Source of the DNA: Candidatus Methanogranum gryphiswaldense
GTDB taxonomy: Archaea; Thermoplasmatota; Thermoplasmata; Methanomassiliicoccales; Methanomethylophilaceae
Length of the DNA stretch: 64,000 nucleotides
Direction of reading: 5' to 3'
Assembly (NCBI GenBank): GCA_019262145.1
Contig: CP076745.1
Span: forward strand, 431,093-495,092
Numbering within the stretch: the stretch's first letter is position 1; every line of letters begins with the position of its first letter. The translations under genes were made by a program, and so were the position numbers. A model generated the notes under the pieces. The model was given only the letters and a program-made list of their open reading frames with translations, searched no databases and had not been told where the DNA came from. Positions 1-64,000 of this stretch are shown here, piece by piece.

Positions 1-962
1 CGTTGATGAAAATAATTTCTGTTTGGTATGGTAAGAAGGATTTCCCCCAGTTGAATGGTATCGTCATTGCTGTTGGGAACGTCGGGGCATTGGCCGCTGC
101 AGCACCTTTGATGTATCTCGCAGATGCAGTGGGGTGGAGAGAGGTCTTCTTGGTCTTGGGATTAGTGACTGTTGTTCTCTGCATACTCTGTCTGGTATTC
201 ATAAGGGACCATCCGCACGATAAGGGACTGCCAAGTCTTGAAGATATAGAAGAGGATGAGACAGGCGTACGCTCCGAAGACAGGACAGATGCTAAATTGC
301 CGGTGGTCGCAGGTCTTCTGACCGTCGCTAAATGCGGTAGGATATTCTGGACCTTGGGAATAGCATATTTCCTCATATACGGTACCATAATGGTATTCCA
401 AGGGACCACTTCAATAGCGTATTTCAAGAGTGATGTCTATGCGTTTGCTCTTGCAGCATGGTTCATAACCATGTTGGGAGTGGGCAAGATAATCAGTACG
501 ATAATCATTGGCCGTTTGACCAGTCGCAAGATAATAAAATCGAAGAAGAATGTGATGATCTTCGGTACGCTGATGTATGCTTTGATATGGGCGGTCATAT
601 GGTTGTTCGCGGGAGAATTCAACAGTGAGCCATTCTGGTTCACGATATGTACGCTGTTTGGTTTCTTCTCGGGATTCATGACATTGTCGTTCACACAGGT
701 GAAGGAGTGGTTCCCAGTATCGATCTCAGGTACGGCGATATCGTTCATGAATGTCCTGTTGTTCTTAGGTGCTGCAGTGTTGACGGCAGTGGCAGGTATT
801 GTACTGCATAAGGTGTACGTACTTTCCAACTATTCCACGCTCTGGGGTATCATGTTCGCAGCGTCGGTCGTTGCATTGTTATTGGTAATACTCTCCAGAG
901 AGAAGAAGGATACCGACCACATGGTCACTCCTGTGGTAATGAAAAAAAAGAGTGATGTTTGA
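1..962 (+). CDS. MFS transporter, C-terminal part (5' end outside window)
   Basis: The open frame runs in from the window edge, so only about 319 C-terminal residues are visible. They hold roughly eight hydrophobic segments plus a charged cytoplasmic loop rich in Asp/Glu around residues 75-100, as expected for the central loop and C-terminal half of a 12-TM major facilitator permease. The TM segment 'GWREVFLVLGLVTVVLCILC' followed by a basic/acidic loop is typical of the family. Substrate is not readable. mmp11 starts 13 bp after the stop, so the two may be co-transcribed. The true start lies upstream of the window. Confidence is high for an MFS permease and low for any substrate. Confidence 0.8.
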   Translation, partial: LMKIISVWYGKKDFPQLNGIVIAVGNVGALAAAAPLMYLADAVGWREVFLVLGLVTVVLCILCLVFIRDHPHDKGLPSLEDIEEDETGVRSEDRTDAKLPVVAGLLTVAKCGRIFWTLGIAYFLIYGTIMVFQGTTSIAYFKSDVYAFALAAWFITMLGVGKIISTIIIGRLTSRKIIKSKKNVMIFGTLMYALIWAVIWLFAGEFNSEPFWFTICTLFGFFSGFMTLSFTQVKEWFPVSISGTAISFMNVLLFLGAAVLTAVAGIVLHKVYVLSNYSTLWGIMFAASVVALLLVILSREKKDTDHMVTPVVMKKKSDV

Positions 963-975
963 AGGAAGCGATGAT

Positions 976-1944
976 ATGCAAATATTGAAACCTGATGAAG
1001 TGGAAAAGAAATATGGAAAACTATTCTGTAAGAATTTCTTTACCTTGGTGGATGAGGAAAATGGAATAGGGCAGATAATAGAGGTCTGCAAGGCTCGCGG
1101 CCCTGGACAGTGGGATGTCGTGAACAGGAGACGTTCCGGCGGAGTAATAGAGAACATCCGTCAGGACGGGATGACGCTTGTCATGGATGTTAAGTTGGGC
1201 CGTAAGGAATTGAATTTCGGCCCAGCATCTTCAGATATCGGAGGTCAGGGCGTATCCGCAATGATCGTCGAAGGAGATACCGTGAGGACCACATGGTCTG
1301 GTATCGCAGGGGCCTCCATCGGTGTGGGTGCATGCATTCCGCAGTGTCCTGATGTGATTCATGCCGAGTATCCAGATGATTTCCATATCGGAGGGGCTCA
1401 TGCGGTCAGTTTGGATATCATCACACCAAAGATGGTCAGGGTCATAATAGGTATTGACGATACTGACACAAAGGAAAAGGGAGCATCTTGGGTAGTTTCT
1501 ATGAAAATGGGAGAATTGTGTCCGATAGGAAAATTCATTGAGCACAGGATAATACAATTGAATCCCAAAGTTCCGAACAAGACCACCAATTGTTGTTCTA
1601 CGGCGGTCTCATTCGCTGTTAAGGAAGATAACATTCCAGCGCTTGTCGATTATTGCAAAGAGTTCGTCAAAAAGGAATCCTTCTCGGACGATGCCGTCAT
1701 GACAGTATTCGTCGGTCTAAAGGTGCCAGAAGGTCTTGAGAGATTCGGGAAGGATGCAAAGATCAGGATCCTATCGACCGAGGATGCTGAGAAGGCTGCA
1801 AAGCAATACAATGTCCAGATAATCGAGGTCACGGGTAAAAGAGGCGTCATCGGTGCTGTAGCTGCCATCGGCTGTTTCGATATGGGAGAGGTTGCCGCCG
1901 GATTGCCGGAGGATTTTGACAAAGGTCATGTAAAGAAGGACTGA
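976..1944 (+). CDS. mmp11: Methanogenesis marker protein 11
   Basis: 322 residues. The sequence matches the methanogenesis marker 11 family, which is found in methanogens and of uncertain biochemical role. The best landmark is the DDTDTKEKGA stretch at residues 161-170; a DDTD-type motif is shared with the TiaS-like nucleotide-dependent enzymes, so a nucleotide-using activity is possible but unproven. Glycine- and cysteine-rich segments precede it (for example 'GVGACIPQCPD' near residues 116-126). I start at ATG 976 because the downstream sequence begins like the family; ATG 955 and GTG 952 are in-frame alternatives that would overlap the MFS gene. A stem-loop follows the stop. This gene is one of the direct indications that the host is a methanogen. 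Confidence 0.88.
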   Translation: MQILKPDEVEKKYGKLFCKNFFTLVDEENGIGQIIEVCKARGPGQWDVVNRRRSGGVIENIRQDGMTLVMDVKLGRKELNFGPASSDIGGQGVSAMIVEGDTVRTTWSGIAGASIGVGACIPQCPDVIHAEYPDDFHIGGAHAVSLDIITPKMVRVIIGIDDTDTKEKGASWVVSMKMGELCPIGKFIEHRIIQLNPKVPNKTTNCCSTAVSFAVKEDNIPALVDYCKEFVKKESFSDDAVMTVFVGLKVPEGLERFGKDAKIRILSTEDAEKAAKQYNVQIIEVTGKRGVIGAVAAIGCFDMGEVAAGLPEDFDKGHVKKD

Positions 1945-1958
1945 ATTGCTTTTTATTT

Positions 1959-1985
1959 CGGATGCTGATGCAATACCAGCATCCG
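1959..1985 (+). terminator. Stem-loop after mmp11
   Basis: A perfect 9-bp inverted repeat (CGGATGCTG / CAGCATCCG) with a 9-nt loop sits 15 bp after the mmp11 stop and is followed by a T-rich stretch. It probably marks the 3' end of the MFS-mmp11 transcript and separates it from the TetR promoter. Confidence 0.6.
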
Positions 1986-2055
1986 ACAATATACTTTTGA
2001 TTTGATATTTTTACGATCGATCTTTGGTTTTGCAACTAATTTTTTAGTTTGGAAA

Positions 2056-2087
2056 AGTATATATTATCAAACATGTTTGAAACATGT
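2056..2087 (+). promoter_or_regulatory. TetR-gene promoter with 17-bp palindromic operator
   Basis: A TATA element (gtatatatta, about 2057-2066) lies 26 bp before ATG 2088, the spacing expected for a leaderless archaeal transcript. Positions 2071-2087 form a perfect palindrome, ACATGTTTGAAACATGT (8-bp arms, 1-bp centre), ending exactly at the start codon. A dimeric TetR-type repressor bound here would cover the transcription start, so autoregulation is the simplest reading. Confidence 0.7.
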
Positions 2088-2651
2088 ATGACTAAAAAAG
2101 ATACGAAAGAATTGCTAATAGAGACAGCAATGGAACTTTTGCGTGATGCAGATGATATTGACCAGGTCACAGTGAGAGACATTGTCGGTAAAGCTGACGT
2201 AAACATCTCAATGGTGAATTATCATTTTGGTTCTAAGGAGGAATTGATAAAAACAGCGCTTATCAGATTGATAGAAGAAAAAGCACAGGACATGGTCATA
2301 ACGTGCAGTAATATGTCCGACCCCAGAAAGGCACTCTTTGATTATCTTAATGATATGTCAGAGTCTATTTTGAAGACCGAGAAATACACAAGAGCCATAA
2401 TGCCCTCAGTACTGCTGAAGGATCCGATAGCGGTGCCTGATTATATCGTACCGTTCATATCCGAATGTTTTCAGGGTCGCAGGTCCTTACAGGAATGCAG
2501 GTTGATAGCTTACGAGTTGATAACTTTCTTTCAGGTAATATTCTATCGTATGAAGGATTTCAAAGCGTACACTGGCTTCGATATAACAGATAAGGACATC
2601 AGATCAAAATTGATCGCTGATCAATTGGATATTTTCATAGGTAGGGTTTGA
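2088..2651 (+). CDS. TetR/AcrR family transcriptional regulator
   Basis: 187 residues. The N-terminus has the TetR helix-turn-helix pattern: 'TVRDIVGKADVNISMVNYHF' at about residues 27-46, followed by the 'GSKEELIKTAL' helix. The C-terminal two-thirds is the usual divergent helical ligand/dimer domain, so the inducer cannot be predicted. I chose ATG 2088 over an in-frame TTG at 2049, because the TTG would place the TATA box and operator palindrome inside the coding region. The downstream radical SAM gene starts 2 bp after the stop and is almost certainly in the same operon, so the regulator probably controls itself and that enzyme. Confidence 0.85.
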   Translation: MTKKDTKELLIETAMELLRDADDIDQVTVRDIVGKADVNISMVNYHFGSKEELIKTALIRLIEEKAQDMVITCSNMSDPRKALFDYLNDMSESILKTEKYTRAIMPSVLLKDPIAVPDYIVPFISECFQGRRSLQECRLIAYELITFFQVIFYRMKDFKAYTGFDITDKDIRSKLIADQLDIFIGRV

Positions 2652-2653
2652 TC

Positions 2654-3751
2654 ATGGAGAACAATGAACTGACACAATATTTTAGCAGGCATTCTAAAGC
2701 TCTTGTTCTGCAGACCCTTTCAAGATCATTCAGCGATCCTAAGGAGGCAGCATTCCTCATAAGATTCGGTCGTTCTGTGAAAAGGGCAAATGCTATAAGG
2801 GAAAGATATGAAACGGAAGGGCTTCATGTTCCGCCGTTTCTCATCTCCAGTGTAACCACCTCATGTAATCTTTTTTGTAAAGGTTGTTATGCAAGAGCGA
2901 ATGGTATATGCGGAAAGCCAATGAGGCCAGAATTGTCGTCTGAGGATTGGAGGAATATATTCAAAGAAGCAGAAAAAATGGGTGTCATGTTCAATATCCT
3001 GGCCGGAGGAGAACCATTGATGAGAAGGGATGTAATCACGGTAGCCAAGGACTTCAGAGAGATGGTCTTTCCGATATTCACGAATGGTACTGCGATAGAT
3101 AGTGAATATGTCGAATTGTTCGATAATAACAGGAATCTGATACCCATATTCAGTTTGGAGGGTGGAAGAGAGAGTACAGATGTTCGTAGAGGTGAGGGTA
3201 CCTTCGACACGGTGGTAGCCAAAATGCAGGATCTAAAGGATAGCGGACTTTTCTTCGGTGTTTCATTGACCGTGACAAAAGACAATATGAATGAGATAAT
3301 GTCCAAGGATTTCGTGGATTTTATTGAACAATGTGGTTGTAGCATTGTATTCTACATCGAATTCGTAGCTGCGGAAAGTTGTCTTTCACATCTAGCCCCA
3401 GATGGTATTTCCCGTGCATTCTTTGATGAAAGGTTGAAAGAATTGAGAGATAGTAACAAAAAAATGATATTCATGTCATTTCCAGGCGATGAGAAGGGAC
3501 TGGGTGGGTGTTTAGGTGCCGGAAGAGGATTCTTCCATATCAATCCATATGGAGATGCTGAGGCGTGTCCAGCTTCACCGTGCTCGGATGTCAATGTGAA
3601 GGAAGACGGATTTGAGGCCGTATTGAGGTCTCGTTTATTCTCTGAATTAAGATCAGACGGAATTCTAGCCGGATATCATGAAGGTGGATGTGCACTGATA
3701 GAGCATAAGGACCAGGTATCTCGTATAATCTTGGAAAGTGCGGAAAAATAA
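2654..3751 (+). CDS. Radical SAM protein, TetR-linked
   Basis: 365 residues. CNLFCKGC at residues 71-78 is the CxxxCxxC motif that binds the SAM-cleaving 4Fe-4S cluster, followed by the usual 'AGGEPLMRRDV' glycine-rich strand. The C-terminal third has further cysteines ('GGCLGAGRG', 'ACPASPCSDV', 'GGCAL') in a SPASM/Twitch-like arrangement, suggesting an auxiliary iron-sulfur cluster. Such proteins modify peptides, cofactors or tRNA; no substrate peptide gene is visible beside it. It is translationally coupled to the TetR gene (2-bp gap; ATG 2654 chosen over TTG 2648, which overlaps the upstream stop). The pairing suggests an inducible reaction, but the product is unknown. Confidence 0.8.
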   Translation: MENNELTQYFSRHSKALVLQTLSRSFSDPKEAAFLIRFGRSVKRANAIRERYETEGLHVPPFLISSVTTSCNLFCKGCYARANGICGKPMRPELSSEDWRNIFKEAEKMGVMFNILAGGEPLMRRDVITVAKDFREMVFPIFTNGTAIDSEYVELFDNNRNLIPIFSLEGGRESTDVRRGEGTFDTVVAKMQDLKDSGLFFGVSLTVTKDNMNEIMSKDFVDFIEQCGCSIVFYIEFVAAESCLSHLAPDGISRAFFDERLKELRDSNKKMIFMSFPGDEKGLGGCLGAGRGFFHINPYGDAEACPASPCSDVNVKEDGFEAVLRSRLFSELRSDGILAGYHEGGCALIEHKDQVSRIILESAEK

Positions 3752-3872
3752 GGATACTAAAGACCGGATGTCGATGGCCAGTAATGTAAAACTCATTTTT
3801 TATTAAAAATATGTGATTTTTATCTGATTTTATAAAAATATATTTTTCGTTGAGAGCAATTGACACTTTATC

Positions 3873-3903
3873 TTTATATCCTGGATGGTTATTTTGGCGC
3901 GTG
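3873..3903 (+). promoter_or_regulatory. TATA promoter of the paired membrane-protein genes
   Basis: TTTATATC at 3873-3880 lies about 25 bp before GTG 3901, the distance expected for a leaderless transcript beginning at that codon. This decides the start of the next gene: the longer frame beginning with TTG 3850 would include the TATA box. Confidence 0.5.
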
Positions 3904-5034
3904 ACCGATCGCCACGGTGTTCTGAAATATGATCACTACGTCAAACTTAACAGATATGCAATAGTGCCTACTGCATGCTTCATTATGCTGGGATTTCTTC
4001 TCGTTATAATGGCGACGTGGTCCCTTCGCTCGTACATAGATCCGATGATGGGGCAGGATACCTACAACCTTATCAGAACGATAATGTCCTTGGTAACAAT
4101 AATATTCGCAATAGAGGCCATGAGGTGCAGATGCATCTCGGAAGGCATACTCTTGTTAATGGCCGGTTTATCGTCCTTGATATTCTCGATCTCTGAAGCT
4201 AATTTTGAGACGGCTGGACTTGGCATAACCTATATATTCTTCTCTGCTGGATTCTTAAGCAGCGGATACGTTTTCTACAAGAGAAAGCAATTCATTATAA
4301 CATCAGGTACGACGGTCTTCTCCATAGCAACCATTATCCCGCTCTTCATATCAGGTCATTATGATCTCATTACCGGTGTAGGATTCATGGTTGCCGGTCT
4401 GATATTCATCGTGAATGGTTGTTACGATACTGTCAAGATCGGATGGGGGAAAGAACTCAAGAGGTATATCGGGTACAAGGACCTGTGTAACAAAAAAGAG
4501 TACGCACACATGTTGGTATCCACTGCAGGGATATTGTCATTCGCGACGCTATCAATGGTATTGGGATATCATGTGTTGGACACGAGCGAGCACAGTACTT
4601 CCCTCTATGTGGTTAAATTGCTCTTATCGGTGGTGGTCGTAACATTTGGCATATACGCACTGGGACACGGCATAGTGGCAGAGGGGCTGATGATGTTCGT
4701 ACTGGCATTGTCTACTTTCTCTGCTGCTGTATTGAGTCTCGCACATATTGAATTCCCAGTATCATTGAATATGATATTGTCAATAGTTTACGTTGCTTTG
4801 ACCATAGAGTTCTTCATGAAAAAGGACGGTCTTCTGTGTATGACATGTTTTTTGATATTTTTGGTGCTGTTCTTAGAATCATTCACACATCAGGCGGCTT
4901 CGTTGGAGCTAGCGATCACAGTACTCAAAGCAGTGTCCGCTTATAGCGCAATAGCGGCATTGCTGTTCTTCGAGACCGGGAAAGAGGTCCTGCCGAGGAA
5001 TATACATTTACGGGAAAAAAGGGAGGCTGCATAA
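3901..5034 (+). CDS. Polytopic membrane protein, paralogue of the next gene
   Basis: I do not recognise the family. With the GTG start at 3901 the protein is 377 residues, exactly the length of the neighbouring paralogue. It has about ten to twelve hydrophobic segments and no signal peptide. Each half carries a motif of the form EG-hydrophobic-(4-5)-GLS/ALS: 'ISEGILLLMAGLSSLIF' in the N-half and 'VAEGLMMFVLALSTFSA' in the C-half. Each half closes with a GKE-type segment ('GWGKELKRYIG' and 'ETGKEVLPRN'). This indicates an internal duplication. The next gene starts on the base after this stop. A transporter or sensor role is possible; nothing in the sequence fixes it. Confidence 0.7.
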   Translation: MTDRHGVLKYDHYVKLNRYAIVPTACFIMLGFLLVIMATWSLRSYIDPMMGQDTYNLIRTIMSLVTIIFAIEAMRCRCISEGILLLMAGLSSLIFSISEANFETAGLGITYIFFSAGFLSSGYVFYKRKQFIITSGTTVFSIATIIPLFISGHYDLITGVGFMVAGLIFIVNGCYDTVKIGWGKELKRYIGYKDLCNKKEYAHMLVSTAGILSFATLSMVLGYHVLDTSEHSTSLYVVKLLLSVVVVTFGIYALGHGIVAEGLMMFVLALSTFSAAVLSLAHIEFPVSLNMILSIVYVALTIEFFMKKDGLLCMTCFLIFLVLFLESFTHQAASLELAITVLKAVSAYSAIAALLFFETGKEVLPRNIHLREKREAA

Positions 5035-6168
5035 ATGTCAGAAGAGGTCCAGTTCGAAGTAGAGAATGTTTACTCCAAGGATGAGAAGGTATTCGGTGAT
5101 GAGGCCACATTCCTATCGGTCACTGCATTCATGCTGATAGGTCTGTTGATGATCTGGGCCGGATTGAATTATCTGAATAGTTTTTGGAACTTCATGGAGG
5201 TCGAGGACGGTGCCTACGATGTGACCAAATCGATAATCTCCGCATTTGTGCTGGTATTCTCCATTCATATGTTCTCTCGTAATCTGGTGACGGAAGGCAT
5301 AGTGGTCATGTTCACAGGGATCTCATCCCTATCGTTCTCTTTGGGGGCCCTGTTGCTCAATGTTCAGGGATATGAGGTATTGGACATTCTTTTCTCGATT
5401 GGCATATACATAGCGGCGATATTGTTCATAGGAAGGAAGAATTATCTGCTGGGTTTAGCATCCTTATCATTCGCGGTCAGTATATCCTTTGCATATGCGA
5501 TAAAGACCGATGGTTTGAATGTCCTTGTTGGTGCTGGTCTTATGATATCCGGTCTGTTCTTTGCATATTATTCGTTTGGGAATCTAATTCTCGGGGAGAC
5601 CGGTAAGAACATATTGCATGTGACTCAGAACAGCAGGCCTGTGGGTGTTGAGGAAGATCGTGACAGGTCGTTCGAACTTGTGATCGTGGCAGGCATGTAT
5701 ACCTTTGCCACACTTACGTTGTTAGTAGGGTACGAGTTCCTGTTCGTCGATTATACGTCGGTTCCGTATTGTGTGGCGGAATTCTTCCTTTCATTGGCTG
5801 TGATGGCCTTTGCATTGTATGCCTTGGTCAGAGGCATGATACCTGAAGGAATAATGATGTTGATGTTCGGGCTTTCATGTTTCATCTTTGCCACAGTGGT
5901 CATATTCGGATTTGTTCCTTCAAGTCTGATAGACATAATTACTTCACTGGTCCTTGGAATAACAGGGGCGGCATTTCTTCTAAGGAAGGAGGTCATGCTT
6001 TCTGTGATCTCTTTACTGTTCTTGATCGGGGGCATTTTAGAAGCGGTGTTCGAGATGTATTTCCTCGGAGGGGTTTTCATATCCATAATGGGCATATTGG
6101 CGATGTATTACGCTGTGAGCCGTTGGGTCCTTATGGAAGCAGGAAAGGAATTCTTACTGATAAGGTGA
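5035..6168 (+). CDS. Polytopic membrane protein, paralogue of the previous gene
   Basis: 377 residues with the same two-half design as its neighbour: 'VTEGIVVMFTGISSLSFS' in the N-half and 'IPEGIMMLMFGLSCFIF' in the C-half, with 'ETGKNILHV' and 'EAGKEFLLIR' closing the halves. The first about 25 residues are acidic and soluble. ATG 5035 follows the upstream TAA without a gap, so the pair is surely co-transcribed and may form a heteromer. The family is unrecognised and no catalytic residues are evident. Sequence identity between the two proteins is low outside the repeated motif, so the duplication is old. Confidence 0.72.
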   Translation: MSEEVQFEVENVYSKDEKVFGDEATFLSVTAFMLIGLLMIWAGLNYLNSFWNFMEVEDGAYDVTKSIISAFVLVFSIHMFSRNLVTEGIVVMFTGISSLSFSLGALLLNVQGYEVLDILFSIGIYIAAILFIGRKNYLLGLASLSFAVSISFAYAIKTDGLNVLVGAGLMISGLFFAYYSFGNLILGETGKNILHVTQNSRPVGVEEDRDRSFELVIVAGMYTFATLTLLVGYEFLFVDYTSVPYCVAEFFLSLAVMAFALYALVRGMIPEGIMMLMFGLSCFIFATVVIFGFVPSSLIDIITSLVLGITGAAFLLRKEVMLSVISLLFLIGGILEAVFEMYFLGGVFISIMGILAMYYAVSRWVLMEAGKEFLLIR

Positions 6169-6901
6169 GATTTTAAAACTTATTAATCGTCATCATTTTT
6201 GTAGTATGTTTTAATTTTCCTTTATTGAAAAAGCGTATATTTCCATGTATGCTGCAATTTTGTTTATAGCCTACGTGATGAGATTGTCTGAATTTCAGAA
6301 TGTCACGGGCGTTCGTTGCAGTTAATTTGGACGTTTTTTGACAGTGACCATATATGATGTTTCGGGACGGAGGACTGTAATGTTGATTTCCAAGCATATA
6401 TGATAATGTCTTTTGTTTTGTTGTTATCGATTTTTAGGGATTAAGTTGGAAAATGAAGTTCATCAAATCAGTATGATTTCGATGTACGCTTTCTTTATTT
6501 TTGATAAAGAGGTTGCTTATATAGATATATTATGTATGCGTAAAATATGTATTTGACTGTAAAAAAGTATTACTTAAGATAATTTAATAGTTTTATAATA
6601 GATGGTATTTCTATACGAAATCGATTAATAATGATGGTTATCAAATGAGTAAGCCAAGATACTTTTACGTTTTATAATTAGGACGTAGAGATAATCAGTT
6701 TTATTTAAATACTTTGAAAGCACATTCATCTTATTTTTTATTTAAAAAACATTTAAATACTATATCAAAATGCTATCGCTTAACTATAGCATGTTACAGA
6801 AACATTGCAATATGCATTTTCATGTAATATGTAAGTTACTAAAGAGGCCCTGTATCGCCATTCAGCAAGGTCATGTCTAGGGCTAACGAGGGGGAATATC
6901 C
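6169..6901. other. AT-rich intergenic region and surface-protein leader
   Basis: About 730 bp without a convincing gene. A short peptide-like open stretch near 6220-6325 on the plus strand (ending '...LSEFQNVTGVRCS') could be a decayed gene fragment, but it has no start and no recognisable family. Several TATA-like blocks occur between 6480 and 6790. The last 60 bp before the surface protein contain a possible weak stem (GCCCT/AGGGC at about 6846-6883) and a strong G-rich ribosome-binding site (gaggggg, 6888-6894). Confidence 0.4.
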
Positions 6902-8218
6902 ATTAAAACAAAAATATTCGCAGTATTGGCCGTTGCATTGATGATGGCAGCAGCCTTTGTGGGCGTAGCATCAATAAAAGGATCTGATGATTCTGATGCT
7001 AATGATACAGTCATCAATGAAGCATCGGGTACTGTAAGTTATGTCCCAGGTACTATTAACGTATCTGTTGGTGGTAATGTATTGTTTACACCAACGATAA
7101 ATTGGGTAGCCGCAACTTCTGTAGTAATCACAGTGTCTTTTTATGATGTTGATTCAAACTATACGGTGACGTATAATTCTGGTACGGGGGTTGTGACTGT
7201 GAAAGGTCTTGCGACCTGTACAGATTCATTTACAATCAATGTAAAAGCAACCATTACAATTAATGGGACTGTAGTAACAAGAGATATTAGCCAAAATATA
7301 ACAGTTAACGTTTTTGCAGCGCCTGTTTTCACAAGTTATTCTAATGATTGTTACTTTGGACAGTATTATTCGAGCAATATAGTAACCGTTAGTAGTTTGA
7401 CAGGATCTGGAACGTATGCTATTTCAGTTACGGGTCTTCCAGACGGGTTGTATATACTAGGAAATACAATTGCAGGAAATGCAACATGGGCTGCATCTGC
7501 ATCAGGACCGTATACCGTAAATGTAACTGTAGTCGATACGATAACAGGAGCAAAGTGTTCTGGAACGATCATCATCACAACTCATACATATTCTATTTCA
7601 GGAACATTTGTTGATGGAACTCATGGAAATTCAGTGTCCATATTGACAGACGGTGTCAGTAAAGCAACGGTTTCATTAGATACCACTAATACAATCGTGA
7701 ATTTCTCTACAGGAGCGGCCACAATAACCATTGATGGATTGTATACGGATGCTGCATTAACTACAGTTTTTAGTAATTATGCGTTTAGCGCTAATGTTCT
7801 TACAATCAATGGACAGAGTACATATTACGTAGCTTACACAATTTCAACTGGAGAAACTGGTGTGCTTTATGTGAAAGGCTCAACTCTTTCATCCACAATA
7901 TCTGATGGAAGTATCGTGTATATAGACCAGAGTACTACTGTTTCTTCAGCTAGTATAACATTCAATAACATATCATCAACGATATCATCAACAAATACAA
8001 GCGTTTATGTTGATGGAGTTTTGGATACTGTAACGTTTTCTGGATCTTCTATAACAATTAATGTTAACGCCATTGTAGTTGGTATGCACACATATACTGT
8101 TGATTACACTGTTAATGGATCATATGCAGGTACATTCACATTTTATGTGTATGTGATTGAAGATGGTACGAGTTTTATCATTCCCGATCCATCAATTAAC
8201 ATAACCGTTACATCGTGA
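6902..8218 (+). CDS. Secreted Ig-like surface protein, apparent ATT start
   Basis: About 438 residues, extracellular. A basic-hydrophobic signal peptide ('KTKIFAVLAVALMMAAAFVG') is followed by a Thr/Ser/Asn-rich body with beta-sandwich repeats, including a putative-Ig-type segment ('ISVTGLPDGLYILGNTIAG', roughly residues 178-196). No C-terminal membrane anchor is visible; the chain ends '...FIIPDPSINITVTS'. The only ATG/GTG/TTG options fall inside the signal peptide (TTG 6926), which would remove its basic n-region. The best-placed initiator, 8 bp after a G-rich Shine-Dalgarno, is ATT 6902. Either a rare initiation codon is used or a base differs from the true sequence. A UUCG-loop terminator follows. 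Confidence 0.65.
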   Translation: MKTKIFAVLAVALMMAAAFVGVASIKGSDDSDANDTVINEASGTVSYVPGTINVSVGGNVLFTPTINWVAATSVVITVSFYDVDSNYTVTYNSGTGVVTVKGLATCTDSFTINVKATITINGTVVTRDISQNITVNVFAAPVFTSYSNDCYFGQYYSSNIVTVSSLTGSGTYAISVTGLPDGLYILGNTIAGNATWAASASGPYTVNVTVVDTITGAKCSGTIIITTHTYSISGTFVDGTHGNSVSILTDGVSKATVSLDTTNTIVNFSTGAATITIDGLYTDAALTTVFSNYAFSANVLTINGQSTYYVAYTISTGETGVLYVKGSTLSSTISDGSIVYIDQSTTVSSASITFNNISSTISSTNTSVYVDGVLDTVTFSGSSITINVNAIVVGMHTYTVDYTVNGSYAGTFTFYVYVIEDGTSFIIPDPSINITVTS

Positions 8219-8238
8219 GGTTAAAATCATTTAATTCA

Positions 8239-8256
8239 GGGGCTTCGGCCCCTTTT
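8239..8256 (+). terminator. GC stem with TTCG loop plus T run
   Basis: GGGGC-TTCG-GCCCC followed by TTTT, 20 bp after the surface-protein stop. The ultra-stable UUCG loop and T run are classic for intrinsic termination; the same design ends the last surface-protein gene at 62186. Confidence 0.75.
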
Positions 8257-8289
8257 CAATTTATTTAATATAACGAAGGAGTAACAAAA

Positions 8290-9009
8290 ATGAGAACTAA
8301 ATTAGTCCTGACTCTAGCGGTCCTGTGCCTGATGTCATCGATCATCGTCGTATCTAGCGACAGCATTGCTGTTGCTGACGATAGTGAGGATGACAGCAGT
8401 ATCACGACCATAGAGGCATATGCATCAGAGTTCGTGCTTTCCGATTCTAATAACATCGGATATATGGCAAAATGGGAGATCAGTTTTACTTCTGATTTCT
8501 CTACGATAGAGGATTCCTCTACAGATAATACGTACACATACACATATCCAAATGATACTGGCTATTTCTATGTGAAAGAATACATTTCGACATCCATGAC
8601 ATATGATGAGGAACACACTAAGTCCTCTGTTGTCAAGGTTTTGGTCCTCGGTCCAGCTCCAATAATTACATTGGATACCATGGACGGTAAAACCTCTGAG
8701 ACGATGAAACTTCCATATATAGTTGGAAGTGGCGGTACCGTTTCATTGCCGACCCCAGAACGTGACGGCTATATCTTTGCTGGTTGGTATTACGATGCAT
8801 CGTGTACCCAGAAGTTCGATTCTTCTGTCACCATAGTCTCTGATACAACTCTGTATGCGTCATGGGTACAGTCAACAGACGTCGGTGGCTCTTCTGATCT
8901 TACCAAGACAATAATTCCAATTATAATAATTGTTATTTTGCTTCTGGCATTCATATTATTCTTGTTCTTTAGGAGACGCAAACAAGAGGAAGAGGAGAAA
9001 AAAGATTGA
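8290..9009 (+). CDS. Membrane-anchored surface protein with InlB-type repeat
   Basis: 239 residues. Signal peptide at residues 1-30 (basic start, long hydrophobic core, then an Asp/Ser-rich cleavage region). An extracellular domain follows, with a Listeria-Bacteroides repeat at about residues 130-195 ('YIFAGWYYDASCTQKFD ... TLYASW'), then one TM helix (about 205-227) and a short basic/acidic tail ('RRRKQEEEEKKD'). This is a type I cell-surface anchor. ATG 8290 has a good ribosome-binding site (gaaggag) 8 bp upstream. The small size suggests an adhesin stub or docking partner for its larger secreted neighbours. Ligand unknown. Confidence 0.75.
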   Translation: MRTKLVLTLAVLCLMSSIIVVSSDSIAVADDSEDDSSITTIEAYASEFVLSDSNNIGYMAKWEISFTSDFSTIEDSSTDNTYTYTYPNDTGYFYVKEYISTSMTYDEEHTKSSVVKVLVLGPAPIITLDTMDGKTSETMKLPYIVGSGGTVSLPTPERDGYIFAGWYYDASCTQKFDSSVTIVSDTTLYASWVQSTDVGGSSDLTKTIIPIIIIVILLLAFILFLFFRRRKQEEEEKKD

Positions 9010-9010
9010 G

Positions 9011-9042
9011 GATGTATGCGGACCTTAGGGTTCGCATACATC
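9011..9042 (+). terminator. 14-bp stem-loop with TTAG loop
   Basis: Directly after the stop of the anchored protein: GATGTATGCGGACC pairs with GGTTCGCATACATC (one G-U pair) around a TTAG tetraloop, followed by AAATTATTTG. Probable transcription terminator. Confidence 0.7.
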
Positions 9043-9117
9043 AAATTATTTGAGATTCTGTTAATTATAGTTTAGATTTTTTGCAAAGAAGAGACTATGT
9101 AATAGGGGGTACAAAAG

Positions 9118-11487
9118 ATGAAAAAGAAAGCTTTATTAAAATCAGCTTTAGTGATCTCTGCCCTGATCATGGCTTCTTTGAGTTTGACAGTTGTATACAT
9201 GGACGATGAGGAATATTGTTCTGATGCTGCTGTCGGAGATAGTTTTGGTGTATTGACCTCGGATGGAGTGACCATTAGGTATGTAGTAACTTCCAGTAAT
9301 ACAGTGAAAGTTGGAAATGATAGCTGGAAAGGTGCATTTTATTATTCTTCTGATCGGGGATGGACAGGAAGTGTTACAATACCCGCTACCGTTTCATATG
9401 GTGGTGTAACATATAATGTAACTGAAATAAGTGGAAGTGCATTTCAGAGTACAAGCATAGCTTCATTGATAATAGGGTCTAGTGGCAGTAATGTTAATTT
9501 AAACAATATTGGGTCTTCTTTCTATGGTTGTTCGTTAAAATCACTAACAATATATGGTTCAGTAAATACAATAAGCGGTAATGCATTTCAATCCTGTACT
9601 AATTTATCTTCCATTGATATTACTGGTTCTGTGGGTATTATTGGAGGAGGTGCTTTTTCAGGATGTACTTCTTTAAGCACTCTCACTGTTGGTGGGTCTA
9701 TTACCACAATAAGCGGTAATGCATTTCAAAATAGCAGTTTATCTTCTGTGATGATAACTGGATCTGTTAATACAATATCAAGTGAAGCATTTGGTGGTCT
9801 AACATCTCTTAAGACATTTTATGTTGGAGGAAATGTGACGACTATAGGAAATACTGCCTTTCGTGGTTGTACTGGCTTGCAATCATTTACGGTTAACGGA
9901 ACAGGTACAATCAGTTCGATCGGAAGCAGTGCATTTCAATCTTGTACTTCTTTGAGTACATTCTATGTTGCTGGATCGATAGGGGATATCTATTCCAACG
10001 CTTTTCAATCAACTAGCACCCCATTCACATTTACAGTTTTAGGAAATATTACTACAATAGATTCAAGTGCTTTTTATAGTTCTTCCATTCAATATTTTAC
10101 AGTTGAAGGTACAGTCACTACAATTCAAAACAATGCATTCCAATCCTGTACAAGCTTAGTATCTGTAAATATGGGGTCCATTGGTTCTATAGGAATATGG
10201 GCTTTTGGAGGATCAACATTGACTTACATCACTTTATCAAATACCACTAATGTCGCATCTGATTCGTTTCAAAGTAGTCAATTAACTGAGGTATATATTA
10301 CAGGTGCAGGGACGAGTTCTTCTAGCAGTCTAATAAGTAAATATTTTTCATCTTCAACTTGGTCCATTGGGAATAAAACAGTCAATACATTGATCCTTGA
10401 TGATGTTTCTAACATATCTAGCGTAGGCAATGGTGGAACAGTAGTCTATTATGATAAGTCAAACAACTCTTGTTCAACATATACTTATGTTAATGGTTCT
10501 TGGGTAGTATCCTCGGCCACTACAACAGTAGTTATAGTTTTCGAGCCGCAGTCAGATTCAGTATCCGTATCGTCTACAATAATCTCTTCAGGTTCCACTG
10601 TTACATTTCCGGCCGTCTATAAAGTAGGTTATGAATTGATAGGTTGGTTCTCTCTGCCTTCAGGAGGTGTTCAATATACAGAATCTACGGTTTTCACAAC
10701 GAATACTGTCATCTATGCACATTGGAGGTCTACAACTACAATCTATTATGATGTCACATACGATGTCAATGGAGGGTCGGTCGCCGCTCCCACTCAGGAA
10801 GCTGTTGCCGAAGGTTCCACGTTCACAGTTGCTTCATATTCGGGAACCAAGGCAGGATACATATTCTCAGGATGGTCCAATGGTACGAGCATATATCTTG
10901 TTGGCTCCACTTATACCATGGGGACATCCGATGTCATCCTTGTAGCAGTGTGGACGGTTGTGACATATACGGTCACATACGATGTCAATGGAGGATCTGA
11001 AGCCGCTCCTATCCAATCTGCCGTATCCGAAGGTTCCACGTTCACAGTTGCTTCATATTCGGGAATTAAGGTTGGATATACGCTTATTGGATGGAATGAT
11101 GGTACAAACACGTACTCTGTAAACTCTACTTACACAATGGGAACATCCAATGTGATATTGACTGCAGTTTGGTTCGATGAGTTGAAATTCGTAATTCCGG
11201 TCTGTACAACTGTGGATGAGGCCTACGAGGCTGATAATTACGTCGTGAATATTTCTACAGGTGTCAGTGATATGTATATTTCATATAGCAACACCTATGG
11301 TGCCAATATAGATGTGGCATATAGTGATGGAGTCATATCTTTGACGATCAACGATCATTCTGTGAGTGGTTCTTTACCCGTATATATCGTTCTTTCTAAT
11401 TCTGATGGTACGATAATTGTAGATTATTACATACAAATTAATGTATTATCAGATTCTTACTTTATAGTACCTGAATTAATTAATTGA
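9118..11487 (+). CDS. BspA-type leucine-rich repeat surface protein with InlB repeats
   Basis: 789 residues, secreted (signal peptide at residues 1-34, KKK n-region). Residues about 75-430 are BspA-like LRR_5 units with the recurring pattern 'I.G.AFQ.CTSLSS..I.GSV.TI'. Then come three Listeria-Bacteroides/InlB modules (about 470-700; 'YELIGWF', 'YIFSGWSNG', 'YTLIGWNDG'). The last two share long identical DNA blocks about 220 bp apart (10756-10870 and 10975-11090), a recent duplication. There is no TM anchor; the C-terminus is 'SYFIVPELIN'. BspA-type proteins of gut microbes bind host or bacterial surfaces; an adhesin role here is inferred. The ribosome-binding site agggggt precedes ATG 9118. 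Confidence 0.78.
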   Translation: MKKKALLKSALVISALIMASLSLTVVYMDDEEYCSDAAVGDSFGVLTSDGVTIRYVVTSSNTVKVGNDSWKGAFYYSSDRGWTGSVTIPATVSYGGVTYNVTEISGSAFQSTSIASLIIGSSGSNVNLNNIGSSFYGCSLKSLTIYGSVNTISGNAFQSCTNLSSIDITGSVGIIGGGAFSGCTSLSTLTVGGSITTISGNAFQNSSLSSVMITGSVNTISSEAFGGLTSLKTFYVGGNVTTIGNTAFRGCTGLQSFTVNGTGTISSIGSSAFQSCTSLSTFYVAGSIGDIYSNAFQSTSTPFTFTVLGNITTIDSSAFYSSSIQYFTVEGTVTTIQNNAFQSCTSLVSVNMGSIGSIGIWAFGGSTLTYITLSNTTNVASDSFQSSQLTEVYITGAGTSSSSSLISKYFSSSTWSIGNKTVNTLILDDVSNISSVGNGGTVVYYDKSNNSCSTYTYVNGSWVVSSATTTVVIVFEPQSDSVSVSSTIISSGSTVTFPAVYKVGYELIGWFSLPSGGVQYTESTVFTTNTVIYAHWRSTTTIYYDVTYDVNGGSVAAPTQEAVAEGSTFTVASYSGTKAGYIFSGWSNGTSIYLVGSTYTMGTSDVILVAVWTVVTYTVTYDVNGGSEAAPIQSAVSEGSTFTVASYSGIKVGYTLIGWNDGTNTYSVNSTYTMGTSNVILTAVWFDELKFVIPVCTTVDEAYEADNYVVNISTGVSDMYISYSNTYGANIDVAYSDGVISLTINDHSVSGSLPVYIVLSNSDGTIIVDYYIQINVLSDSYFIVPELIN

Positions 11488-11514
11488 AATCATATATTAT
11501 CGATTCATCATAAA

Positions 11515-11578
11515 TTTAGGTATACCAAAATTATATATACTTTTTAGGCATTCCTAAATCTAGGTCTGGTAAACCTAG
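11515..11578 (+). promoter_or_regulatory. Promoter with three TAGG/CCTA-type palindromes (DtxR-like box)
   Basis: The TATA element ttatatatac (11531-11540) is bracketed by three inverted repeats: TTTAGGTATACCAAA (11515-11529), TTTAGG-CATT-CCTAAA (11543-11558) and CTAGGT-N7-ACCTAG (11560-11578). The last has the TAGGT-N7-ACCTA geometry of DtxR/IdeR operators and sits on the predicted transcription start (about 11561). This suggests iron- or manganese-responsive repression of the DUF3793 gene. The regulator itself is not in this window. Confidence 0.55.
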
Positions 11579-11589
11579 GGACGATCACA

Positions 11590-12132
11590 ATGTTGGAGGA
11601 ATATCTGATGAAGCATGCGGCACCGACCCTCGCGGGGGTCAAATGCGGCAGTCTTTTTAGGATGGTCCTCGACCTCGATGCCTTACACCAACAAATGTCA
11701 AGAATGAACTCCGTATTGAATCACCACGGCGTTAGGGTCATCGTCCTTCGGTCATCGGGCAGGGAACACTTGGTCTATGCATTTAGACCGAGTATGATCA
11801 GTGACATCCTGTCCGATGACCGTATTTTCTCTTTCTTATCCGAGAGAGGATATGTCGTCAGTAAGGTCAATCATCTGATCAAATCCTTGAAGGTCAAAAT
11901 GCAGGGGATACATGGCTTTGTTCACGAGGTCGGCATTTTCCTCGGATATCCGTTGGAGGATGTCATTGGATTCATGGAGAATAAAGGTCTCTGCTACAAG
12001 TGCTCTGGATGCTGGAAGGTGTACGGTGATGCCTGTGAGGCACAGAAGATGTTCGGCAAGATAAGAGAATGCAGGAACCTGTATACGAAGGGCTACATAA
12101 GCGGTATACCGATAACCGAATTGGTCGCATGA
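11590..12132 (+). CDS. DUF3793 family protein
   Basis: 180 residues, soluble. The family is recognised from 'HAAPTLAGVKCGSLF' at residues 9-23, 'LVYAFRP', 'VHEVGIFLGYPLEDVIGFMENKG' near residue 110 onward, and a C-terminal cysteine group ('CYKCSGCWKVYGDAC'). DUF3793 has no established function; the conserved HE-x-G-x-F-L-GYP segment and cysteines suggest metal or cofactor binding. The promoter carries DtxR-like boxes, pointing to regulation by iron or a related metal. In anaerobes the family is often found near flavodoxin or iron-uptake genes (from memory, not checked here). Confidence 0.8.
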   Translation: MLEEYLMKHAAPTLAGVKCGSLFRMVLDLDALHQQMSRMNSVLNHHGVRVIVLRSSGREHLVYAFRPSMISDILSDDRIFSFLSERGYVVSKVNHLIKSLKVKMQGIHGFVHEVGIFLGYPLEDVIGFMENKGLCYKCSGCWKVYGDACEAQKMFGKIRECRNLYTKGYISGIPITELVA

Positions 12133-12249
12133 TCATCTGATCGATGATCGAACCGTATGAGTATCTGATGTGCCAGTATACTTGGTGAAACTCAATCGTT
12201 TTTATACAGATAAAACCATACAAGAACGCCGGATTTCGGAGGTTCAGAT

Positions 12250-12570
12250 ATGGCGAAGGAGTGCACGGTCAGAGTGGATGCAGGTGTTTGCAAGATGGTC
12301 ACGACCATTCACGCTAAGGAGAATGAAATGGGCATGATCGAATTGGACATTCAGAGTGATTGTCCAAATGTACTCAAGATGTCATGGATAGTTGAGCCCG
12401 TATCTCCATGGACGGAGGTCGAGGCGGCAATGAACGAGACCGAGGTCTACAAGTGGGCCAGTGATAGACTTCCACATGCAGCGTGTCCAGTTCCATGTGC
12501 TATGATAAAAGCAATCGAGGTCGCAGGGGACCTTGGTCTGAAAAGGAATGTCACGATCGAGATCTTGTGA
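12250..12570 (+). CDS. Small four-cysteine protein (DUF6951-like)
   Basis: 106 residues, soluble. Conserved-looking blocks are 'VDAGVCKMVTTI' (C14), 'SDCPNV' (C38) and 'LPHAACPVPCAMIKAIEVA' (C79, C83). Four well-placed cysteines suggest metal or iron-sulfur binding. I believe this belongs to a small uncharacterised family of methanogens and anaerobes annotated DUF6951, but I cannot verify the accession. A TATA box lies at about 12196-12204 and a strong GGAGGT site just before ATG 12250. No functional link to neighbours is clear. Confidence 0.65.
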   Translation: MAKECTVRVDAGVCKMVTTIHAKENEMGMIELDIQSDCPNVLKMSWIVEPVSPWTEVEAAMNETEVYKWASDRLPHAACPVPCAMIKAIEVAGDLGLKRNVTIEIL

Positions 12571-12649
12571 TCTGTAGAGACATTGAATTTTTACTGATAT
12601 TTCGAATTCGGCATTCACGGTTTATTTTTCATCTGTCAGGCATCCCATC

Positions 12650-12679
12650 TTTATAATCCGAGAGCGATTACGAGTTCCA
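12650..12679 (+). promoter_or_regulatory. TATA box for a leaderless transcript
   Basis: TTTATAAT at 12650-12657 is centred about 26 bp before ATG 12679 and no Shine-Dalgarno lies between, so transcription and translation probably start together. Confidence 0.45.
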
Positions 12680-12999
12680 TGAGGCCAGAAGCGGTGGTCG
12701 AGGACATTCCGGAGTTCGAGACCGAGGTCATCGGAATAACATGCGTGAACGGTGTACCTTCAGGCATAATCTTCTTTCATGAAGGTATGATGCTGGGCGC
12801 GGATTTCACAGAAGAACAGGTGCATGCGACGCCTACGATAGGGAATTATAAGAACCGTCCAGTAACAACGATAAATGCACCGGAAGGAATGTCAGCTGTC
12901 GTGAAGGGAAAAAAATTGACACGCAATTATTCAAAGGATTTTCGTATGGTCAGGCAGACCACGACCTCTTTCGAGGTCGTGAGTCTTCGCCGTCATTAA
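12679..12999 (+). CDS. Hypothetical 106-residue protein
   Basis: Family not recognised. The sequence is soluble with mixed alpha/beta character; no cysteine cluster, signal or TM segment. The leaderless promoter supports ATG 12679. The 3' end converges on cobT: its TAA and the cobT stop overlap in the sequence TTAA at 12996-12999. A perfect 9-bp stem with a TTTC loop (12960-12981) lies inside the last codons and may help end transcripts from either side. Confidence 0.55.
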   Translation: MRPEAVVEDIPEFETEVIGITCVNGVPSGIIFFHEGMMLGADFTEEQVHATPTIGNYKNRPVTTINAPEGMSAVVKGKKLTRNYSKDFRMVRQTTTSFEVVSLRRH

Positions 13000-14108
13000 T
13001 CGAAGTTCATAATCTTCTTGTAGATCTCATGCACCTTGGCAAGCAGGTCATCACAGGTTAGTTCTCCTGAGCTTTGTATTATCGCCGCAACGGATGATCC
13101 GCCGCAACCTACTCCTTCCTTGATGTATCCCCATTCATAAGCTTGAAGGCCTTCGTACGGGCTCGATGAGTAATCCATGTTGACATAGACGATCGGAACA
13201 TTGGGTGATATCGAGTCCATGATCCTTGCATTTGAGGAATTGGGGTCGTTCATCAGCCATCTTGTTGTTCCTTGGAATATATTCCCTACGATAGAAGGTT
13301 CCAATTCTATGGCTGCAGCGATCACCGCTGTGAGCTGTGTTCCACCGCCTACGATAACAGGCACATGTTTGGCAGCTCCGATGAGTATTCCTACATTGGC
13401 GGGCATCATCGGGTCACCGACACATTCGATGGCTTTCAGCGGGTCGTGTTTCAGATCGCCTATTTTTATAGAGGCTGCTTTTAGAGCATCATTTACGGTC
13501 TTGGATTTGAGTTCTTTGGGGTTCTTTGGGGAACTGCTGCTTACGAGGTTCTCTTTTATGATGCCCATGGCCATCATAACGGCCAATGCTGTTGTCGTAC
13601 CGCCTGCGCAGCTTTCGCTTATCACAACGTAATCGTAACTCTTTGCGAGAAGCTCTCCGAATACTATTCCCATCTCGTATTCTTTTTTGACGTTCTTCAC
13701 AGACTTGCCGGTGGTAATCTTCTCTCCGCATTCTCCGCCCATATTAATGTAAGGCACGTTAGGTGGGATCTTGCATCCGCCGTTGACTATCAGGTACGGC
13801 ATCTTAGATAGTTCTAATGCGGCCTGTGTCAGAGTTGCCGGGGTCGGAATGCCTCCTGGATTGATCGGTATTCCCTTCATGCAGACCGTTTTTCCTAAAA
13901 CGAGAAGTTCCGCATCTGCAGCGGGAGTGAACATTGTCAGTTCAGGGGTGTCCCCTGCATCTGATATGCCTGGTATGGTGGAGGTCAGTGTATTGGCTAC
14001 TGTGCATGTGAAAATGCCTTTTTTCCCCCAAATACGTGACAGGATTTCCTTGGCGATCTTATCGTTCCCGTATATGCTCAGTGACGGGGGCAGTTCGAAT
14101 TTTGTCAT
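12996..14108 (-). CDS. cobT: Archaeal CobT-type phosphoribosyltransferase (UPF0284)
   Basis: 370 residues. Matches the archaeal nicotinate-nucleotide-dependent phosphoribosyltransferase family that activates the lower-ligand base for the corrinoid nucleotide loop. The glycine-rich 'ESCAGGTTTALAVMMAMG' at residues 165-182 and 'VGGGTQLTAVIAAAIE' in the C-half are family landmarks; length is normal. It is last in the minus-strand run hypF - ApgM-like - cobT. The ribosome-binding site ggtga precedes its start, 12 bp after the ApgM-like gene. It acts in late corrinoid assembly, whereas the ring-building genes lie 11-44 kb away on the other side of the F430 operon. Confidence 0.82.
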   Translation of the reverse strand: MTKFELPPSLSIYGNDKIAKEILSRIWGKKGIFTCTVANTLTSTIPGISDAGDTPELTMFTPAADAELLVLGKTVCMKGIPINPGGIPTPATLTQAALELSKMPYLIVNGGCKIPPNVPYINMGGECGEKITTGKSVKNVKKEYEMGIVFGELLAKSYDYVVISESCAGGTTTALAVMMAMGIIKENLVSSSSPKNPKELKSKTVNDALKAASIKIGDLKHDPLKAIECVGDPMMPANVGILIGAAKHVPVIVGGGTQLTAVIAAAIELEPSIVGNIFQGTTRWLMNDPNSSNARIMDSISPNVPIVYVNMDYSSSPYEGLQAYEWGYIKEGVGCGGSSVAAIIQSSGELTCDDLLAKVHEIYKKIMNFD

Positions 14109-14120
14109 TTGTTCACCGCT

Positions 14121-15113
14121 TCAATTCCTCATGATGGTCGGTATGATATCTTTCAGAACGGATACCTCTCCAGCTTTCATGGGAGTTCTTATGTTTGTCC
14201 ATAACGGAACGTTCATTAATATGTGTTCGCCAGAGACGCATGATGTGCCGTGGTCCACGAAATAAACTATGCGTTCCGTATCGGAGAAATATCTCTCCAT
14301 GAGGCCGTCTATCTTCTCTAGGACCTTTATTTTCTTCATATGGTCCTTTTCATGACTGTATTCGTCGACCTCATCGAAATGAAGGAAGACATTTCCTTTT
14401 TTCAGCGCATCAACGGCTTCGGGCAATCTAGGTTCGATGTTCCTGTGCATTTTTATCTCATATCCGAGAGATGCGGCTACACCTAACGCGGTGGGGCTGC
14501 TTGATACTGCGGTCATCTGTTTTATGTAAGGCGGATATTGCCTTCCCAATCTTCCGCATCCCCAAGGATAGTCGGTTATTCCGATCTCATCCTGGACGCT
14601 CAATATGAGGTCTCCCAAAGGACCGGGTATTTCGTAGTAGGGGGAATTCCTCGGAGGCGATTGGAGGTCAGGAAGTTCATGATCGTAGTCCATGGTCAGT
14701 ACTGCTCTTCCGTTGGTGAAGAATTTGATCTCAGGATTGAATTCCTTTAACATATTCAGATGCCTGGATATGTGTTCCACAAGATCCTTTTCATATTTGT
14801 CCCCTTCATAGGACCATAATACGGTGTCTCCCTCTATTCTAGCCGGACTGAGACGGAATGCCATGCGGTTATTTTTCATGTTGAGGCCTAAACCCTGCGC
14901 CTCAAGTGCCGCTCTTGAGTTCTCAGGTGGATGTCCGGTGAAGAATTCGTTCAGGAATAGTTGTGTGTATCCTCTTCCTGTGGTTGTGAGTTTGAGGTCT
15001 GCTTTTGAGTACATGAATGGCATTTCGGCCACCTCGTATGGTTTTTTACCGTTCAATGCGGGATTGGGATCATCCTCCATCCCATCTAGAAGTACGAATA
15101 ATGTGTTCTTCAT
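14121..15113 (-). CDS. ApgM-like alkaline phosphatase superfamily protein
   Basis: 330 residues, related to cofactor-independent phosphoglycerate mutase of archaeal type (ApgM, usually about 400 residues) but shorter. The metal site is visible as 'LLDGM' near the N-terminus, 'HFDEVDEYSHEKD', and 'VDHGTSCVSGEHILMNVP' near residue 285; the nucleophile region is 'GHPPENSRAALEAQGLGL'. Glycolytic mutase is possible. However, its start overlaps the hypF stop by 4 bp and it runs into cobT 12 bp later, so a phosphatase in nucleotide-loop assembly (removing the 5'-phosphate of an alpha-riboside) is a plausible alternative. The choice cannot be made from sequence alone. Confidence 0.65.
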   Translation of the reverse strand: MKNTLFVLLDGMEDDPNPALNGKKPYEVAEMPFMYSKADLKLTTTGRGYTQLFLNEFFTGHPPENSRAALEAQGLGLNMKNNRMAFRLSPARIEGDTVLWSYEGDKYEKDLVEHISRHLNMLKEFNPEIKFFTNGRAVLTMDYDHELPDLQSPPRNSPYYEIPGPLGDLILSVQDEIGITDYPWGCGRLGRQYPPYIKQMTAVSSSPTALGVAASLGYEIKMHRNIEPRLPEAVDALKKGNVFLHFDEVDEYSHEKDHMKKIKVLEKIDGLMERYFSDTERIVYFVDHGTSCVSGEHILMNVPLWTNIRTPMKAGEVSVLKDIIPTIMRN

Positions 15114-17278
15114 TCTACCATCTTCAATGCTATTGCGGCCTGACCGGTCGATATGCCACCGTCACCGTTGGGGACGGAGTTATGGAATATCGGTTCGTGT
15201 CCTTTTTTCTTTACCATGTCGGAGAACATCCTGCAGATCGGTTCGTCATAGGATACCCCGCCGGTAAGGCCAATATTATCAATATTTTCTGATTCAGCGT
15301 ATCGGATCGCATTATCGACCAATTCGTTCATGATGTTGTATACAACAGAGTATGCGATATCGGCTGGACGTTGGCTTTTTTTGATATTTGCGAAAAGATG
15401 TGCCGTTCTAATGACACCGTTATCGGTATTTGTTTCGAAACCCTCTATGAGTTCACCATTTGCGATGTATTTTTCAAGTCTCATGGCAGGTTCTCCGTCA
15501 TAAGTCCTTTCTTTGCATATGTCGAGGGAGTATGCCAGTGCATCCAGTATCCTTCCCATGGATGAGGTCTTTACGCTTTTGTCCATGATCTTTTCTAGAA
15601 CCGCAGAATCTGATTCGTTGAATGAATTGTTCTCGACACCATTCATCGAATCAATTGCGAATCTTATTCTTCTGAGGTCATAGAGTGCTTTCTCCGACCC
15701 GAGCAGAGGTATGTATTCTAGATGTGCCAGTCTTTTGTATTTTTCAAGATCTGCGTAAAGTACCTCTCCTCCCCATGCCTGTCCGTCATCACCGTGGCCA
15801 GTACCGTCCAGGGTAAGGAATACTCCGCGATCAATCTGTTTCTCCGCTATCAGAGATGCCGCATGCGCCCAGTGATGTTGTACTTCGATCAATTTTGCAT
15901 TGTATTCGGTCGCGAAGGTCTTTGCCAATCCACGGTTCACATATCCAGGATGCAGATCCATGGCCACTACCTGTGGTACACAGTTGGTTAGCGAAACATT
16001 GAACCTTATTGCCGATTCCAGATATTCCAGCACGCCGATGTTCTCTCCATTGCCAACATATTGTGTGGGATAGACCCTTCCTTTTTTGGCTACGGCACCG
16101 GCAAGATTCTCTTGTGCCCCTACTGCGATGACGGAACCTTTGAAATTCGTCTCCAGGAACGATGGTATGCTGCCTCTGGATTTTCTTATGAAGGACCTGT
16201 TGTCATCGTATAAGCGGAGAACACTGTCATCTGCTCTGTTGAGGATGGCCTGGTCGTGAAGAAGGTACATGTCCGCTCCGAGCCTCAGTGCTTCGCTGTC
16301 ACTTGTTATCATTGGTTCACCCGGAGCGTTTGCAGATGTCATTATGAGGGCATCGGCTTGAAGATATTCGAAAAGAAGATGCTGCATTCCGGTGTAAGGA
16401 AGGAATATCCCGATATTATCCAATCCCGGGCTTATCTGTTCAGTCAATTTGGTGCATTTTTTCTTTACCAGAACAATTGGTCTGTGGGGTGATTGTAGTT
16501 CTCTTCTTTCATTATCCGTGAGCGTGGCGTATCTCTTGGTCGATTCTATGTCGCGGACCATTATGGCGAATGGTTTGTATTTTCTTCCGTACCATTCCCT
16601 TATTTCCTTTATGTTGTCCAGGATGCAGCATATGTGCATGCCTCCCCAGCTTTTCGCAATACCGATCATACCGGTATCCAGATTGTTGGCGAACTTCCTT
16701 ATCGGGTCACCTTTAAGGGGATTTCCATATCTGTCTACAAGATAGTATCTGGGGCCGCAGACCGGACAGCATATTGTCTGATGATGTAGCCTTCTGTCAA
16801 CAGGATCTGAGAATTCTTGGCTGCAGTGTGGACACATGGGGAAGTTTCTCATCACTGTCTGTTCTCTGTCGTAAGGGAGACCAGATAATAACGTGAAACG
16901 TGGGCCGCAATTGGGGCAGGATATGAATGCGTAACTGCTGCGTCTTCCAGCACCTTTCATTTCTTTGAGGCATTTCAAACAAATGGCCGTGTCCGTCGGG
17001 ATGGAGAAACTATCGGATTCGGATGTGGAATCTAGGATCTTGAATCCGTTGTATTTACTGTCTAGTTCAGAATCAATTTTTTCAATGGATTCAATGCAGG
17101 CTAAAGGAGGTCTGTTAATATCAAAATTTTTGAGGAAAAGTTCACCGTCATCAATGTCGACAATCACATCAGAACCGTTGTTCCAGACTGCACCGCGTAA
17201 TCCTAAAGATGTTGCTACGCGGTATACAGAAGGTCTGAATCCCACCCCTTGGACGGTTCCTTTGAATATTATCCTCAT
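15110..17278 (-). CDS. hypF: [NiFe]-hydrogenase maturation carbamoyltransferase HypF
   Basis: 722 residues. HypF makes the thiocyanate group that becomes the CN ligands of [NiFe]-hydrogenase, using carbamoyl phosphate. Domain order is complete: an acylphosphatase-like N-terminus ('GTVQGVGFRPSVYRVA'), paired zinc fingers ('CLKCLKEM ... CPNCGPRF', 'CPHCSQEF ... CPVCGPRY'), a YrdC-like domain ('LTSANAPGEP' region seen as 'IMTSANAPGEPM'), and a Kae1-like domain with 'VQHHWAHAASLIAE'. ATG 17278 begins at the conserved 'MRIIFKGTVQGVGF'; a start 21 bp upstream is possible. Its presence implies [NiFe]-hydrogenases in this methanogen, matching the nickel theme of the region. Confidence 0.93.
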   Translation of the reverse strand: MRIIFKGTVQGVGFRPSVYRVATSLGLRGAVWNNGSDVIVDIDDGELFLKNFDINRPPLACIESIEKIDSELDSKYNGFKILDSTSESDSFSIPTDTAICLKCLKEMKGAGRRSSYAFISCPNCGPRFTLLSGLPYDREQTVMRNFPMCPHCSQEFSDPVDRRLHHQTICCPVCGPRYYLVDRYGNPLKGDPIRKFANNLDTGMIGIAKSWGGMHICCILDNIKEIREWYGRKYKPFAIMVRDIESTKRYATLTDNERRELQSPHRPIVLVKKKCTKLTEQISPGLDNIGIFLPYTGMQHLLFEYLQADALIMTSANAPGEPMITSDSEALRLGADMYLLHDQAILNRADDSVLRLYDDNRSFIRKSRGSIPSFLETNFKGSVIAVGAQENLAGAVAKKGRVYPTQYVGNGENIGVLEYLESAIRFNVSLTNCVPQVVAMDLHPGYVNRGLAKTFATEYNAKLIEVQHHWAHAASLIAEKQIDRGVFLTLDGTGHGDDGQAWGGEVLYADLEKYKRLAHLEYIPLLGSEKALYDLRRIRFAIDSMNGVENNSFNESDSAVLEKIMDKSVKTSSMGRILDALAYSLDICKERTYDGEPAMRLEKYIANGELIEGFETNTDNGVIRTAHLFANIKKSQRPADIAYSVVYNIMNELVDNAIRYAESENIDNIGLTGGVSYDEPICRMFSDMVKKKGHEPIFHNSVPNGDGGISTGQAAIALKMVE

Positions 17279-17368
17279 GCACTGGTGGATAGCGTCCACT
17301 AAAGATTAATAGTTTCAGGAAAATAAAAATGAAGGTTAAGGGCCCAGTGGCAATCTGGGTTATTGTTT

Positions 17369-18148
17369 TTAGATCGAGCCGCAGCCTTTCGCAGCATCGA
17401 TACAGTGGCAATCAGGTTCTTTGATCTTTGGAAGTCCCAGCTCTAGGAGTTTGAGTACTTTTGCAAGACATTCGTTCATGGTCCTTATGACGATCTCAAT
17501 GGTCACGTCCTCTTCAAACCAACAGTCGTAATCTGTGACTGTCGCGAGACTGCAGTAGCACATACCCAGTTCTCTTGCGAGTTGACATTCTGGTACAACC
17601 GTCATGCCGATTATATCGCCGCCTACTGCCCTGAACATCCTGCTTTCTGCTCTGGTGGAGAATCTCGGTCCTTCAATGCATATGTAATTGCCTCCGCGGT
17701 GGAATACTATGTCCATCTCCCTGGCGGTCATTGCGAATATGTCATTTAGGTAAGGACAGAACGGATCAGGCATGGAGATATGTACGGTCTTATCGTTGAA
17801 ATAGGTGTATTTTCTACATTTGGTGAAATCAATGAACTGGTCAGCGATCACCAGGTCTCCTGGTTTGTAGGATTCTGTAAGCGATCCGACAGCACATGCT
17901 GAAATGATGAATTCGCAGCCCAGATGCTTAAGTGCCCACATGTTTGCCATGTATGGTACCGATGTTGGAGGGAATTGGTGTTTCTTTCCATGACGGAAAA
18001 GGAATGCTACTTCGACACCGTTTATTTTTCCGATCATTATTGGGTCGGAAGGTTTTCCATATGGTGTGTCTGGAAAAACCTCTTTCACGAGTTCAAAGGA
18101 GTCTGGATTGTATATACCGGTCCCGCCGATAATTGCAATTTTAGGCAT
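17369..18148 (-). CDS. mtnP: S-methyl-5'-thioadenosine phosphorylase
   Basis: 259 residues. Phosphorolyses methylthioadenosine (or methylthioinosine) to methylthioribose-1-phosphate and the base, part of methionine salvage. Landmarks are 'IAIIGGTGIY' at the N-terminus, 'RHGKKHQFPPTSVPYMANMW', 'ICIEGPRFSTRAESRMFR' and 'TVVPECQLARELGMCY', ending in 'VTDYDCW'. A C-terminal C-H-C triplet recalls the CXC motif of archaeal MTAPs that is linked to disulfide stability. ATG 18148 begins at 'MPKIAIIGG'. It is 90 bp upstream of hypF in the same direction, so it may or may not share a transcript. SAM-using corrinoid and radical SAM enzymes nearby would supply related by-products. Confidence 0.9.
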   Translation of the reverse strand: MPKIAIIGGTGIYNPDSFELVKEVFPDTPYGKPSDPIMIGKINGVEVAFLFRHGKKHQFPPTSVPYMANMWALKHLGCEFIISACAVGSLTESYKPGDLVIADQFIDFTKCRKYTYFNDKTVHISMPDPFCPYLNDIFAMTAREMDIVFHRGGNYICIEGPRFSTRAESRMFRAVGGDIIGMTVVPECQLARELGMCYCSLATVTDYDCWFEEDVTIEIVIRTMNECLAKVLKLLELGLPKIKEPDCHCIDAAKGCGSI

Positions 18149-18225
18149 GCTTGATCGATGCATTTGAATGTAATTAATCTATCGCAAACACTTTTGTTTG
18201 TTTTTACAGACAATTTATATACTTT

Positions 18226-18262
18226 GTAGTAGTAACACATAATTATAAAATAGTATTACTAC
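18226..18262 (+). promoter_or_regulatory. Inverted repeat flanking a TATA element
   Basis: GTAGTAGTA (18226-18234) and TATTACTAC (18254-18262) form a 9-bp inverted repeat with one mismatch, separated by 19 bp that include attataaaat (18242-18251). A second TATA-like block (tttatatac) lies just upstream at 18213-18221. The arrangement could be an operator over the promoter of the methyltransferase gene. Confidence 0.4.
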
Positions 18263-18318
18263 GGGGTGAATTCAAGTCTGTCATGAGCGATTGCGTCGAT
18301 CTGCATTTATGTCTCCTC

Positions 18319-18345
18319 ATTGGGCGGGTCGTCAACCCGTCCAAT
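18319..18345 (+). other. 11-bp hairpin in the methyltransferase leader
   Basis: ATTGGGCGGGT pairs with ACCCGTCCAAT (one G-U pair) around a CGTCA loop. It lies between the predicted promoter and the start at 18470, in a leader of about 200 nt. There is no T run after it, so it may be a structured 5' leader or the end of a small RNA rather than a terminator. Confidence 0.5.
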
Positions 18346-18469
18346 GTTCAATAATAAATTTACCTAGGCTGTGCCAGTGTTTCTTTTACGGAATAAATAA
18401 GTATCATACCAGCGTTCATATCTCACGTTATCCGTTTGTTATCGGATATCATTCAGGAGGTCGTTTCTG

Positions 18470-19201
18470 TTGTCCGATGGTAAAGAAAAGTTCTACGATG
18501 ACCATGCAGAGAATTGGGACAATGAGTCAATGCACGATCCTATGAAAATGGAATATGTCGTGAGGATTCTGGAACTCAAGGGAGGGGAGGACATATTGGA
18601 TGTCGGTACTGGTACCGGGGTTTTGATACCATATTATGAAAAATCAGGTGTTAGGCATATCAAGGCGATCGATATTTCAGAAAAGATGATATCGGTGGCC
18701 AGCAGAAAGTACCCAAAGGCCAGTCATCCTTCTGTAGATTTTTTTATGGAGGACCTTTATGATCTTGAAGAAAAAGGTGTTTATGATATAGTAGTGTGTT
18801 ATTCGTGTTTTCCTCATTTCAGAGACCAGCCTAAAGCATTGTCAATCTTGTGTTCCACTTTGAAGGAAGAAGGCACACTTGCAGTAGTTCACTCAGATTC
18901 TAGAGAGCAGATACAGCACATACATGAGAGTAGAGGTGAACACGTTGCTCATGACCTTCTTCCCGGACTTATTGAAATGAAGAAGATGTTCAATGATGCC
19001 GGGATGTCCGTTGTATTCCAGAGGGATGATGACGAGTATTATATCGTCATAGGAAAAAAAAGGTCATCAGAAAGAGGTCTCAGTAAGGAAGAGATGTATT
19101 CTTTACTATTGAAGGAATATGATGACATAAAGGACGAAGGTAGAGATGTCTATTTTGATCATATAATCAATGATTATCGTAGAGATATTGGTCCGGAATA
19201 A
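18470..19201 (+). CDS. Class I SAM-dependent methyltransferase
   Basis: 243 residues. The Rossmann methyltransferase fold is shown by 'ILDVGTGTGVLIPYY' (motif I, about residues 43-57), an acidic residue ending strand 2 ('IKAIDISEKMI'), and 'YDIVVCYSCFPHF' (motif IV region). The start 'KEKFYDDHAENWD' is typical of UbiE/Coq5-like small-molecule methyltransferases. TTG 18470 is chosen because GGAGG (18456-18460) lies at a good distance and no ATG fits. It precedes the F430 operon by about 120 bp, but F430 formation does not need a known extra methyltransferase, so the link is uncertain; F430 variants or corrinoids are conceivable substrates. Confidence 0.78.
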   Translation: MSDGKEKFYDDHAENWDNESMHDPMKMEYVVRILELKGGEDILDVGTGTGVLIPYYEKSGVRHIKAIDISEKMISVASRKYPKASHPSVDFFMEDLYDLEEKGVYDIVVCYSCFPHFRDQPKALSILCSTLKEEGTLAVVHSDSREQIQHIHESRGEHVAHDLLPGLIEMKKMFNDAGMSVVFQRDDDEYYIVIGKKRSSERGLSKEEMYSLLLKEYDDIKDEGRDVYFDHIINDYRRDIGPE

Positions 19202-19328
19202 GGATAATATCTTAATGCCTTTTATTTACGTTAACATAATTCAAAGTTACGTTCTCGCGGAATAAAAAATATCATTTAGTGTTACGAACATCAGTAAGAA
19301 TAATAAGTAACCACTCAATTTAGTGTTC

Positions 19329-20135
19329 GTGCGCAGGATAGCAATATATGGAAAGGGCGGTATTGGAAAATCGACCACTACTGCAAATGTTTCTCAGGCT
19401 TTGGCCGAAAAAGGGCTCCGCGTCATGCAGATCGGATGTGATCCAAAGGCGGATTCAACATCGATGCTTACCAACGGTGTTAAGATCAAGACGGTCCTAG
19501 AACTCATAAGGGGCGATCAGGAACCGGAATTGCAGGACATCGTTCACATTGGCAACGGTGGCGTTCTTTGTGTGGAGTGCGGAGGGCCTAAACCTGGAAT
19601 GGGGTGCGCTGGCAGAGGCATAATTGCCGCATTCGAGAAACTCGAAGAGTTGGATGCTATGGATGTTTACAGACCAGACGTCATACTCTACGATGTATTG
19701 GGTGATGTGGTATGCGGCGGGTTCGCCATGCCAATTAGGAATGGTTATGCGAATGATGTTTTTATTGTGACATCAGGGGAAATGATGTCCCTGTATGCTG
19801 CAAATAATATCGCTGAAGCTGTGCGGAATTTCTCGCCGGGGGGATATGCCAAGTTGGGAGGACTCATTCAGAACTCTCGTAATGTGGAGTCCGAGGATGA
19901 GGTCATATCCAAGGCAGCGAAGGAGATCAGTACAGAGGTCGTTGCCTGTATACCGCGGGACCCATCGGTCCAAAGATGTGAATCCATAGGAAGCACAGTC
20001 GTTGCTGGAGAACCGGATTCGAAACAGGCAGATGCGTACAGAAGACTTGCATTTGAATTACTGGTACGTTCCCAGGACGTGTCAGGAGGAATGAGATTGG
20101 GAATTACAAAGGTAAAGGGGTGTTGTGATGAGTAA
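19329..20135 (+). CDS. cfbC: F430 biosynthesis reductase component CfbC (NifH-like)
   Basis: 268 residues. ATP-dependent iron-sulfur reductase that passes electrons to CfbD for six-electron reduction and ring closure of Ni-sirohydrochlorin a,c-diamide. It has the NifH P-loop '[10 protein letters not shown]' at residues 7-16, 'GCDPKADST' switch region, and the two cluster cysteines, C93 ('MGCAGRG') and C129 ('[10 protein letters not shown]'). GTG 19329 gives the usual NifH-type N-terminus; GTG 19323 is two codons earlier. It overlaps cfbA by 8 bp and is first of five genes cfbC-A-E-D-B. The cluster with cfbD/E identifies it as CfbC rather than nitrogenase or BchL. Confidence 0.93.
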
Positions 20136-20907
20136 GGCTGTTTTGATCGTAGGACATGGTTCCAGGTTGATGTTCAACAAGATGACGATGGAGGCTCAGG
20201 CAGAGGTCCTCAGAAATATGGGCCATGATAACATATACATAGGATTCAACGAGACATCTATGCCTTCGATAGAGGATGCGATGTTGGAGATGGCCTCTGA
20301 TGGAGTGGATGAGGTAGTAGCTCTTCCTTTCTTCATTGCATCAGGTCTGCACATGACACGTGATATCCCTCCGAAACTTGGGCTTCCCAAAGGGATGTCG
20401 GAGGCAGTGACCGACATCGATGGAAAGAAGATGCTGGTACATTTTGAGACGCCCTTCGGAGAGGATCCCAATCTGACGGACATATTGTGTGAGAAGATAG
20501 AGGAGATGTCATCCGGAAAGGGCAAGAGAGGCATAATGGTCATGGGCCATGGTTCCAGACTCAATTATAATTCAGACATAATGGAGCTGAATGCCGCACG
20601 TCTGAGAAATAGGGGATACGAGAACATTTACGTGGGGTACAACGAGTTCAACGATCCGAGGATAAGCGATACGATAGAGAGAATGAAGAAGGACGGGATG
20701 GATGAGATAATAGCTCTTCCTTTGTTCATTGCATCCGGTGCACATCTGTCGGAGGACATTCCTGCAGGCCTTGGAATACCAGAAAGGTGCAACTGCGCTT
20801 ATGTGGAGTACAAAGGCAGGAATGTGGCGATCAAGTATGCCACTCCAGTAGGAGGGGACCCCCGTCTTTGCAAAGTACTCGACAAGAAGATATCGAAATA
20901 TTACTGA
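20128..20907 (+). CDS. cfbA: Sirohydrochlorin Ni/Co chelatase, tandem CbiX-type fusion
   Basis: 259 residues, about twice the usual archaeal CfbA/CbiX-S length. Two homologous domains (about 1-125 and 134-259) each keep both metal-handling histidines: H10 and H75 in the first ('VGHGSR', 'FFIASGLH'), H141 and H206 in the second ('MGHGSR', 'LFIASGAH'). Normal archaeal CfbA is a homodimer of single domains; this gene encodes the dimer in one chain. It inserts nickel into sirohydrochlorin for F430, and in many archaea the same enzyme also inserts cobalt for corrinoids. No other cobalt chelatase is in this window, so it may serve both branches. ATG 20128 overlaps the end of cfbC. Confidence 0.9.
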
Positions 20908-20916
20908 GTTGATGGT

Positions 20917-22131
20917 ATGAAGATCCTAATTCTTGATTCGATACACGGGGCGGACATCCTTTCTGAGAAGTATATCGCGAGGGGAGACAGTGTGACCTGT
21001 GTCGATGTATACAAAAAGGCCATTCCCGAGGTCATAGAGAGCATAAAGAGGACAGGTGCAAGATCATTGGATACTGTTCCGGCGGAGAAATTCGATCTTG
21101 TCGTTATGCCTTGCCATTGTCCAGATGTTTTCCTGCAAACTTGCACTTACGAAAAGAGGATATATTTCTTCGATGCGGTCCGTGAGTTCATCGATGACAG
21201 CAGATATAGGATAGAGATAACAGGTGCCAAAGGAAAGACAAGCACATGCTTCCTTTTAGCGACCATATTGGGACTTGAAGGAAAGAAGGTGTTCCTCCAC
21301 ACATCCAGAGGTCAGGGGCCCTGGGAGAAAGGAAAATTGAAGATAACTGATAAACGCAGTATCGCTCCAACATCCCTTTTGACATTGCCGAAGGGAGATT
21401 ATGACGTCATGATCTGTGAGGTCTCGCTGGGAGGTTCTGGTAAGGCCAATATCGCGGGTATAACGAATCTTGCTGTCGATTACGGTATCGCTGCCAACAC
21501 GAGGTTGGCTTCCGAGGCCAAACGTTCCATTCTTACAGATGGCATCAACGTGGTAAAAAGGTCAGAGGTGTTGATGTGGGAGCGTTATGAGATGGGTAAT
21601 TGTATCGGATACGGGGATCGTGTGGAGATCCTAGGTAAACCTGAGTTCGGAAAGCCTTTGAAAGCTGTTCTGCACTATATGGGAGATACGGAATTCGAGC
21701 TTTCTGGAGGATATCTGTCACTTGGTTACTTGGATTCCATGAATATGGCTGCAGAGATGTGCCGTTGCATCGGGATTTCCAAGGAAGCGGTCTTGAAGGC
21801 TTTGATGACATTCAAAGGGGTCCCTGGGCGTGGCGAGATCTTCGAGAAGGATGGTGTGAGGTATGTAATGGAAAGGAATCCAGGAATATCTCCAATATCT
21901 GTTGATTGGACATTAGGCATTTTGAACAAGATGGATGTTCTTGATAATGCAGTGATGATCGTGGATCCAGTAAGCAGGAAGGTCTGTGACAAGATGGATG
22001 CAGAGGAGATAGGCAAGGTTGCTGAGAAGTATGGAGTTTCTGCAGTATTTACCAACGGAGACGGTGCGCGCCCCGAATTGCCAAAAAGATTCGATACGGT
22101 AATAGAGTTCGTAAAAGAGGGCTATCAATGA
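20917..22131 (+). CDS. cfbE: Coenzyme F430 synthase CfbE (Mur-ligase-like)
   Basis: 404 residues. Uses ATP to close the six-membered carbocyclic ring in the last F430 step. The Mur-ligase P-loop 'TGAKGKTSTC' lies at residues 102-111, with the central ligase region 'MICEVSLGGSGKANIAGITNLAVDYGIA' split across residues about 167-195 and a C-terminal 'DPVSRKVCD' region. It follows cfbA after 9 bp and overlaps cfbD by 4 bp. Length and motifs fit the family; the context makes a peptidoglycan ligase very unlikely. Confidence 0.92.
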   Translation: MKILILDSIHGADILSEKYIARGDSVTCVDVYKKAIPEVIESIKRTGARSLDTVPAEKFDLVVMPCHCPDVFLQTCTYEKRIYFFDAVREFIDDSRYRIEITGAKGKTSTCFLLATILGLEGKKVFLHTSRGQGPWEKGKLKITDKRSIAPTSLLTLPKGDYDVMICEVSLGGSGKANIAGITNLAVDYGIAANTRLASEAKRSILTDGINVVKRSEVLMWERYEMGNCIGYGDRVEILGKPEFGKPLKAVLHYMGDTEFELSGGYLSLGYLDSMNMAAEMCRCIGISKEAVLKALMTFKGVPGRGEIFEKDGVRYVMERNPGISPISVDWTLGILNKMDVLDNAVMIVDPVSRKVCDKMDAEEIGKVAEKYGVSAVFTNGDGARPELPKRFDTVIEFVKEGYQ

Positions 22132-23210
22132 AGGACAAGATGATCCATCCCCGTCCTAATCCGATAATCGCCGCGATGTACACATTAAGGGATATGGATG
22201 TGGACGTTGTTGTGATACATGGTCCGGCTGGATGCGGATTCATGGCCTCCAGGATGTTGGAGGAGGCGGATGTCAGAGTGGTAACATCGGGTATGAGAGA
22301 TGACGATCTCATATTCGGTGGTGCGGATTCTTTGATCGAGACATTAAAAATGGTGAAAGAGGCCTTTGATCCCAAGACCGTGGCAGTTGTGGGTACATGT
22401 GCCAGCATGATAATCGGTGAGGATATGACTGCGGCAATAGCGAAGGCCGATATAGGGTGCACTGTATTCGCAGTGGATTGTCATGGTTGCATGGGAGATA
22501 ACACGAGAGGTGCGATCAAGGCCCTGCAGTCTGCCAAAGATGCAGGCATAATAACTCCTGAAGAGACTGAAAGGCAGATATCTTTAATGAGGTCTGCAAC
22601 CAGACTTGAGAAACAAGTAGGAATGGCCAGCAGAGGATATATTTCTCCGGACAGGGGGCCTACCAAACTCAATGTTTGCAGAAAGATAATCGAGACATTC
22701 AGAAATGGTGGCAAGGTCGCGGTCGTCATTATCGCAAAGAAAGAACTGGCTTATCGTTTTGCGGATATGTTCCTCGCGGTTGAAGAAGCAAAGAGAAAGT
22801 TGGGAGGCAGTACGTTCTATGCTGCAAATCTAGATGGGAACATCGGGCTTCCTAGGATCAGGAGATATTGCAGCGATATAATTTCAGACCTCAATGAAAA
22901 AGGGGTCGTCATGGATGCGATCACAGGAGGATTGGACGAATACGCAATCAAAGGTGCGGAGACAAGAGCCGTTGTAGATAGGTCAGGATCCGATATGACG
23001 GTCATACTCGGGATATGTCACGCCTATCCTGGACTTTCCAAAGAATATGCACTCATCACCGATCAGCCAAGGGAACTTGCGAATTATCTTTCTCAAGGAT
23101 TGAATGCCGTAGGGGAGATATCCAGTCATTCAATGGTCATGGGAACACATCATATAATCCATCTGGAGACCGCCGATACATTGCGCGAGCTCTTGGAGGA
23201 AAACAGATGA
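22128..23210 (+). CDS. cfbD: F430 biosynthesis catalytic component CfbD (NifD-like)
   Basis: 360 residues. Nitrogenase-like component that receives electrons from CfbC and reduces Ni-sirohydrochlorin a,c-diamide. Cysteines in NifD-like positions are C36 ('HGPAGCGFM'), C91 ('GTCASMI'), and C118/C121 ('DCHGCMGDN'). It is a single-subunit NifD homologue with no NifK partner, as known for CfbD. It overlaps both cfbE and cfbB by 4 bp, so the three are translationally coupled. Confidence 0.92.
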   Translation: MKDKMIHPRPNPIIAAMYTLRDMDVDVVVIHGPAGCGFMASRMLEEADVRVVTSGMRDDDLIFGGADSLIETLKMVKEAFDPKTVAVVGTCASMIIGEDMTAAIAKADIGCTVFAVDCHGCMGDNTRGAIKALQSAKDAGIITPEETERQISLMRSATRLEKQVGMASRGYISPDRGPTKLNVCRKIIETFRNGGKVAVVIIAKKELAYRFADMFLAVEEAKRKLGGSTFYAANLDGNIGLPRIRRYCSDIISDLNEKGVVMDAITGGLDEYAIKGAETRAVVDRSGSDMTVILGICHAYPGLSKEYALITDQPRELANYLSQGLNAVGEISSHSMVMGTHHIIHLETADTLRELLEENR

Positions 23211-24538
23211 AAGGCCTGATAATAGCTGGTGCTGGCAGCGGCGTTGGAAAGACATCGGTGACCACAGGAATACTTTCAAGACTTTCTAAGAATTACAAGG
23301 TTCAGGCTTTCAAAGCAGGACCGGATTTCATCGATACGATGTATCACGCGGCTGCAACCGGCAGACCTTCTAGGAATCTAGATTCTTTCATGATGGACGA
23401 CGATGTGATAAGGAATCTTGTAGGGTACGCATCAAAAGATGCAGATCTATGCATCGTCGAGGGCGTAAGAGGACTTTATGAGGGATTCTCCGGTGATGAC
23501 GACCTAGGTTCCACAGCATATTTGGCAAAGCTTCTCGGGTTTCCAGTCATATTGGTTTTGGATGCGAGATCGCTGACCAGAAGTGCGGCCGCGATAGTCA
23601 ACGGATTCAAAATGTTCGATCCAGATGTGAATATTGCCGGAGTGATCCTCAATAAAGTATCAGGCGGACAGCACAGAGATAAACTGGACATCGCGATGAG
23701 GACATATACCGACGTGAAAGTGGTCGGTATGATACCAAAGGATGATTCCAATGTTCTGGAACAGAGATATCTGGGACTTAGGACATTGTCCTCGTTCACA
23801 CATAAAGAGATAACGCCATTAGAATCGTTGACCTCTTCTCTCGACCTTGATACCTTGATGGATATAGCCGAGCATTCAGAAAGCGACCTCTGTACAGATT
23901 CACCGTATGTCCAGAGAAAATCAGATGTAAAAGCGGCCGTTCCAATCGACGATTCATATTGTTTCTATTACAAAGAGAACATCGAATGTCTTGAGGCGTC
24001 CGGTATGAAGGTCCGCACGTTCAGGCCCACTGAAGGTGATCCTTTGCCCGATGCCGATGTCTATTACCTCGGCGGAGGATATCCAGAACTCTACGCGGAT
24101 AAGCTTTCTCAAAATACTGATTATCTTCAGGGTCTAAAAAGTGTGTCCGAAGAGGGAAAGGTGGTCTTCGGAGAATGCGGTGGACTAATGACCATGTGCA
24201 AGGATCTGATAGATAAGGAAAGGAGAAGATTCCCAATGGCAGGGATCTTCGATGCGGATGCAGACATGACGAACATACGTCATGGTCCGACATATGTGGT
24301 CGCAGATGCCATTGACGGAAATCCTCTTTTCAATGGAAGGGTCAAAGGCCACGAGTATCATTATTCCGATGTATTCACAGGTAAAGATCCTAAGTTTGGA
24401 TATGATGTGATCCGCGGAATGGGGATCGTGAACAAGAAGGACGGGCTATTTGTTAGGAATTCTCTTGGTTCGTACATGCACCAACATGCACTGTCGACGG
24501 ATGATTGGGCAAAAGGTATCGTGGAGGCTGTAAAGTGA
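23207..24538 (+). CDS. cfbB: Ni-sirohydrochlorin a,c-diamide synthase CfbB
   Basis: 443 residues. Glutamine-dependent amidase of the CbiA family: a dethiobiotin-synthetase-like ATP domain first ('AGAGSGVGKTSVTTGIL', residues 6-22) and a C-terminal glutaminase with nucleophilic Cys in 'FGECGGLMTM'. A second CbiA-family gene exists at 55764 inside the corrin cluster; because this copy ends the cfb operon (overlapping cfbD by 4 bp), I assign it to the F430 branch. ATG 23207 is fixed by the ATGA overlap and by the conserved 'MKGLIIAGAGSG' start. Confidence 0.9.
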   Translation: MKGLIIAGAGSGVGKTSVTTGILSRLSKNYKVQAFKAGPDFIDTMYHAAATGRPSRNLDSFMMDDDVIRNLVGYASKDADLCIVEGVRGLYEGFSGDDDLGSTAYLAKLLGFPVILVLDARSLTRSAAAIVNGFKMFDPDVNIAGVILNKVSGGQHRDKLDIAMRTYTDVKVVGMIPKDDSNVLEQRYLGLRTLSSFTHKEITPLESLTSSLDLDTLMDIAEHSESDLCTDSPYVQRKSDVKAAVPIDDSYCFYYKENIECLEASGMKVRTFRPTEGDPLPDADVYYLGGGYPELYADKLSQNTDYLQGLKSVSEEGKVVFGECGGLMTMCKDLIDKERRRFPMAGIFDADADMTNIRHGPTYVVADAIDGNPLFNGRVKGHEYHYSDVFTGKDPKFGYDVIRGMGIVNKKDGLFVRNSLGSYMHQHALSTDDWAKGIVEAVK

Positions 24539-24690
24539 TGTACATATTTACAGATAATTGTTATACAAACTGTCAATTAGATACTTTACATGCATCCAAT
24601 AGGAACACGTTTAAATTGAGTAATTGTAATAAAAAACTTGATTTGTTATCAAAAAATGCTGAATATAATGGAAAATAAGCTAAATTTAAC

Positions 24691-24716
24691 GTTGGTCGTA
24701 TGTACCAACTTATATA
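24691..24716 (+). promoter_or_regulatory. TTGG-N9-CCAA operator and TATA box before cbiF operon
   Basis: GTTGGTCGTATGTACCAAC (24691-24709) is an inverted repeat, GTTGG-N9-CCAAC, abutting the TATA element ttatata (24710-24716). The same TTGG-N9-CCAA geometry recurs at 34598, 35916, 35941 and 51585 before other cobalt genes. A small hairpin (ATTGAC-N6-GTCAAT, 24747-24764) lies in the predicted 37-nt leader. Confidence 0.7.
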
Positions 24717-24775
24717 GGTCTCAATTGATACCATTTGTGGTAGTAAATTGACGCATAAGTCAATGTGGTGGTAAC

Positions 24776-25534
24776 ATGATTTCATTCATAGGTGCAGGGC
24801 CGGGCGATCCGGAGCTATTGACGTTGAAAGGAAAAAAGCTCATCGACGATGCGGATGTCATCGTGTATGCAGGGTCTTTGGTGAATCCTGCGGTACTTTC
24901 TGATGCTAAGCCGATGGCAAAGATCTACAATAGCGCAACGATGGATCTCAACGAGGTCATCGAAGTAATGAGCGTTGCAGAGAAGGCTGGCAAGAAAGTG
25001 GTACGTGTTCATACGGGAGACCCCGCGATCTATGGAGCGATCAGGGAACAGATGGATAGGTTGGACTTGCTCGGTATCGGATACGAGGTAGTGCCCGGTG
25101 TCAGTTCTGTCTTTGCCTGCGCGGCCGCATTGAAAAAAGAGTTCACCCTACCCAAGGTCAGTCAAACGGTCATACTAACTAGAATGGAGGGGCGCACTCC
25201 CATGCCCCCGAAGGAGAACCTCAGAGATCTGGCAAGCCATCATGCAACAATGGCGATATTTCTCTCAATAGGTTTTCTCGATGAGATGACGAAACAACTC
25301 ATCGAAGGGGGATATTCTCCCGATACACCTGTTGCTGTGATATACAAGGCCTCATGGCCCGATCAGAAGATCATAATTGGAAAGATCAGCGATATAGAAC
25401 AGAAGGTAAAAGATGCAAAGATCACAAAGACAGCGCTCACTCTTGTTGGAGATTTCCTTGGCGATGAGTATGAACTTTCCAAATTATACGATCCCGCATT
25501 CACGACAGAATTCCGCAAGGGAAAGGTGAATTGA
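24776..25534 (+). CDS. cbiF: Cobalt-precorrin-4 C11-methyltransferase
   Basis: 252 residues, tetrapyrrole methylase fold. The glycine-rich 'IGAGPGDPELLTLKG' opens the protein; 'VIVYAGSLVNPAVL' and 'LTRMEGRTPMPPKE' are specific to CbiF/CobM. It transfers a methyl group from SAM to C11 in the anaerobic corrin path. First gene of a ten-gene operon with gaps of at most 9 bp, behind the TTGG-N9-CCAA operator. ATG 24776 is preceded by a G-rich ribosome-binding site (ggtggtaac). Confidence 0.93.
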   Translation: MISFIGAGPGDPELLTLKGKKLIDDADVIVYAGSLVNPAVLSDAKPMAKIYNSATMDLNEVIEVMSVAEKAGKKVVRVHTGDPAIYGAIREQMDRLDLLGIGYEVVPGVSSVFACAAALKKEFTLPKVSQTVILTRMEGRTPMPPKENLRDLASHHATMAIFLSIGFLDEMTKQLIEGGYSPDTPVAVIYKASWPDQKIIIGKISDIEQKVKDAKITKTALTLVGDFLGDEYELSKLYDPAFTTEFRKGKVN

Positions 25535-26299
25535 ATGACCAGGGGAAGGCTTTCTGTCGTTGGTTTTGGTCCTGGCGCATTGGAGAATATGACGATCAGG
25601 GCTGAGAGGACGATAAGATATGCCGATGCGGTGATAGGCTATACCGCATACATCGACATGATCAAAGGTTTCTTCCCTGCAGACAAGGAGTACATCTCCA
25701 CTGGAATGATGAAAGAGGTCGAACGCTGCAAGAGGGCCGTTGAGGAGGCCATGAAGGGAAGGAATATCGCCATGGTAAGCAGCGGTGATTCTGGGATTTA
25801 CGGCATGGCAGGCATAATCTATGAGGTTGCCGAGGAGATGAAGGCGGATATCGAGATAGATGTAGTGCCAGGCATGACGGCCGCATCGACAGCAGCATCG
25901 GTATTAGGTGCTCCATTGATGCACGATACTGCGTTCATAAGCTTGTCCGATCTGATGACGCCCATGGACCTCATAATGAAAAGAGTGGATTGTGCTGGAC
26001 AGGGTGATTTCGTCATTGCGATTTACAATCCTAGGAGCAAGAAGAGGACAGATCACCTTGACAGAGCAGCAGACATACTCATGAGATATCGTTCCCCAGA
26101 TACCCCTGTAGGAATAGTCAGGAATGCAGGAAGAGAGGGAGAGGAGAAACAGATAACGACCCTCGAAAAAGTGAAGGATGCTGACGTGGATATGTTCTCT
26201 ATCGTCATCATCGGCAATTCAAATACATTCGTCTCCAACGGCAGGATGATCACGCCTCGCGGTTACAGGGAAAAAGGGCGTATGGATAAGGTGTTGTGA
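25535..26299 (+). CDS. cbiH: Cobalt-factor III C17-methyltransferase
   Basis: 254 residues, tetrapyrrole methylase of the CbiH/CobJ type, which methylates C17 and drives ring contraction. Diagnostic stretches: 'VVGFGPGALENMTIRAE' near the N-terminus, 'AVIGYTAYIDMI', 'VSSGDSGIYGMAG' and 'AIYNPRSKKR'. Starts on the base after the cbiF stop. In some archaea this enzyme carries an extra C-terminal domain (CbiHC fusion); here it is single and cbiC is a separate gene at 50868. Confidence 0.92.
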   Translation: MTRGRLSVVGFGPGALENMTIRAERTIRYADAVIGYTAYIDMIKGFFPADKEYISTGMMKEVERCKRAVEEAMKGRNIAMVSSGDSGIYGMAGIIYEVAEEMKADIEIDVVPGMTAASTAASVLGAPLMHDTAFISLSDLMTPMDLIMKRVDCAGQGDFVIAIYNPRSKKRTDHLDRAADILMRYRSPDTPVGIVRNAGREGEEKQITTLEKVKDADVDMFSIVIIGNSNTFVSNGRMITPRGYREKGRMDKVL

Positions 26300-27007
26300 A
26301 TGTCTGGAAAGCTTTACGGCATAGGTGTGGGACCCGGAGACCCAGAGCTGCTTACGCTCAAGGCAAAGAGGATAATAGAGAAATGCGAAGTACTCGCGAT
26401 ACCCACCAAAGGTGAAGGGGAGAAAAGCACCGCTTTCGATATCATAAAACCTGTGACCGACCTCAAAGATAAGAAGATAATCGAGGTCGTATTCGAAATG
26501 AGCAAGAATGCCTCGGATTATTGGAAATGTGGACAGATCGCAGGAGATGTAATAATCAAAGAGCTGGAACAAGGACATGATGTCTCCATAATCACTTTGG
26601 GAGATGTATCGATATACAGCACATACATGTATCTGGAACATTACGTTCGTGGAAAAGGATTCGATACAGAGATAGTTCCAGGGATACCATCCTTCTGCAG
26701 CGGTGCGGCCCTAGCTGGAATACCGCTGACACTCGGGAACGAGGGGCTCGCCATAGTTCCTTCTGCCAAGGACAATCCGCTTGTGGGCGAGGCATTGGAC
26801 AGATTCGATAACATCGTGATAATGAAGGCAGGCAAGAGCATAGAGAAGATTGCCAACATGATGAAGGGAAGGAACGTTCCTCTGGAATGTGCCACGATAA
26901 TACATAATGTTGGAATGGAGGATCAGTATGTAGGTCCTATCGATCTCAATAGAGAGTATGGTTATTTTACTACGGTCATAATAAAAAAGGGAAATATGAG
27001 AGCCTGA
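26300..27007 (+). CDS. cbiL: Cobalt-factor II C20-methyltransferase
   Basis: 235 residues, tetrapyrrole methylase of the CbiL/CobI type acting on C20 of cobalt-sirohydrochlorin (cobalt-factor II). The N-terminal 'YGIGVGPGDPELLTLKAKR', 'AIPTKGEGEKSTAFDI' and 'ITLGDVSIYSTYMYL' are typical. Follows cbiH without a gap. This is the first committed methylation of the cobalt branch after chelation, whereas the operon begins with two later methylases, so order in the operon does not follow pathway order. Confidence 0.92.
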   Translation: MSGKLYGIGVGPGDPELLTLKAKRIIEKCEVLAIPTKGEGEKSTAFDIIKPVTDLKDKKIIEVVFEMSKNASDYWKCGQIAGDVIIKELEQGHDVSIITLGDVSIYSTYMYLEHYVRGKGFDTEIVPGIPSFCSGAALAGIPLTLGNEGLAIVPSAKDNPLVGEALDRFDNIVIMKAGKSIEKIANMMKGRNVPLECATIIHNVGMEDQYVGPIDLNREYGYFTTVIIKKGNMRA

Positions 27008-27016
27008 GGCGAAAAA

Positions 27017-27652
27017 ATGGACAATTCTAACAAGATGGCACCAATATTCATATCCTCCGGAGACAGGAAGATCGTGATCTTTGGCGGAGGCAAGGTGGCT
27101 CTGAGGAAATGCAGGCACTTCGATGGGTTCAAGATAAAAGTAGTTGCAGAGGACGTCCTTCCTGAATTCAAGGAGATCGCTGAAGAGATCCTGATCTCAA
27201 AGATAGACGAGGATTCCATATCTCAGAACATCTCGGATGCGTTCATGGCTGTTGCAGCTACAAATGACAAAAGACTTAATGGAAAGATAAGGGACATAGC
27301 GATAGCATGTGGCGTATTGGTGAATTCCGCACACGGCGGGGGAGATGTGCTGATACCATCCGTCCTTGAAAAGAGGAATTATACAGTGACAGTATCGACA
27401 GGAGGAAAGGTCCCGGCATTCCCCCCTTACGTGGTTGAGAGATTGGACCCATTCTTGGATGAGAGTTACGACCTCATGATGGACCTCATGATGGACCTGA
27501 GACCGATTGTGATGGACAGTATTTCCAGTCAACAGGATCGTGCCGATTATCTAGCCCGTGTGCTCAGGGATGAGGATGTCTGGAAATGTCTTCGTGGACA
27601 CGATCTCAAAGGTGCGATGGAGACAGCGAAAAGGATAGGCGATCTGCAATGA
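27017..27652 (+). CDS. sirC: Precorrin-2 dehydrogenase
   Basis: 211 residues. NAD-dependent oxidation of precorrin-2 to sirohydrochlorin, the common precursor of both F430 and corrinoids. The Rossmann motif 'IVIFGGGKVALRKC' lies at about residues 19-32 and 'VNSAHGGGDVLIPSVLEKRN' matches the CysG/MET8 N-terminal domain. Ferrochelatase activity of MET8-like proteins is not needed here. Near residues 153-161 a short in-frame duplication gives 'LMMDLMMDL', encoded by two copies of GACCTCATGATG at about 27469-27492. The stop overlaps the hemA start. Confidence 0.88.
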   Translation: MDNSNKMAPIFISSGDRKIVIFGGGKVALRKCRHFDGFKIKVVAEDVLPEFKEIAEEILISKIDEDSISQNISDAFMAVAATNDKRLNGKIRDIAIACGVLVNSAHGGGDVLIPSVLEKRNYTVTVSTGGKVPAFPPYVVERLDPFLDESYDLMMDLMMDLRPIVMDSISSQQDRADYLARVLRDEDVWKCLRGHDLKGAMETAKRIGDLQ

Positions 27653-28899
27653 TAGTGAGTCTACACGTGACCCACACATCTGCAGGTAACGTCTCAGGTC
27701 TGAATGAGATAATTCCTGCACTCGAGAAGAATATCAATGAGTGCATAGGTGCAATGGATTTTGTTCAAGAGTATGTCGTTGTGAGGACATGTAATCGTTT
27801 CGAGGTCTACACATCCACTTTTGATAATGAGATGGCCAAGAAGGCTTTCAGGAGCATAACACGCCGGAGCATACCATATTCTCAGGATGAGCAATTGTCA
27901 TTCATCTTGGAAGGCAACAAGAGCGTTGCTCATCTTTTTAGAGTGGTATGTGGGTTGGACTCACTCATAGTCGGTGAGGACCAGATACAGCACCAGGTGA
28001 AGGAATCCTATCTCAAGGCAAGGGAGGACGGTCATGCAAATATAATGCTGGCTTATCTGTTCGATCATGCATTGATAGTAGGAAAGAGGGTCAGATCGGA
28101 GACTGCTTTGAATAAAGGTGCTGTCTCGGTCGGTTCCGCTGCGGTGGAACTTGCAGAGCAGAAGATTGGGTCGCTTTGCAACAAGACAGTGACAGTATTG
28201 GGTGCTGGTGATATGGCATCCGTCATTGCTAAGAATCTCGTAGGAAAAGGTCCGAAGGCGGTATTCGTTTCTAACCGTACATTGGAACATGCAAAGGAAT
28301 TGGCAGGACAGTTGAATGGAACGGCCATCACTTTCGATCATAAAGTAGAGGCCATAACGGACAGCGATCTGGTCCTTGTAGCTACGTCTGCGCCTCATGT
28401 GGTGATAAGGAAGGCCGATATCGAGGTGGCCATGAGGGACCGTATGGACCGCAAGCTCCTTATGATAGACGTTTCGGTACCGAGGAACATCGCCCAGGAT
28501 GTGGTAGAGGTCGAGAATGTTGAGGTAGAGACCATGGACTCTCTACAATCGATAGCAATGGAGAACGTTGCCCGCAGGACAGCTGAGATCTCAGAAGCTG
28601 AGCACATCATAAACGAAGAGCTTTCTAAGATGGACAGGGAGCGCAAGGAGAAAGCGGCCAATGCAATAATCCGCGAATTGAGTATAAAATTCGCAAGTAT
28701 AAAGGACGAGGAGGTTGCCCAGGCAAAATCCAGAGCTCTTGCCAATCCAGATATAAATTCGATCCTGGAAGATCTTTCCAGAGCATTGGTAAGTAGTATA
28801 ACCTCGGAATTGTTTATCAATCTTAGACAGGCATCAAGAAACGGAGATTTCGAGGCCTGCAATACAGCTAAGACACTTTTCGGTTTGGAGGACGATTGA
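27649..28899 (+). CDS. hemA: Glutamyl-tRNA reductase
   Basis: 416 residues. Reduces glutamyl-tRNA to glutamate-1-semialdehyde with NADPH, the entry step of the C5 pathway. The catalytic cysteine is C48 in 'RTCNRFEVY'; the NADP domain has 'VTVLGAGDMASVIAKNL'; the C-terminal helical dimerisation domain is present, so length is normal. ATG 27649 gives the family start 'MIVSLHVTHTSA' and a 4-bp overlap with sirC. Confidence 0.94.
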   Translation: MIVSLHVTHTSAGNVSGLNEIIPALEKNINECIGAMDFVQEYVVVRTCNRFEVYTSTFDNEMAKKAFRSITRRSIPYSQDEQLSFILEGNKSVAHLFRVVCGLDSLIVGEDQIQHQVKESYLKAREDGHANIMLAYLFDHALIVGKRVRSETALNKGAVSVGSAAVELAEQKIGSLCNKTVTVLGAGDMASVIAKNLVGKGPKAVFVSNRTLEHAKELAGQLNGTAITFDHKVEAITDSDLVLVATSAPHVVIRKADIEVAMRDRMDRKLLMIDVSVPRNIAQDVVEVENVEVETMDSLQSIAMENVARRTAEISEAEHIINEELSKMDRERKEKAANAIIRELSIKFASIKDEEVAQAKSRALANPDINSILEDLSRALVSSITSELFINLRQASRNGDFEACNTAKTLFGLEDD

Positions 28900-28900
28900 A

Positions 28901-29884
28901 ATGTTATATCCGCAAGTACGTTTGAGAAGGCTTAGACAGAGCCAGAGAATTAGAGACCTTGTAACTGAAACGAGACTAGATCCAGCCGAATTCGTTTATC
29001 CTTTATTCTTCGATGCGAACATCAAGGCTGTGAAGATGACGGGTTCGATGCCTGGGGTCAAGACCTATCCTCTTTCAGGATACAAAGAGATAGCTAGTGA
29101 GGTCCAATCTGCGGGTGTTAATTCCGTATTGGTCTTCGGCATACCAAAGAAAAAGGACAGCGTAGGTTCGGATGCCTATTCTGATTCTGGTGTTGTGCAG
29201 GAAGCCATTAGGGGGCTAAGGTCGTGTTCAGATCTTTTGATCATCGCAGATCTCTGCATGTGCGAATACACCGATCATGGCCATTGCGGTTTACTCGACG
29301 AATGTGGACATGTCGAGAACGATACCACTATTGAGATATATGGTAAGATAGCCGTTTCCCAGGCAAAGGCAGGTGCGGACATCATAGCTCCAAGCGGCAT
29401 GATGGACGGACAGATAGCCGCGATAAGGTCAGCTTTGGACGAGGCTGAATTTGAGAATGTGCCCATAATGGCATACAGTGCCAAATTCTACAGCGCATAT
29501 TACGGTCCCTTCAGAGATGTGGCCTGCTCTGCACCCGGAAAGGGGAACAGGGCAGGATATCAGATGCCTTGCGGTAACAGGAAGGAAGCGATGCGTGAGA
29601 TCGATCTGGACGTTGCCGAAGGGGCAGACATCATAATGGTAAAACCTGCAGGCCCCTATCTAGATATAATCAGAGAGGCTGCCGATACGTTCGATCTTCC
29701 TATTGCGGCATACCAGGTGTCTGGCGAGTATGCAATGATCAAAGCAGCTGCGAACAACGGATGGATCGATGAAAGCAGGGTTATGATGGAATCATTGCTT
29801 GCTATCAAAAGAGCAGGTGCCGACATCATAATAACGTATTTTGCGTTGGATGCGGCCAAGAAATTGAGGGATCGTAATGAATGA
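28901..29884 (+). CDS. hemB: Porphobilinogen synthase (zinc type)
   Basis: 327 residues. Condenses two 5-aminolevulinate molecules. The zinc-binding cysteines C119, C121 and C129 are intact in 'DLCMCEYTDHGHCG', so this is the zinc-dependent class. The two Schiff-base lysines lie in 'YSAKFYSAYYGPFRD' and 'MVKPAGPYLDI'. One base separates it from hemA and it overlaps hemL by 8 bp. Confidence 0.95.
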   Translation: MLYPQVRLRRLRQSQRIRDLVTETRLDPAEFVYPLFFDANIKAVKMTGSMPGVKTYPLSGYKEIASEVQSAGVNSVLVFGIPKKKDSVGSDAYSDSGVVQEAIRGLRSCSDLLIIADLCMCEYTDHGHCGLLDECGHVENDTTIEIYGKIAVSQAKAGADIIAPSGMMDGQIAAIRSALDEAEFENVPIMAYSAKFYSAYYGPFRDVACSAPGKGNRAGYQMPCGNRKEAMREIDLDVAEGADIIMVKPAGPYLDIIREAADTFDLPIAAYQVSGEYAMIKAAANNGWIDESRVMMESLLAIKRAGADIIITYFALDAAKKLRDRNE

Positions 29885-31154
29885 TCTCAGATCGCAACAG
29901 ATGTATGCGGAATCCAGTAAACTCACTCCGGGAGGGGTATCGAGTCCTGTACGTGCATTCGCACCAAATCCTCTGTTCATGAAGAGTGGAAAAGGATGCA
30001 TGATAACTGATGTGGACGGTAACGAATACATCGATCTTTGCATGGCATACGGCCCTTTGATCACCGGTCATGCATGTAAGCGTGTGATGGATGCAGCTTC
30101 GGGGCAGATAGCCAAAGGCACGATATACGGTGCCCCTTCCGAGCCTGAACTGAACATCATAAAAAGACTCTGTCAGATAGTGCCATCTTTTGAGATGGTG
30201 CGTCTGGCCGCTTCTGGTACGGAATCCACCATGCATGCCATACGTTTGGCCAGGGGGTTCACTGGAAAGAACGGCGTGGTCAAAATGAATGGTGGTTTCC
30301 ACGGAGCGCACGATGCGGTTCTCGTAGCTGCCGGTTCTGGTTCTGCACAGAGCGTTCCCGGTTCCAAAGGTGTGCCGTTAGATGTTGTCAAGAACACGTA
30401 CATCGTAGAATACAACGATCCGCGGATGTTGAGTGATCTTCTTGAAAAGAACAAGGATATCGCATGTGTGATAATGGAACCAGTGTTGGGCAATGTAGGA
30501 GTTGTCCCTCCGCATATGAATTATCTTCGTGAGGTTAGAAAGATCACAATGGAACATGGCGTGATACTTATTTTTGATGAGGTCATCACTGGTTGCAGAC
30601 TTTCGGAAGGTGGTGCGCAGAAGCTTTACGGCGTGATTCCAGACCTTACCACCATGGGTAAGATCATAGGTGGAGGTTTCTCGGCCGGTGCATTTGGAGG
30701 AAAGAGGGAGATAATGGAGAATGTAGCTCCTGCCGGAAAGGTATATGCAGCAGGTACTTTGGCCGGTAATCCGGTCAGTGCCGCGGCAGGCCTTGCACAG
30801 ATAGATTATATGCGTAGCAACCAGAGATATCTTACGTTAAATCAGAACACCGACAGATTAGTTACTGCTCTGAGGGATTCGATGGAGGACCGTAAGGTCT
30901 CAGGCTGCATACAGTCCGTAGGGTCGATGTTCTCTGTTTATTTCGGGCCTAGCAGCGTTTCCAATGGGAAGGAGGCACAGAATGCAGATAGGGAAAAATT
31001 CACAAGATTGTTCGCATACATGCTCAAGCGGGGTGTCTATCTTCCCCCATCCGCACTCGAAGTGGAGTTCATGTCTGTAGCCCACGATGAAAAGTCGATC
31101 AACAGGATAATCGAGGCATTTGACGGCTTCCTGAAAGAGGAGGCACGTCAATGA
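29877..31154 (+). CDS. hemL: Glutamate-1-semialdehyde 2,1-aminomutase
   Basis: 425 residues, PLP-dependent class III aminotransferase converting glutamate-1-semialdehyde to 5-aminolevulinate. The PLP lysine is K262 in 'TTMGKIIGGGFSAGAFGG'; other landmarks are 'GVSSPVRAF' at the N-terminus, 'FHGAHDAVL' and 'LIFDEVITGCR'. It overlaps hemB by 8 bp and hemC by 4 bp, forming a tightly coupled A-B-L-C block. Confidence 0.95.
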   Translation: MNDLRSQQMYAESSKLTPGGVSSPVRAFAPNPLFMKSGKGCMITDVDGNEYIDLCMAYGPLITGHACKRVMDAASGQIAKGTIYGAPSEPELNIIKRLCQIVPSFEMVRLAASGTESTMHAIRLARGFTGKNGVVKMNGGFHGAHDAVLVAAGSGSAQSVPGSKGVPLDVVKNTYIVEYNDPRMLSDLLEKNKDIACVIMEPVLGNVGVVPPHMNYLREVRKITMEHGVILIFDEVITGCRLSEGGAQKLYGVIPDLTTMGKIIGGGFSAGAFGGKREIMENVAPAGKVYAAGTLAGNPVSAAAGLAQIDYMRSNQRYLTLNQNTDRLVTALRDSMEDRKVSGCIQSVGSMFSVYFGPSSVSNGKEAQNADREKFTRLFAYMLKRGVYLPPSALEVEFMSVAHDEKSINRIIEAFDGFLKEEARQ

Positions 31155-32032
31155 GGATCGGGTCCAGAGAGAGTAAGCTCGCAATGAGGCAGACGGACAT
31201 GTTCGTCAATGCCATGAGGGATGCAGGTTGCGAGGAGGATTTCAGTATCGTCGGCATAAAGGCACTGGGGGACATAGATCTCACATCTCCTTTGGATAAG
31301 CTCAATAACATCGGTGCATTTGTCAGGGAATTGGATGAGGCGATAATGAACAAGGAGATAGACATCTCTGTGAATTCTTTGAAGGACATACCTATCGATG
31401 TAAATCATAAATTGATCATTGGCGCCATAATGAGAAGGAATGCCGTCGAGGACGTGATCCTTCCATGTCGTTTAGAAGACCTTAGGGAAGGAGCAGTGGT
31501 AGGTACTGCATCAGTGAGAAGAATGGCCCTTTTGAGGTCTATAAGGCCGGATATAAAGACGGTCTCTCTTCGTGGAAACATACATACGCGGTTATCAAAA
31601 TTGGATTCCGGAGAATGCGACGCGATAATACTTGCGAAGGCCGGTCTGGAGCGCATGGGTATCGATAGGCCGATGTTCACAATGGACCCAACGTACTTCG
31701 TGCCCGCACCCGCTCAGGGAGCCATAGCAATTGAATGCAGGACCGACGATACGGAGATCAGAAACAAACTCATGCTTATCGATGATAAGGTCACCAGAGA
31801 ATGTGTGACGATAGAACGTTCCATTATGAGGGCGTTGGGAGCAGGATGTTCGTCGCCGGTCGGCATCAATGTAAGGAAATTGATCAAAGGATTCAATGTA
31901 AGGGCGGTATCGTTCGCATTCACGGAAGAACCTGTGAGGCTTGATGTTGTGATACCTCATGAGTATAACGACACTCAGATCCTGGCGATAGCTGATCATT
32001 TAAAAGGAATTAATAAGGAGCTGGTACTTTGA
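31151..32032 (+). CDS. hemC: Hydroxymethylbilane synthase
   Basis: 293 residues. Polymerises four porphobilinogens on a covalent dipyrromethane cofactor, held by C233 in 'GAGCSSPVGINV'. The catalytic aspartate region ('SVNSLKDIP', with Lys/Asp) and arginine loop ('TASVRRMALLRS ... LRGNIHTRL') are present. The start 'MRIGSRESKLAMRQ' is typical. Overlaps cobA by 4 bp. Confidence 0.95.
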   Translation: MRIGSRESKLAMRQTDMFVNAMRDAGCEEDFSIVGIKALGDIDLTSPLDKLNNIGAFVRELDEAIMNKEIDISVNSLKDIPIDVNHKLIIGAIMRRNAVEDVILPCRLEDLREGAVVGTASVRRMALLRSIRPDIKTVSLRGNIHTRLSKLDSGECDAIILAKAGLERMGIDRPMFTMDPTYFVPAPAQGAIAIECRTDDTEIRNKLMLIDDKVTRECVTIERSIMRALGAGCSSPVGINVRKLIKGFNVRAVSFAFTEEPVRLDVVIPHEYNDTQILAIADHLKGINKELVL

Positions 32033-32772
32033 CAGGAGCGGTATATCTAGTGGGGGCAGGTCCCGGAGACCCAGGCCTTATGACGATCAGAGGAATGGAA
32101 CTTGTAAGGCAAGCGGATGCGGTCGTTTATGATGCATTGGCCAATCAGGATATCCTGAAAGAATGCAAAAAAGGTGTAGAGCTGATCGATGCAGGTAAAC
32201 GCGGAGGGAATCACACACTCACGCAGGCTCAGACCAATTCCAAACTTGTGGAGTTGGCATCCCAAGGCAAGATAGTTGTCCGTTTGAAGGGCGGGGACCC
32301 GTTCATGTTCGGCAGAGGGGCGGAGGAAGCGGAGGAACTGAAGAATGCTGGATTGGAGGTACACGTAGTGCCAGGAATATCATCTACGATATCTGTTCCG
32401 GAATTGGTTGGCATACCGGTCACTCACAGGGACCACACTCCATTGGTGACATTCCTAACTGGACACGAGAAGGACGATCGTGGCAAGGACAGGATCGATT
32501 GGAGAGGTCTTGTCAATGGTCATGGCACATTGGTCATACTAATGGGAATAGGCAATGCAGGATACATTTCATCAGAACTTATTGCAGGTGGCATGGATCC
32601 AGATATTCCAGCTGCGATCATCACTAATGGTTCTACTCCGAAACAGAGAGTAGAGATGACCGTCGTATCGAAATTAAAGGAAACTATTGATAGTAAAGGC
32701 CTAGAGGCTCCTGGCATAATGGTCATAGGTAGTGTTGCCAAGCTCCATGATGTACTCGGTGACCTCAGATGA
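32029..32772 (+). CDS. cobA: Uroporphyrinogen-III C-methyltransferase
   Basis: 247 residues. SAM-dependent methylation at C2 and C7 to give precorrin-2. SUMT hallmarks are 'VYLVGAGPGDPGLMTIRG' at the N-terminus and 'VVRLKGGDPFMFGRGAEE'. The start is TTG 32029, preceded by GGAG at a suitable distance and overlapping the hemC stop; no ATG fits the family N-terminus. This methylase plus SirC commits uroporphyrinogen III to sirohydrochlorin, feeding both nickel and cobalt branches. Confidence 0.94.
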   Translation: MTGAVYLVGAGPGDPGLMTIRGMELVRQADAVVYDALANQDILKECKKGVELIDAGKRGGNHTLTQAQTNSKLVELASQGKIVVRLKGGDPFMFGRGAEEAEELKNAGLEVHVVPGISSTISVPELVGIPVTHRDHTPLVTFLTGHEKDDRGKDRIDWRGLVNGHGTLVILMGIGNAGYISSELIAGGMDPDIPAAIITNGSTPKQRVEMTVVSKLKETIDSKGLEAPGIMVIGSVAKLHDVLGDLR

Positions 32773-33548
32773 CGACCGTGGCTTTTACCAGGCCGGCCGA
32801 TAGAATAGCCGATTCGGTAAAGGCAGCGGAAGATATGGGTCTAGTGGCGATCGCTGCGCCGTCATTGGAGGTCATGGATGGACATCAGGATGATTATGAT
32901 GACGCTGAGAGGTTGCTTTCCAGCAGAAAGGTGGATTATGCGATCTTCGGATCCGGGACAGCTGTGGATAAATGCGTGGAAAGATTCGGCAGAGATGGAT
33001 TTATAAAATTGTTCACTGGGTCTGTCATTGTGGCGATAGGTCCGAATACTGCAGCAGTACTGCGTAAGTCGGGTGGAATTGAGCCAAAGATCATGCCTGT
33101 CAACGATCACAGTTCTTATGGACTGGTGAATTCTCTAGGAAAGGATGTGAATGGTAAGACCGTGATGCTGGTACGTTCCGACAGCGGTTCGGATGTTCTT
33201 CTTGATGGTCTGAAGGATAACGGTGCTAACGTAGTGGAATTTGCTGCGTACAGGTTAAAAGAAGTTGGAATGACAAATGATCTGATGCGCATAATGGACG
33301 GTCTCGAGGACGGTTCTATCGATGTGATGGCATTTACAAGTCCGATGTCTGCTGAATCATTCATTGGATTGCTGGATCAGAGATACGGTCATAGTAAGGC
33401 CGCAATGATGATGGATAAGGTAAAGGTGGCTGCGATAGGAAAACCCACATCCCTTAGATTGCAATCATTAGGTCGCGTTCCTGATATCGTTCCGGAGAAA
33501 ACTACTTTCTTGGATATGCTTCAGGCGATAAAGGATCATCAGAAGTAA
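32769..33548 (+). CDS. hemD: Uroporphyrinogen-III synthase
   Basis: 259 residues. Cyclises hydroxymethylbilane with inversion of ring D. HemD is poorly conserved; recognition rests on the N-terminal 'AFTRPADRIADSVKAAEDMG', 'AIGPNTAAVLRKSG', 'VMLVRSDSGSDVLLDGL' and 'AFTSPMSAESF', together with its place directly after cobA (4-bp overlap) at the end of the operon. No later heme gene (hemE, hemN, ahb) follows. Confidence 0.9.
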   Translation: MTTVAFTRPADRIADSVKAAEDMGLVAIAAPSLEVMDGHQDDYDDAERLLSSRKVDYAIFGSGTAVDKCVERFGRDGFIKLFTGSVIVAIGPNTAAVLRKSGGIEPKIMPVNDHSSYGLVNSLGKDVNGKTVMLVRSDSGSDVLLDGLKDNGANVVEFAAYRLKEVGMTNDLMRIMDGLEDGSIDVMAFTSPMSAESFIGLLDQRYGHSKAAMMMDKVKVAAIGKPTSLRLQSLGRVPDIVPEKTTFLDMLQAIKDHQK

Positions 33549-33839
33549 TGGTCTAAATTAATTTTATTTGTACGATGGATGATTTATAAGATTGTTATGG
33601 TCAAACATAACAATATCAATTTTCTGGTTTATAGTATTTAAATTTATTTTTATTGTTATGTTCTATTACATTAATCTAACATCACATACAGATTTGAATT
33701 CTAATTAAAAAGAATTTTTTATTGTTATTTTTGTAATTGCATCTTTAATTTTGAGTATTTTTAACCTTAGTAGCAAATAATATATAATTAGTATTACTTC
33801 ATGCGAATAACATTGTAAAATGTAATACGAGGAATTCAA
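33549..33839. other. Intergenic region with two inverted-repeat elements
   Basis: About 290 bp of very AT-rich DNA. ATTGTTATG-N6-CATAACAAT (33591-33614) is a perfect 9-bp inverted repeat 43 bp after hemD; a third copy of ATTGTTATG lies at 33652 and a near copy at 33721. A TATA box (aatatataa, about 33779-33787) is followed by GTATTAC (33791) and its reverse complement GTAATAC (33822) around the predicted transcription start of the next gene. No gene is seen. Confidence 0.5.
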
Positions 33840-34133
33840 ATGTGGTTTCTTATGACAATGATAGCCGCTGTGTGTACCACTGCGGTTTATCTGATTTGGC
33901 CTAAGGCTAAGGAATACAGAGTGGATCTCCTTGTACTGATGCTTTGGGGACTGACAGTATGTCTGTTCATCGATCATTCGATAGGATATATCCTCGACGG
34001 AGGACATGAACTGGATGAGTACTTCGATGTCAGCATAGATGCGGTGATAATCGGCTTCTTGATGCTGATCCCAATATATTCAGTATGGGAATTGTATATT
34101 TTGATCAAAAAGACAAAAGAGGAGTATGCGTGA
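33840..34133 (+). CDS. Small membrane protein, paralogue of next gene
   Basis: 97 residues with three hydrophobic segments (about 1-20, 28-48, 68-88). The second ends in 'LFIDHSIGYILDGGHELDEYF', an acidic/histidine-rich membrane-edge stretch that could bind a divalent metal. The next protein has 'LLVEHIIHNEIV' at the matching place and the same segment order, so the two are distant paralogues. A gagg ribosome-binding site precedes ATG 33840, and the gene overlaps the next by 8 bp. Family not recognised. Its place ahead of cobalt transport genes suggests, but does not show, a metal-related role. Confidence 0.68.
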   Translation: MWFLMTMIAAVCTTAVYLIWPKAKEYRVDLLVLMLWGLTVCLFIDHSIGYILDGGHELDEYFDVSIDAVIIGFLMLIPIYSVWELYILIKKTKEEYA

Positions 34134-34476
34134 TAATATGGCATGTTTTTTAGTAATGGCAGCGACTGCAACGGTAACTACGGTATTCAGAAAGAAGATA
34201 CCTGAGAAATGGCACATCAACTGGTTCAACATAATGGCATGGGGTGCATGTCTGGCATTGCTGGTCGAGCACATAATTCATAATGAAATCGTTCCTTGGC
34301 CGCCGTTCTTCACGGCGATGTCCAGCTCTGGAGATTTCCATCAGATGTTGGTGGAGATGTTGCAGATCGGGGTCCCGATGCTCATTAGCGTGACATTGAT
34401 CTGGCTTGCGGCGGTTCTTATCTACAATAAGATAACAACCCCGAGCAGTGAGAAGATCGAAGCACCTGTAGCTTGA
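34126..34476 (+). CDS. Small membrane protein, paralogue of previous gene
   Basis: 116 residues (112 if ATG 34138 is used) with three hydrophobic segments. 'NIMAWGACLALLVEHIIHNEI' parallels 'VLMLWGLTVCLFIDHSIGYI' in the preceding protein, with a conserved acid-His pair. A further histidine lies in 'SGDFHQMLVEML'. The ends are short and soluble. A GAGGAG site just upstream supports ATG 34126. The overlap implies co-translation, and a strong terminator follows, so the pair is its own two-gene unit. Confidence 0.68.
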   Translation: MRDNMACFLVMAATATVTTVFRKKIPEKWHINWFNIMAWGACLALLVEHIIHNEIVPWPPFFTAMSSSGDFHQMLVEMLQIGVPMLISVTLIWLAAVLIYNKITTPSSEKIEAPVA

Positions 34477-34490
34477 TCAATTTATTAAAA

Positions 34491-34543
34491 GAACAGAAAG
34501 GTCTATTCGAAGGTCTTTCTGTTCAATTTATTTTATTATTTTG
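34491..34543 (+). terminator. Stem-loop and T-rich tail after the small membrane genes
   Basis: GAACAGAAAG (34491-34500) pairs perfectly with CTTTCTGTTC (34515-34524), extendable by wobble pairs, and is followed by caatttattttattatttt. Probable terminator separating the pair from cbiM. Confidence 0.75.
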
Positions 34544-34597
34544 CTTTAGAATAATATCAATTCATTATTTGTATGCATATTTTATGTCTATATGGAT

Positions 34598-34616
34598 ATT
34601 GGATTAATATACCAAT
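34598..34616 (+). promoter_or_regulatory. ATTGG-N9-CCAAT operator over TATA, before cbiM
   Basis: ATTGGATTAATATACCAAT is a perfect 5-bp inverted repeat whose centre is the AT-rich TATA-like block. The stretch TTGGA-N2-AATATACCAATAAATA is nearly repeated before cbiMNQ at 35917. A degenerate second copy may lie about 26 bp downstream (34624-34642). A GGTAG-TGGCT-CTACC hairpin (34651-34665) follows in the leader. Confidence 0.68.
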
Positions 34617-34703
34617 AAATATTATTGATTGCATTTCAAAATGAGAATATGGTAGTGGCTCTACCGTGGTTCAGTCTAATAGATTATTCAATAAGGTGAA
34701 ATA

Positions 34704-35381
34704 ATGCATATAATGGAAGGATATCTGCCGTGGGAATGGTGTTTGGTATGGTTTATCATCGCAATACCGTTCTTGTTCTTCGGCGCAAAGAAAATAATAA
34801 AGATCGTAAGGGAGCATCCCGAGCAGAAGATGACCGTAGCTCTTTCAGGAGCGTTCATATTTTTATTGTCATCTCTTAAATTGCCGTCCGTGACCGGGTC
34901 CAGTTCTCATCCGACTGGAACAGGTCTTTCAACCGTTCTTTACGGTGTCGCGTGCACATCGTTTCTATCGATCATAGTTCTGATATTTCAGGCACTCTTA
35001 TTAGCTCATGGCGGCCTCACAACACTTGGAGCGAATGTCGTTTCAATGGGTATCTTCGGTCCGGCATGTGGTTTCGGAGTCTGGTATGTTTTAAGGAAAA
35101 AGGCGCACGTCAGTATTCCAGTAGCTATGTTCTGCACAGCGGCCATTGCAGATTTCATGACCTATGTAGCAACTTCATTCCAGCTTACACTCGCATACCA
35201 TGATGTAGGGTTTGCAACTGCATTCACTGAGTTCCTTACGACATTTGCGATCACCCAGATCCCATTGTCCATAGTGGAGGGAATAATATTCGCAATGTTT
35301 GCAATGTATCTCATGAACAATAAGCCTGAGATATTCGGGGAATCGGTCGGAGAAGAGAAGGTCAATTCGGAGGTATGTTGA
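34704..35381 (+). CDS. cbiM: Cobalt ECF transporter substrate-capture subunit CbiM
   Basis: 225 residues, about seven TM segments. The N-terminal 'MHIMEGYLP' supplies the amino group and histidine that coordinate Co(II), and the conserved 'SSHPTGTGLSTVLYG' loop supplies a further histidine. It is followed by cbiN only (1-bp overlap), with no CbiQ or CbiO in this unit. CbiMN pairs are known to retain some cobalt uptake without the ATPase module, or they may borrow the CbiQ/CbiO of the next operon. Protein sequence is very close to the CbiM part of the fusion at 36018, so this is a duplication. Confidence 0.93.
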   Translation: MHIMEGYLPWEWCLVWFIIAIPFLFFGAKKIIKIVREHPEQKMTVALSGAFIFLLSSLKLPSVTGSSSHPTGTGLSTVLYGVACTSFLSIIVLIFQALLLAHGGLTTLGANVVSMGIFGPACGFGVWYVLRKKAHVSIPVAMFCTAAIADFMTYVATSFQLTLAYHDVGFATAFTEFLTTFAITQIPLSIVEGIIFAMFAMYLMNNKPEIFGESVGEEKVNSEVC

Positions 35382-35728
35382 TGGAAAAGAAAAATCATAA
35401 ATATGTTTACATCGCGGGATTTGGGATAATCGCACTGTTGGTGTTATGCACGTTGGCGATCGGTGCTAACAATGGTTCCGAATTCGGCGGATCGGACGAT
35501 CAAGGTGGCAGTGTCATCGAGGAAGTAAGCGATAGTTTCGATGGGCCTTGGTGGAATGGCATCTATGGTGATTATGAGATCCCCGGAGAGACCGAGAGCA
35601 TGTTGTTTGCTCTGCAGGCAGCCATTGGAGCGATAATTATCGGATTTTTCATCGGATATGTTTATCGTGGAAAGCGTGACGAGAAGATCAATTTGAAATC
35701 TGAGAAGGAAGACAAAGTAAAAGAGTGA
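35381..35728 (+). CDS. cbiN: Cobalt transporter auxiliary subunit CbiN
   Basis: 115 residues: two TM helices (about 7-27 and 75-95) around an extracytoplasmic loop with 'EFGGSDDQGGSVIEE' and 'GPWWNGIYGDYEIP', characteristic of CbiN. CbiN assists metal loading into CbiM. ATG 35381 overlaps the cbiM stop (TGATG) with GGAGG at good distance, so the earlier ATG 35375 is less likely. The charged C-terminal tail is Lys/Glu-rich. Confidence 0.9.
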   Translation: MEKKNHKYVYIAGFGIIALLVLCTLAIGANNGSEFGGSDDQGGSVIEEVSDSFDGPWWNGIYGDYEIPGETESMLFALQAAIGAIIIGFFIGYVYRGKRDEKINLKSEKEDKVKE

Positions 35729-35915
35729 CCTTCTTTTGAAACCATTTCCAATTCTTTATTTATGTATTATTGATGTAAATATTGATTATTAATTTTATTA
35801 CATTTTATCAATGCGGATTTTATTTATTGGGATAATATTTGACATAATAGTGTGCAATGATCTGTATGTTAATATTTTTGAAAGATTCATATGTTAAATT
35901 TATGCTTAAATAACA

Positions 35916-35959
35916 ATTGGACAAATATACCAATAAATACATTGGCGTTATACTCCAAT
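35916..35959 (+). promoter_or_regulatory. Two tandem ATTGG-N9-CCAAT operators before cbiMNQ
   Basis: Site 1 is ATTGGACAAATATACCAAT (35916-35934), covering the TATA-like centre; site 2 is ATTGGCGTTATACTCCAAT (35941-35959). Both are perfect 5-bp inverted repeats with a 9-bp centre, and their starts are 25 bp apart. The rest of the 35729-36017 gap is AT-rich with a possible AAGATC/GATCTT stem (35960-35987) in the leader and no gene. Confidence 0.72.
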
Positions 35960-36017
35960 AAGATCCGATATAGCATTGCCTGATCTTTAGAATGTTGCTG
36001 TTCAGAGAGGAAACAAA

Positions 36018-37838
36018 ATGCACATAATGGAAGGATATCTACCGTGGGAATGGTGCGTCGTATGGTACGCGATAGCTCTGCCTGTATTGATCTACGGAGC
36101 ATGGAAGATAGTAAAGATCGTCCGTGAACATCCTGACCAGAAGATGATAGTGGCTCTTTCCGGAGCATTCATCTTTCTTCTATCTTCTTTGAAATTGCCA
36201 TCTGTGACAGGTTCCAGTTCTCATCCTACGGGAACTGGTCTTTCCACTGTACTTTACGGTGTTGCCTGCACTTCATTCCTATCTGTTATCGTTCTGTTGT
36301 TTCAGGCCCTTCTTCTGGCACATGGCGGCCTCACTACGCTTGGTGCAAATGTCGTGTCGATGGGCATAATCGGTCCCTTCGTGGGATTTGCAGTATGGCG
36401 TCTTCTCAGAGGTCCGGTCGGAATGAAAATAGCCACTGCGATGTTCTTCACCGCTGTGGTTGCCGACATGGTGACATACATATTCACATCATTCGAATTG
36501 GCACTCGCTTATCCTGGAACGGATTTTTTCAATTCTTTCATCGAATATCTCAGCGTCTTTGCGGTGACACAGATACCGCTTGCAATAATCGAGGGAATAA
36601 TATTCTCAATGTTCGCCGTATATCTGGCAAATAACAGGCCAGAGGTATTCGGCGATATCACCGAGAAGGATCTTATTACTAAAGATAAACGTAAAAAGGT
36701 ATCTTCCAGAAGGATATATTTTGCAGGATTTGCGGTTATTGCATCCATTGTGGTGGTCGCACTTGTATATGGTTTGATGACCGGTGCGGATTTCGGAGGT
36801 ACAGATGATGCAGGCGGGAGTATAATCGATGCTTCTGGAACATTCGACGGCCCATGGTGGAACGGCCTCTTTGGAGATTTTGAATTATCGGATATTCAGG
36901 AGAAGTTGTTATTCCTTCTTCAGGGCATTATTGGACTTGCCGTTATAGTGTATTTCTTGAATCATGTTAGAGTTTCAAGGAGGAGGGCGCAGGGACTTCC
37001 GACAGGTAAGCGCGGAGGCGTCTCGGAGCAGGTCCAAATGGACACTCTCGCATATAGTTCCAGAATGGTGGGATGGTCTCCTTTGGGTAAGATGTTCCTC
37101 ATTCTTTCACTGATCGTGGTGGGATTATTGACGAACAGCATTATCGTGCCTGTTTGCACTTTGATCATAGGTCTGATCCTCATGGCCTATTCTACAAATT
37201 TCAAGATCCCATCGTTGATAGCTCTGGCAATCGGTGAAGCGATCCTTATCATGATCATCGGATGCGGCATGATATCGATAATGGGAAAGACATCAGACCC
37301 AGCCCTATGGGATACGAATATACTTTGGTTCCATATCCACATGACAGAGGCCAGTTTCAATCAGGCTTGGTTGGTATTTTTAAGGGCTATTGCAGGTGTG
37401 ACCTTGATGTTGTCATTTGCGACCTCTACCCCGATACCTCATCTGGCACAGGCATTGCGTCAGATAAGGATACCAAAGGAGATCACGGAGATCATGGTCC
37501 TCATATACAGGTATTCTTTCCTTCTTCTCGAAAGGATGCAGACAATGAGGTCTGCGGCCGATTGTCGTCTGGGATTCGCGGGATTCATAAGGTCCTTCAA
37601 GACCACCGCGGGTATAGCGATCGGCGTGTTCTCATCATCTATGGAGATCGGAGATAAGGCACAGTGCGCATTGGATTGCAGGAATTATTCCGGTACATTC
37701 CCTGTATTCAGGGTCCCACGCAAGATATCTGTTCCATGGGTGATATTCTCGCTCATACTGGCTGTTGTATTGTTAGTGTTCGGATTGTATTCGGTCGGTT
37801 GGATCAATATGTCCGATGTATTCTTCGGTAAGGTGTGA
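36018..37838 (+). CDS. cbiMNQ: CbiM-CbiN-CbiQ fusion, cobalt ECF transporter
   Basis: 606 residues joining three normally separate subunits: CbiM (1-212, 'MHIMEGYLP' and 'SSHPTGTGLS' intact), CbiN (231-318, 'FGGTDDAGGSII' and 'GPWWNGLFGDFEL'), and CbiQ, the T-component (about 335-606). CbiQ keeps the two coupling-helix arginine motifs in altered form ('SAADCRLGF' and 'ALDCRNYSG'). A charged linker (213-230) joins M to N, and a basic linker ('RVSRRRAQGLPTGKRGG') joins N to Q. Two CbiO genes follow directly. The ORF is intact and the stop overlaps the intergenic start of cbiO, so the fusion is real in this assembly. Confidence 0.93.
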   Translation: MHIMEGYLPWEWCVVWYAIALPVLIYGAWKIVKIVREHPDQKMIVALSGAFIFLLSSLKLPSVTGSSSHPTGTGLSTVLYGVACTSFLSVIVLLFQALLLAHGGLTTLGANVVSMGIIGPFVGFAVWRLLRGPVGMKIATAMFFTAVVADMVTYIFTSFELALAYPGTDFFNSFIEYLSVFAVTQIPLAIIEGIIFSMFAVYLANNRPEVFGDITEKDLITKDKRKKVSSRRIYFAGFAVIASIVVVALVYGLMTGADFGGTDDAGGSIIDASGTFDGPWWNGLFGDFELSDIQEKLLFLLQGIIGLAVIVYFLNHVRVSRRRAQGLPTGKRGGVSEQVQMDTLAYSSRMVGWSPLGKMFLILSLIVVGLLTNSIIVPVCTLIIGLILMAYSTNFKIPSLIALAIGEAILIMIIGCGMISIMGKTSDPALWDTNILWFHIHMTEASFNQAWLVFLRAIAGVTLMLSFATSTPIPHLAQALRQIRIPKEITEIMVLIYRYSFLLLERMQTMRSAADCRLGFAGFIRSFKTTAGIAIGVFSSSMEIGDKAQCALDCRNYSGTFPVFRVPRKISVPWVIFSLILAVVLLVFGLYSVGWINMSDVFFGKV

Positions 37839-37840
37839 TC

Positions 37841-38989
37841 ATGGTTTCGGAATTCATCTTCGAGACCAAGGGATTGGTGCATGCATACAACAACAGCAAG
37901 AAGGATTCCATAAAGGACATCAGCATAAAGATAAGAAAGGGAAAGAAAACGATCCTTCTGGGTGCAAACGGAACAGGAAAGTCCACTTTGTTCTATCATT
38001 TCAACGGCGTCTTCAAACCAAAGGAAGGTTCGGTTTATTACAACGGTGAACCGCTAAGTTATGAGAAGGAGGACCTCAAGAAACTTCGTTCAGAGGTTGC
38101 GGTGGTGCTACAGAATCCCGACGATCAGATATTTTCTGCCACGGTGGAAGAGGACGTCGCATTCGGTCTTCTGAATATGGATATGCCTCACGATGAGGTG
38201 GATAAGCGCATAGATGAGGTACTTTTCATCGTTGGGTTATCGGATTGCAGGATGAAACCAACTCAGCAGTTATCTTATGGACAGAGGAAGAGGATAGCGT
38301 TCGCGGGCGCATTGGCCACAAGACCGAAGGTACTGATACTCGATGAACCGACGGCAGGGTTAGACCCGCAGATGGCACAGGAGATCATGGAGATCGCAGA
38401 TCAATTGCATCATCTGGGCACAGACGTGATAATCTCCACCCATGATGTAGACCTGGCCTATGCTTGGGCTGACGAGATACACGTCCTTCGCAATGGTACT
38501 TTGGTATATTCTGGCGATTCTGAGGGATTCTATTCTGATCCGGTCCAGGTATCAATGTCAGGATTGATGCCACCGTCAATGTTCGCCATAAATGTGAACA
38601 TTGCTGCCGTGGATGGAAGACATTCAGATCCTTACCCGCGTACAAGGGCACAACTTCTTAGCAAGATGTCCTCAAAAGATGTCAAAACGGGTACGGTATT
38701 CACAATGTCCGTGGTGGATTTCATTGATCAAGAAATGGTCGACAAGATATTGCAGAAGGCAGGGGATAATGCTGCGGTAGGAATATTCGGTACGGACGCA
38801 AGGAAGTTGGCATTCGAGGCCGGATTGAGACTGGATTATGTTTTCAACGGAGTGGAGAATTGCATAATAGAAGCTCTTCTTGGGAGCAATGCAGTGATAA
38901 TACACGACAGTTCTGTCAAGGATATGATCATACAAAAGATATCCGATATCAGAAAATTCGGTGTCAATATTTGCACGGATGGTGACTGA
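37841..38989 (+). CDS. cbiO: Cobalt ECF transporter ATPase CbiO, first copy, extended
   Basis: 382 residues, about 100 longer than a typical CbiO. The ATPase core has Walker A 'LLGANGTGKST' (39-49), Q-loop 'VLQNPDDQIFSATVEEDVAFG', signature 'LSYGQRKR', Walker B 'VLILDEPTAGLD' and the switch 'ISTHDVDLA'. After 'MPPSMFAIN' comes an extra domain of about 120 residues containing 'GIFGTDARKLAFEAGL' and 'YVFNGVENCIIEALLG', shared with the second CbiO. ATG 37841 is used; GTG 37835 would overlap the fusion gene. The two ATPases probably form a heterodimer under the CbiQ domain. Confidence 0.92.
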   Translation: MVSEFIFETKGLVHAYNNSKKDSIKDISIKIRKGKKTILLGANGTGKSTLFYHFNGVFKPKEGSVYYNGEPLSYEKEDLKKLRSEVAVVLQNPDDQIFSATVEEDVAFGLLNMDMPHDEVDKRIDEVLFIVGLSDCRMKPTQQLSYGQRKRIAFAGALATRPKVLILDEPTAGLDPQMAQEIMEIADQLHHLGTDVIISTHDVDLAYAWADEIHVLRNGTLVYSGDSEGFYSDPVQVSMSGLMPPSMFAINVNIAAVDGRHSDPYPRTRAQLLSKMSSKDVKTGTVFTMSVVDFIDQEMVDKILQKAGDNAAVGIFGTDARKLAFEAGLRLDYVFNGVENCIIEALLGSNAVIIHDSSVKDMIIQKISDIRKFGVNICTDGD

Positions 38990-38991
38990 GT

Positions 38992-40146
38992 TTGGAAGAA
39001 TACATCCTTGAAACAAAGAAACTTTCCTTCTTTTACAAGGGGCGGGAAAAAGCAGCTCTTGAAAATATCGATATCAAGATAAAACGTGGTGTGAAGACCG
39101 TGCTTCTCGGAGCGAACGGAGCTGGAAAATCAACACTGTTCTATCATTTCAACGGCGTATATGAGCCATCCACAGGTCTCGTATATTATGACGGTAAACC
39201 TATGAGTTACAGGAGAAAGGCCTTGAGGAAACTTCGTTCTGAGGTGGCCGTCGTTCTGCAGAATCCCGATGACCAGATATTCTGTTCAACGGTCGAGGAG
39301 GATATTGCGTTCGGTCCTAAGAACATGGGGTTATCTGAAGAGGAGATAGGAGATCGTGTAGATGAGGCACTTTTTCAAACGGGTATGACCATGTTGAGAA
39401 AACAGGGAACACTCAGGTTGTCTTATGGACAGAGGAAAAGGCTCATACTGGCGGGGGCGATAGCCATGAGGCCGAAGCTGCTCATACTTGATGAACCGAC
39501 TGCTGGATTGGATCCACAGATGGCCCATGAGATCATGGAATTGGCAGATCAGTTGCATCATATGGGCACGACAGTCGTCATATCTACGCACGATGTGGAT
39601 CTGGCCTATGCTTGGGCCGATGAGATCAATGTTCTGCGCATGAGTAAACTCATATATTCTGGTAATTCTGAAGAATTCTATGCAGATCCAAAACTTGTGC
39701 ATATGGCAGGTTTGATGCCGCCATCCATGTACAGCATAAACAAGAATTATGCCATTATGGTCTCTGGTAAGGACATGCCCTATCCAAGGACCCTGCCCGA
39801 ACTTGTCAGTAAGGTGTCGAAAGAAAAGAAGGTGCCGGGGAAGCTAGTTATAATTTCGGTCAAGGATTCATTGACAGAAGAGGATATGGGGCATGCCAAG
39901 GATCTCGCAGGTGATGTACGCATCGGTGTATACGGTACGGCAGCCAGAAAGGCAGTTTTCAGAGGAAAGTTGTTCTCAGATTACGTATTCAACGGTATCG
40001 ATAATTGTCTCATCGAGAATGTCAAGGGCAACAATTCCATACTATGTTGTGAGGATCGGATGGTAGGGATCGTTCTTGATAGATTGAAGCGGCTCGATGA
40101 ATTCGGATGTTCTGTAGAATCCGAGATAATCGATCTCGGGAATTGA
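38992..40146 (+). CDS. cbiO2: Cobalt ECF transporter ATPase CbiO, second copy, extended
   Basis: 384 residues, same organisation as the first copy: Walker A 'LLGANGAGKST', 'VLQNPDDQIFCSTVEEDIAFG', 'LSYGQRKR', 'LLILDEPTAGLD', then the same C-terminal extension ('GVYGTAARKAVFRGKL', 'YVFNGIDNCLIENVKG'). The start is TTG 38992, 2 bp after the upstream stop; the N-terminus 'MEEYILETKKLSFFYKG' matches the family. Nucleotide identity to the first copy is high in the core and lower in the extension. End of the cobalt operon. Confidence 0.92.
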   Translation: MEEYILETKKLSFFYKGREKAALENIDIKIKRGVKTVLLGANGAGKSTLFYHFNGVYEPSTGLVYYDGKPMSYRRKALRKLRSEVAVVLQNPDDQIFCSTVEEDIAFGPKNMGLSEEEIGDRVDEALFQTGMTMLRKQGTLRLSYGQRKRLILAGAIAMRPKLLILDEPTAGLDPQMAHEIMELADQLHHMGTTVVISTHDVDLAYAWADEINVLRMSKLIYSGNSEEFYADPKLVHMAGLMPPSMYSINKNYAIMVSGKDMPYPRTLPELVSKVSKEKKVPGKLVIISVKDSLTEEDMGHAKDLAGDVRIGVYGTAARKAVFRGKLFSDYVFNGIDNCLIENVKGNNSILCCEDRMVGIVLDRLKRLDEFGCSVESEIIDLGN

Positions 40147-40218
40147 TCCTTTTTCAGTTTTCTTTATCTACTGTCAATACGTTTTACATATGTCTAATTG
40201 GTTTTAGACGGGTGTCGT

Positions 40219-41589
40219 ATGAGTTTCATTGGAAGAAGATCGGAACAGAGATTGCTTGAGGATGAATATTCACGTCAAGGCAGCAGCTTTGTCGTCGTTT
40301 CAGGTGTACGCAGGGTCGGTAAGACCGCGTTGGTTCGCAGATTCATAGAAGGAAAGGATTCGTTCTATTACCTTGCGAGAGAAGAGACACTGTCATCTAA
40401 TCTCCGCCGTTTTCTGAATGAGATTTCTGAGAGAACAAAAAAAGAAGATCAAAGCAAAGATTGGAAAACTGCATTTTCGGAATTGGTTCCGCGTCCAAAA
40501 TCTAAACTGGTCATAGTTATCGATGATTTTCATCTTCTTGCTTCCGCAGACGGAAGTATCCTGCCTATCATAAAAGAGGCATGGAATAAGAAAATGGGCG
40601 GAAACAATGTTATGTTCATACTCTGCGGTACAGAGACCGGATTGATGAATGAGCAGGCCCTTAAAGATTATTCAGAGATCTATTCATGTTGCACTGTGAA
40701 CATTCAGCTTAAGCCGTTGAGCTTCTTTGAGATATCGAATGCGTTCGGCGACCTATCTTTCAAGGAAGCAGTAGAATTGTATACGGTCACAGGTGGAATA
40801 CCAAAGTACGTTGAGATCCTAGAGGACGGAGAATTGAGAAAGAGTCTGGTAAAAAATGTTCTGGGAAGGAACGGGCCTCTTCACGATGAACCCGAATTCA
40901 TCCTTAGATCCGAGGTTAGGGAGCTTTCTTATTACATGTCCATAATGGAATCCATTGCATCAGGCAATCGTTTGATAGGCGATATAGCGAAATCCATCAA
41001 TGTACAATCGAAGATACTCAGTCCTTATCTAGGGGTCCTTGAGGAAATAGGCATGATAGAAAGGGAATTACCCTTTGCTGAGAAAGATAAGAAACGTAGC
41101 AGGATGGGGCAGTATCGCATAAAGGATGGTTTCATAGAGTTCTGGTTCAGATTTGTGTATCCCTTCAAGGATTCATTGGACGCAGGCGATGATACGTTGG
41201 CAAAAGAGGAATTGAAAGATCATTTCTCTGAGAGTTTCGTATCTGCAAGATACGATGATGTGTGTATTGAGATCTTTGGTAATATAAGCGAGAAGATCGG
41301 AATGAAGGGTGTAAATGCGAGCCGTTATTGGAACAGTAAGAGCACCATAGGTCTTGTTGCTGCAGATGATAAGAATAAGGTCATTTTTGCCGCAGATTGC
41401 TATTATTCCAAGGAAGAGGTTCAGTTGTCTGCACTGAGTGATCTTGTAAAGAAATGTTCAGAGAGTAAGGACATGGTTGGATACAAGGTCATCAACGGTC
41501 TCTTTTCAAGGTCTGGATTTAGTGATGAACTTGTAAAAGAGGCACGTGGTAGCGGAACCGTACTCATAAACAAGATGAAGGTCGTATAA
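40219..41589 (+). CDS. Archaeal ATPase with DUF234 C-terminal domain
   Basis: 456 residues. AAA-type archaeal ATPase family: Walker A 'SGVRRVGKTALVRRF' (residues 28-42), Walker B 'VIVIDDFHLL', sensor region 'FILCGTETGLM'. A winged-helix segment follows ('ISERT'-independent; around residues 260-290), then the DUF234 region ('DGFIEFWFRFVYPFKDSL'), which has an endonuclease-like fold. These proteins are common, often in multiple copies, in archaea and some bacteria; function is not settled. It stands alone between the cobalt operon and a surface protein and is followed by a clear terminator. Its start is ATG 40219. Confidence 0.85.
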   Translation: MSFIGRRSEQRLLEDEYSRQGSSFVVVSGVRRVGKTALVRRFIEGKDSFYYLAREETLSSNLRRFLNEISERTKKEDQSKDWKTAFSELVPRPKSKLVIVIDDFHLLASADGSILPIIKEAWNKKMGGNNVMFILCGTETGLMNEQALKDYSEIYSCCTVNIQLKPLSFFEISNAFGDLSFKEAVELYTVTGGIPKYVEILEDGELRKSLVKNVLGRNGPLHDEPEFILRSEVRELSYYMSIMESIASGNRLIGDIAKSINVQSKILSPYLGVLEEIGMIERELPFAEKDKKRSRMGQYRIKDGFIEFWFRFVYPFKDSLDAGDDTLAKEELKDHFSESFVSARYDDVCIEIFGNISEKIGMKGVNASRYWNSKSTIGLVAADDKNKVIFAADCYYSKEEVQLSALSDLVKKCSESKDMVGYKVINGLFSRSGFSDELVKEARGSGTVLINKMKVV

Positions 41590-41611
41590 ATCTAATAACA
41601 ATTAGATACAC

Positions 41612-41635
41612 GGACACAATGGAAACATTGTGTCC
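41612..41635 (+). terminator. 10-bp stem with GAAA loop
   Basis: GGACACAATG-GAAA-CATTGTGTCC, a perfect stem with a GNRA loop, 22 bp after the ATPase stop and followed by a moderately T-rich region. Probable terminator. Confidence 0.65.
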
Positions 41636-41878
41636 TCAACCACTATTTTATGAATATAAATGTATAAAGACATCCAATTGTACGTAATTCATTTTTTGAA
41701 ATTGTAAGAATCATTCTTTTGTTTGTGTTGGCTCTATTTATCGTGTTTTGTAATTGTTGAAGAGAATCGATCGAGTGGATGGGTATTAAATACGTTACAA
41801 TGGTGTGTCTTTGTTAATAAATCTCGTCATATCAGGCCATTCCCGATATTGAACAAAGATATACTCAGAGGCATTCAT

Positions 41879-44800
41879 ATGGTCAATCCAAAAAAAGGCA
41901 CGGTAGTTAGATCTTCATCCTTTACATCAGGCAGAAAAAAAGCAATGGTGTTTCTTGTTGCACTAATTTCTTGTGCTGTTTTTGCCAATGTTTTGATCGA
42001 TGATAGTGATGTTTCGTCAGCAGATGATTCTGCAGGAAGCATATTCGATGTTGATGGTGTGGAATATAAGGTGATAAGTGATTCGAATGTAGAAATAGTG
42101 GACATTTCTGATGATTTGTCAGCTCTTACAATAAATTCTACAGTTACGAATACGACATGGGAATGGTATCATTGGGTAAGTAAAACTTACAACATAACAA
42201 GTGCTGCGGACGATGCTTTTGTTTACGGGGAGAGTCTCACTTCAATTACTGTTTCAGGAAATACCAACTTCTCTTCTGCTGATGGGATCCTGTACAATTC
42301 TAGCGGAAGTGAATTATTATGTTATCCAATGGCAAAGGCCGGGACATCATACAGTATTCCTACTACGGTCAGTGGCATTGGGCCATATGCGTTCTGTGGA
42401 TGCGATAATCTGGAGACCGTGACTATTGGGTCAAATGTGAATTCGATGGGAGATTATGCATTCTATAACTGCGAGAATATCGAGACCGTGACCATCGGTT
42501 CTGGTCTGACTACGATAGGTAACTATGCATTCTACGACTGTAATGATATGGGTACATTGATCGTGGATTCGAACATCACCACCATAGGCAGCTATGCATT
42601 CTACGAATGTGAGGATCTCTACACAGCCAAAATAGGCTCTGACGTGGTCTTAGAAACGGGAATGGTCAAAATAAGTCCAAGCGTAACGATGATCGGTAGT
42701 TATTCTTTCAGTGAATGCGACAAGATCCAAAATCTGCAAATCGGTGTGCCGATCGGTACCAGCGCAATAACGATCGGTGACAATGCCTTCTACGATTGTG
42801 ACGATCTGACGAATGTTGTCATGGGATGCAGTGTCCAGATCATAGGGGACGATTCATTCCACAATTGTGTCAGTTTGAAGGCTGTCGTTATCCCCACCAG
42901 TGTTTCAAAGATCGGCAGTCACGCATTCATATCCACATCGTTGAAGGCGGTAGCGATACCGTCCACCACCAATGTGAGTTCTTCGGCTTTTGATCTTACA
43001 CTTCTAGGCGGTCCCTGGGAGATATACTACGGTGGAGACCATATAATGGCTGCCGTATTGAGTTGCGGTTCCACTTATGATCTGGGTAGTGACAATCACT
43101 ATACTTTGACAGTCGTTCCTGAGACAGGATATGGCATCAACAGCTACGTCTATACAGGTGATTCCTCGGACATCAGCAGAGTTGGAGATACCAACGTTTG
43201 GAATATCTCCTCAGGTTCGATGAGTGCAGGCGGGCACAAGGTCACGTTCACTACAGGAGTATTGAGTTACAACATAACCACGAGCGTTCAGAACGGTACC
43301 ATCTCTCCAAGTGTGACCTTGAATTATGGAGGTAGTGCCACGATCGCATATTCCTCATCAATAGGTTACCATTTAGTTTCTGTTATTGTCGATGGGGTCC
43401 TGGTGACGGGGCACGATTCTTCTTACACATTTAACAATGTGACAGCAAACCATACTATCTCTGTTGTTTATTCTGTTGATACCTATGTAGTGACCTTGGA
43501 CAAGGATGCCCATGTCTCCAATATATCATATTCATTGAATGATGGGGCCTTACAGAATTATACCGTGCCATTAAGTTTGAAATATGGTGATAAACTGAGC
43601 ATAGTTGCCACGACAGATCCAGGATATCATTTCGTGCAATGGGCGACAGGTGTTACGGCCAATCCGTTAGTGATCGCTAGTGTAAACGCAAACATCAATT
43701 ATGTCGCGACATCGTCAATAGACACGTTTACTGTTACCTTGAATAAAGATGCCAATATCTCCAGCATCGTGTATACTTTGAACGGTGGTACGACGCAAAC
43801 CTATGTTTCACCAATTAGTGTCAGCCATGGTGACAATCTCAATTTGTACGCAACATCTGGTACAGGATATCATTTCGTGCAATGGGCGACAGGTGTTACG
43901 GATAATCCACTGACGATCCATGATGTCACAGCTAATATCACATATACCGCGACATCTTCGATTGATACCTTCACTGTAACTCTCAACAAAGATGCTCACG
44001 TATCTTCAATGGCCTATACTTTGAACGGCTCTTCACATAATTACACTGTGCCTTTCACCGTTAATTACGGTGACGTTCTGATCCTTACAGCTTCATTGGA
44101 TACCGGGTATTTCTTTGTCCAATGGGCGACAGGTGTTACGGCCAATCCATTGACGATCAGCTCTGTTAACTCCAATATCAATTATACGGCAACCTCATCA
44201 AAGGAGGTTTTGACTGTTACGTTGAATAAGGACGATCATATTTCTGGCATCACTTATACAGTGAATGGTGGAGCATCACAGACGTATACTGCACAATTCA
44301 CTGTTAATTACGGTGATGATCTCAAGATCACCGCCTCAGTTGATCCAGGATATAATTTCATACAATGGGCACCAGGTGTAACTTCCAATCCACTGACGAT
44401 AACAGACGTTACTTCCAATATTAGCTACACTGCGATATCGCATGTAGAAAATTTGACCATCACAGTAAGCAAGGATGCTCACGTCTCCAGTATAACATAT
44501 ACAGTGAATGGCGGAGCATCACAGACCTATATTGCGCCTTTCACTGTGGATTACGGTGACAATGTTCTGATAACAGCTAATATGGAGACTGGGTATTATT
44601 TCCTTGCATGGTCCGGTACTATTGTCAGTACGACCAATCCGTTGCCGATAAATGTGGTAACGGACGTGAACATAAGTGCAACATCTTCGATGCATGTATT
44701 CACTATCTCATTGGATAAGGATGCCCACGTTTCCAGTATAACGTATAAGGTAAATGGTGGAGCCTCACAGACATACACTGCACCCTTCAATGTGAGTTAC

Positions 44801-46009
44801 GGTACCAGTCTTCAAATAACAGCCAATATGAATGCAGGATATCATTTCACTTCTTGGTCTGGTACTATTGTCAGCACGGTCAATCCGTTGACGATCTCCA
44901 GTGTTGATAGTAATGTAAATATAACGGCATCATCGTCAATAGATGTCTTCACAGTTACATTAAGCAAAGACGCTCACATTTCCAATATTACTTATACTTT
45001 GAATGGCGGAACATCAAAGAATTACACTGTACCGTTCACTGTGAATTACGGTGACAATCTGACAATCAAGGCAGTCGCAGATTCTGGTTATTATTTTGTC
45101 CAGTGGGCGTCTGGGGTTACAGACAATCCATTGACAATCACAGATATTACTTCCAACATAAGCTATACTGCGACATCATCAATGGATGCTTTCACGGTCA
45201 CATTAAGCAAGGATTCTAACATCTCCGGTATAACTTATACTTTGAATGGCGGAGTGCCACAGAACTATACTGTACCGTTCGCTGTGGATTACGGTGATGA
45301 TCTGACGGTTACCGCGATAATGAATTTTGGCTACAATTTCAATACTTGGTCAGGTACAATTACAAGTACGGATAATCCCCTATCAATAGATCTGGTATCG
45401 AATGTAAGTCTGATAGCATCTGCCAGTCCAGATACAAGTACAGTAACATTCGTGGGTAATTATTCAGAGTCCACGTATTCTGTGAGCATAACAGAGACAT
45501 ATGGAACTGCATATGTTTTGCCAGAGGACGATCCGACGAGAGACGGATATAATTTTGCAGGGTGGTATACTTCGTCTACCGGAGGCACCCAGGTCACCAG
45601 TCAGACAGTTGTGTACACTACGGGGGATAAAACCCTGTACGCACATTGGACAGCGCATTCTGGCGGTAATGTGGACATAGGTAAGATAATACCCTGGCTC
45701 ATAGCATTGTTTGCGATATTGGTGATTGCTGCATACCTCATAAACAGATATCTAATTGGAAAGAGAAAGTACAAAGTGATGTTCGATGCGAACGGAGGTA
45801 CTGGAAAGATGAAGGACCAGTCCTTTATGTTCGATTCGTCTCAGGGCATATCCAACAATGCTTTCACAAGACCGGGATACGCATTCATGGGGTGGTCAAC
45901 AACGCCTACTGGGTCTGTTATATACAGTAATGGACAGAGTGTTGAGAATCTCATTCCTGTCGGTGAGAAGAGTATAACGCTGTATGCAGTGTGGGAACCA
46001 GGCAACTGA
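41879..46009 (+). CDS. Giant surface protein: BspA repeats, eight InlB-like repeats, TM
   Basis: 1376 residues. Signal peptide at about residues 18-42 after a basic N-terminus. Residues about 110-380 are BspA-type LRR_5 units ('TIGSYAFYECEDL', 'TIGDNAFYDCDDL'). Then come a bacterial beta-repeat and eight divergent InlB B-repeats of about 80 residues (DNA 43487-45440, period about 240-243 bp; each opens like 'FTVTLNKDAHVSSITYTLNGG'), and a Listeria-Bacteroides module ('YNFAGWYTSSTGGTQV'). A TM helix ('IIPWLIALFAILVIAAYLI') is followed by another Listeria-Bacteroides module ('YAFMGWSTTPTGSVIY') at the very C-terminus, which by topology would be cytoplasmic. ATG 41879 is chosen because it precedes the basic signal region; the leader is long. 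Likely adhesin. Confidence 0.8.
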   Translation: MVNPKKGTVVRSSSFTSGRKKAMVFLVALISCAVFANVLIDDSDVSSADDSAGSIFDVDGVEYKVISDSNVEIVDISDDLSALTINSTVTNTTWEWYHWVSKTYNITSAADDAFVYGESLTSITVSGNTNFSSADGILYNSSGSELLCYPMAKAGTSYSIPTTVSGIGPYAFCGCDNLETVTIGSNVNSMGDYAFYNCENIETVTIGSGLTTIGNYAFYDCNDMGTLIVDSNITTIGSYAFYECEDLYTAKIGSDVVLETGMVKISPSVTMIGSYSFSECDKIQNLQIGVPIGTSAITIGDNAFYDCDDLTNVVMGCSVQIIGDDSFHNCVSLKAVVIPTSVSKIGSHAFISTSLKAVAIPSTTNVSSSAFDLTLLGGPWEIYYGGDHIMAAVLSCGSTYDLGSDNHYTLTVVPETGYGINSYVYTGDSSDISRVGDTNVWNISSGSMSAGGHKVTFTTGVLSYNITTSVQNGTISPSVTLNYGGSATIAYSSSIGYHLVSVIVDGVLVTGHDSSYTFNNVTANHTISVVYSVDTYVVTLDKDAHVSNISYSLNDGALQNYTVPLSLKYGDKLSIVATTDPGYHFVQWATGVTANPLVIASVNANINYVATSSIDTFTVTLNKDANISSIVYTLNGGTTQTYVSPISVSHGDNLNLYATSGTGYHFVQWATGVTDNPLTIHDVTANITYTATSSIDTFTVTLNKDAHVSSMAYTLNGSSHNYTVPFTVNYGDVLILTASLDTGYFFVQWATGVTANPLTISSVNSNINYTATSSKEVLTVTLNKDDHISGITYTVNGGASQTYTAQFTVNYGDDLKITASVDPGYNFIQWAPGVTSNPLTITDVTSNISYTAISHVENLTITVSKDAHVSSITYTVNGGASQTYIAPFTVDYGDNVLITANMETGYYFLAWSGTIVSTTNPLPINVVTDVNISATSSMHVFTISLDKDAHVSSITYKVNGGASQTYTAPFNVSYGTSLQITANMNAGYHFTSWSGTIVSTVNPLTISSVDSNVNITASSSIDVFTVTLSKDAHISNITYTLNGGTSKNYTVPFTVNYGDNLTIKAVADSGYYFVQWASGVTDNPLTITDITSNISYTATSSMDAFTVTLSKDSNISGITYTLNGGVPQNYTVPFAVDYGDDLTVTAIMNFGYNFNTWSGTITSTDNPLSIDLVSNVSLIASASPDTSTVTFVGNYSESTYSVSITETYGTAYVLPEDDPTRDGYNFAGWYTSSTGGTQVTSQTVVYTTGDKTLYAHWTAHSGGNVDIGKIIPWLIALFAILVIAAYLINRYLIGKRKYKVMFDANGGTGKMKDQSFMFDSSQGISNNAFTRPGYAFMGWSTTPTGSVIYSNGQSVENLIPVGEKSITLYAVWEPGN
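43487..45440 (+). repeat. Eight tandem InlB-like coding repeats
   Basis: Eight in-frame units of about 240-243 bp starting near 43487, 43730, 43973, 44213, 44459, 44700, 44947 and 45193. Units have diverged (unlike the near-identical array at 58.5-60.4 kb), with units 5 and 6 carrying a variant ending ('SGTIVST.NPL') also used in unit 8. Confidence 0.75.
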
Positions 46010-46132
46010 TTCTCAACTCAAACATTTTTTAAAAAACTATTTTCTTTTATTACACAATTTATATTTTTTTGAGTGATCGAATCTAATAAGAATATGATTG
46101 GAAAGTGTTTATTTCAATAGGTTTTGTAATTC

Positions 46133-46780
46133 TCAAAGATGTCTGATGAGTTCGTAAGGAGTGACCTGAATGGCCTTCTTTGCTTCTTCTTTGGTGAGTC
46201 CGGCACCCAATGCTACTGTCCACGCGGCCTTCTCATCCATGAGATTTTCTGGTGCATGCGTGTCTGAATTGATGACCATCATGGCACCTGCTTTCCTTGC
46301 CATGTTCACTACATGTCCGTTGGTGATGTTGTGTCCCATCCTCCCCGTTATCTCAAGTACGACGCCGTTCTTGGCTGCGATCTCAGCCTCTTCTAGCGTT
46401 ATGAATCCAGGATGTGCCAGTATATCGATATCAGGGTTTTCGACCGAGGCCCTGTTGGTTCCAGGCATCACCGGTTCGGTTACTGTTTCTCCGTGAACGA
46501 CTATCCATTCCGCCCCATAATATCTCGCTTTTTTTGCTATCTCAGCGATCTTGTTGGGAGGTACATGGGTGATCTCCACTCCTGGAATGACTTTGATATA
46601 ATCTTCACAGAGGTCGATTGCTTTTACTATATTGGTGACCACGAATTCTACATTCGTCACATCAACATGGTCCGTTATGGCAATGGCATCGTGTCCTAGG
46701 TCCATCGCCCTTCTTACAAGTTCGGAGGGTATAAGCTCCCCGTCACTGAATATCGTATGTGAATGAAGGTCAACTCTCAT
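46133..46780 (-). CDS. PHP-family histidinol-phosphate phosphatase-like protein
   Basis: 215 residues. The PHP metal-binding motifs are '[13 protein letters not shown]' (residues 3-15), 'AITDHVD', 'GVEITHV', 'VHGET', 'ILAHPGFI' and 'INSDTHAP'. It is the last gene of a minus-strand run hisB-hisF-hisIE-php and overlaps hisIE by 4 bp, so it probably supplies histidinol phosphate phosphatase activity, which is otherwise missing. The same fold also serves nucleases and other phosphatases; the operon is the main argument. Confidence 0.8.
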
Positions 46781-47379
46781 TGTCTCCTCTCCGCCAATTT
46801 CTCATATGTCTTTGACAGATCTATGTCCTTGTCGACTATTGCGACCATTGTGTGGTAGATCATGTCTGCTAGTTCTCCGGCGATCTCGTCTTCCTTATCG
46901 TCCTTTATCGCAAGTACGAATTCAGTGGATTCTTCCACGATCTTCTTGCACATCTTCGTCTCGTCTTTGAACAATTTGCATGTGTAACTCTCATCCGAAG
47001 GGTTCTCTTTGCGGTCCCTGATCACTCTCAGAAGTTCGGGGAGTATCTCGGCAGTACGTTCCGGATTGCCCTGTATGGTCTTATAGAAACAGGACGGGGC
47101 GCCAGTATGGCATGCGACGCCTGTTTGTTCCACACGTACTAGGAGGGTATCGTCATCGCAGTCTGTTTGGATCGAGACTATCCTTTGGACGTGTCCGGAT
47201 TCCTCGCCTTTCTTCCAGAGTTTCTGTCTGCTTCTTGACCAGAAGTGCGTGTATCCTGTTGTCTTCATGAGTTCGAAGGCCTCTTCGTTGGCCCATGCGA
47301 CCATCAGGACCTCATTCGTCTTGTAGTCTTGAACGATCACAGGTATCAGTCCCTTCTCATCGTATACGAGTTCGGTCAT
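46777..47379 (-). CDS. hisIE: Bifunctional phosphoribosyl-AMP cyclohydrolase / PR-ATP pyrophosphatase
   Basis: 200 residues. HisI domain (about 1-115) with '[15 protein letters not shown]', '[20 protein letters not shown]', and metal residues in 'TDCDDDTLL' and '[11 protein letters not shown]'. HisE domain (about 120-200) with '[16 protein letters not shown]' and '[11 protein letters not shown]'. Steps two and three of histidine synthesis in one chain, a common fusion. ATG 47379 overlaps the hisF stop by 4 bp; longer frames upstream are not coding. Confidence 0.94.
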
Positions 47380-48128
47380 CTTACAGGGACCCCCATGTCC
47401 TTGAGATATTCCTTCACTTCTCCAACTGTGTGTTGGTTGTAATGGAATATCGATGCCGCAAGTGCAGCCGAGGCGTTGGTTTGTGCAAAGACATCGTATA
47501 TGTGTTCGATGGTTCCGCATCCTCCGGAAGCGATCACAGGTATGCTGACCTCTTCCGCTATCACTCTGGTAAGCGGTATATCGTATCCGTTCTTCACGCC
47601 GTCGCAATCCATGGAGGTGAGCAGTATCTCTCCCGCACCCAGGTCCTCTGCTTTTTTTGCCCAATCTATGGCATTCAAGCCTGTGGACCTTGTCCCTCCG
47701 TGGGAGAAGACCTCCCAGTGGTCGCCGACACGTTTGGCATCTATCGCCACCACTACGCATTGGCTTCCGAATTTGCTTGCTGAATCGGTTATGATGTTAG
47801 GATTTGCGATCGCTGCTGAGTTGACTGAGACCTTGTCGGCTCCTGCGGAAAGAGCATCATGCATGTCCTGTGCGGTCCTTATGCCTCCCCCGACGGTAAG
47901 TGGCACGAAGACCCTCTTAGCTGTCTCTTCCACCATATCTAACATGGTCTGTCTGGATTCCAGTGATGCAGTGATGTCCAGGAAGGTTATCTCGTCTGCT
48001 CCTTGTTTGCTGTATTCCTCTGCAAGGTCAGGAGGGTATCCCATGTCCTTAAGATTTTGAAAGTTTACACCTTTCACTACTTTTCCGTTCTTTACATCCA
48101 GACATGGAATGATCCTTTTCGTGAGCAT
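47376..48128 (-). CDS. hisF: Imidazole glycerol phosphate synthase cyclase subunit
   Basis: 250 residues, TIM barrel. Starts '[23 protein letters not shown]' with the catalytic aspartate in 'PCLDV' and the second in 'TSMDCDG'; 'VGGGIRT' and '[10 protein letters not shown]' are the phosphate-binding loops. Partners HisH, whose gene is 15 kb away at 63040. Abuts hisB with no gap. Confidence 0.95.
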
Positions 48129-48680
48129 TCACTTCACCTTCACGCTGTCTTTGGTGCTGAGCTCCGTGTCCCTCGGGACGACAGCGGTCTTGAGTGCGGT
48201 TCCCATTGTCTTGAAGGAAGCCTCGATGATGTGGTGCTCATCGAATCCTCTGATCTGCAGTATGTGCAGTGTCATCCCCGCGGACATCGCGAAACTTCTG
48301 AAGAAGTGGTGGTATAGCGGATCGGGGCAGTCGATCTCAGCATACGGGCGGTCCACTATGTCAAGGGATGTCATTATGAGGGCATCATCCATGGCCAGCG
48401 TTGAAGTGGCCATTCTGGTGATCGGTGTTGTTCCGAGCGCCTGCTTGAATGCTTGTCCCAGAGTGATGGCTACATCTTCGATGAGGTGGTGTTCGTTATC
48501 TCCAGACGCATCCATCTTTATGTCGAACGATGCATATCTTGCGAGGGTCTCCACCATGTGTTTGAGGAATTGAACGTCGGTCACGACATCGAAATTGCCC
48601 TTACCGTCAATGTTCAGCTCTATGGAGACCTTGGTCTCCCTGGTGCTGCGTTCTATCTTTGCTGCCCTTTTTACTGTCAT
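48129..48680 (-). CDS. hisB: Imidazoleglycerol-phosphate dehydratase
   Basis: 183 residues. Single-domain IGPD; manganese-binding histidine motifs are visible in 'FLKHMVETLARY' (family: D.H..HH type), 'DNEHHLIEDVAITLGQAF' and 'GFDEHHIIEASFKTMGTAL'. ATG 48680 ('MTVKRAAKIERSTRETKV') is chosen over an upstream in-frame codon because it matches the family start. First gene of the four-gene his run. Confidence 0.95.
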   Translation of the reverse strand: MTVKRAAKIERSTRETKVSIELNIDGKGNFDVVTDVQFLKHMVETLARYASFDIKMDASGDNEHHLIEDVAITLGQAFKQALGTTPITRMATSTLAMDDALIMTSLDIVDRPYAEIDCPDPLYHHFFRSFAMSAGMTLHILQIRGFDEHHIIEASFKTMGTALKTAVVPRDTELSTKDSVKVK

Positions 48681-49172
48681 GATAACAAGATTGAGTACGG
48701 CATGGCTATATAAAAACAATATTCTCGTGTGTGTTTATATGGATAGAAATTGTTTGTTCATTTGTTGATTCATTGTATTTGCATGGGGTGGGTGATCTGG
48801 TAATTCTAAACTTTTTATTGTTTGATTAGTTATCATATTACAGCCATATAATGTGGAATATTTCACAAAAATATGACGTAATTATGTGATATATTGCACA
48901 TTTTTATAATATAATTTCAAATTCTCACGAGAATGAGGCCCATGAAATTCTATGAGTTCTTAGCAATTAAACGCAGAATCGTTGTGTGTTGTCTTTAAGC
49001 GGGCAAATCACAGGAACTTGGATACGCCGTGGAAGGGGAGGGGGAGGGCAAGAGAATCATTGATGCAATAGATGCAACAAAAAAATCAGATCGGTCTTAG
49101 ATACAATTAATTTATGATTTTTGAGGTAAAGTTATAATTTTGAGCTGTTATAGGTGTCTGAGCGGATTCAAT
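48681..49172. other. Divergent intergenic region with possible gene remnant
   Basis: About 490 bp between hisB (minus) and an ABC ATPase (plus). It holds AT-rich promoter-like DNA at 48820-48925. At 48948-49099 the plus strand reads like protein in one frame ('MKFYEFLAIKRRIVVCCL', a TAA, then 'AGKSQELGYAVEGEGEGKRI' and on to TAG), including a purine-rich ggaaggggagggggaggg run. This could be the remnant of a small gene, but no family is recognised. Confidence 0.35.
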
Positions 49173-50039
49173 ATGTCGAGCATTATAGAGGCCAAGGGAC
49201 TTGTGAAAAGATTTGGTGATTTTATAGCCGTGGACGGTGTATCCATCACAGTCGAAAAGGGCGAGATATTTGGATTTCTCGGACAGAATGGTGCGGGCAA
49301 GACAACGACCATTCGCATGTTGACAACACTTTTGAAGCCTGATGAGGGCACGATCGTGATCGGTGGGCATGATGCCTCAAAAGAACCGATGGAGGTCAAG
49401 AGCATGATAGGTATATGTCCTCAGCATATCAGTCTCGACAAGGACATATCGCTCTATGAGAACATACGTTATAAATCGATGCTTCTCGGAATGTCAAAGA
49501 AAGATGCAACAGCTCGCATAGAAGAATTGACGGAACTCATGGGCCTGGAACCGTACATGGATAGGATAGCGTACAATCTTTCAGGCGGTTGCAAGAGGAA
49601 GGGAGTGATAGTTTGTTCCATTTTGCATCAACCGAAGGTCCTGTTCCTAGATGAACCGACCTCCGGCCTAGATACCCAGTCAAGGCATTTACTTTGGGAA
49701 TTGATACGCATTTTGAAGGAAAAAGGTACGACCGTGATCTTGACAACCCATTACATCGAAGAGGCGGAGGCACTAAGTGACAAGATCGCAATAATCAGTC
49801 ATGGAAAGATCGTGTTGGAAGGCACCCCTGATGAACTGTGCCACAATATAGGGAAATGGACCGTTGAGTACATAGATGAGAATGAGGTCAGATGTTTCAA
49901 GTATTTCAATGAAAGAAAGGAGGCGTCTGAGTTTTTCGATACATGTGGTGACCCTGAAAGGACACTGCTCAGGAAGACCCATTTGGAGGATGTTTTCCTG
50001 GAGACCACTGGAAGAGACAATTTCCAGGAGGATGCATGA
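49173..50039 (+). CDS. ABC transporter ATP-binding protein (ABC-2 exporter type)
   Basis: 288 residues. Walker A 'GFLGQNGAGKTTTIRML' (about residues 37-53), signature 'LSGGCKRKGVI' (Cys where Gln/Met is usual), Walker B 'VLFLDEPTSGLD', switch 'LTTHYIEEAE'. The C-terminal extension after about residue 215 is typical of DrrA/NodI-like multidrug or antibiotic exporters. ATG 49173 begins 'MSSIIEAKGLVKRFG'. It overlaps the permease gene by 4 bp. Substrate unknown. Confidence 0.9.
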   Translation: MSSIIEAKGLVKRFGDFIAVDGVSITVEKGEIFGFLGQNGAGKTTTIRMLTTLLKPDEGTIVIGGHDASKEPMEVKSMIGICPQHISLDKDISLYENIRYKSMLLGMSKKDATARIEELTELMGLEPYMDRIAYNLSGGCKRKGVIVCSILHQPKVLFLDEPTSGLDTQSRHLLWELIRILKEKGTTVILTTHYIEEAEALSDKIAIISHGKIVLEGTPDELCHNIGKWTVEYIDENEVRCFKYFNERKEASEFFDTCGDPERTLLRKTHLEDVFLETTGRDNFQEDA

Positions 50040-50797
50040 ATTCTGTCTCGAGGTTCCTGGTATACTCATATCGTGTATCCTGGGGGGACCTTTGCGCAAT
50101 AAAAAGGACCATGTTGTCCATTCTTGTGACATGTCTCGTCATACCGATATTGTACCTTGTCGGTTTCGGATATGGTCTGGGCAGTGGTATGACCGTCGAG
50201 GGTTACGACTACGTGGCATTTCTTTTTCCAGGTATAATTGCTATGACAACTCTCACTGCATGTTTCACTTTCACTTCTTCGAAGATAACAATTCAGAAGT
50301 CATTTTACAAATGTATCGATGAGATGCTTCTTTGCCCCATCCCTATATCTTCGATGGTCGTCGGTAAGGCCATCATGGGAGTGATACGCGGGCTGCTGAG
50401 TTGTACAATATTGATAGTAATGGCAACGCTGGTTTCTGACGATTTCCGTCTTTCGTTATCATTGGTATTGGTTGTTATACTCTGTTGTTTTGTATTTTCA
50501 TTCCTGGGTGTTGCTACCGGGCTGATAGCAAGGAACCATACCGACGTGACCTTGTTCAGCGGGTTGATAATAACGCCGATGACGTTCCTCTGCGGAACTG
50601 TATTCTCTTTGCAGGCATTGCCACAGGCGGTCAGGTACGTGGTGGATGCTCTGCCTCTCACGCACGCTGTGAACGTAATAAGGGCGTTATCGTTGGGACA
50701 GGAGTTCCCATGGGCGTCATTGGCTGTAATTCTGGGATTCGGGATAGCATTCTATTCGATCGCATATTACATCATAAAAAGAGGGAACATATCGTGA
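50036..50797 (+). CDS. ABC-2 type transporter permease
   Basis: 253 residues with six TM segments and the ABC-2 family motif region near the fifth segment ('FLCGTVFSLQALPQAVRYVVDALPLTHAVNVIRAL' spread over residues about 183-217). Pairs with the ATPase upstream (4-bp overlap) to form an exporter of the DrrAB type. It ends 70 bp before the convergent cbiC gene with a stem-loop between. Confidence 0.88.
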   Translation: MNSVSRFLVYSYRVSWGDLCAIKRTMLSILVTCLVIPILYLVGFGYGLGSGMTVEGYDYVAFLFPGIIAMTTLTACFTFTSSKITIQKSFYKCIDEMLLCPIPISSMVVGKAIMGVIRGLLSCTILIVMATLVSDDFRLSLSLVLVVILCCFVFSFLGVATGLIARNHTDVTLFSGLIITPMTFLCGTVFSLQALPQAVRYVVDALPLTHAVNVIRALSLGQEFPWASLAVILGFGIAFYSIAYYIIKRGNIS

Positions 50798-50836
50798 AGA
50801 AGGAGTTTTCACCGCGAGGTTGGAAAGAATAAAATT

Positions 50837-50857
50837 GCCGTCCGTGTGACGGACGGC
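50837..50857 (-). terminator. 8-bp GC stem between convergent genes
   Basis: GCCGTCCG-TGTGA-CGGACGGC. Read on the minus strand it begins 11 bp after the cbiC stop and is followed by AATTTTATT, so it mainly fits cbiC termination, but it could also stop the ABC operon from the other side. Confidence 0.7.
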
Positions 50858-50867
50858 TGTCAAAAGA

Positions 50868-51497
50868 TCAAACTTCGTCTTTGTAGTAAAGCATCGCGTT
50901 GCAGATGGTGGCAGCTATATTGCTTCCGCCCTTCCTTCCGCGTGCGATGATGTGTGGGGTATTAGTCTTCATGATGAGGTCCTTTGATTCGATGACATTC
51001 ACGAATCCAACGGGCACACCTATTATCAATGTGGGCTTGAGGCCTTCTTCCCTGATGAGTCTTTCAAGTTCCAATAGGGCTGTGGGTGCATTTCCAACAG
51101 CGAATATCACAGGCTTTTTGAGTTTTGCTCCTTTTTCCATGCAAACTGTGGCCCTGGTGCATCCTCTTTCTTTCGCATCATTGACAACATCGTCATCGCT
51201 GATGAAACAGTGGACCTCTCCACCATATTGTTTCAACTTTGTTTTGTTGATCCCGGCAGCGGCCATCTTTGTATCGGTGACTATGTCAGCTCCGGTTCTC
51301 AAGGCTTTTATGCCGATCTGTACTGCATTTTTTGAGAATACCAGATTGTCGTAGTAATCAAAATCTGCTGAAGTGTGTATACATCTTTTCAGAACAGATA
51401 ACTGAGGTTCAGGAAGTGTTCTTTCTTCCAATTCCTTGGTGATGATCTCCATGCTCCTTTTTTCAATGTCCTCAGGTTTTATTATATCGAATGTCAT
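50868..51497 (-). CDS. cbiC: Cobalt-precorrin-8 methylmutase
   Basis: 209 residues. Moves the methyl group from C11 to C12 to give cobyrinic acid. The catalytic histidine is H41 in 'RCIHTSADFDY'; 'TDTKMAAAGI', 'AVGNAPTALLELERLI' and 'GVPVGFVNVIESK' are family landmarks. It is transcribed away from cbiD, and the pair shares a 114-bp regulatory gap containing TTGG-N9-CCAA. Confidence 0.94.
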   Translation of the reverse strand: MTFDIIKPEDIEKRSMEIITKELEERTLPEPQLSVLKRCIHTSADFDYYDNLVFSKNAVQIGIKALRTGADIVTDTKMAAAGINKTKLKQYGGEVHCFISDDDVVNDAKERGCTRATVCMEKGAKLKKPVIFAVGNAPTALLELERLIREEGLKPTLIIGVPVGFVNVIESKDLIMKTNTPHIIARGRKGGSNIAATICNAMLYYKDEV

Positions 51498-51572
51498 TTT
51501 TTATTTCTCCAGAATCTTTATCCTCTGTCAAACGGTACTGTACGATAGTAACGCTAAATAGTAGAGGTTGCA

Positions 51573-51603
51573 CCAACTATATAAGTTGGCTGATATATCC
51601 AAG
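51573..51603. promoter_or_regulatory. Shared cbiC/cbiD promoter with TTGG-N9-CCAA operator
   Basis: CCAAC-TATATAA-GTTGG (51573-51589) surrounds a symmetric TATA element usable in both directions, and the right arm begins GTTGG-N9-CCAAG (51585-51603). For cbiD the TATA centre is about 30 bp before ATG 51612, so its transcript is nearly leaderless. The TTGG-N9-CCAA spacing equals that of the other cobalt-gene operators. Confidence 0.7.
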
Positions 51604-51611
51604 TTGATGTC

Positions 51612-52742
51612 ATGATGGACGACGATAGAATATTTGTCGAGGGTAAAGAATTAAGGTGCGGATATACAACTGGCACATGTGCAGCGGCAGCATCGAAGGC
51701 CGCATCCATTATGCTTTTAGGCGGAGACAGGATAAATTCCGTTGTTATCATCGTACCCAGTGGAAAAGAATTATGTCTAGGTATAGAAGATATAACGATA
51801 ACCAACGATCAAGTGATCTGCGCTGTAAAGAAGGACGGCGGAGATGATATAGATGTCACGGATGGCACATTGATATATTCCGCGGTCAGAAAGAGGGATG
51901 ACGGGAAGATCATTCTAGACGGTGGTGAAGGGGTCGGCAGGGTCACAAGAAAAGGACTTGATCAACCAATCGGTAATGCCGCTATAAATCGTATTCCCAG
52001 ATCAATGATATTGGAAGCTATGAACGATGCTGCCGAATCCTTCGGTTGGAAGGGAGGGTTGGAAGCAACGATCCAAGTACCAGACGGTGCAGAGATAGCT
52101 AAAAGAACGTTTAACCCCAATCTGGGTATTGTTGGTGGAATATCCATACTCGGCACGTCGGGTATTGTCAGACCTATGAGCGAGAAGGCCCTGGTAGATA
52201 CGATAAGGACCGAAATGAGGATGTATTTTGCAGAAGGTCACAGGTATCTGCTTTTCGTTCCCGGTAATTATGGGCAGGATTATTCTGATAATATGGACGA
52301 CATAGGTTCTGCAGTGGCCGTCAAGATAAGTAATTTCTTGGGTGAATCTTTGGATTATGCGGTTGAACTAGGGGTGGAAGGTATCCTTTTGGTCGGTAAC
52401 ATCGGCAAGCTCGTCAAGGTCGCTGGAGGAATAATGAACACCCATTCTAGAAATGCGGATTGCAGGATGGAGATACTGTCTGCGTATACTGTGGTGGCAG
52501 GCGGGGATGCAGACACTGCCAGAAAGATAATGGACGCGGTCACCACCGAAGCAGCGCTGGATATTCTGAAAGAAGCAGGTCTGATGAATAAGGTGATGTA
52601 TTTATTGGCGGAGAGAATAGAGTTCCACATGATGCACCGTGTGGGCGGTAAGCTGAAGGTCGGTGCGGTCATGTTCTCTTCCACTTATGGAAGATTATGC
52701 GAATCGGGCAATGCCTCCGATATCATGAAGGAGTTGATGTGA
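51612..52742 (+). CDS. cbiD: Cobalt-precorrin-5B C1-methyltransferase
   Basis: 376 residues. SAM-dependent methylation of C1 in the anaerobic route; CbiD is not a tetrapyrrole methylase but its own family. The N-terminal 'LRCGYTTGTCAAAASKAA' is diagnostic; 'GEGVGRVTRKGLDQPIG' and 'LVGNIGKLVKVAGGIMNTHS' follow. Two adjacent ATGs (51612, 51615) can start it. Its TGA overlaps the cbiG start (TGATG). Confidence 0.94.
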   Translation: MMDDDRIFVEGKELRCGYTTGTCAAAASKAASIMLLGGDRINSVVIIVPSGKELCLGIEDITITNDQVICAVKKDGGDDIDVTDGTLIYSAVRKRDDGKIILDGGEGVGRVTRKGLDQPIGNAAINRIPRSMILEAMNDAAESFGWKGGLEATIQVPDGAEIAKRTFNPNLGIVGGISILGTSGIVRPMSEKALVDTIRTEMRMYFAEGHRYLLFVPGNYGQDYSDNMDDIGSAVAVKISNFLGESLDYAVELGVEGILLVGNIGKLVKVAGGIMNTHSRNADCRMEILSAYTVVAGGDADTARKIMDAVTTEAALDILKEAGLMNKVMYLLAERIEFHMMHRVGGKLKVGAVMFSSTYGRLCESGNASDIMKELM

Positions 52743-53791
52743 TGCATGTTATGATAGTGGCCTTCACGGTCAAAGGTTGTCAGACCGCAAAGAGGGTTGC
52801 CGAGGTTTTGGAGGGCGATCGTTGCGAGATATTCTCGAAGACGACGGCCGATGTTAAAGACACAAAGAAGGTCCAAGTACCTTTGGTGGACTGGACAGGC
52901 AATGCGATGGCCTCCTCGGATGCATTGATATTCGTGGGTGCGACCGGAGTGGCGGTTAGGATGATCGCCCCGTACATCAAGGATAAGAAGAAGGACCCCG
53001 CGGTAATATGCATGGATGACACAGGGAAATTCGTCATATCCCTTCTGTCAGGACATGTAGGAGGTGCCAACCGTCTGACAAGCAAGATCGCTCAAGGTAT
53101 CGGAGGCATACCTGTCATAACTACTGCGACAGATGTCAATGGTAAGTTCGCTGTCGATGTATTCGCAGTTGAGAACGGTATGAAGTTCAGAGGCAAGGCA
53201 TTGGCCAAGGAGGTCTCTGCGAGGATACTGGACGGGAAGGACGTATACTTCGAGTCGGAGTTCTTTGTGGATGGTCTGGTTCCTTCTGAGCTAAAGGAGA
53301 AGGACGAGGGGGATTTGGGTATACTAATATCTTCGAAGTTCTTCCCGATGCTTCCCTTTGATAGAACGTTGGTCCTCATTCCCAAACATTATGTCGTGGG
53401 CATAGGTTGCAGGAAAGATATCCCATGTGAGAATGTCAATATTCTGTTCTGCAAAGTGCTCAGAGAGATGAATATAGCGTTCGAGAGTGTCAGACTTATT
53501 GCGAGCATAGATCTCAAGAAGAATGAGCCAGCGATAAAGAAGTTGAGTGAAGATTTCGATATTCCGACAGTTTTTTACACATCGGGTGAACTCAACGATA
53601 TCGACTATAATGGGTTCACAAGATCGGAATTTGTCAAATCCGTTACGGATGTGGACTGCGTATGTGAGAGGGCAGCAGTAAAGGCATCCAAGAGTGGAGA
53701 CCTCATATGTAGGAAAGTGGCGCTGAACGGAGTTACCATTTCCATTGTGCAAGAGGAATATATCGTTAAATTCAATGAGGGTGGAAAATGA
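52742..53791 (+). CDS. cbiG: Cobalt-precorrin-5A hydrolase
   Basis: 349 residues. Opens the delta-lactone of cobalt-precorrin-5A, releasing acetaldehyde. N-terminal domain with 'LIFVGATGVAVRMIAPYI' and 'LSGHVGGANRLTSKIA', middle domain, and C-terminal domain with 'VVGIGCRKDI'. Length is normal. Overlaps cbiD by 1 bp and the next gene by 4 bp. Confidence 0.93.
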   Translation: MHVMIVAFTVKGCQTAKRVAEVLEGDRCEIFSKTTADVKDTKKVQVPLVDWTGNAMASSDALIFVGATGVAVRMIAPYIKDKKKDPAVICMDDTGKFVISLLSGHVGGANRLTSKIAQGIGGIPVITTATDVNGKFAVDVFAVENGMKFRGKALAKEVSARILDGKDVYFESEFFVDGLVPSELKEKDEGDLGILISSKFFPMLPFDRTLVLIPKHYVVGIGCRKDIPCENVNILFCKVLREMNIAFESVRLIASIDLKKNEPAIKKLSEDFDIPTVFYTSGELNDIDYNGFTRSEFVKSVTDVDCVCERAAVKASKSGDLICRKVALNGVTISIVQEEYIVKFNEGGK

Positions 53792-55767
53792 ATGGTGTTC
53801 TGATATTTGCTGGTACGACCGAAGGAAGAAGATTGACCGAATACCTTGGTTCTAATGGTGTCAAGGTCCACTCCTGTGTGGTCACTGAATATGGACGTGC
53901 TTTGATAACCGAGAATGATAACATAGAGATCTCGTCTGACCGGCTGGGAATGGATGGCATGTGCAGATTGATGAAGGAATATCCTCTCGTCATAGATGCA
54001 ACCCATCCTTATGCGGTCATCGTCACTGAGCACATCAAAGAAGCTTGTTCGAGCACAGGTGCCGAGTATGTTCGTCTTTTAAGGCCAGAAGGGGTTCACA
54101 ATGACAATCTTATAATTGTGCCAGATATAGATTCTGCAGTGGAATATCTGAAAGATAAACCAGGAAATATCTTTGTGACCACCGGGAGTAAAGAAGCCTC
54201 GAAGTACACACCGATAAAAGATAGGGTCTTCGTTCGCGTCCTGCCGAATGTGGACAGTCTCAGGAAATGTAATGAGGCTGGATTCGAAGGTAAGAATATC
54301 ATATGCATGCAGGGTCCCTTCACCGAAGAATTGAATTATGGTATGCTGAAGCAGATCGATGCAAGGTACATAGTGACCAAGGATTCAGGTCAGCCCGGTG
54401 GATTCGGAGAGAAAGTGTCTGCTGCGAGAAAGGCAGGTGTTAAGATAATACTTGTCGGAAGGCCAACCGAAGAATGCGGTTTGTCATTCGATGAGACAGT
54501 TTCAATGCTGAGTAAAAGATTTGGCATCACAGACAGATGCGATGATGTAAGGTCAAAACGTGAACTTTTCATCGTCGGTATTGGGATGGGGACACCTGAA
54601 GGACTTACTGTAGAGGCACGTGATGCGATATTGTCTTCCGATCTTATCGTAGGTGCAAAGAGGATGATAGAGTCCGTCGGGCAGACTGGAAGCGACATAC
54701 TGGAAGAGTATCTCACGGACAAAGTGCTCGCACATCTGAAAGACCATCAAGAATACAGACACATTGCGGTACTTGTATCCGGCGATGTGGGATTCTACAG
54801 TGCGGCAAAGAAATTGATACAGGGGGCCGACCGTGATGAATACGATGTCAAGATCATATGCGGCATATCTTCCATGGTATACCTCTGCGGAAGGCTTGGA
54901 ACATCATGGGATGATGTGCATCCCGTCAGTGCCCACGGCCGTGAGATCAATATCGTCGGAGAGGTCAAGAGACATCACAAGGTATTCTCTTTACTCCAGG
55001 GTTCCGAGGGAGCTACATCGATGTGCTCGCTGTTGATAGAATATAACATGGATGATGTCAAAGTTACAATAGGACAGGACCTTGGAAGTTCCAGAGAGAG
55101 GATATTTTCAGGACATCCTTCGCAGGTAATGGGCATGGTGGATTCCGAGTTGTGTGTGGCCTTGATCGAGAATCAGAATCACACTACAGAGAGCATAATC
55201 GGTCTGTCCGATGAGGAGTTGATACGCGGTGATGCCCCGATGACAAAGTCAGAGGTAAGGGCGTTGTCCGTAATAAAGCTCAGATTGAATGAGGACTCCA
55301 TCGTATATGATGTCGGTGCAGGAACAGGTTCTGTTTCCGTCGAGATGGCCTCGGTCGCAGTATCTGGGAAGATCTATGCGATAGAGAAGGAAGAGGTCGC
55401 TTCTTCCCTCATAGAGCAGAATCGTAAAAAATTCAAAGTTCCCAATCTAATGATAGTAAACGGATTTGCACCCGAGACACTCGAGGAGCTTCCTGTACCC
55501 ACACACGTATTCATTGGCGGGTCGTCTGGTAATTTGAAACAGATATTGGAATGCATATTGGGCAAGAACCCTTCTGTGCGCGTAGTGATCAATTCAGTGA
55601 CCTTGGAGACAATATCTGAGACCATGGAATGCATAAAGGAGCTCGGTCTCATAGAAGAGGATACCGTATGTATCAATGTATCTAAAGGAAAGAAGATAGG
55701 AAGATATCATCTTATGACGGCACAGAATCCAGTGTACATAACTACGTGCAGGGGACCTGGGCAATGA
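53788..55767 (+). CDS. cbiJET: CbiJ-CbiE-CbiT triple fusion
   Basis: 659 residues with three enzymes in order. CbiJ, cobalt-precorrin-6A reductase (1-250): 'LIFAGTTEGRRL', 'VIDATHPYAVIVTEHI', 'VTKDSGQPGGFGEKV'. CbiE, C5-methyltransferase (about 259-465): 'LFIVGIGMGTPEGLTVEARD', 'VLVSGDVGFYSAAKKL'. CbiT, C15-methyltransferase/decarboxylase (about 475-659): 'GDAPMTKSEVRALSV', SAM motif 'VYDVGAGTGSVSVEM' (507-520), 'VFIGGSSGNLKQI'. CbiE-CbiT fusions equal CobL and are common; adding CbiJ in front covers three consecutive steps in one protein. All active-site landmarks seem intact and the frame is continuous. It overlaps cbiA by 4 bp. Confidence 0.93.
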   Translation: MNGVLIFAGTTEGRRLTEYLGSNGVKVHSCVVTEYGRALITENDNIEISSDRLGMDGMCRLMKEYPLVIDATHPYAVIVTEHIKEACSSTGAEYVRLLRPEGVHNDNLIIVPDIDSAVEYLKDKPGNIFVTTGSKEASKYTPIKDRVFVRVLPNVDSLRKCNEAGFEGKNIICMQGPFTEELNYGMLKQIDARYIVTKDSGQPGGFGEKVSAARKAGVKIILVGRPTEECGLSFDETVSMLSKRFGITDRCDDVRSKRELFIVGIGMGTPEGLTVEARDAILSSDLIVGAKRMIESVGQTGSDILEEYLTDKVLAHLKDHQEYRHIAVLVSGDVGFYSAAKKLIQGADRDEYDVKIICGISSMVYLCGRLGTSWDDVHPVSAHGREINIVGEVKRHHKVFSLLQGSEGATSMCSLLIEYNMDDVKVTIGQDLGSSRERIFSGHPSQVMGMVDSELCVALIENQNHTTESIIGLSDEELIRGDAPMTKSEVRALSVIKLRLNEDSIVYDVGAGTGSVSVEMASVAVSGKIYAIEKEEVASSLIEQNRKKFKVPNLMIVNGFAPETLEELPVPTHVFIGGSSGNLKQILECILGKNPSVRVVINSVTLETISETMECIKELGLIEEDTVCINVSKGKKIGRYHLMTAQNPVYITTCRGPGQ

Positions 55768-57116
55768 TACTTCCGAGGATAATGATAACAGCACCTGCGA
55801 GCGGCAGCGGTAAGACGTTGATAACCTGCGGGATACTCCAGGCTTTGGTTAATAGAGGTTTGAAAGTTTCTTCATTCAAGTGCGGTCCGGATTATATCGA
55901 TCCTATGTTCCACAGCAGAGTGATAGGGACGCCTTCCAGGAATCTAGATCCTTTTTTCACTGACGACAATCTCACCAGATATCTGTTCTCAAGGTCTGCG
56001 GAAGGACAGGACATATCCGTCATAGAAGGCGTAATGGGTTTCTACGACGGTCTGGGGATTGTGACCGACAGAGGTAGCACTCATGACGTTTCACAAAGGC
56101 TTTCGTGTCCTGTGATACTCGTCGTCAATTGCAAAGGTGCGAGTCTTTCGGTCGTTCCTGTGATCAAAGGATTCATGGAGTTTAGGCAGAACAATATCAA
56201 GGGCGTCATATTGAACAACATGTCCGAGTCTGTCTACAGAGAGGTATCCAAGTTCATAGAGAAGGAACTGAATGTAAAGGTCATAGGATATGTACCAAAG
56301 GTTTCGGAACTTGTACTTGAAAGCCGTCATCTGGGACTTTGCCTTCCAGGTGAGATAGATAATCTCAAGGACAAATTGAACAAGCTTGCTTCAGTGTTCG
56401 AGGATACGATGGATCTAGATCTTCTGATAAGATTATCTCAGGATGTTCCTGAGCTTTCCTACGATGCACCCAAGATAAGAAGGATCGATGGCACTGTAAA
56501 GATAGCTTTAGCGGATGATGAGGCCTTCTGTTTCACTTACGAGGATAATATCAAGATGCTTCAGGAGTGCGGTGCGGAGATAGTTCGTTTCTCTCCGATA
56601 CATGATAAAAAACTACCCGATGGCGTTCAAGGAGTGATATTCTCAGGAGGTTATCCTGAGCTTCATGCCAAAGCCCTTTCCGATAATACTGGCATGATAG
56701 AGGATGTTAGGAAGAAGATATCGGCAGGACTTCCATGTATGGCAGAATGCGGAGGTTTCATGTATCTGCACAGAGAGATAGAGGATTCGGAAGGAATAAT
56801 GCATCCAATGGTCGGTATAATCGATACGAAGGTCGTCAATATGAAGAGGCTCAATCGTTTCGGATACATTAAATTGGAATCAAAAGGCGGTTCCCAGATA
56901 CTTCCCGAAGGTTGTGTGATCAAAGCCCATGAATTCCATTACTGGGATAGTGATGATTGCGGGGACGATTGTATTGCTGAGAAGACGAATGGAAAAAGGT
57001 ATGGATGCATGCACCTTGAGAATGATATGGTGGCAGGATTCCCGCATTTGTATTATTATTCCAATCCGGATGTGGCCTACAATTTCTTGAAGTTGTGTTC
57101 AAGTAGATGGCTTTGA
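55764..57116 (+). CDS. cbiA: Cobyrinic acid a,c-diamide synthase
   Basis: 450 residues. Glutamine-dependent amidation of the a and c side chains. ATP domain with 'ITAPASGSGKTLITCGIL' (residues 7-24), glutaminase domain with nucleophile Cys in 'MAECGGFMYL' and 'VIFSGGYPEL'. It ends the cbiD-G-JET-A run, so it is the corrin-branch paralogue of CfbB at 23207. ATG 55764 lies in the ATGA overlap with the fusion gene. Confidence 0.92.
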   Translation: MILPRIMITAPASGSGKTLITCGILQALVNRGLKVSSFKCGPDYIDPMFHSRVIGTPSRNLDPFFTDDNLTRYLFSRSAEGQDISVIEGVMGFYDGLGIVTDRGSTHDVSQRLSCPVILVVNCKGASLSVVPVIKGFMEFRQNNIKGVILNNMSESVYREVSKFIEKELNVKVIGYVPKVSELVLESRHLGLCLPGEIDNLKDKLNKLASVFEDTMDLDLLIRLSQDVPELSYDAPKIRRIDGTVKIALADDEAFCFTYEDNIKMLQECGAEIVRFSPIHDKKLPDGVQGVIFSGGYPELHAKALSDNTGMIEDVRKKISAGLPCMAECGGFMYLHREIEDSEGIMHPMVGIIDTKVVNMKRLNRFGYIKLESKGGSQILPEGCVIKAHEFHYWDSDDCGDDCIAEKTNGKRYGCMHLENDMVAGFPHLYYYSNPDVAYNFLKLCSSRWL

Positions 57117-57937
57117 TATATTTATTCGGCTGAATATTTTGGATTTTTACAAATTTTTCGTATGAATATTTTTGTAAATTAATGCGTATCGCAGGCATTA
57201 AGCAGATTTAGCATTCATAGTTAATGCATGTTCAAGGAAAGAGACTCGAAATTGAAGGTTAGGAACTCGTTAAGATTCAATCATCAGTCAACAGGCATTC
57301 TCTAGTTTCTTTGTGTATAGAGAAAACAATAGATGACCTCTACGGAATATTCGAGGATCAATCGTAATTTTCAGTAATGGAATTATACCCTATAAAGAGA
57401 ACTTAAGTTCTTTGCAGGATCTAGGTTTTTAATATTTTTTGGGGGTTATTGACGTCTAGGGTATATAATGTCTTTGAAATACATGACTTTATACGGATGA
57501 GTATGTGCTTTTAATTCAGAATCTAAAATATAATTTTTTCAGTTCGTATGATTTTTCTTCTACACTATATAACAGTATATCTATGATTTGTGAGTTCTTG
57601 TGATATCATACTGGCATTAAAAAATAATTAGGTATTATTTTTGAATGTCATGTAATTATGAAATTACATTTTTATTGTCCTGGCTATCTTTGATTTAAGA
57701 AATGGACATAATTAGGTAGATTAATATATAAATGATTCGAATCTTGTATATAGGGATGGAGAAATAACGAGATGGAATCAATAAGATAATAGTTGGTCTG
57801 CAAGTGACTCTGTTGGCGTTGTCCAGAGAGGGCGCTGTTTACGAAAAATATTTACGTTTACCGTTAGTAAAAAGCATGCGGTATGCACGCATTAGGCGTG
57901 TAAATGTCACCATCTCGTGTATTCGGGAGGATCAGAG
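57117..57937. other. AT-rich intergenic region and long surface-protein leader
   Basis: About 820 bp without a convincing gene. A small TATTC-GGCT-GAATA stem (57124-57137) follows cbiA. TATA-like blocks occur near 57465, 57565 and 57722. The last 150 bp before the surface protein include two small hairpins (GCAT-GCGGT-ATGC at about 57875-57887 and CACGC-ATTAG-GCGTG at about 57887-57901) and a strong ggaggat ribosome-binding site. Confidence 0.4.
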
Positions 57938-60900
57938 ATGAACATTAAAAAAAGAAAATCATTGATGGCTACTATGGTAGTCATCACGATGCTGGCAGTA
58001 CTCGCTGCTGGAGTTTATGCATCTGAGGATAACGATGTCGATGCGATAGAGATTTCCTCAACTGCTTATACCTTCAGTGGCGTCAGTCTGGATACCAGTA
58101 CGAATACGATCACGGGTAATGTGACGCCAATCAGTGGTAGTGTGGGATCTAACACAAAACTATTGGTCACCTTTAATTATTTGGAAGGCAGCGTCAATCG
58201 CTCGATCAGTAGTCAGTTTGCAGTTAGCGATCTTGGAAGTAGCGGAACGTTTAATGTTTCTGCAGCATCTTCCGGTACATTACAATCTGTTACTCTTCGT
58301 GTGTTTGACGGGGCATCATTCATTCTTGGAACTACATCTACATACGGATATTATTTCCACTCGGCAGTTGGCCAGACCGTTTATAACATCGTCGCAACGG
58401 TGACTAACGGTACAATGACGCCTGCGGGATACAACAGCGTAGTATCTGGAAATTCTATAACAACGGCACTGTCTTCCAGTTCTGGCACTGTCCAGTACAC
58501 TCTGGCCGGTACAGATGTATCCGGTCTTGTCGTGGGTGACAGCCTTACCGCAGGTGCTTTGACGACCACAGGTTCCGTTGTCGATATCTACACGGTAGAG
58601 ACAACAGACTGGACGGTCACGACGGCGATTGCGACAACCAACGGAATAAGCAACTACAACGTCATCTTCAGCTCCGTGTCCTTGGAAATCGAGGCCAACG
58701 GAATCGACGAACTCAAGACTACAACGTCATCTTCAGCTCCGTGTCCTTGGAAATCGAGGCAGATCTTACGATCACTGTCGACGAACTCAAGACATACGAC
58801 GGCACTGTCTTCCAGTACACAGACTGGCCGGTACGGTCTTGTCCGGTCTTGACAGCCTTACCGCAGGTGCTTTGACGACCACAGGTTCCGTTGTCGATAT
58901 CTACACGGTAGAGACAACAGACTGGACGGTCACGACGGCGATTGCGACAACCAACGGAATAAGCAACTACAACGTCATCTTCAGCTCCGTGTCCTTGGAA
59001 ATCGAGGCGGCAGATCTTACGATCACTGTCGACGAACTCAAGACATACGACGGCACTGTCTTCCAGTACACTCTGGCCGGTACAGATGTATCCGGTCTTG
59101 TCGTGGGTGACAGCCTTACCGCAGGTGCTTTGACGACCACAGGTTCCGTTGTCGATATCTACACGGTAGAGACAACAGACTGGACGGTCACGACGGCGAT
59201 TGCGACAACCAACGGAATAAGCAACTACAACGTCATCTTCAGCTCCGTGTCCTTGGAAATCGAGGCGGCAGATCTTACGATCACTGTCGACGAACTCAAG
59301 ACATACGACGGCACTGTCTTCCAGTACACTCTGGCCGGTACAGATGTATCCGGTCTTGTCGTGGGTGACAGCCTTACCGCAGGTGCTTTGACGACCACAG
59401 GTTCCGTTGTCGATATCTACACGGTAGAGACAACAGACTGGACGGTCACGACGGCGATTGCGACAACCAACGGAATAAGCAACTACAACGTCATCTTCAG
59501 CTCCGTGTCCTTGGAAATCGAGGGCAGATCTTACGATCACTGTCGACGAACTCAAGACATACGACGGCACTGTCTTCCAGTACACTCTGGCCGGTACAGA
59601 TGTATCCGGTCTTGTCGTGGGTGACAGCCTTACCGCAGGTGCTTTGACGACCACAGGTTCCGTTGTCGATATCTACACGGTAGAGACAACAGACTGGACG
59701 GTCACGACGGCGATTGCGACAACCAACGGAATAAGCAACTACAACGTCATCTTCAGCTCCGTGTCCTTGGAAATCGAGGCGGCAGATCTTACGATCACTG
59801 TCGACGAACTCAAGACATACGACGGCACTGTCTTCCAGTACACTCTGGCCGGTACAGATGTATCCGGTCTTGTCGTGGGTGACAGCCTTACCGCAGGTGC
59901 TTTGACGACCACAGGTTCCGTTGTCGATATCTACACGGTAGAGACAACAGACTTGTCGACAACCAACGGATGACAGCCGTGTCCTTGGAAACGGCACAAT
60001 CTTACGATCACTGTCGACGAACTACATACGACGGCACTGTCTTCAGTACACTCTGGCCGTGTATCCTTGTCACGGTAGAGACACACGATCTACACTGACA
60101 ACGACGGTCAAGACACGACGGCACTGTCTTCCAGTACAACGTAACGTAAGTAACAACGTCATCTTCAGCTCCGTGTCCTTGAAATCGAACAGACTGTACA
60201 GATCTTACGATCACTGTCGACGAACTCAAGTACGACGGGGTGACAGTACACTCTGGCCGGTACAGATGTATCCGGTCTTGTCGTGGGTGACAGCCTTACC
60301 GCAGGTGCTTTGACGACCACAGGTTCCGTTGTCGATATCTACACGGTAGAGACAACAGACTGGACGGTCACGACGGCGATTGCGACAACCAACGGAATAA
60401 GCAACTACAACGTCATCTTCAGCTCCGTGTCCTTGGAAATCACCCCACAATAGGGGGCAGTGTTACCGGAGGAGGGTCCAAAGCAAGCGGATCTTCCGTA
60501 ACATTGACGGCAGTTGCAAATGCTGGATACAAGTTTGTCAGTTGGAATGACGGCACTACAACCGCTACCAAGACATTCATAGTGACCAGTAATGTGACGT
60601 ATACCGCAACATTCGTAAAGGCACAGTACACCATAACTTTCGACTCTGCCGGAGGTTCTGCCGTATCGAGCATAACTGCGGATTACGGTACATCTGTAAC
60701 GGCACCCGCAGATCCGACCCGTGAAGGATACACTTTCACAGGATGGTCTCCAGTGGTGCCGACGACGATGCCTGCGAGTAACATCACATGCGTTGCACAA
60801 TGGGAGATCAATACGTATACGGTAACTCTCGTTGCTGGTACTGGAGGTACGGTCCTCGGACAGGGTACATATGACTATGGAACCTCTGTTAGAATACTTG

Positions 60901-62165
60901 CGACCCCTGGTAGTGGATATGTATTCACCAGTTGGTCCGATGGCGGTGCAATGACCCATGATATTACAATCACGGGTGATGTTACACTGACGGCGACATT
61001 CAAGGCGGTTCAGGGAACAACATACACAATAACCGTGGATTCTGGAACAAATGGAAGTATCGTTGGTAATACTACGATCGAATCGGGTACGTCTGCTATA
61101 TTCTATATCTTAGCCGATACAGACTATATTGTGACAAATGTTACCATTGATGGAATTTCTGTGGGTACCATGGGTTCATACACATTCTCGAATGTGACTG
61201 CGAACCATAGCATATCTGCTACGTTCGATTATTCGAACGGAGCAACCACAGAGGTGGACAAAGAGGGTAACGTTACAGAGAATATTGTGACCGTGATCGG
61301 AACAATCACGGAAACTGTCTCCAGGACTACACTTGTTGATGGTTCCACGGATATGCTTGTGAATATCGTAGACACATCTAACGGAGTTGAGACTACTGCG
61401 TTTAATAATGGTACCGAGACATCGGTCATTACAACAATCACAGTAGATTCGACGTCTGAGAGCGGTGTATCTGTTTCGTTCGTAGATGATTTTGTGATGG
61501 ATGCTGCATTGGCTCAGGCTGCAACAGCAGCCGCAGCAGCTGGAATAGAAGATCCGAACCCTGTTGTCGAGATATCAGTCATATCCGGTTCTAGAACAGA
61601 TGAGCGGTGCGTTGTCGAAATGTCCTTGGATTCCATGAAGAGCATCGATGATGCTTCTGCAGAGGTCGAAATAGTATCGGATAACGGTACCATGACACTC
61701 GATAGCGATGTGGTATCCACATTGGCTGCAGGAGAAGGAGACACAGTCTCACTGACCATCGGATTCGCATCAAAGGATGACCTGAATGAAAAGCAGAGGG
61801 AAGCGGTCGGAGATAATACGATCATTGAACTTTCTGCTACCGTGGGTACGACTGCAGTTTATGATTTGGGTGGAACGGTAACGATAACCATCCCATATAT
61901 CCTGAAGGCAGGAGAGGACCCGGCCAATATCCAGATATGGTATCTTGATGATAACGGAAATATCGAGACGTTTAGTGCAGTATACGATTCAGTCACAGAA
62001 ACTGTTTCGTTCACGACTACTCACTTCTCATATTATGCCATAGCATTCACTACAGATTCAGAGTCCATATCTATTTGGATCTATGTCGCTGTAATAGTGA
62101 TTGTTCTGATTTTGGTGTGCATCGTTGGATATTACTTCGGAGTTGTCAAGAAAAGGGCGATATAA
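57938..62165 (+). pseudogene. Repeat-rich surface protein gene with disrupted frame
   Basis: One locus read in several frames. The 5' part (57938-58852) encodes a signal peptide ('MNIKKRKSLMATMVVITMLAVL') and a beta-rich start. The middle (58501-60450) is an array of 86-residue MBG/YDG-like repeats ('YDGTVFQYTLAGTDVSGLVV ...'). The 3' part (frame open 60504-62165, coding similarity from about 60440) holds InlB-type modules, a C-terminal domain and a TM anchor ('IWIYVAVIVIVLILVCIVGYY'). Frame breaks: scrambled repeat pieces at 58686-58860 and 59951-60250, a 2-bp loss near 59523, and a 1-bp difference near 60443, where one more C would restore 'EITPTIGGSVTGGG'. All parts together would give about 1400 residues. 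Assembly or sequencing error in the repeats is at least as likely as true decay. Confidence 0.65.
58501..60450 (+). repeat. Near-identical 258-bp tandem coding repeats, partly scrambled
   Basis: Clean copies begin (at tctggccgg) at 58501, 59072, 59330, 59586, 59844 and 60252. Period is 258 bp (86 codons) between intact neighbours; one interval is 256 bp. Intact copies are almost identical in DNA. The intervals 58686-58860 and 59951-60250 contain shuffled short fragments of the same unit. Base composition is more GC-rich than the flanks. Confidence 0.85.
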
Positions 62166-62185
62166 ATGGAATAAACTTATTTAAA

Positions 62186-62207
62186 GGGCCTTCGGGCCCA
62201 ACTTTTT
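62186..62207 (+). terminator. GC stem with TTCG loop plus T run
   Basis: GGGCC-TTCG-GGCCC (62186-62199) followed by aacttttttt, 21 bp after the surface-protein stop. Same design as the terminator at 8239. Confidence 0.8.
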
Positions 62208-62329
62208 TTAAATCTTAACCAAGCAAAATGAGGAGTGCATCTTCTTTTAATATCGATTCTTGCTTGATAGTTAATGTAAATGGGATGTTATTGGTTGATG
62301 TTTTTGAAGTTTGAATTTGAAAAAGAGGT

Positions 62330-63043
62330 TTAACTTTCCCATGGTTTTTCCCATTCCCATGGTCTGATGATATTGGTGTATATCGCAAGACCGACAATGG
62401 CCGCTTCTGCGCCCGCATTGCTCAGGATTTTTACATCCTTCTCCGTTGTAACACCGCCTGAGGCGATCACATTGCATGGGCAGCGTGATATGAAATCTCT
62501 GGCTTGCTTTTCGTTGATCCCTTTCTTCTGTCCTTCAACATCGACATTGGTATTGAGGACCGCAGCGAGTGGAAGGTCCTTTATGAGATTGAACATCTTT
62601 TCTAAAGAAAGATCTGAATTCTCCTGCCATCCTTTGATGGCGATTTTTCCGCCTTTTGTATCAAGGCCGAGGACTATCTTGTTTGGGAATTTGTATGCCA
62701 TTTCCGCAAGCCATTCAGGCTCCTTCACAGCCTTGGTGCCTAAGATGACCCTATCTACGCCTGCAGATAGTAATTCTTTGATGGTGGCTTCGGAACGGAT
62801 GCCTCCTCCGACCTCTACTGGCACATCGCATTCGCGTGCTATCTTTTTGAAGACCTCGATGTTGCTGCCTTTATCGAATGCTCCGTCCAGGTCAACCAGA
62901 TGCAGATATGGGGCATCCTTGTATGTCCATTCCAAAGCGGTCTCGAATGGGTCGGGAAGGACTATCTGTTGACTTCCTGGCACTCCTCCGACTAGTTGTA
63001 CTACTTTATGATCTAGCACATCAACGGCGGGTATGACTATCAT
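62330..63043 (-). CDS. hisA: ProFAR isomerase HisA
   Basis: 237 residues, TIM barrel. Starts 'MIVIPAVDVLDHKVVQLVGG' with the catalytic Asp in 'PAVDV'; 'VEVGGGIRSEATI' and 'IASGGVTTEKD' are phosphate-binding loops. Converts ProFAR to PRFAR, the substrate of HisF/HisH. Its start overlaps the hisH stop by 4 bp. The C-terminus runs into a gene-poor stretch facing the surface protein. Confidence 0.93.
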   Translation of the reverse strand: MIVIPAVDVLDHKVVQLVGGVPGSQQIVLPDPFETALEWTYKDAPYLHLVDLDGAFDKGSNIEVFKKIARECDVPVEVGGGIRSEATIKELLSAGVDRVILGTKAVKEPEWLAEMAYKFPNKIVLGLDTKGGKIAIKGWQENSDLSLEKMFNLIKDLPLAAVLNTNVDVEGQKKGINEKQARDFISRCPCNVIASGGVTTEKDVKILSNAGAEAAIVGLAIYTNIIRPWEWEKPWES

Positions 63044-63639
63044 ATCCTGTCCTCCGCAAAGTCAATAAAATGACTGATGAACTCCAATCCGGAGTCACCG
63101 CTTTTTTCTGGGTGGAATTGTGTGCCATAGCAGTTGTTCTTTCTGAAGAATGAGGGGAACATCGTTCCTTCGTATTCGGTTCTCCCTACAATAACTGAGA
63201 GGTCCGTTGCATCACAGTAGTAGGAATGGGCGAAGTAGAAGTATTTGTCATCGATCCCGTCCATGAGGATATCGTCGGTGTCCACAAGGTTCCATCCCAT
63301 ATGAGGGACCTGTTTTGCTTTAAGTTTCACGACCTTACCAGGAAAGAATCCTAGGCCAGGAGATGTGCCTTCGCTACTCGATTCAAACAATATCTGTGTT
63401 CCGATACATATCCCGAGAGCAGGCACTCCTGCTTCCAAGCGTTCGCGTATCTGCTCACGGTAGGGAATTAATTTCTCCATGGTTTTGTCGAATGCCCCCA
63501 CACCAGGGAATACGATGCATTTCGCATCGAGGAGTTTGCTCATATCTGTTACCACGGTAACAGCTGTACCGTTCTTTTCCAGTGCTTTTTTTATGGAATG
63601 CAGGTTTCCGACCCCATAATCTGCCATTGTGATCCTCAT
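63040..63639 (-). CDS. hisH: Imidazole glycerol phosphate synthase glutaminase subunit
   Basis: 199 residues, class I glutamine amidotransferase. Opens 'MRITMADYGVGNLHSIKKAL'; the nucleophile is in 'ALGICIGTQILF' (GICIGTQ where GICLGMQ is usual), with the His-Glu pair in 'GTQFHPEKSG'. ATG 63639 forms an ATGA overlap with hisC; ATG 63645 two codons earlier is possible. The partner gene hisF is 15 kb upstream. Confidence 0.93.
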   Translation of the reverse strand: MRITMADYGVGNLHSIKKALEKNGTAVTVVTDMSKLLDAKCIVFPGVGAFDKTMEKLIPYREQIRERLEAGVPALGICIGTQILFESSSEGTSPGLGFFPGKVVKLKAKQVPHMGWNLVDTDDILMDGIDDKYFYFAHSYYCDATDLSVIVGRTEYEGTMFPSFFRKNNCYGTQFHPEKSGDSGLEFISHFIDFAEDRI

Positions 63640-64000
63640 TTGCATTCCTCCAATACCTCAGTTATCTTACCGAGCATTATCTTGTTGAGTTCTTCTGTGC
63701 CGACGGTCATCCTCACGCAGTTCTCTGTTCTGCGTTTGCTGCCGAAATCCCTTATCAAGACGCTTTTCGCTTTAAGTTTGGAGACCATCACAGAGTGGTC
63801 TATCGGGCATTTCGCGAGTATGAAATTAGCATCAGAGTGATATGGTTCGAAGCCCAATCTCTTGAGTTCCTTTGTGAGTTTAGGTCTCTGCTCGGTTACC
63901 ATATCTACGCTTCTTTTGATGAACTCTTGGTCCTTCACAGCGGCTATCGCGGCATGTTCACATATCTTGTTCAACGAATAAGGTATCTTGACCGAGTTCA
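63636..64000 (-). CDS. hisC: Histidinol-phosphate aminotransferase, C-terminal part
   Basis: Cut by the window edge; about 120 C-terminal residues are visible ('VKIPYSLNKICEHAA', 'ANFILAKCP', 'LIRDFGSKRRTENCVRMTVG'). The motif 'R-x-T-x-G' near the end binds the substrate phosphate/carboxylate in this aminotransferase class. The PLP lysine lies outside the window. First of the visible hisC-hisH-hisA run, with ATGA overlap to hisH. Confidence 0.88.
   Translation of the reverse strand, partial: NSVKIPYSLNKICEHAAIAAVKDQEFIKRSVDMVTEQRPKLTKELKRLGFEPYHSDANFILAKCPIDHSVMVSKLKAKSVLIRDFGSKRRTENCVRMTVGTEELNKIMLGKITEVLEECK

Follow-up and report, generated by a model that had tools for sequence, protein, structure and literature searches.

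A natural CbiM–CbiN–CbiQ fusion in Candidatus Methanogranum gryphiswaldense, predicted to form, as a single chain, the membrane module of a group I cobalt ECF importer

Introduction

In ECF transporters, S-units in general dock on a matching T-component. Among the group I cobalt systems (CbiMNQO), the Rhodobacter capsulatus CbiMQO complex has been solved (5x3x, 5x41), and the S-component binds the metal through its two N-terminal residues (PMC6828968). The auxiliary subunit CbiN associates weakly and fails to co-purify, yet CbiM plus CbiN constitutes the minimal transporting unit (PMC7689651); the position of CbiN in the complex is unsolved because its binding is too weak for co-purification. 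Nickel systems are marked by NikN and NikK/NikL, not by CbiN (PMC2667541). Joined S and auxiliary parts (CbiM–CbiN or NikM–NikN) are represented by the NCBIfam family NF005598 (323 aa, 'cobalt transporter CbiM').

Here we describe a locus in a 64,000-nucleotide stretch of DNA (the window; contig CP076745.1, positions 431,093 to 495,092) from Candidatus Methanogranum gryphiswaldense, a Methanomassiliicoccales methanogen whose genome is a single contig of 1,516,968 bp. The locus is like group I CbiMNQO in its four component families and M–N–Q–O gene order, and like R. capsulatus CbiMQO in its metal-site residues, CbiQ motifs and predicted M and Q folds, but M, N and Q form one chain, an extra free M–N pair is present, and each of two CbiO genes carries an added domain of ~130 aa. 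M and N are joined in the same order as in NF005598, whereas the window chain adds CbiQ and scores 88.8 bits against the family cut-off of 401. Similar three-part chains of ~600 aa occur in a Methanomicrobiales clade including genome G1150 and in Ca. Bathycorpusculum termitum and its like, but at different tree positions; the Bathycorpusculum chain is 34% identical to that of the window, and the Bathyarchaeal CbiO lacks the C-terminal domain. A further chain, NikM-(PDGLE)-NikQ-like, in genome G132 (locus L106, 3755-5419, + strand, 554 aa) also joins S, auxiliary and T parts, but is divergent and probably of a nickel-type branch, its middle part being PDGLE-like (E 0.03, below cut-off) and not CbiN. 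It lies head-to-head with a CbiM–CbiN–CbiQ fusion of the same genome, giving two parallel three-part fusions at one locus.

Results

The fused gene and its predicted topology

The gene cbiMNQ (Table 1) is a single stop-free frame of 606 codons, and the domain matches and conserved motifs bear out the original prediction that CbiM, CbiN and CbiQ are fused with intact landmarks from each. By Pfam, CbiM covers residues 2-209, CbiN 239-303 and CbiQ 353-559, and order-specific profiles, built from relatives, set the wider limits of the table for M, N (94 bits) and Q (386 bits). The CbiM part passes TIGR00123 (279.5 bits, cut-off 184) and the CbiN part passes PF02553 marginally (25.1 bits, cut-off 25), with 47% identity to the free CbiN2 across 78 aa, while the CbiQ part passes PF02361 (100.7 bits, cut-off 25) and falls slightly below TIGR02454 (108.6 against 111.8). 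The fusion keeps M1-H2-I-M-E-G and GSSSH69PTGTG of CbiM, the GG-T-DD-GG...FDGPWWNG loop of CbiN, and the motifs of CbiQ, the last of which are CRLG and CRNYSG. When 11 M–N–Q fusions are aligned, His2, His69, the CbiN DD pair and the CbiQ motif residues are invariant, and the linkers vary in both length and sequence.

Table 1 Features of the fused cobalt-transporter locus, in window coordinates
Feature	Position	Strand	Basis
cbiM2, free second CbiM, 70-74% identical to fused CbiM	34704..35381	+	Pfam, pairwise comparison
cbiN2, free CbiN overlapping cbiM2	35375..35728	+	PF02553 4e-15
cbiMNQ, CbiM-CbiN-CbiQ fusion	36018..37838	+	Open frame; Pfam/NCBIfam domains; own profiles; AF2
CbiM (S-component) domain, residues 1-210, free N-terminal Met1-His2	36018..36647	+	PF01891 4e-52
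M-N linker, 21 residues, net charge +3, predicted cytoplasmic	36648..36710	+	Hydropathy/charge
CbiN domain, residues 232-319, two TM helices and acidic extracytoplasmic loop	36711..36974	+	PF02553; identity to CbiN2
N-Q linker, 20 residues, net charge +4, predicted cytoplasmic	36975..37034	+	Hydropathy/charge
CbiQ (T-component) domain, residues 340-589	37035..37784	+	PF02361 1e-28
In-frame ATG (Met341), GGAG 9 nt upstream, candidate internal start for free CbiQ	37038..37040	+	Sequence reading
cbiO1 ATPase, overlaps fusion stop codon, ~130-aa C-terminal DUF7839-like domain	37835..38989	+	TIGR01166 241.6 bits, cut-off 211.8
cbiO2 ATPase, same C-terminal domain as cbiO1	38992..40146	+	TIGR01166 244.1 bits
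CbiO C-terminal DUF7839-like domains	38558-38986 and 39712-40143		Profile comparison

The two TM helices of the CbiN part span residues 235-253 and 297-315. Lys/Arg residues number 9 against 5 Asp/Glu in the M–N loop, 1 against 9 in the CbiN loop and 8 against 2 in the N–Q loop, and hydropathy and charge together fit an arrangement in which the C-terminus of CbiM is inside, CbiN runs in–out–in and the N-terminus of CbiQ is inside. The AF2 model of the full chain (pTM 0.80, pLDDT 82) is confident for M and Q and of low confidence at residues ~211-340, most of the N region having a pLDDT of ~50-60. The modeled parts match the solved CbiMQO with TM scores of 0.86 (M to 5x3x_M) and 0.80 (Q to 5x3x_Q), and CbiM 5x3x_M is the nearest solved chain to the fused CbiM domain (E 2e-60).

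Distribution of M–N–Q chains

Altogether, 22 M–N–Q chains were found, comprising 12 in Methanomassiliicoccales, 4 in Bathyarchaeia and 6 in the G1150 clade of Methanomicrobiales. By reading of the open frames, 82 loci of the order, a count that includes the free CbiM2–CbiN2 pair of the window, divide into 12 with M–N–Q (one of them, L059, cut by a contig end), 25 with M–N fused and Q separate, 41 with all three genes separate and 4 partial. The earlier statement that CbiM–CbiN fusions are known thus agrees with the 25 loci that this one order contributes. Outside Thermoplasmatota, a profile scan of genome contigs gave one fused locus, that of Ca. Bathycorpusculum termitum, and further searches added three more Bathyarchaeal genomes with the fusion (73-80% identity), whose sister genomes are unfused, together with the six genomes of the G1150 clade. 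No fusion covered by one match was present in 348 Bacillota genomes, a scan that fusions split over two matches could escape. The 21 other loci rule out that the architecture is unique to this genome, and three candidates (G200, G010 and Kurthia) were set aside after direct reading of the open frames gave separate genes. In a genome of the same genus (G031), only the first 32 CbiM codons are present, at a contig end, and are uninformative on fusion.

The M+N+Q tree of the order contains 7 changes of the M–N–Q label, 4 of them forced by well supported branches, and the joint M+Q tree of all lineages contains 9, of which 7 are forced by supported branches; these changes are gains or losses and do not give the number of gains. 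G056, the nearest relative, has M and N as separate genes, so that the fusion of the window is separate from that of the clade of G071. The CbiQ of G056 (L052 4612-5703, − strand; L127 5041-6132) has an N-terminal extension of ~90 residues that includes a strong TM helix and, as in the window gene, the start Met at the usual place has been lost; descent of this helix from CbiN is not supported, its similarity to CbiN (25) being no better than the shuffled mean (25.2). As a separate observation, several CbiN ORFs of Bathyarchaeia are ~170 aa long and match the CbiN profile in two stretches (L150, L158, L163, L222, L224-L226 and L228-L232), which suggests an insertion of ~20-25 residues or a partial duplication.

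Occurrence in three archaeal lineages makes the architecture fairly common among archaea. The database search thus bears in part on the original prediction, which allowed that the architecture might prove already common and characterised: 21 other loci were found, whereas its characterisation was not. No paper describing an M–N–Q fusion was found in the open-licence literature, and a genome survey of the order lists cbiOMQN without using the word 'fused'.

The second CbiM–CbiN pair

A genome-wide search found two CbiM and one CbiQ/EcfT, namely the fused CbiQ. The S-component families ECF_trnsprt (PF12822) and BioY were also searched and none was found in the genome; with regard to these two families, it lacks the several S-components for different substrates that define group II ECF transporters. 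The sole sharing candidate found is the adjacent free CbiM2–CbiN2 pair. The supposition that fusion bars CbiQ from being shared is not supported, as the pair is present without any other CbiQ in the genome. CbiM2 is 80% identical to the CbiM of G056, higher than to the fused CbiM (74%), and clusters with the G056 protein (support 99/79), although the alternatives for the timing of the CbiM duplication survive the AU test (p 0.22 and 0.24). The fused CbiM evolves faster, with a branch length of 0.45 against 0.08 for CbiM2.

Upstream of cbiM2 are two overlapping small membrane-protein ORFs (33840-34133 and 34126-34476, + strand) that match nothing in Pfam/NCBIfam and have no relative among the loci compared. 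Further upstream, hemL, hemC, cobA and hemD-like tetrapyrrole genes were recognized by sequence reading. On the other side of the locus, at 41723-46009 (+ strand), the sequence reads as a 1428-aa ORF resembling a large surface protein, with leucine-rich-type repeats, many tandem repeats of ~70 aa and a C-terminal hydrophobic helix.

The C-terminal domain of CbiO

The C-terminal domain of the CbiO subunits is conserved across the order and, to a lesser degree, in Methanomicrobiales. It has no Pfam/NCBIfam match at cut-off, DUF7839 being matched by 14 of 32 members at a best E of 6e-4. It is predicted as a compact alpha/beta fold (pLDDT 94.5), for which no PDB match was found and Foldseek gave none below E 0.001. 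In Bathyarchaeia, a winged-helix protein encoded divergently beside cbiM (L150 3081-3911, L158, L163, L208 and L214) carries a C-terminal DUF7839 (E 3e-17 to 2e-19), and hhalign aligned the CbiO C-terminal set with the DUF7839 set of these regulators at 93% probability (E 3e-7), compared with 0.2% for their N-terminal part. From this profile similarity, regulator and transporter ATPase may share a ligand-sensing domain, a candidate sensor of cobalt or corrinoid.

Discussion

The results described above reveal a genuine M–N–Q join that evolved more than once in archaea; it is a little-noticed version of an established transporter and does not amount to a new type of machine. With CbiM bearing Met-His, CbiN, CbiQ and adjoining CbiO ATPases all matched at the locus, the product is likely to be a naturally occurring single-chain form of the membrane module in a group I cobalt ECF importer, the benefit of which would be to hold the weakly bound CbiN at 1:1. 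In the predicted mechanism, Co2+ would be captured by the fused CbiM through its free N-terminal Met1/His2 and His69, with the CbiN hairpin placed against CbiM and its acidic loop above the metal site. The cytoplasmic side would hold the C-terminus of CbiM, the two linkers and the N-terminus of CbiQ; there the CbiO1–CbiO2 pair would be coupled through CbiQ to what would be a working single-chain S–N–T unit. Retention of CbiN by the two cytoplasmic linkers, 1:1 with CbiM and CbiQ, is the likely benefit. M–N–Q is a topologically easy fusion, because the N-terminus of CbiM must stay free and the remaining ends are all cytoplasmic; recurrent fusion of adjacent genes in a fixed order can, however, also be nearly neutral. 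Transport of Co2+ by the fused system is predicted from the presence of CbiN and the nearby tetrapyrrole genes.

It might be argued that a sequencing or assembly error merged three separate genes, as the M and N genes are separate in the nearest relative (G056, L052/L127, Ca. Methanoplasma glyptotermitis), but such an artefact is unlikely because the fusion sits in a single-contig genome, and the further evidence makes it highly improbable. In unfused relatives CbiQ begins MSEQVQMD..., and the window gene has Val (gtc) at the position of that start Met; gtc differs from ATG at two bases, so that one wrong base would not restore separate genes, a GTG start excepted. The gtc codon speaks against the missed stop or start that the original prediction had considered possible. 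The same architecture also occurs at 21 further loci, those of two other single-contig genomes among them (G071, 1,488,669 bp; G1150, 1,804,962 bp). The chain might alternatively not be a plain 1:1:1 unit, with initiation at Met341 or proteolysis of the linkers supplying extra free CbiQ and the fusion acting as a regulatory or partial tether. The GGAG motif 9 nt upstream of the Met341 codon, the basic linkers of low model confidence and an unpaired second S-unit (CbiM2–CbiN2), which would gain from free CbiQ, speak for this; nevertheless we regard it as unlikely, as this is the only one of 12 fusions with a start and an SD-like motif at the N–Q junction, a weak GTG/GGTG instance in L106 aside, and the bases at the site code for the conserved residues SEQVQM in unfused relatives, in which the Met341 ATG is likewise conserved as coding. 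The fixed 1:1:1 ratio originally proposed holds for the covalent chain, and only if neither cleavage nor re-initiation takes place.

As the fused CbiQ is the only one in the genome, CbiM2–CbiN2 is energised just through it or works alone. On the former alternative, the pair would be a second S-unit that displaces the fused CbiM in docking to the tethered CbiQ/CbiO; on the latter, it would import Co2+ without CbiQ. That the pair is a slow importer on its own, independent of CbiQ/CbiO, leaving the fused CbiQ private as originally supposed, is a possibility of some weight, though we do not favor it: S-units generally function by docking to a matching T-component, CbiM2/CbiN2 lie directly upstream of the cbiQ–cbiO genes, and in relatives a single cluster holds M, N, Q and O, whereas on the other side no T-component other than the fused CbiQ is present in the genome, and CbiM and CbiN have been described as the minimal proteins for cobalt transport (PMC7689651). 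Divergence of the fused copy toward another metal such as nickel, with CbiM2–CbiN2 retaining cobalt, appears improbable. The longer branch of the fused CbiM would agree with it, and methanogens require nickel as well, but the metal-site residues and the CbiN loop are identical between the fused copy and CbiM2–CbiN2. Moreover, the fused copy has CbiN, not the NikN and NikK/NikL of nickel systems (PMC2667541). Returning to the single-chain cobalt importer, we speculate, tentatively, that the tethered and the free S-unit compete for the one tethered T-component, and that the DUF7839-like domain of CbiO senses cobalt or corrinoid and turns transport off.

These chains have a practical bearing on annotation, since fused genes are easily tallied as 'cbiM only', concealing CbiN and CbiQ in surveys. 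As a fixed 1:1:1 complex, a natural M–N–Q chain could make the structure solvable with CbiN in place. The DUF7839 link points to a possible sensor of cobalt uptake in archaea. M–N–Q chains also probe whether every transport cycle requires the S-component to leave the T-component, and the present genome, in which two S-units face a single CbiQ, probes whether a tethered CbiQ can serve a free S-unit; if the proposed competition is true, tethered against free S-units would provide a natural test of whether the S-component departs from the module during transport.
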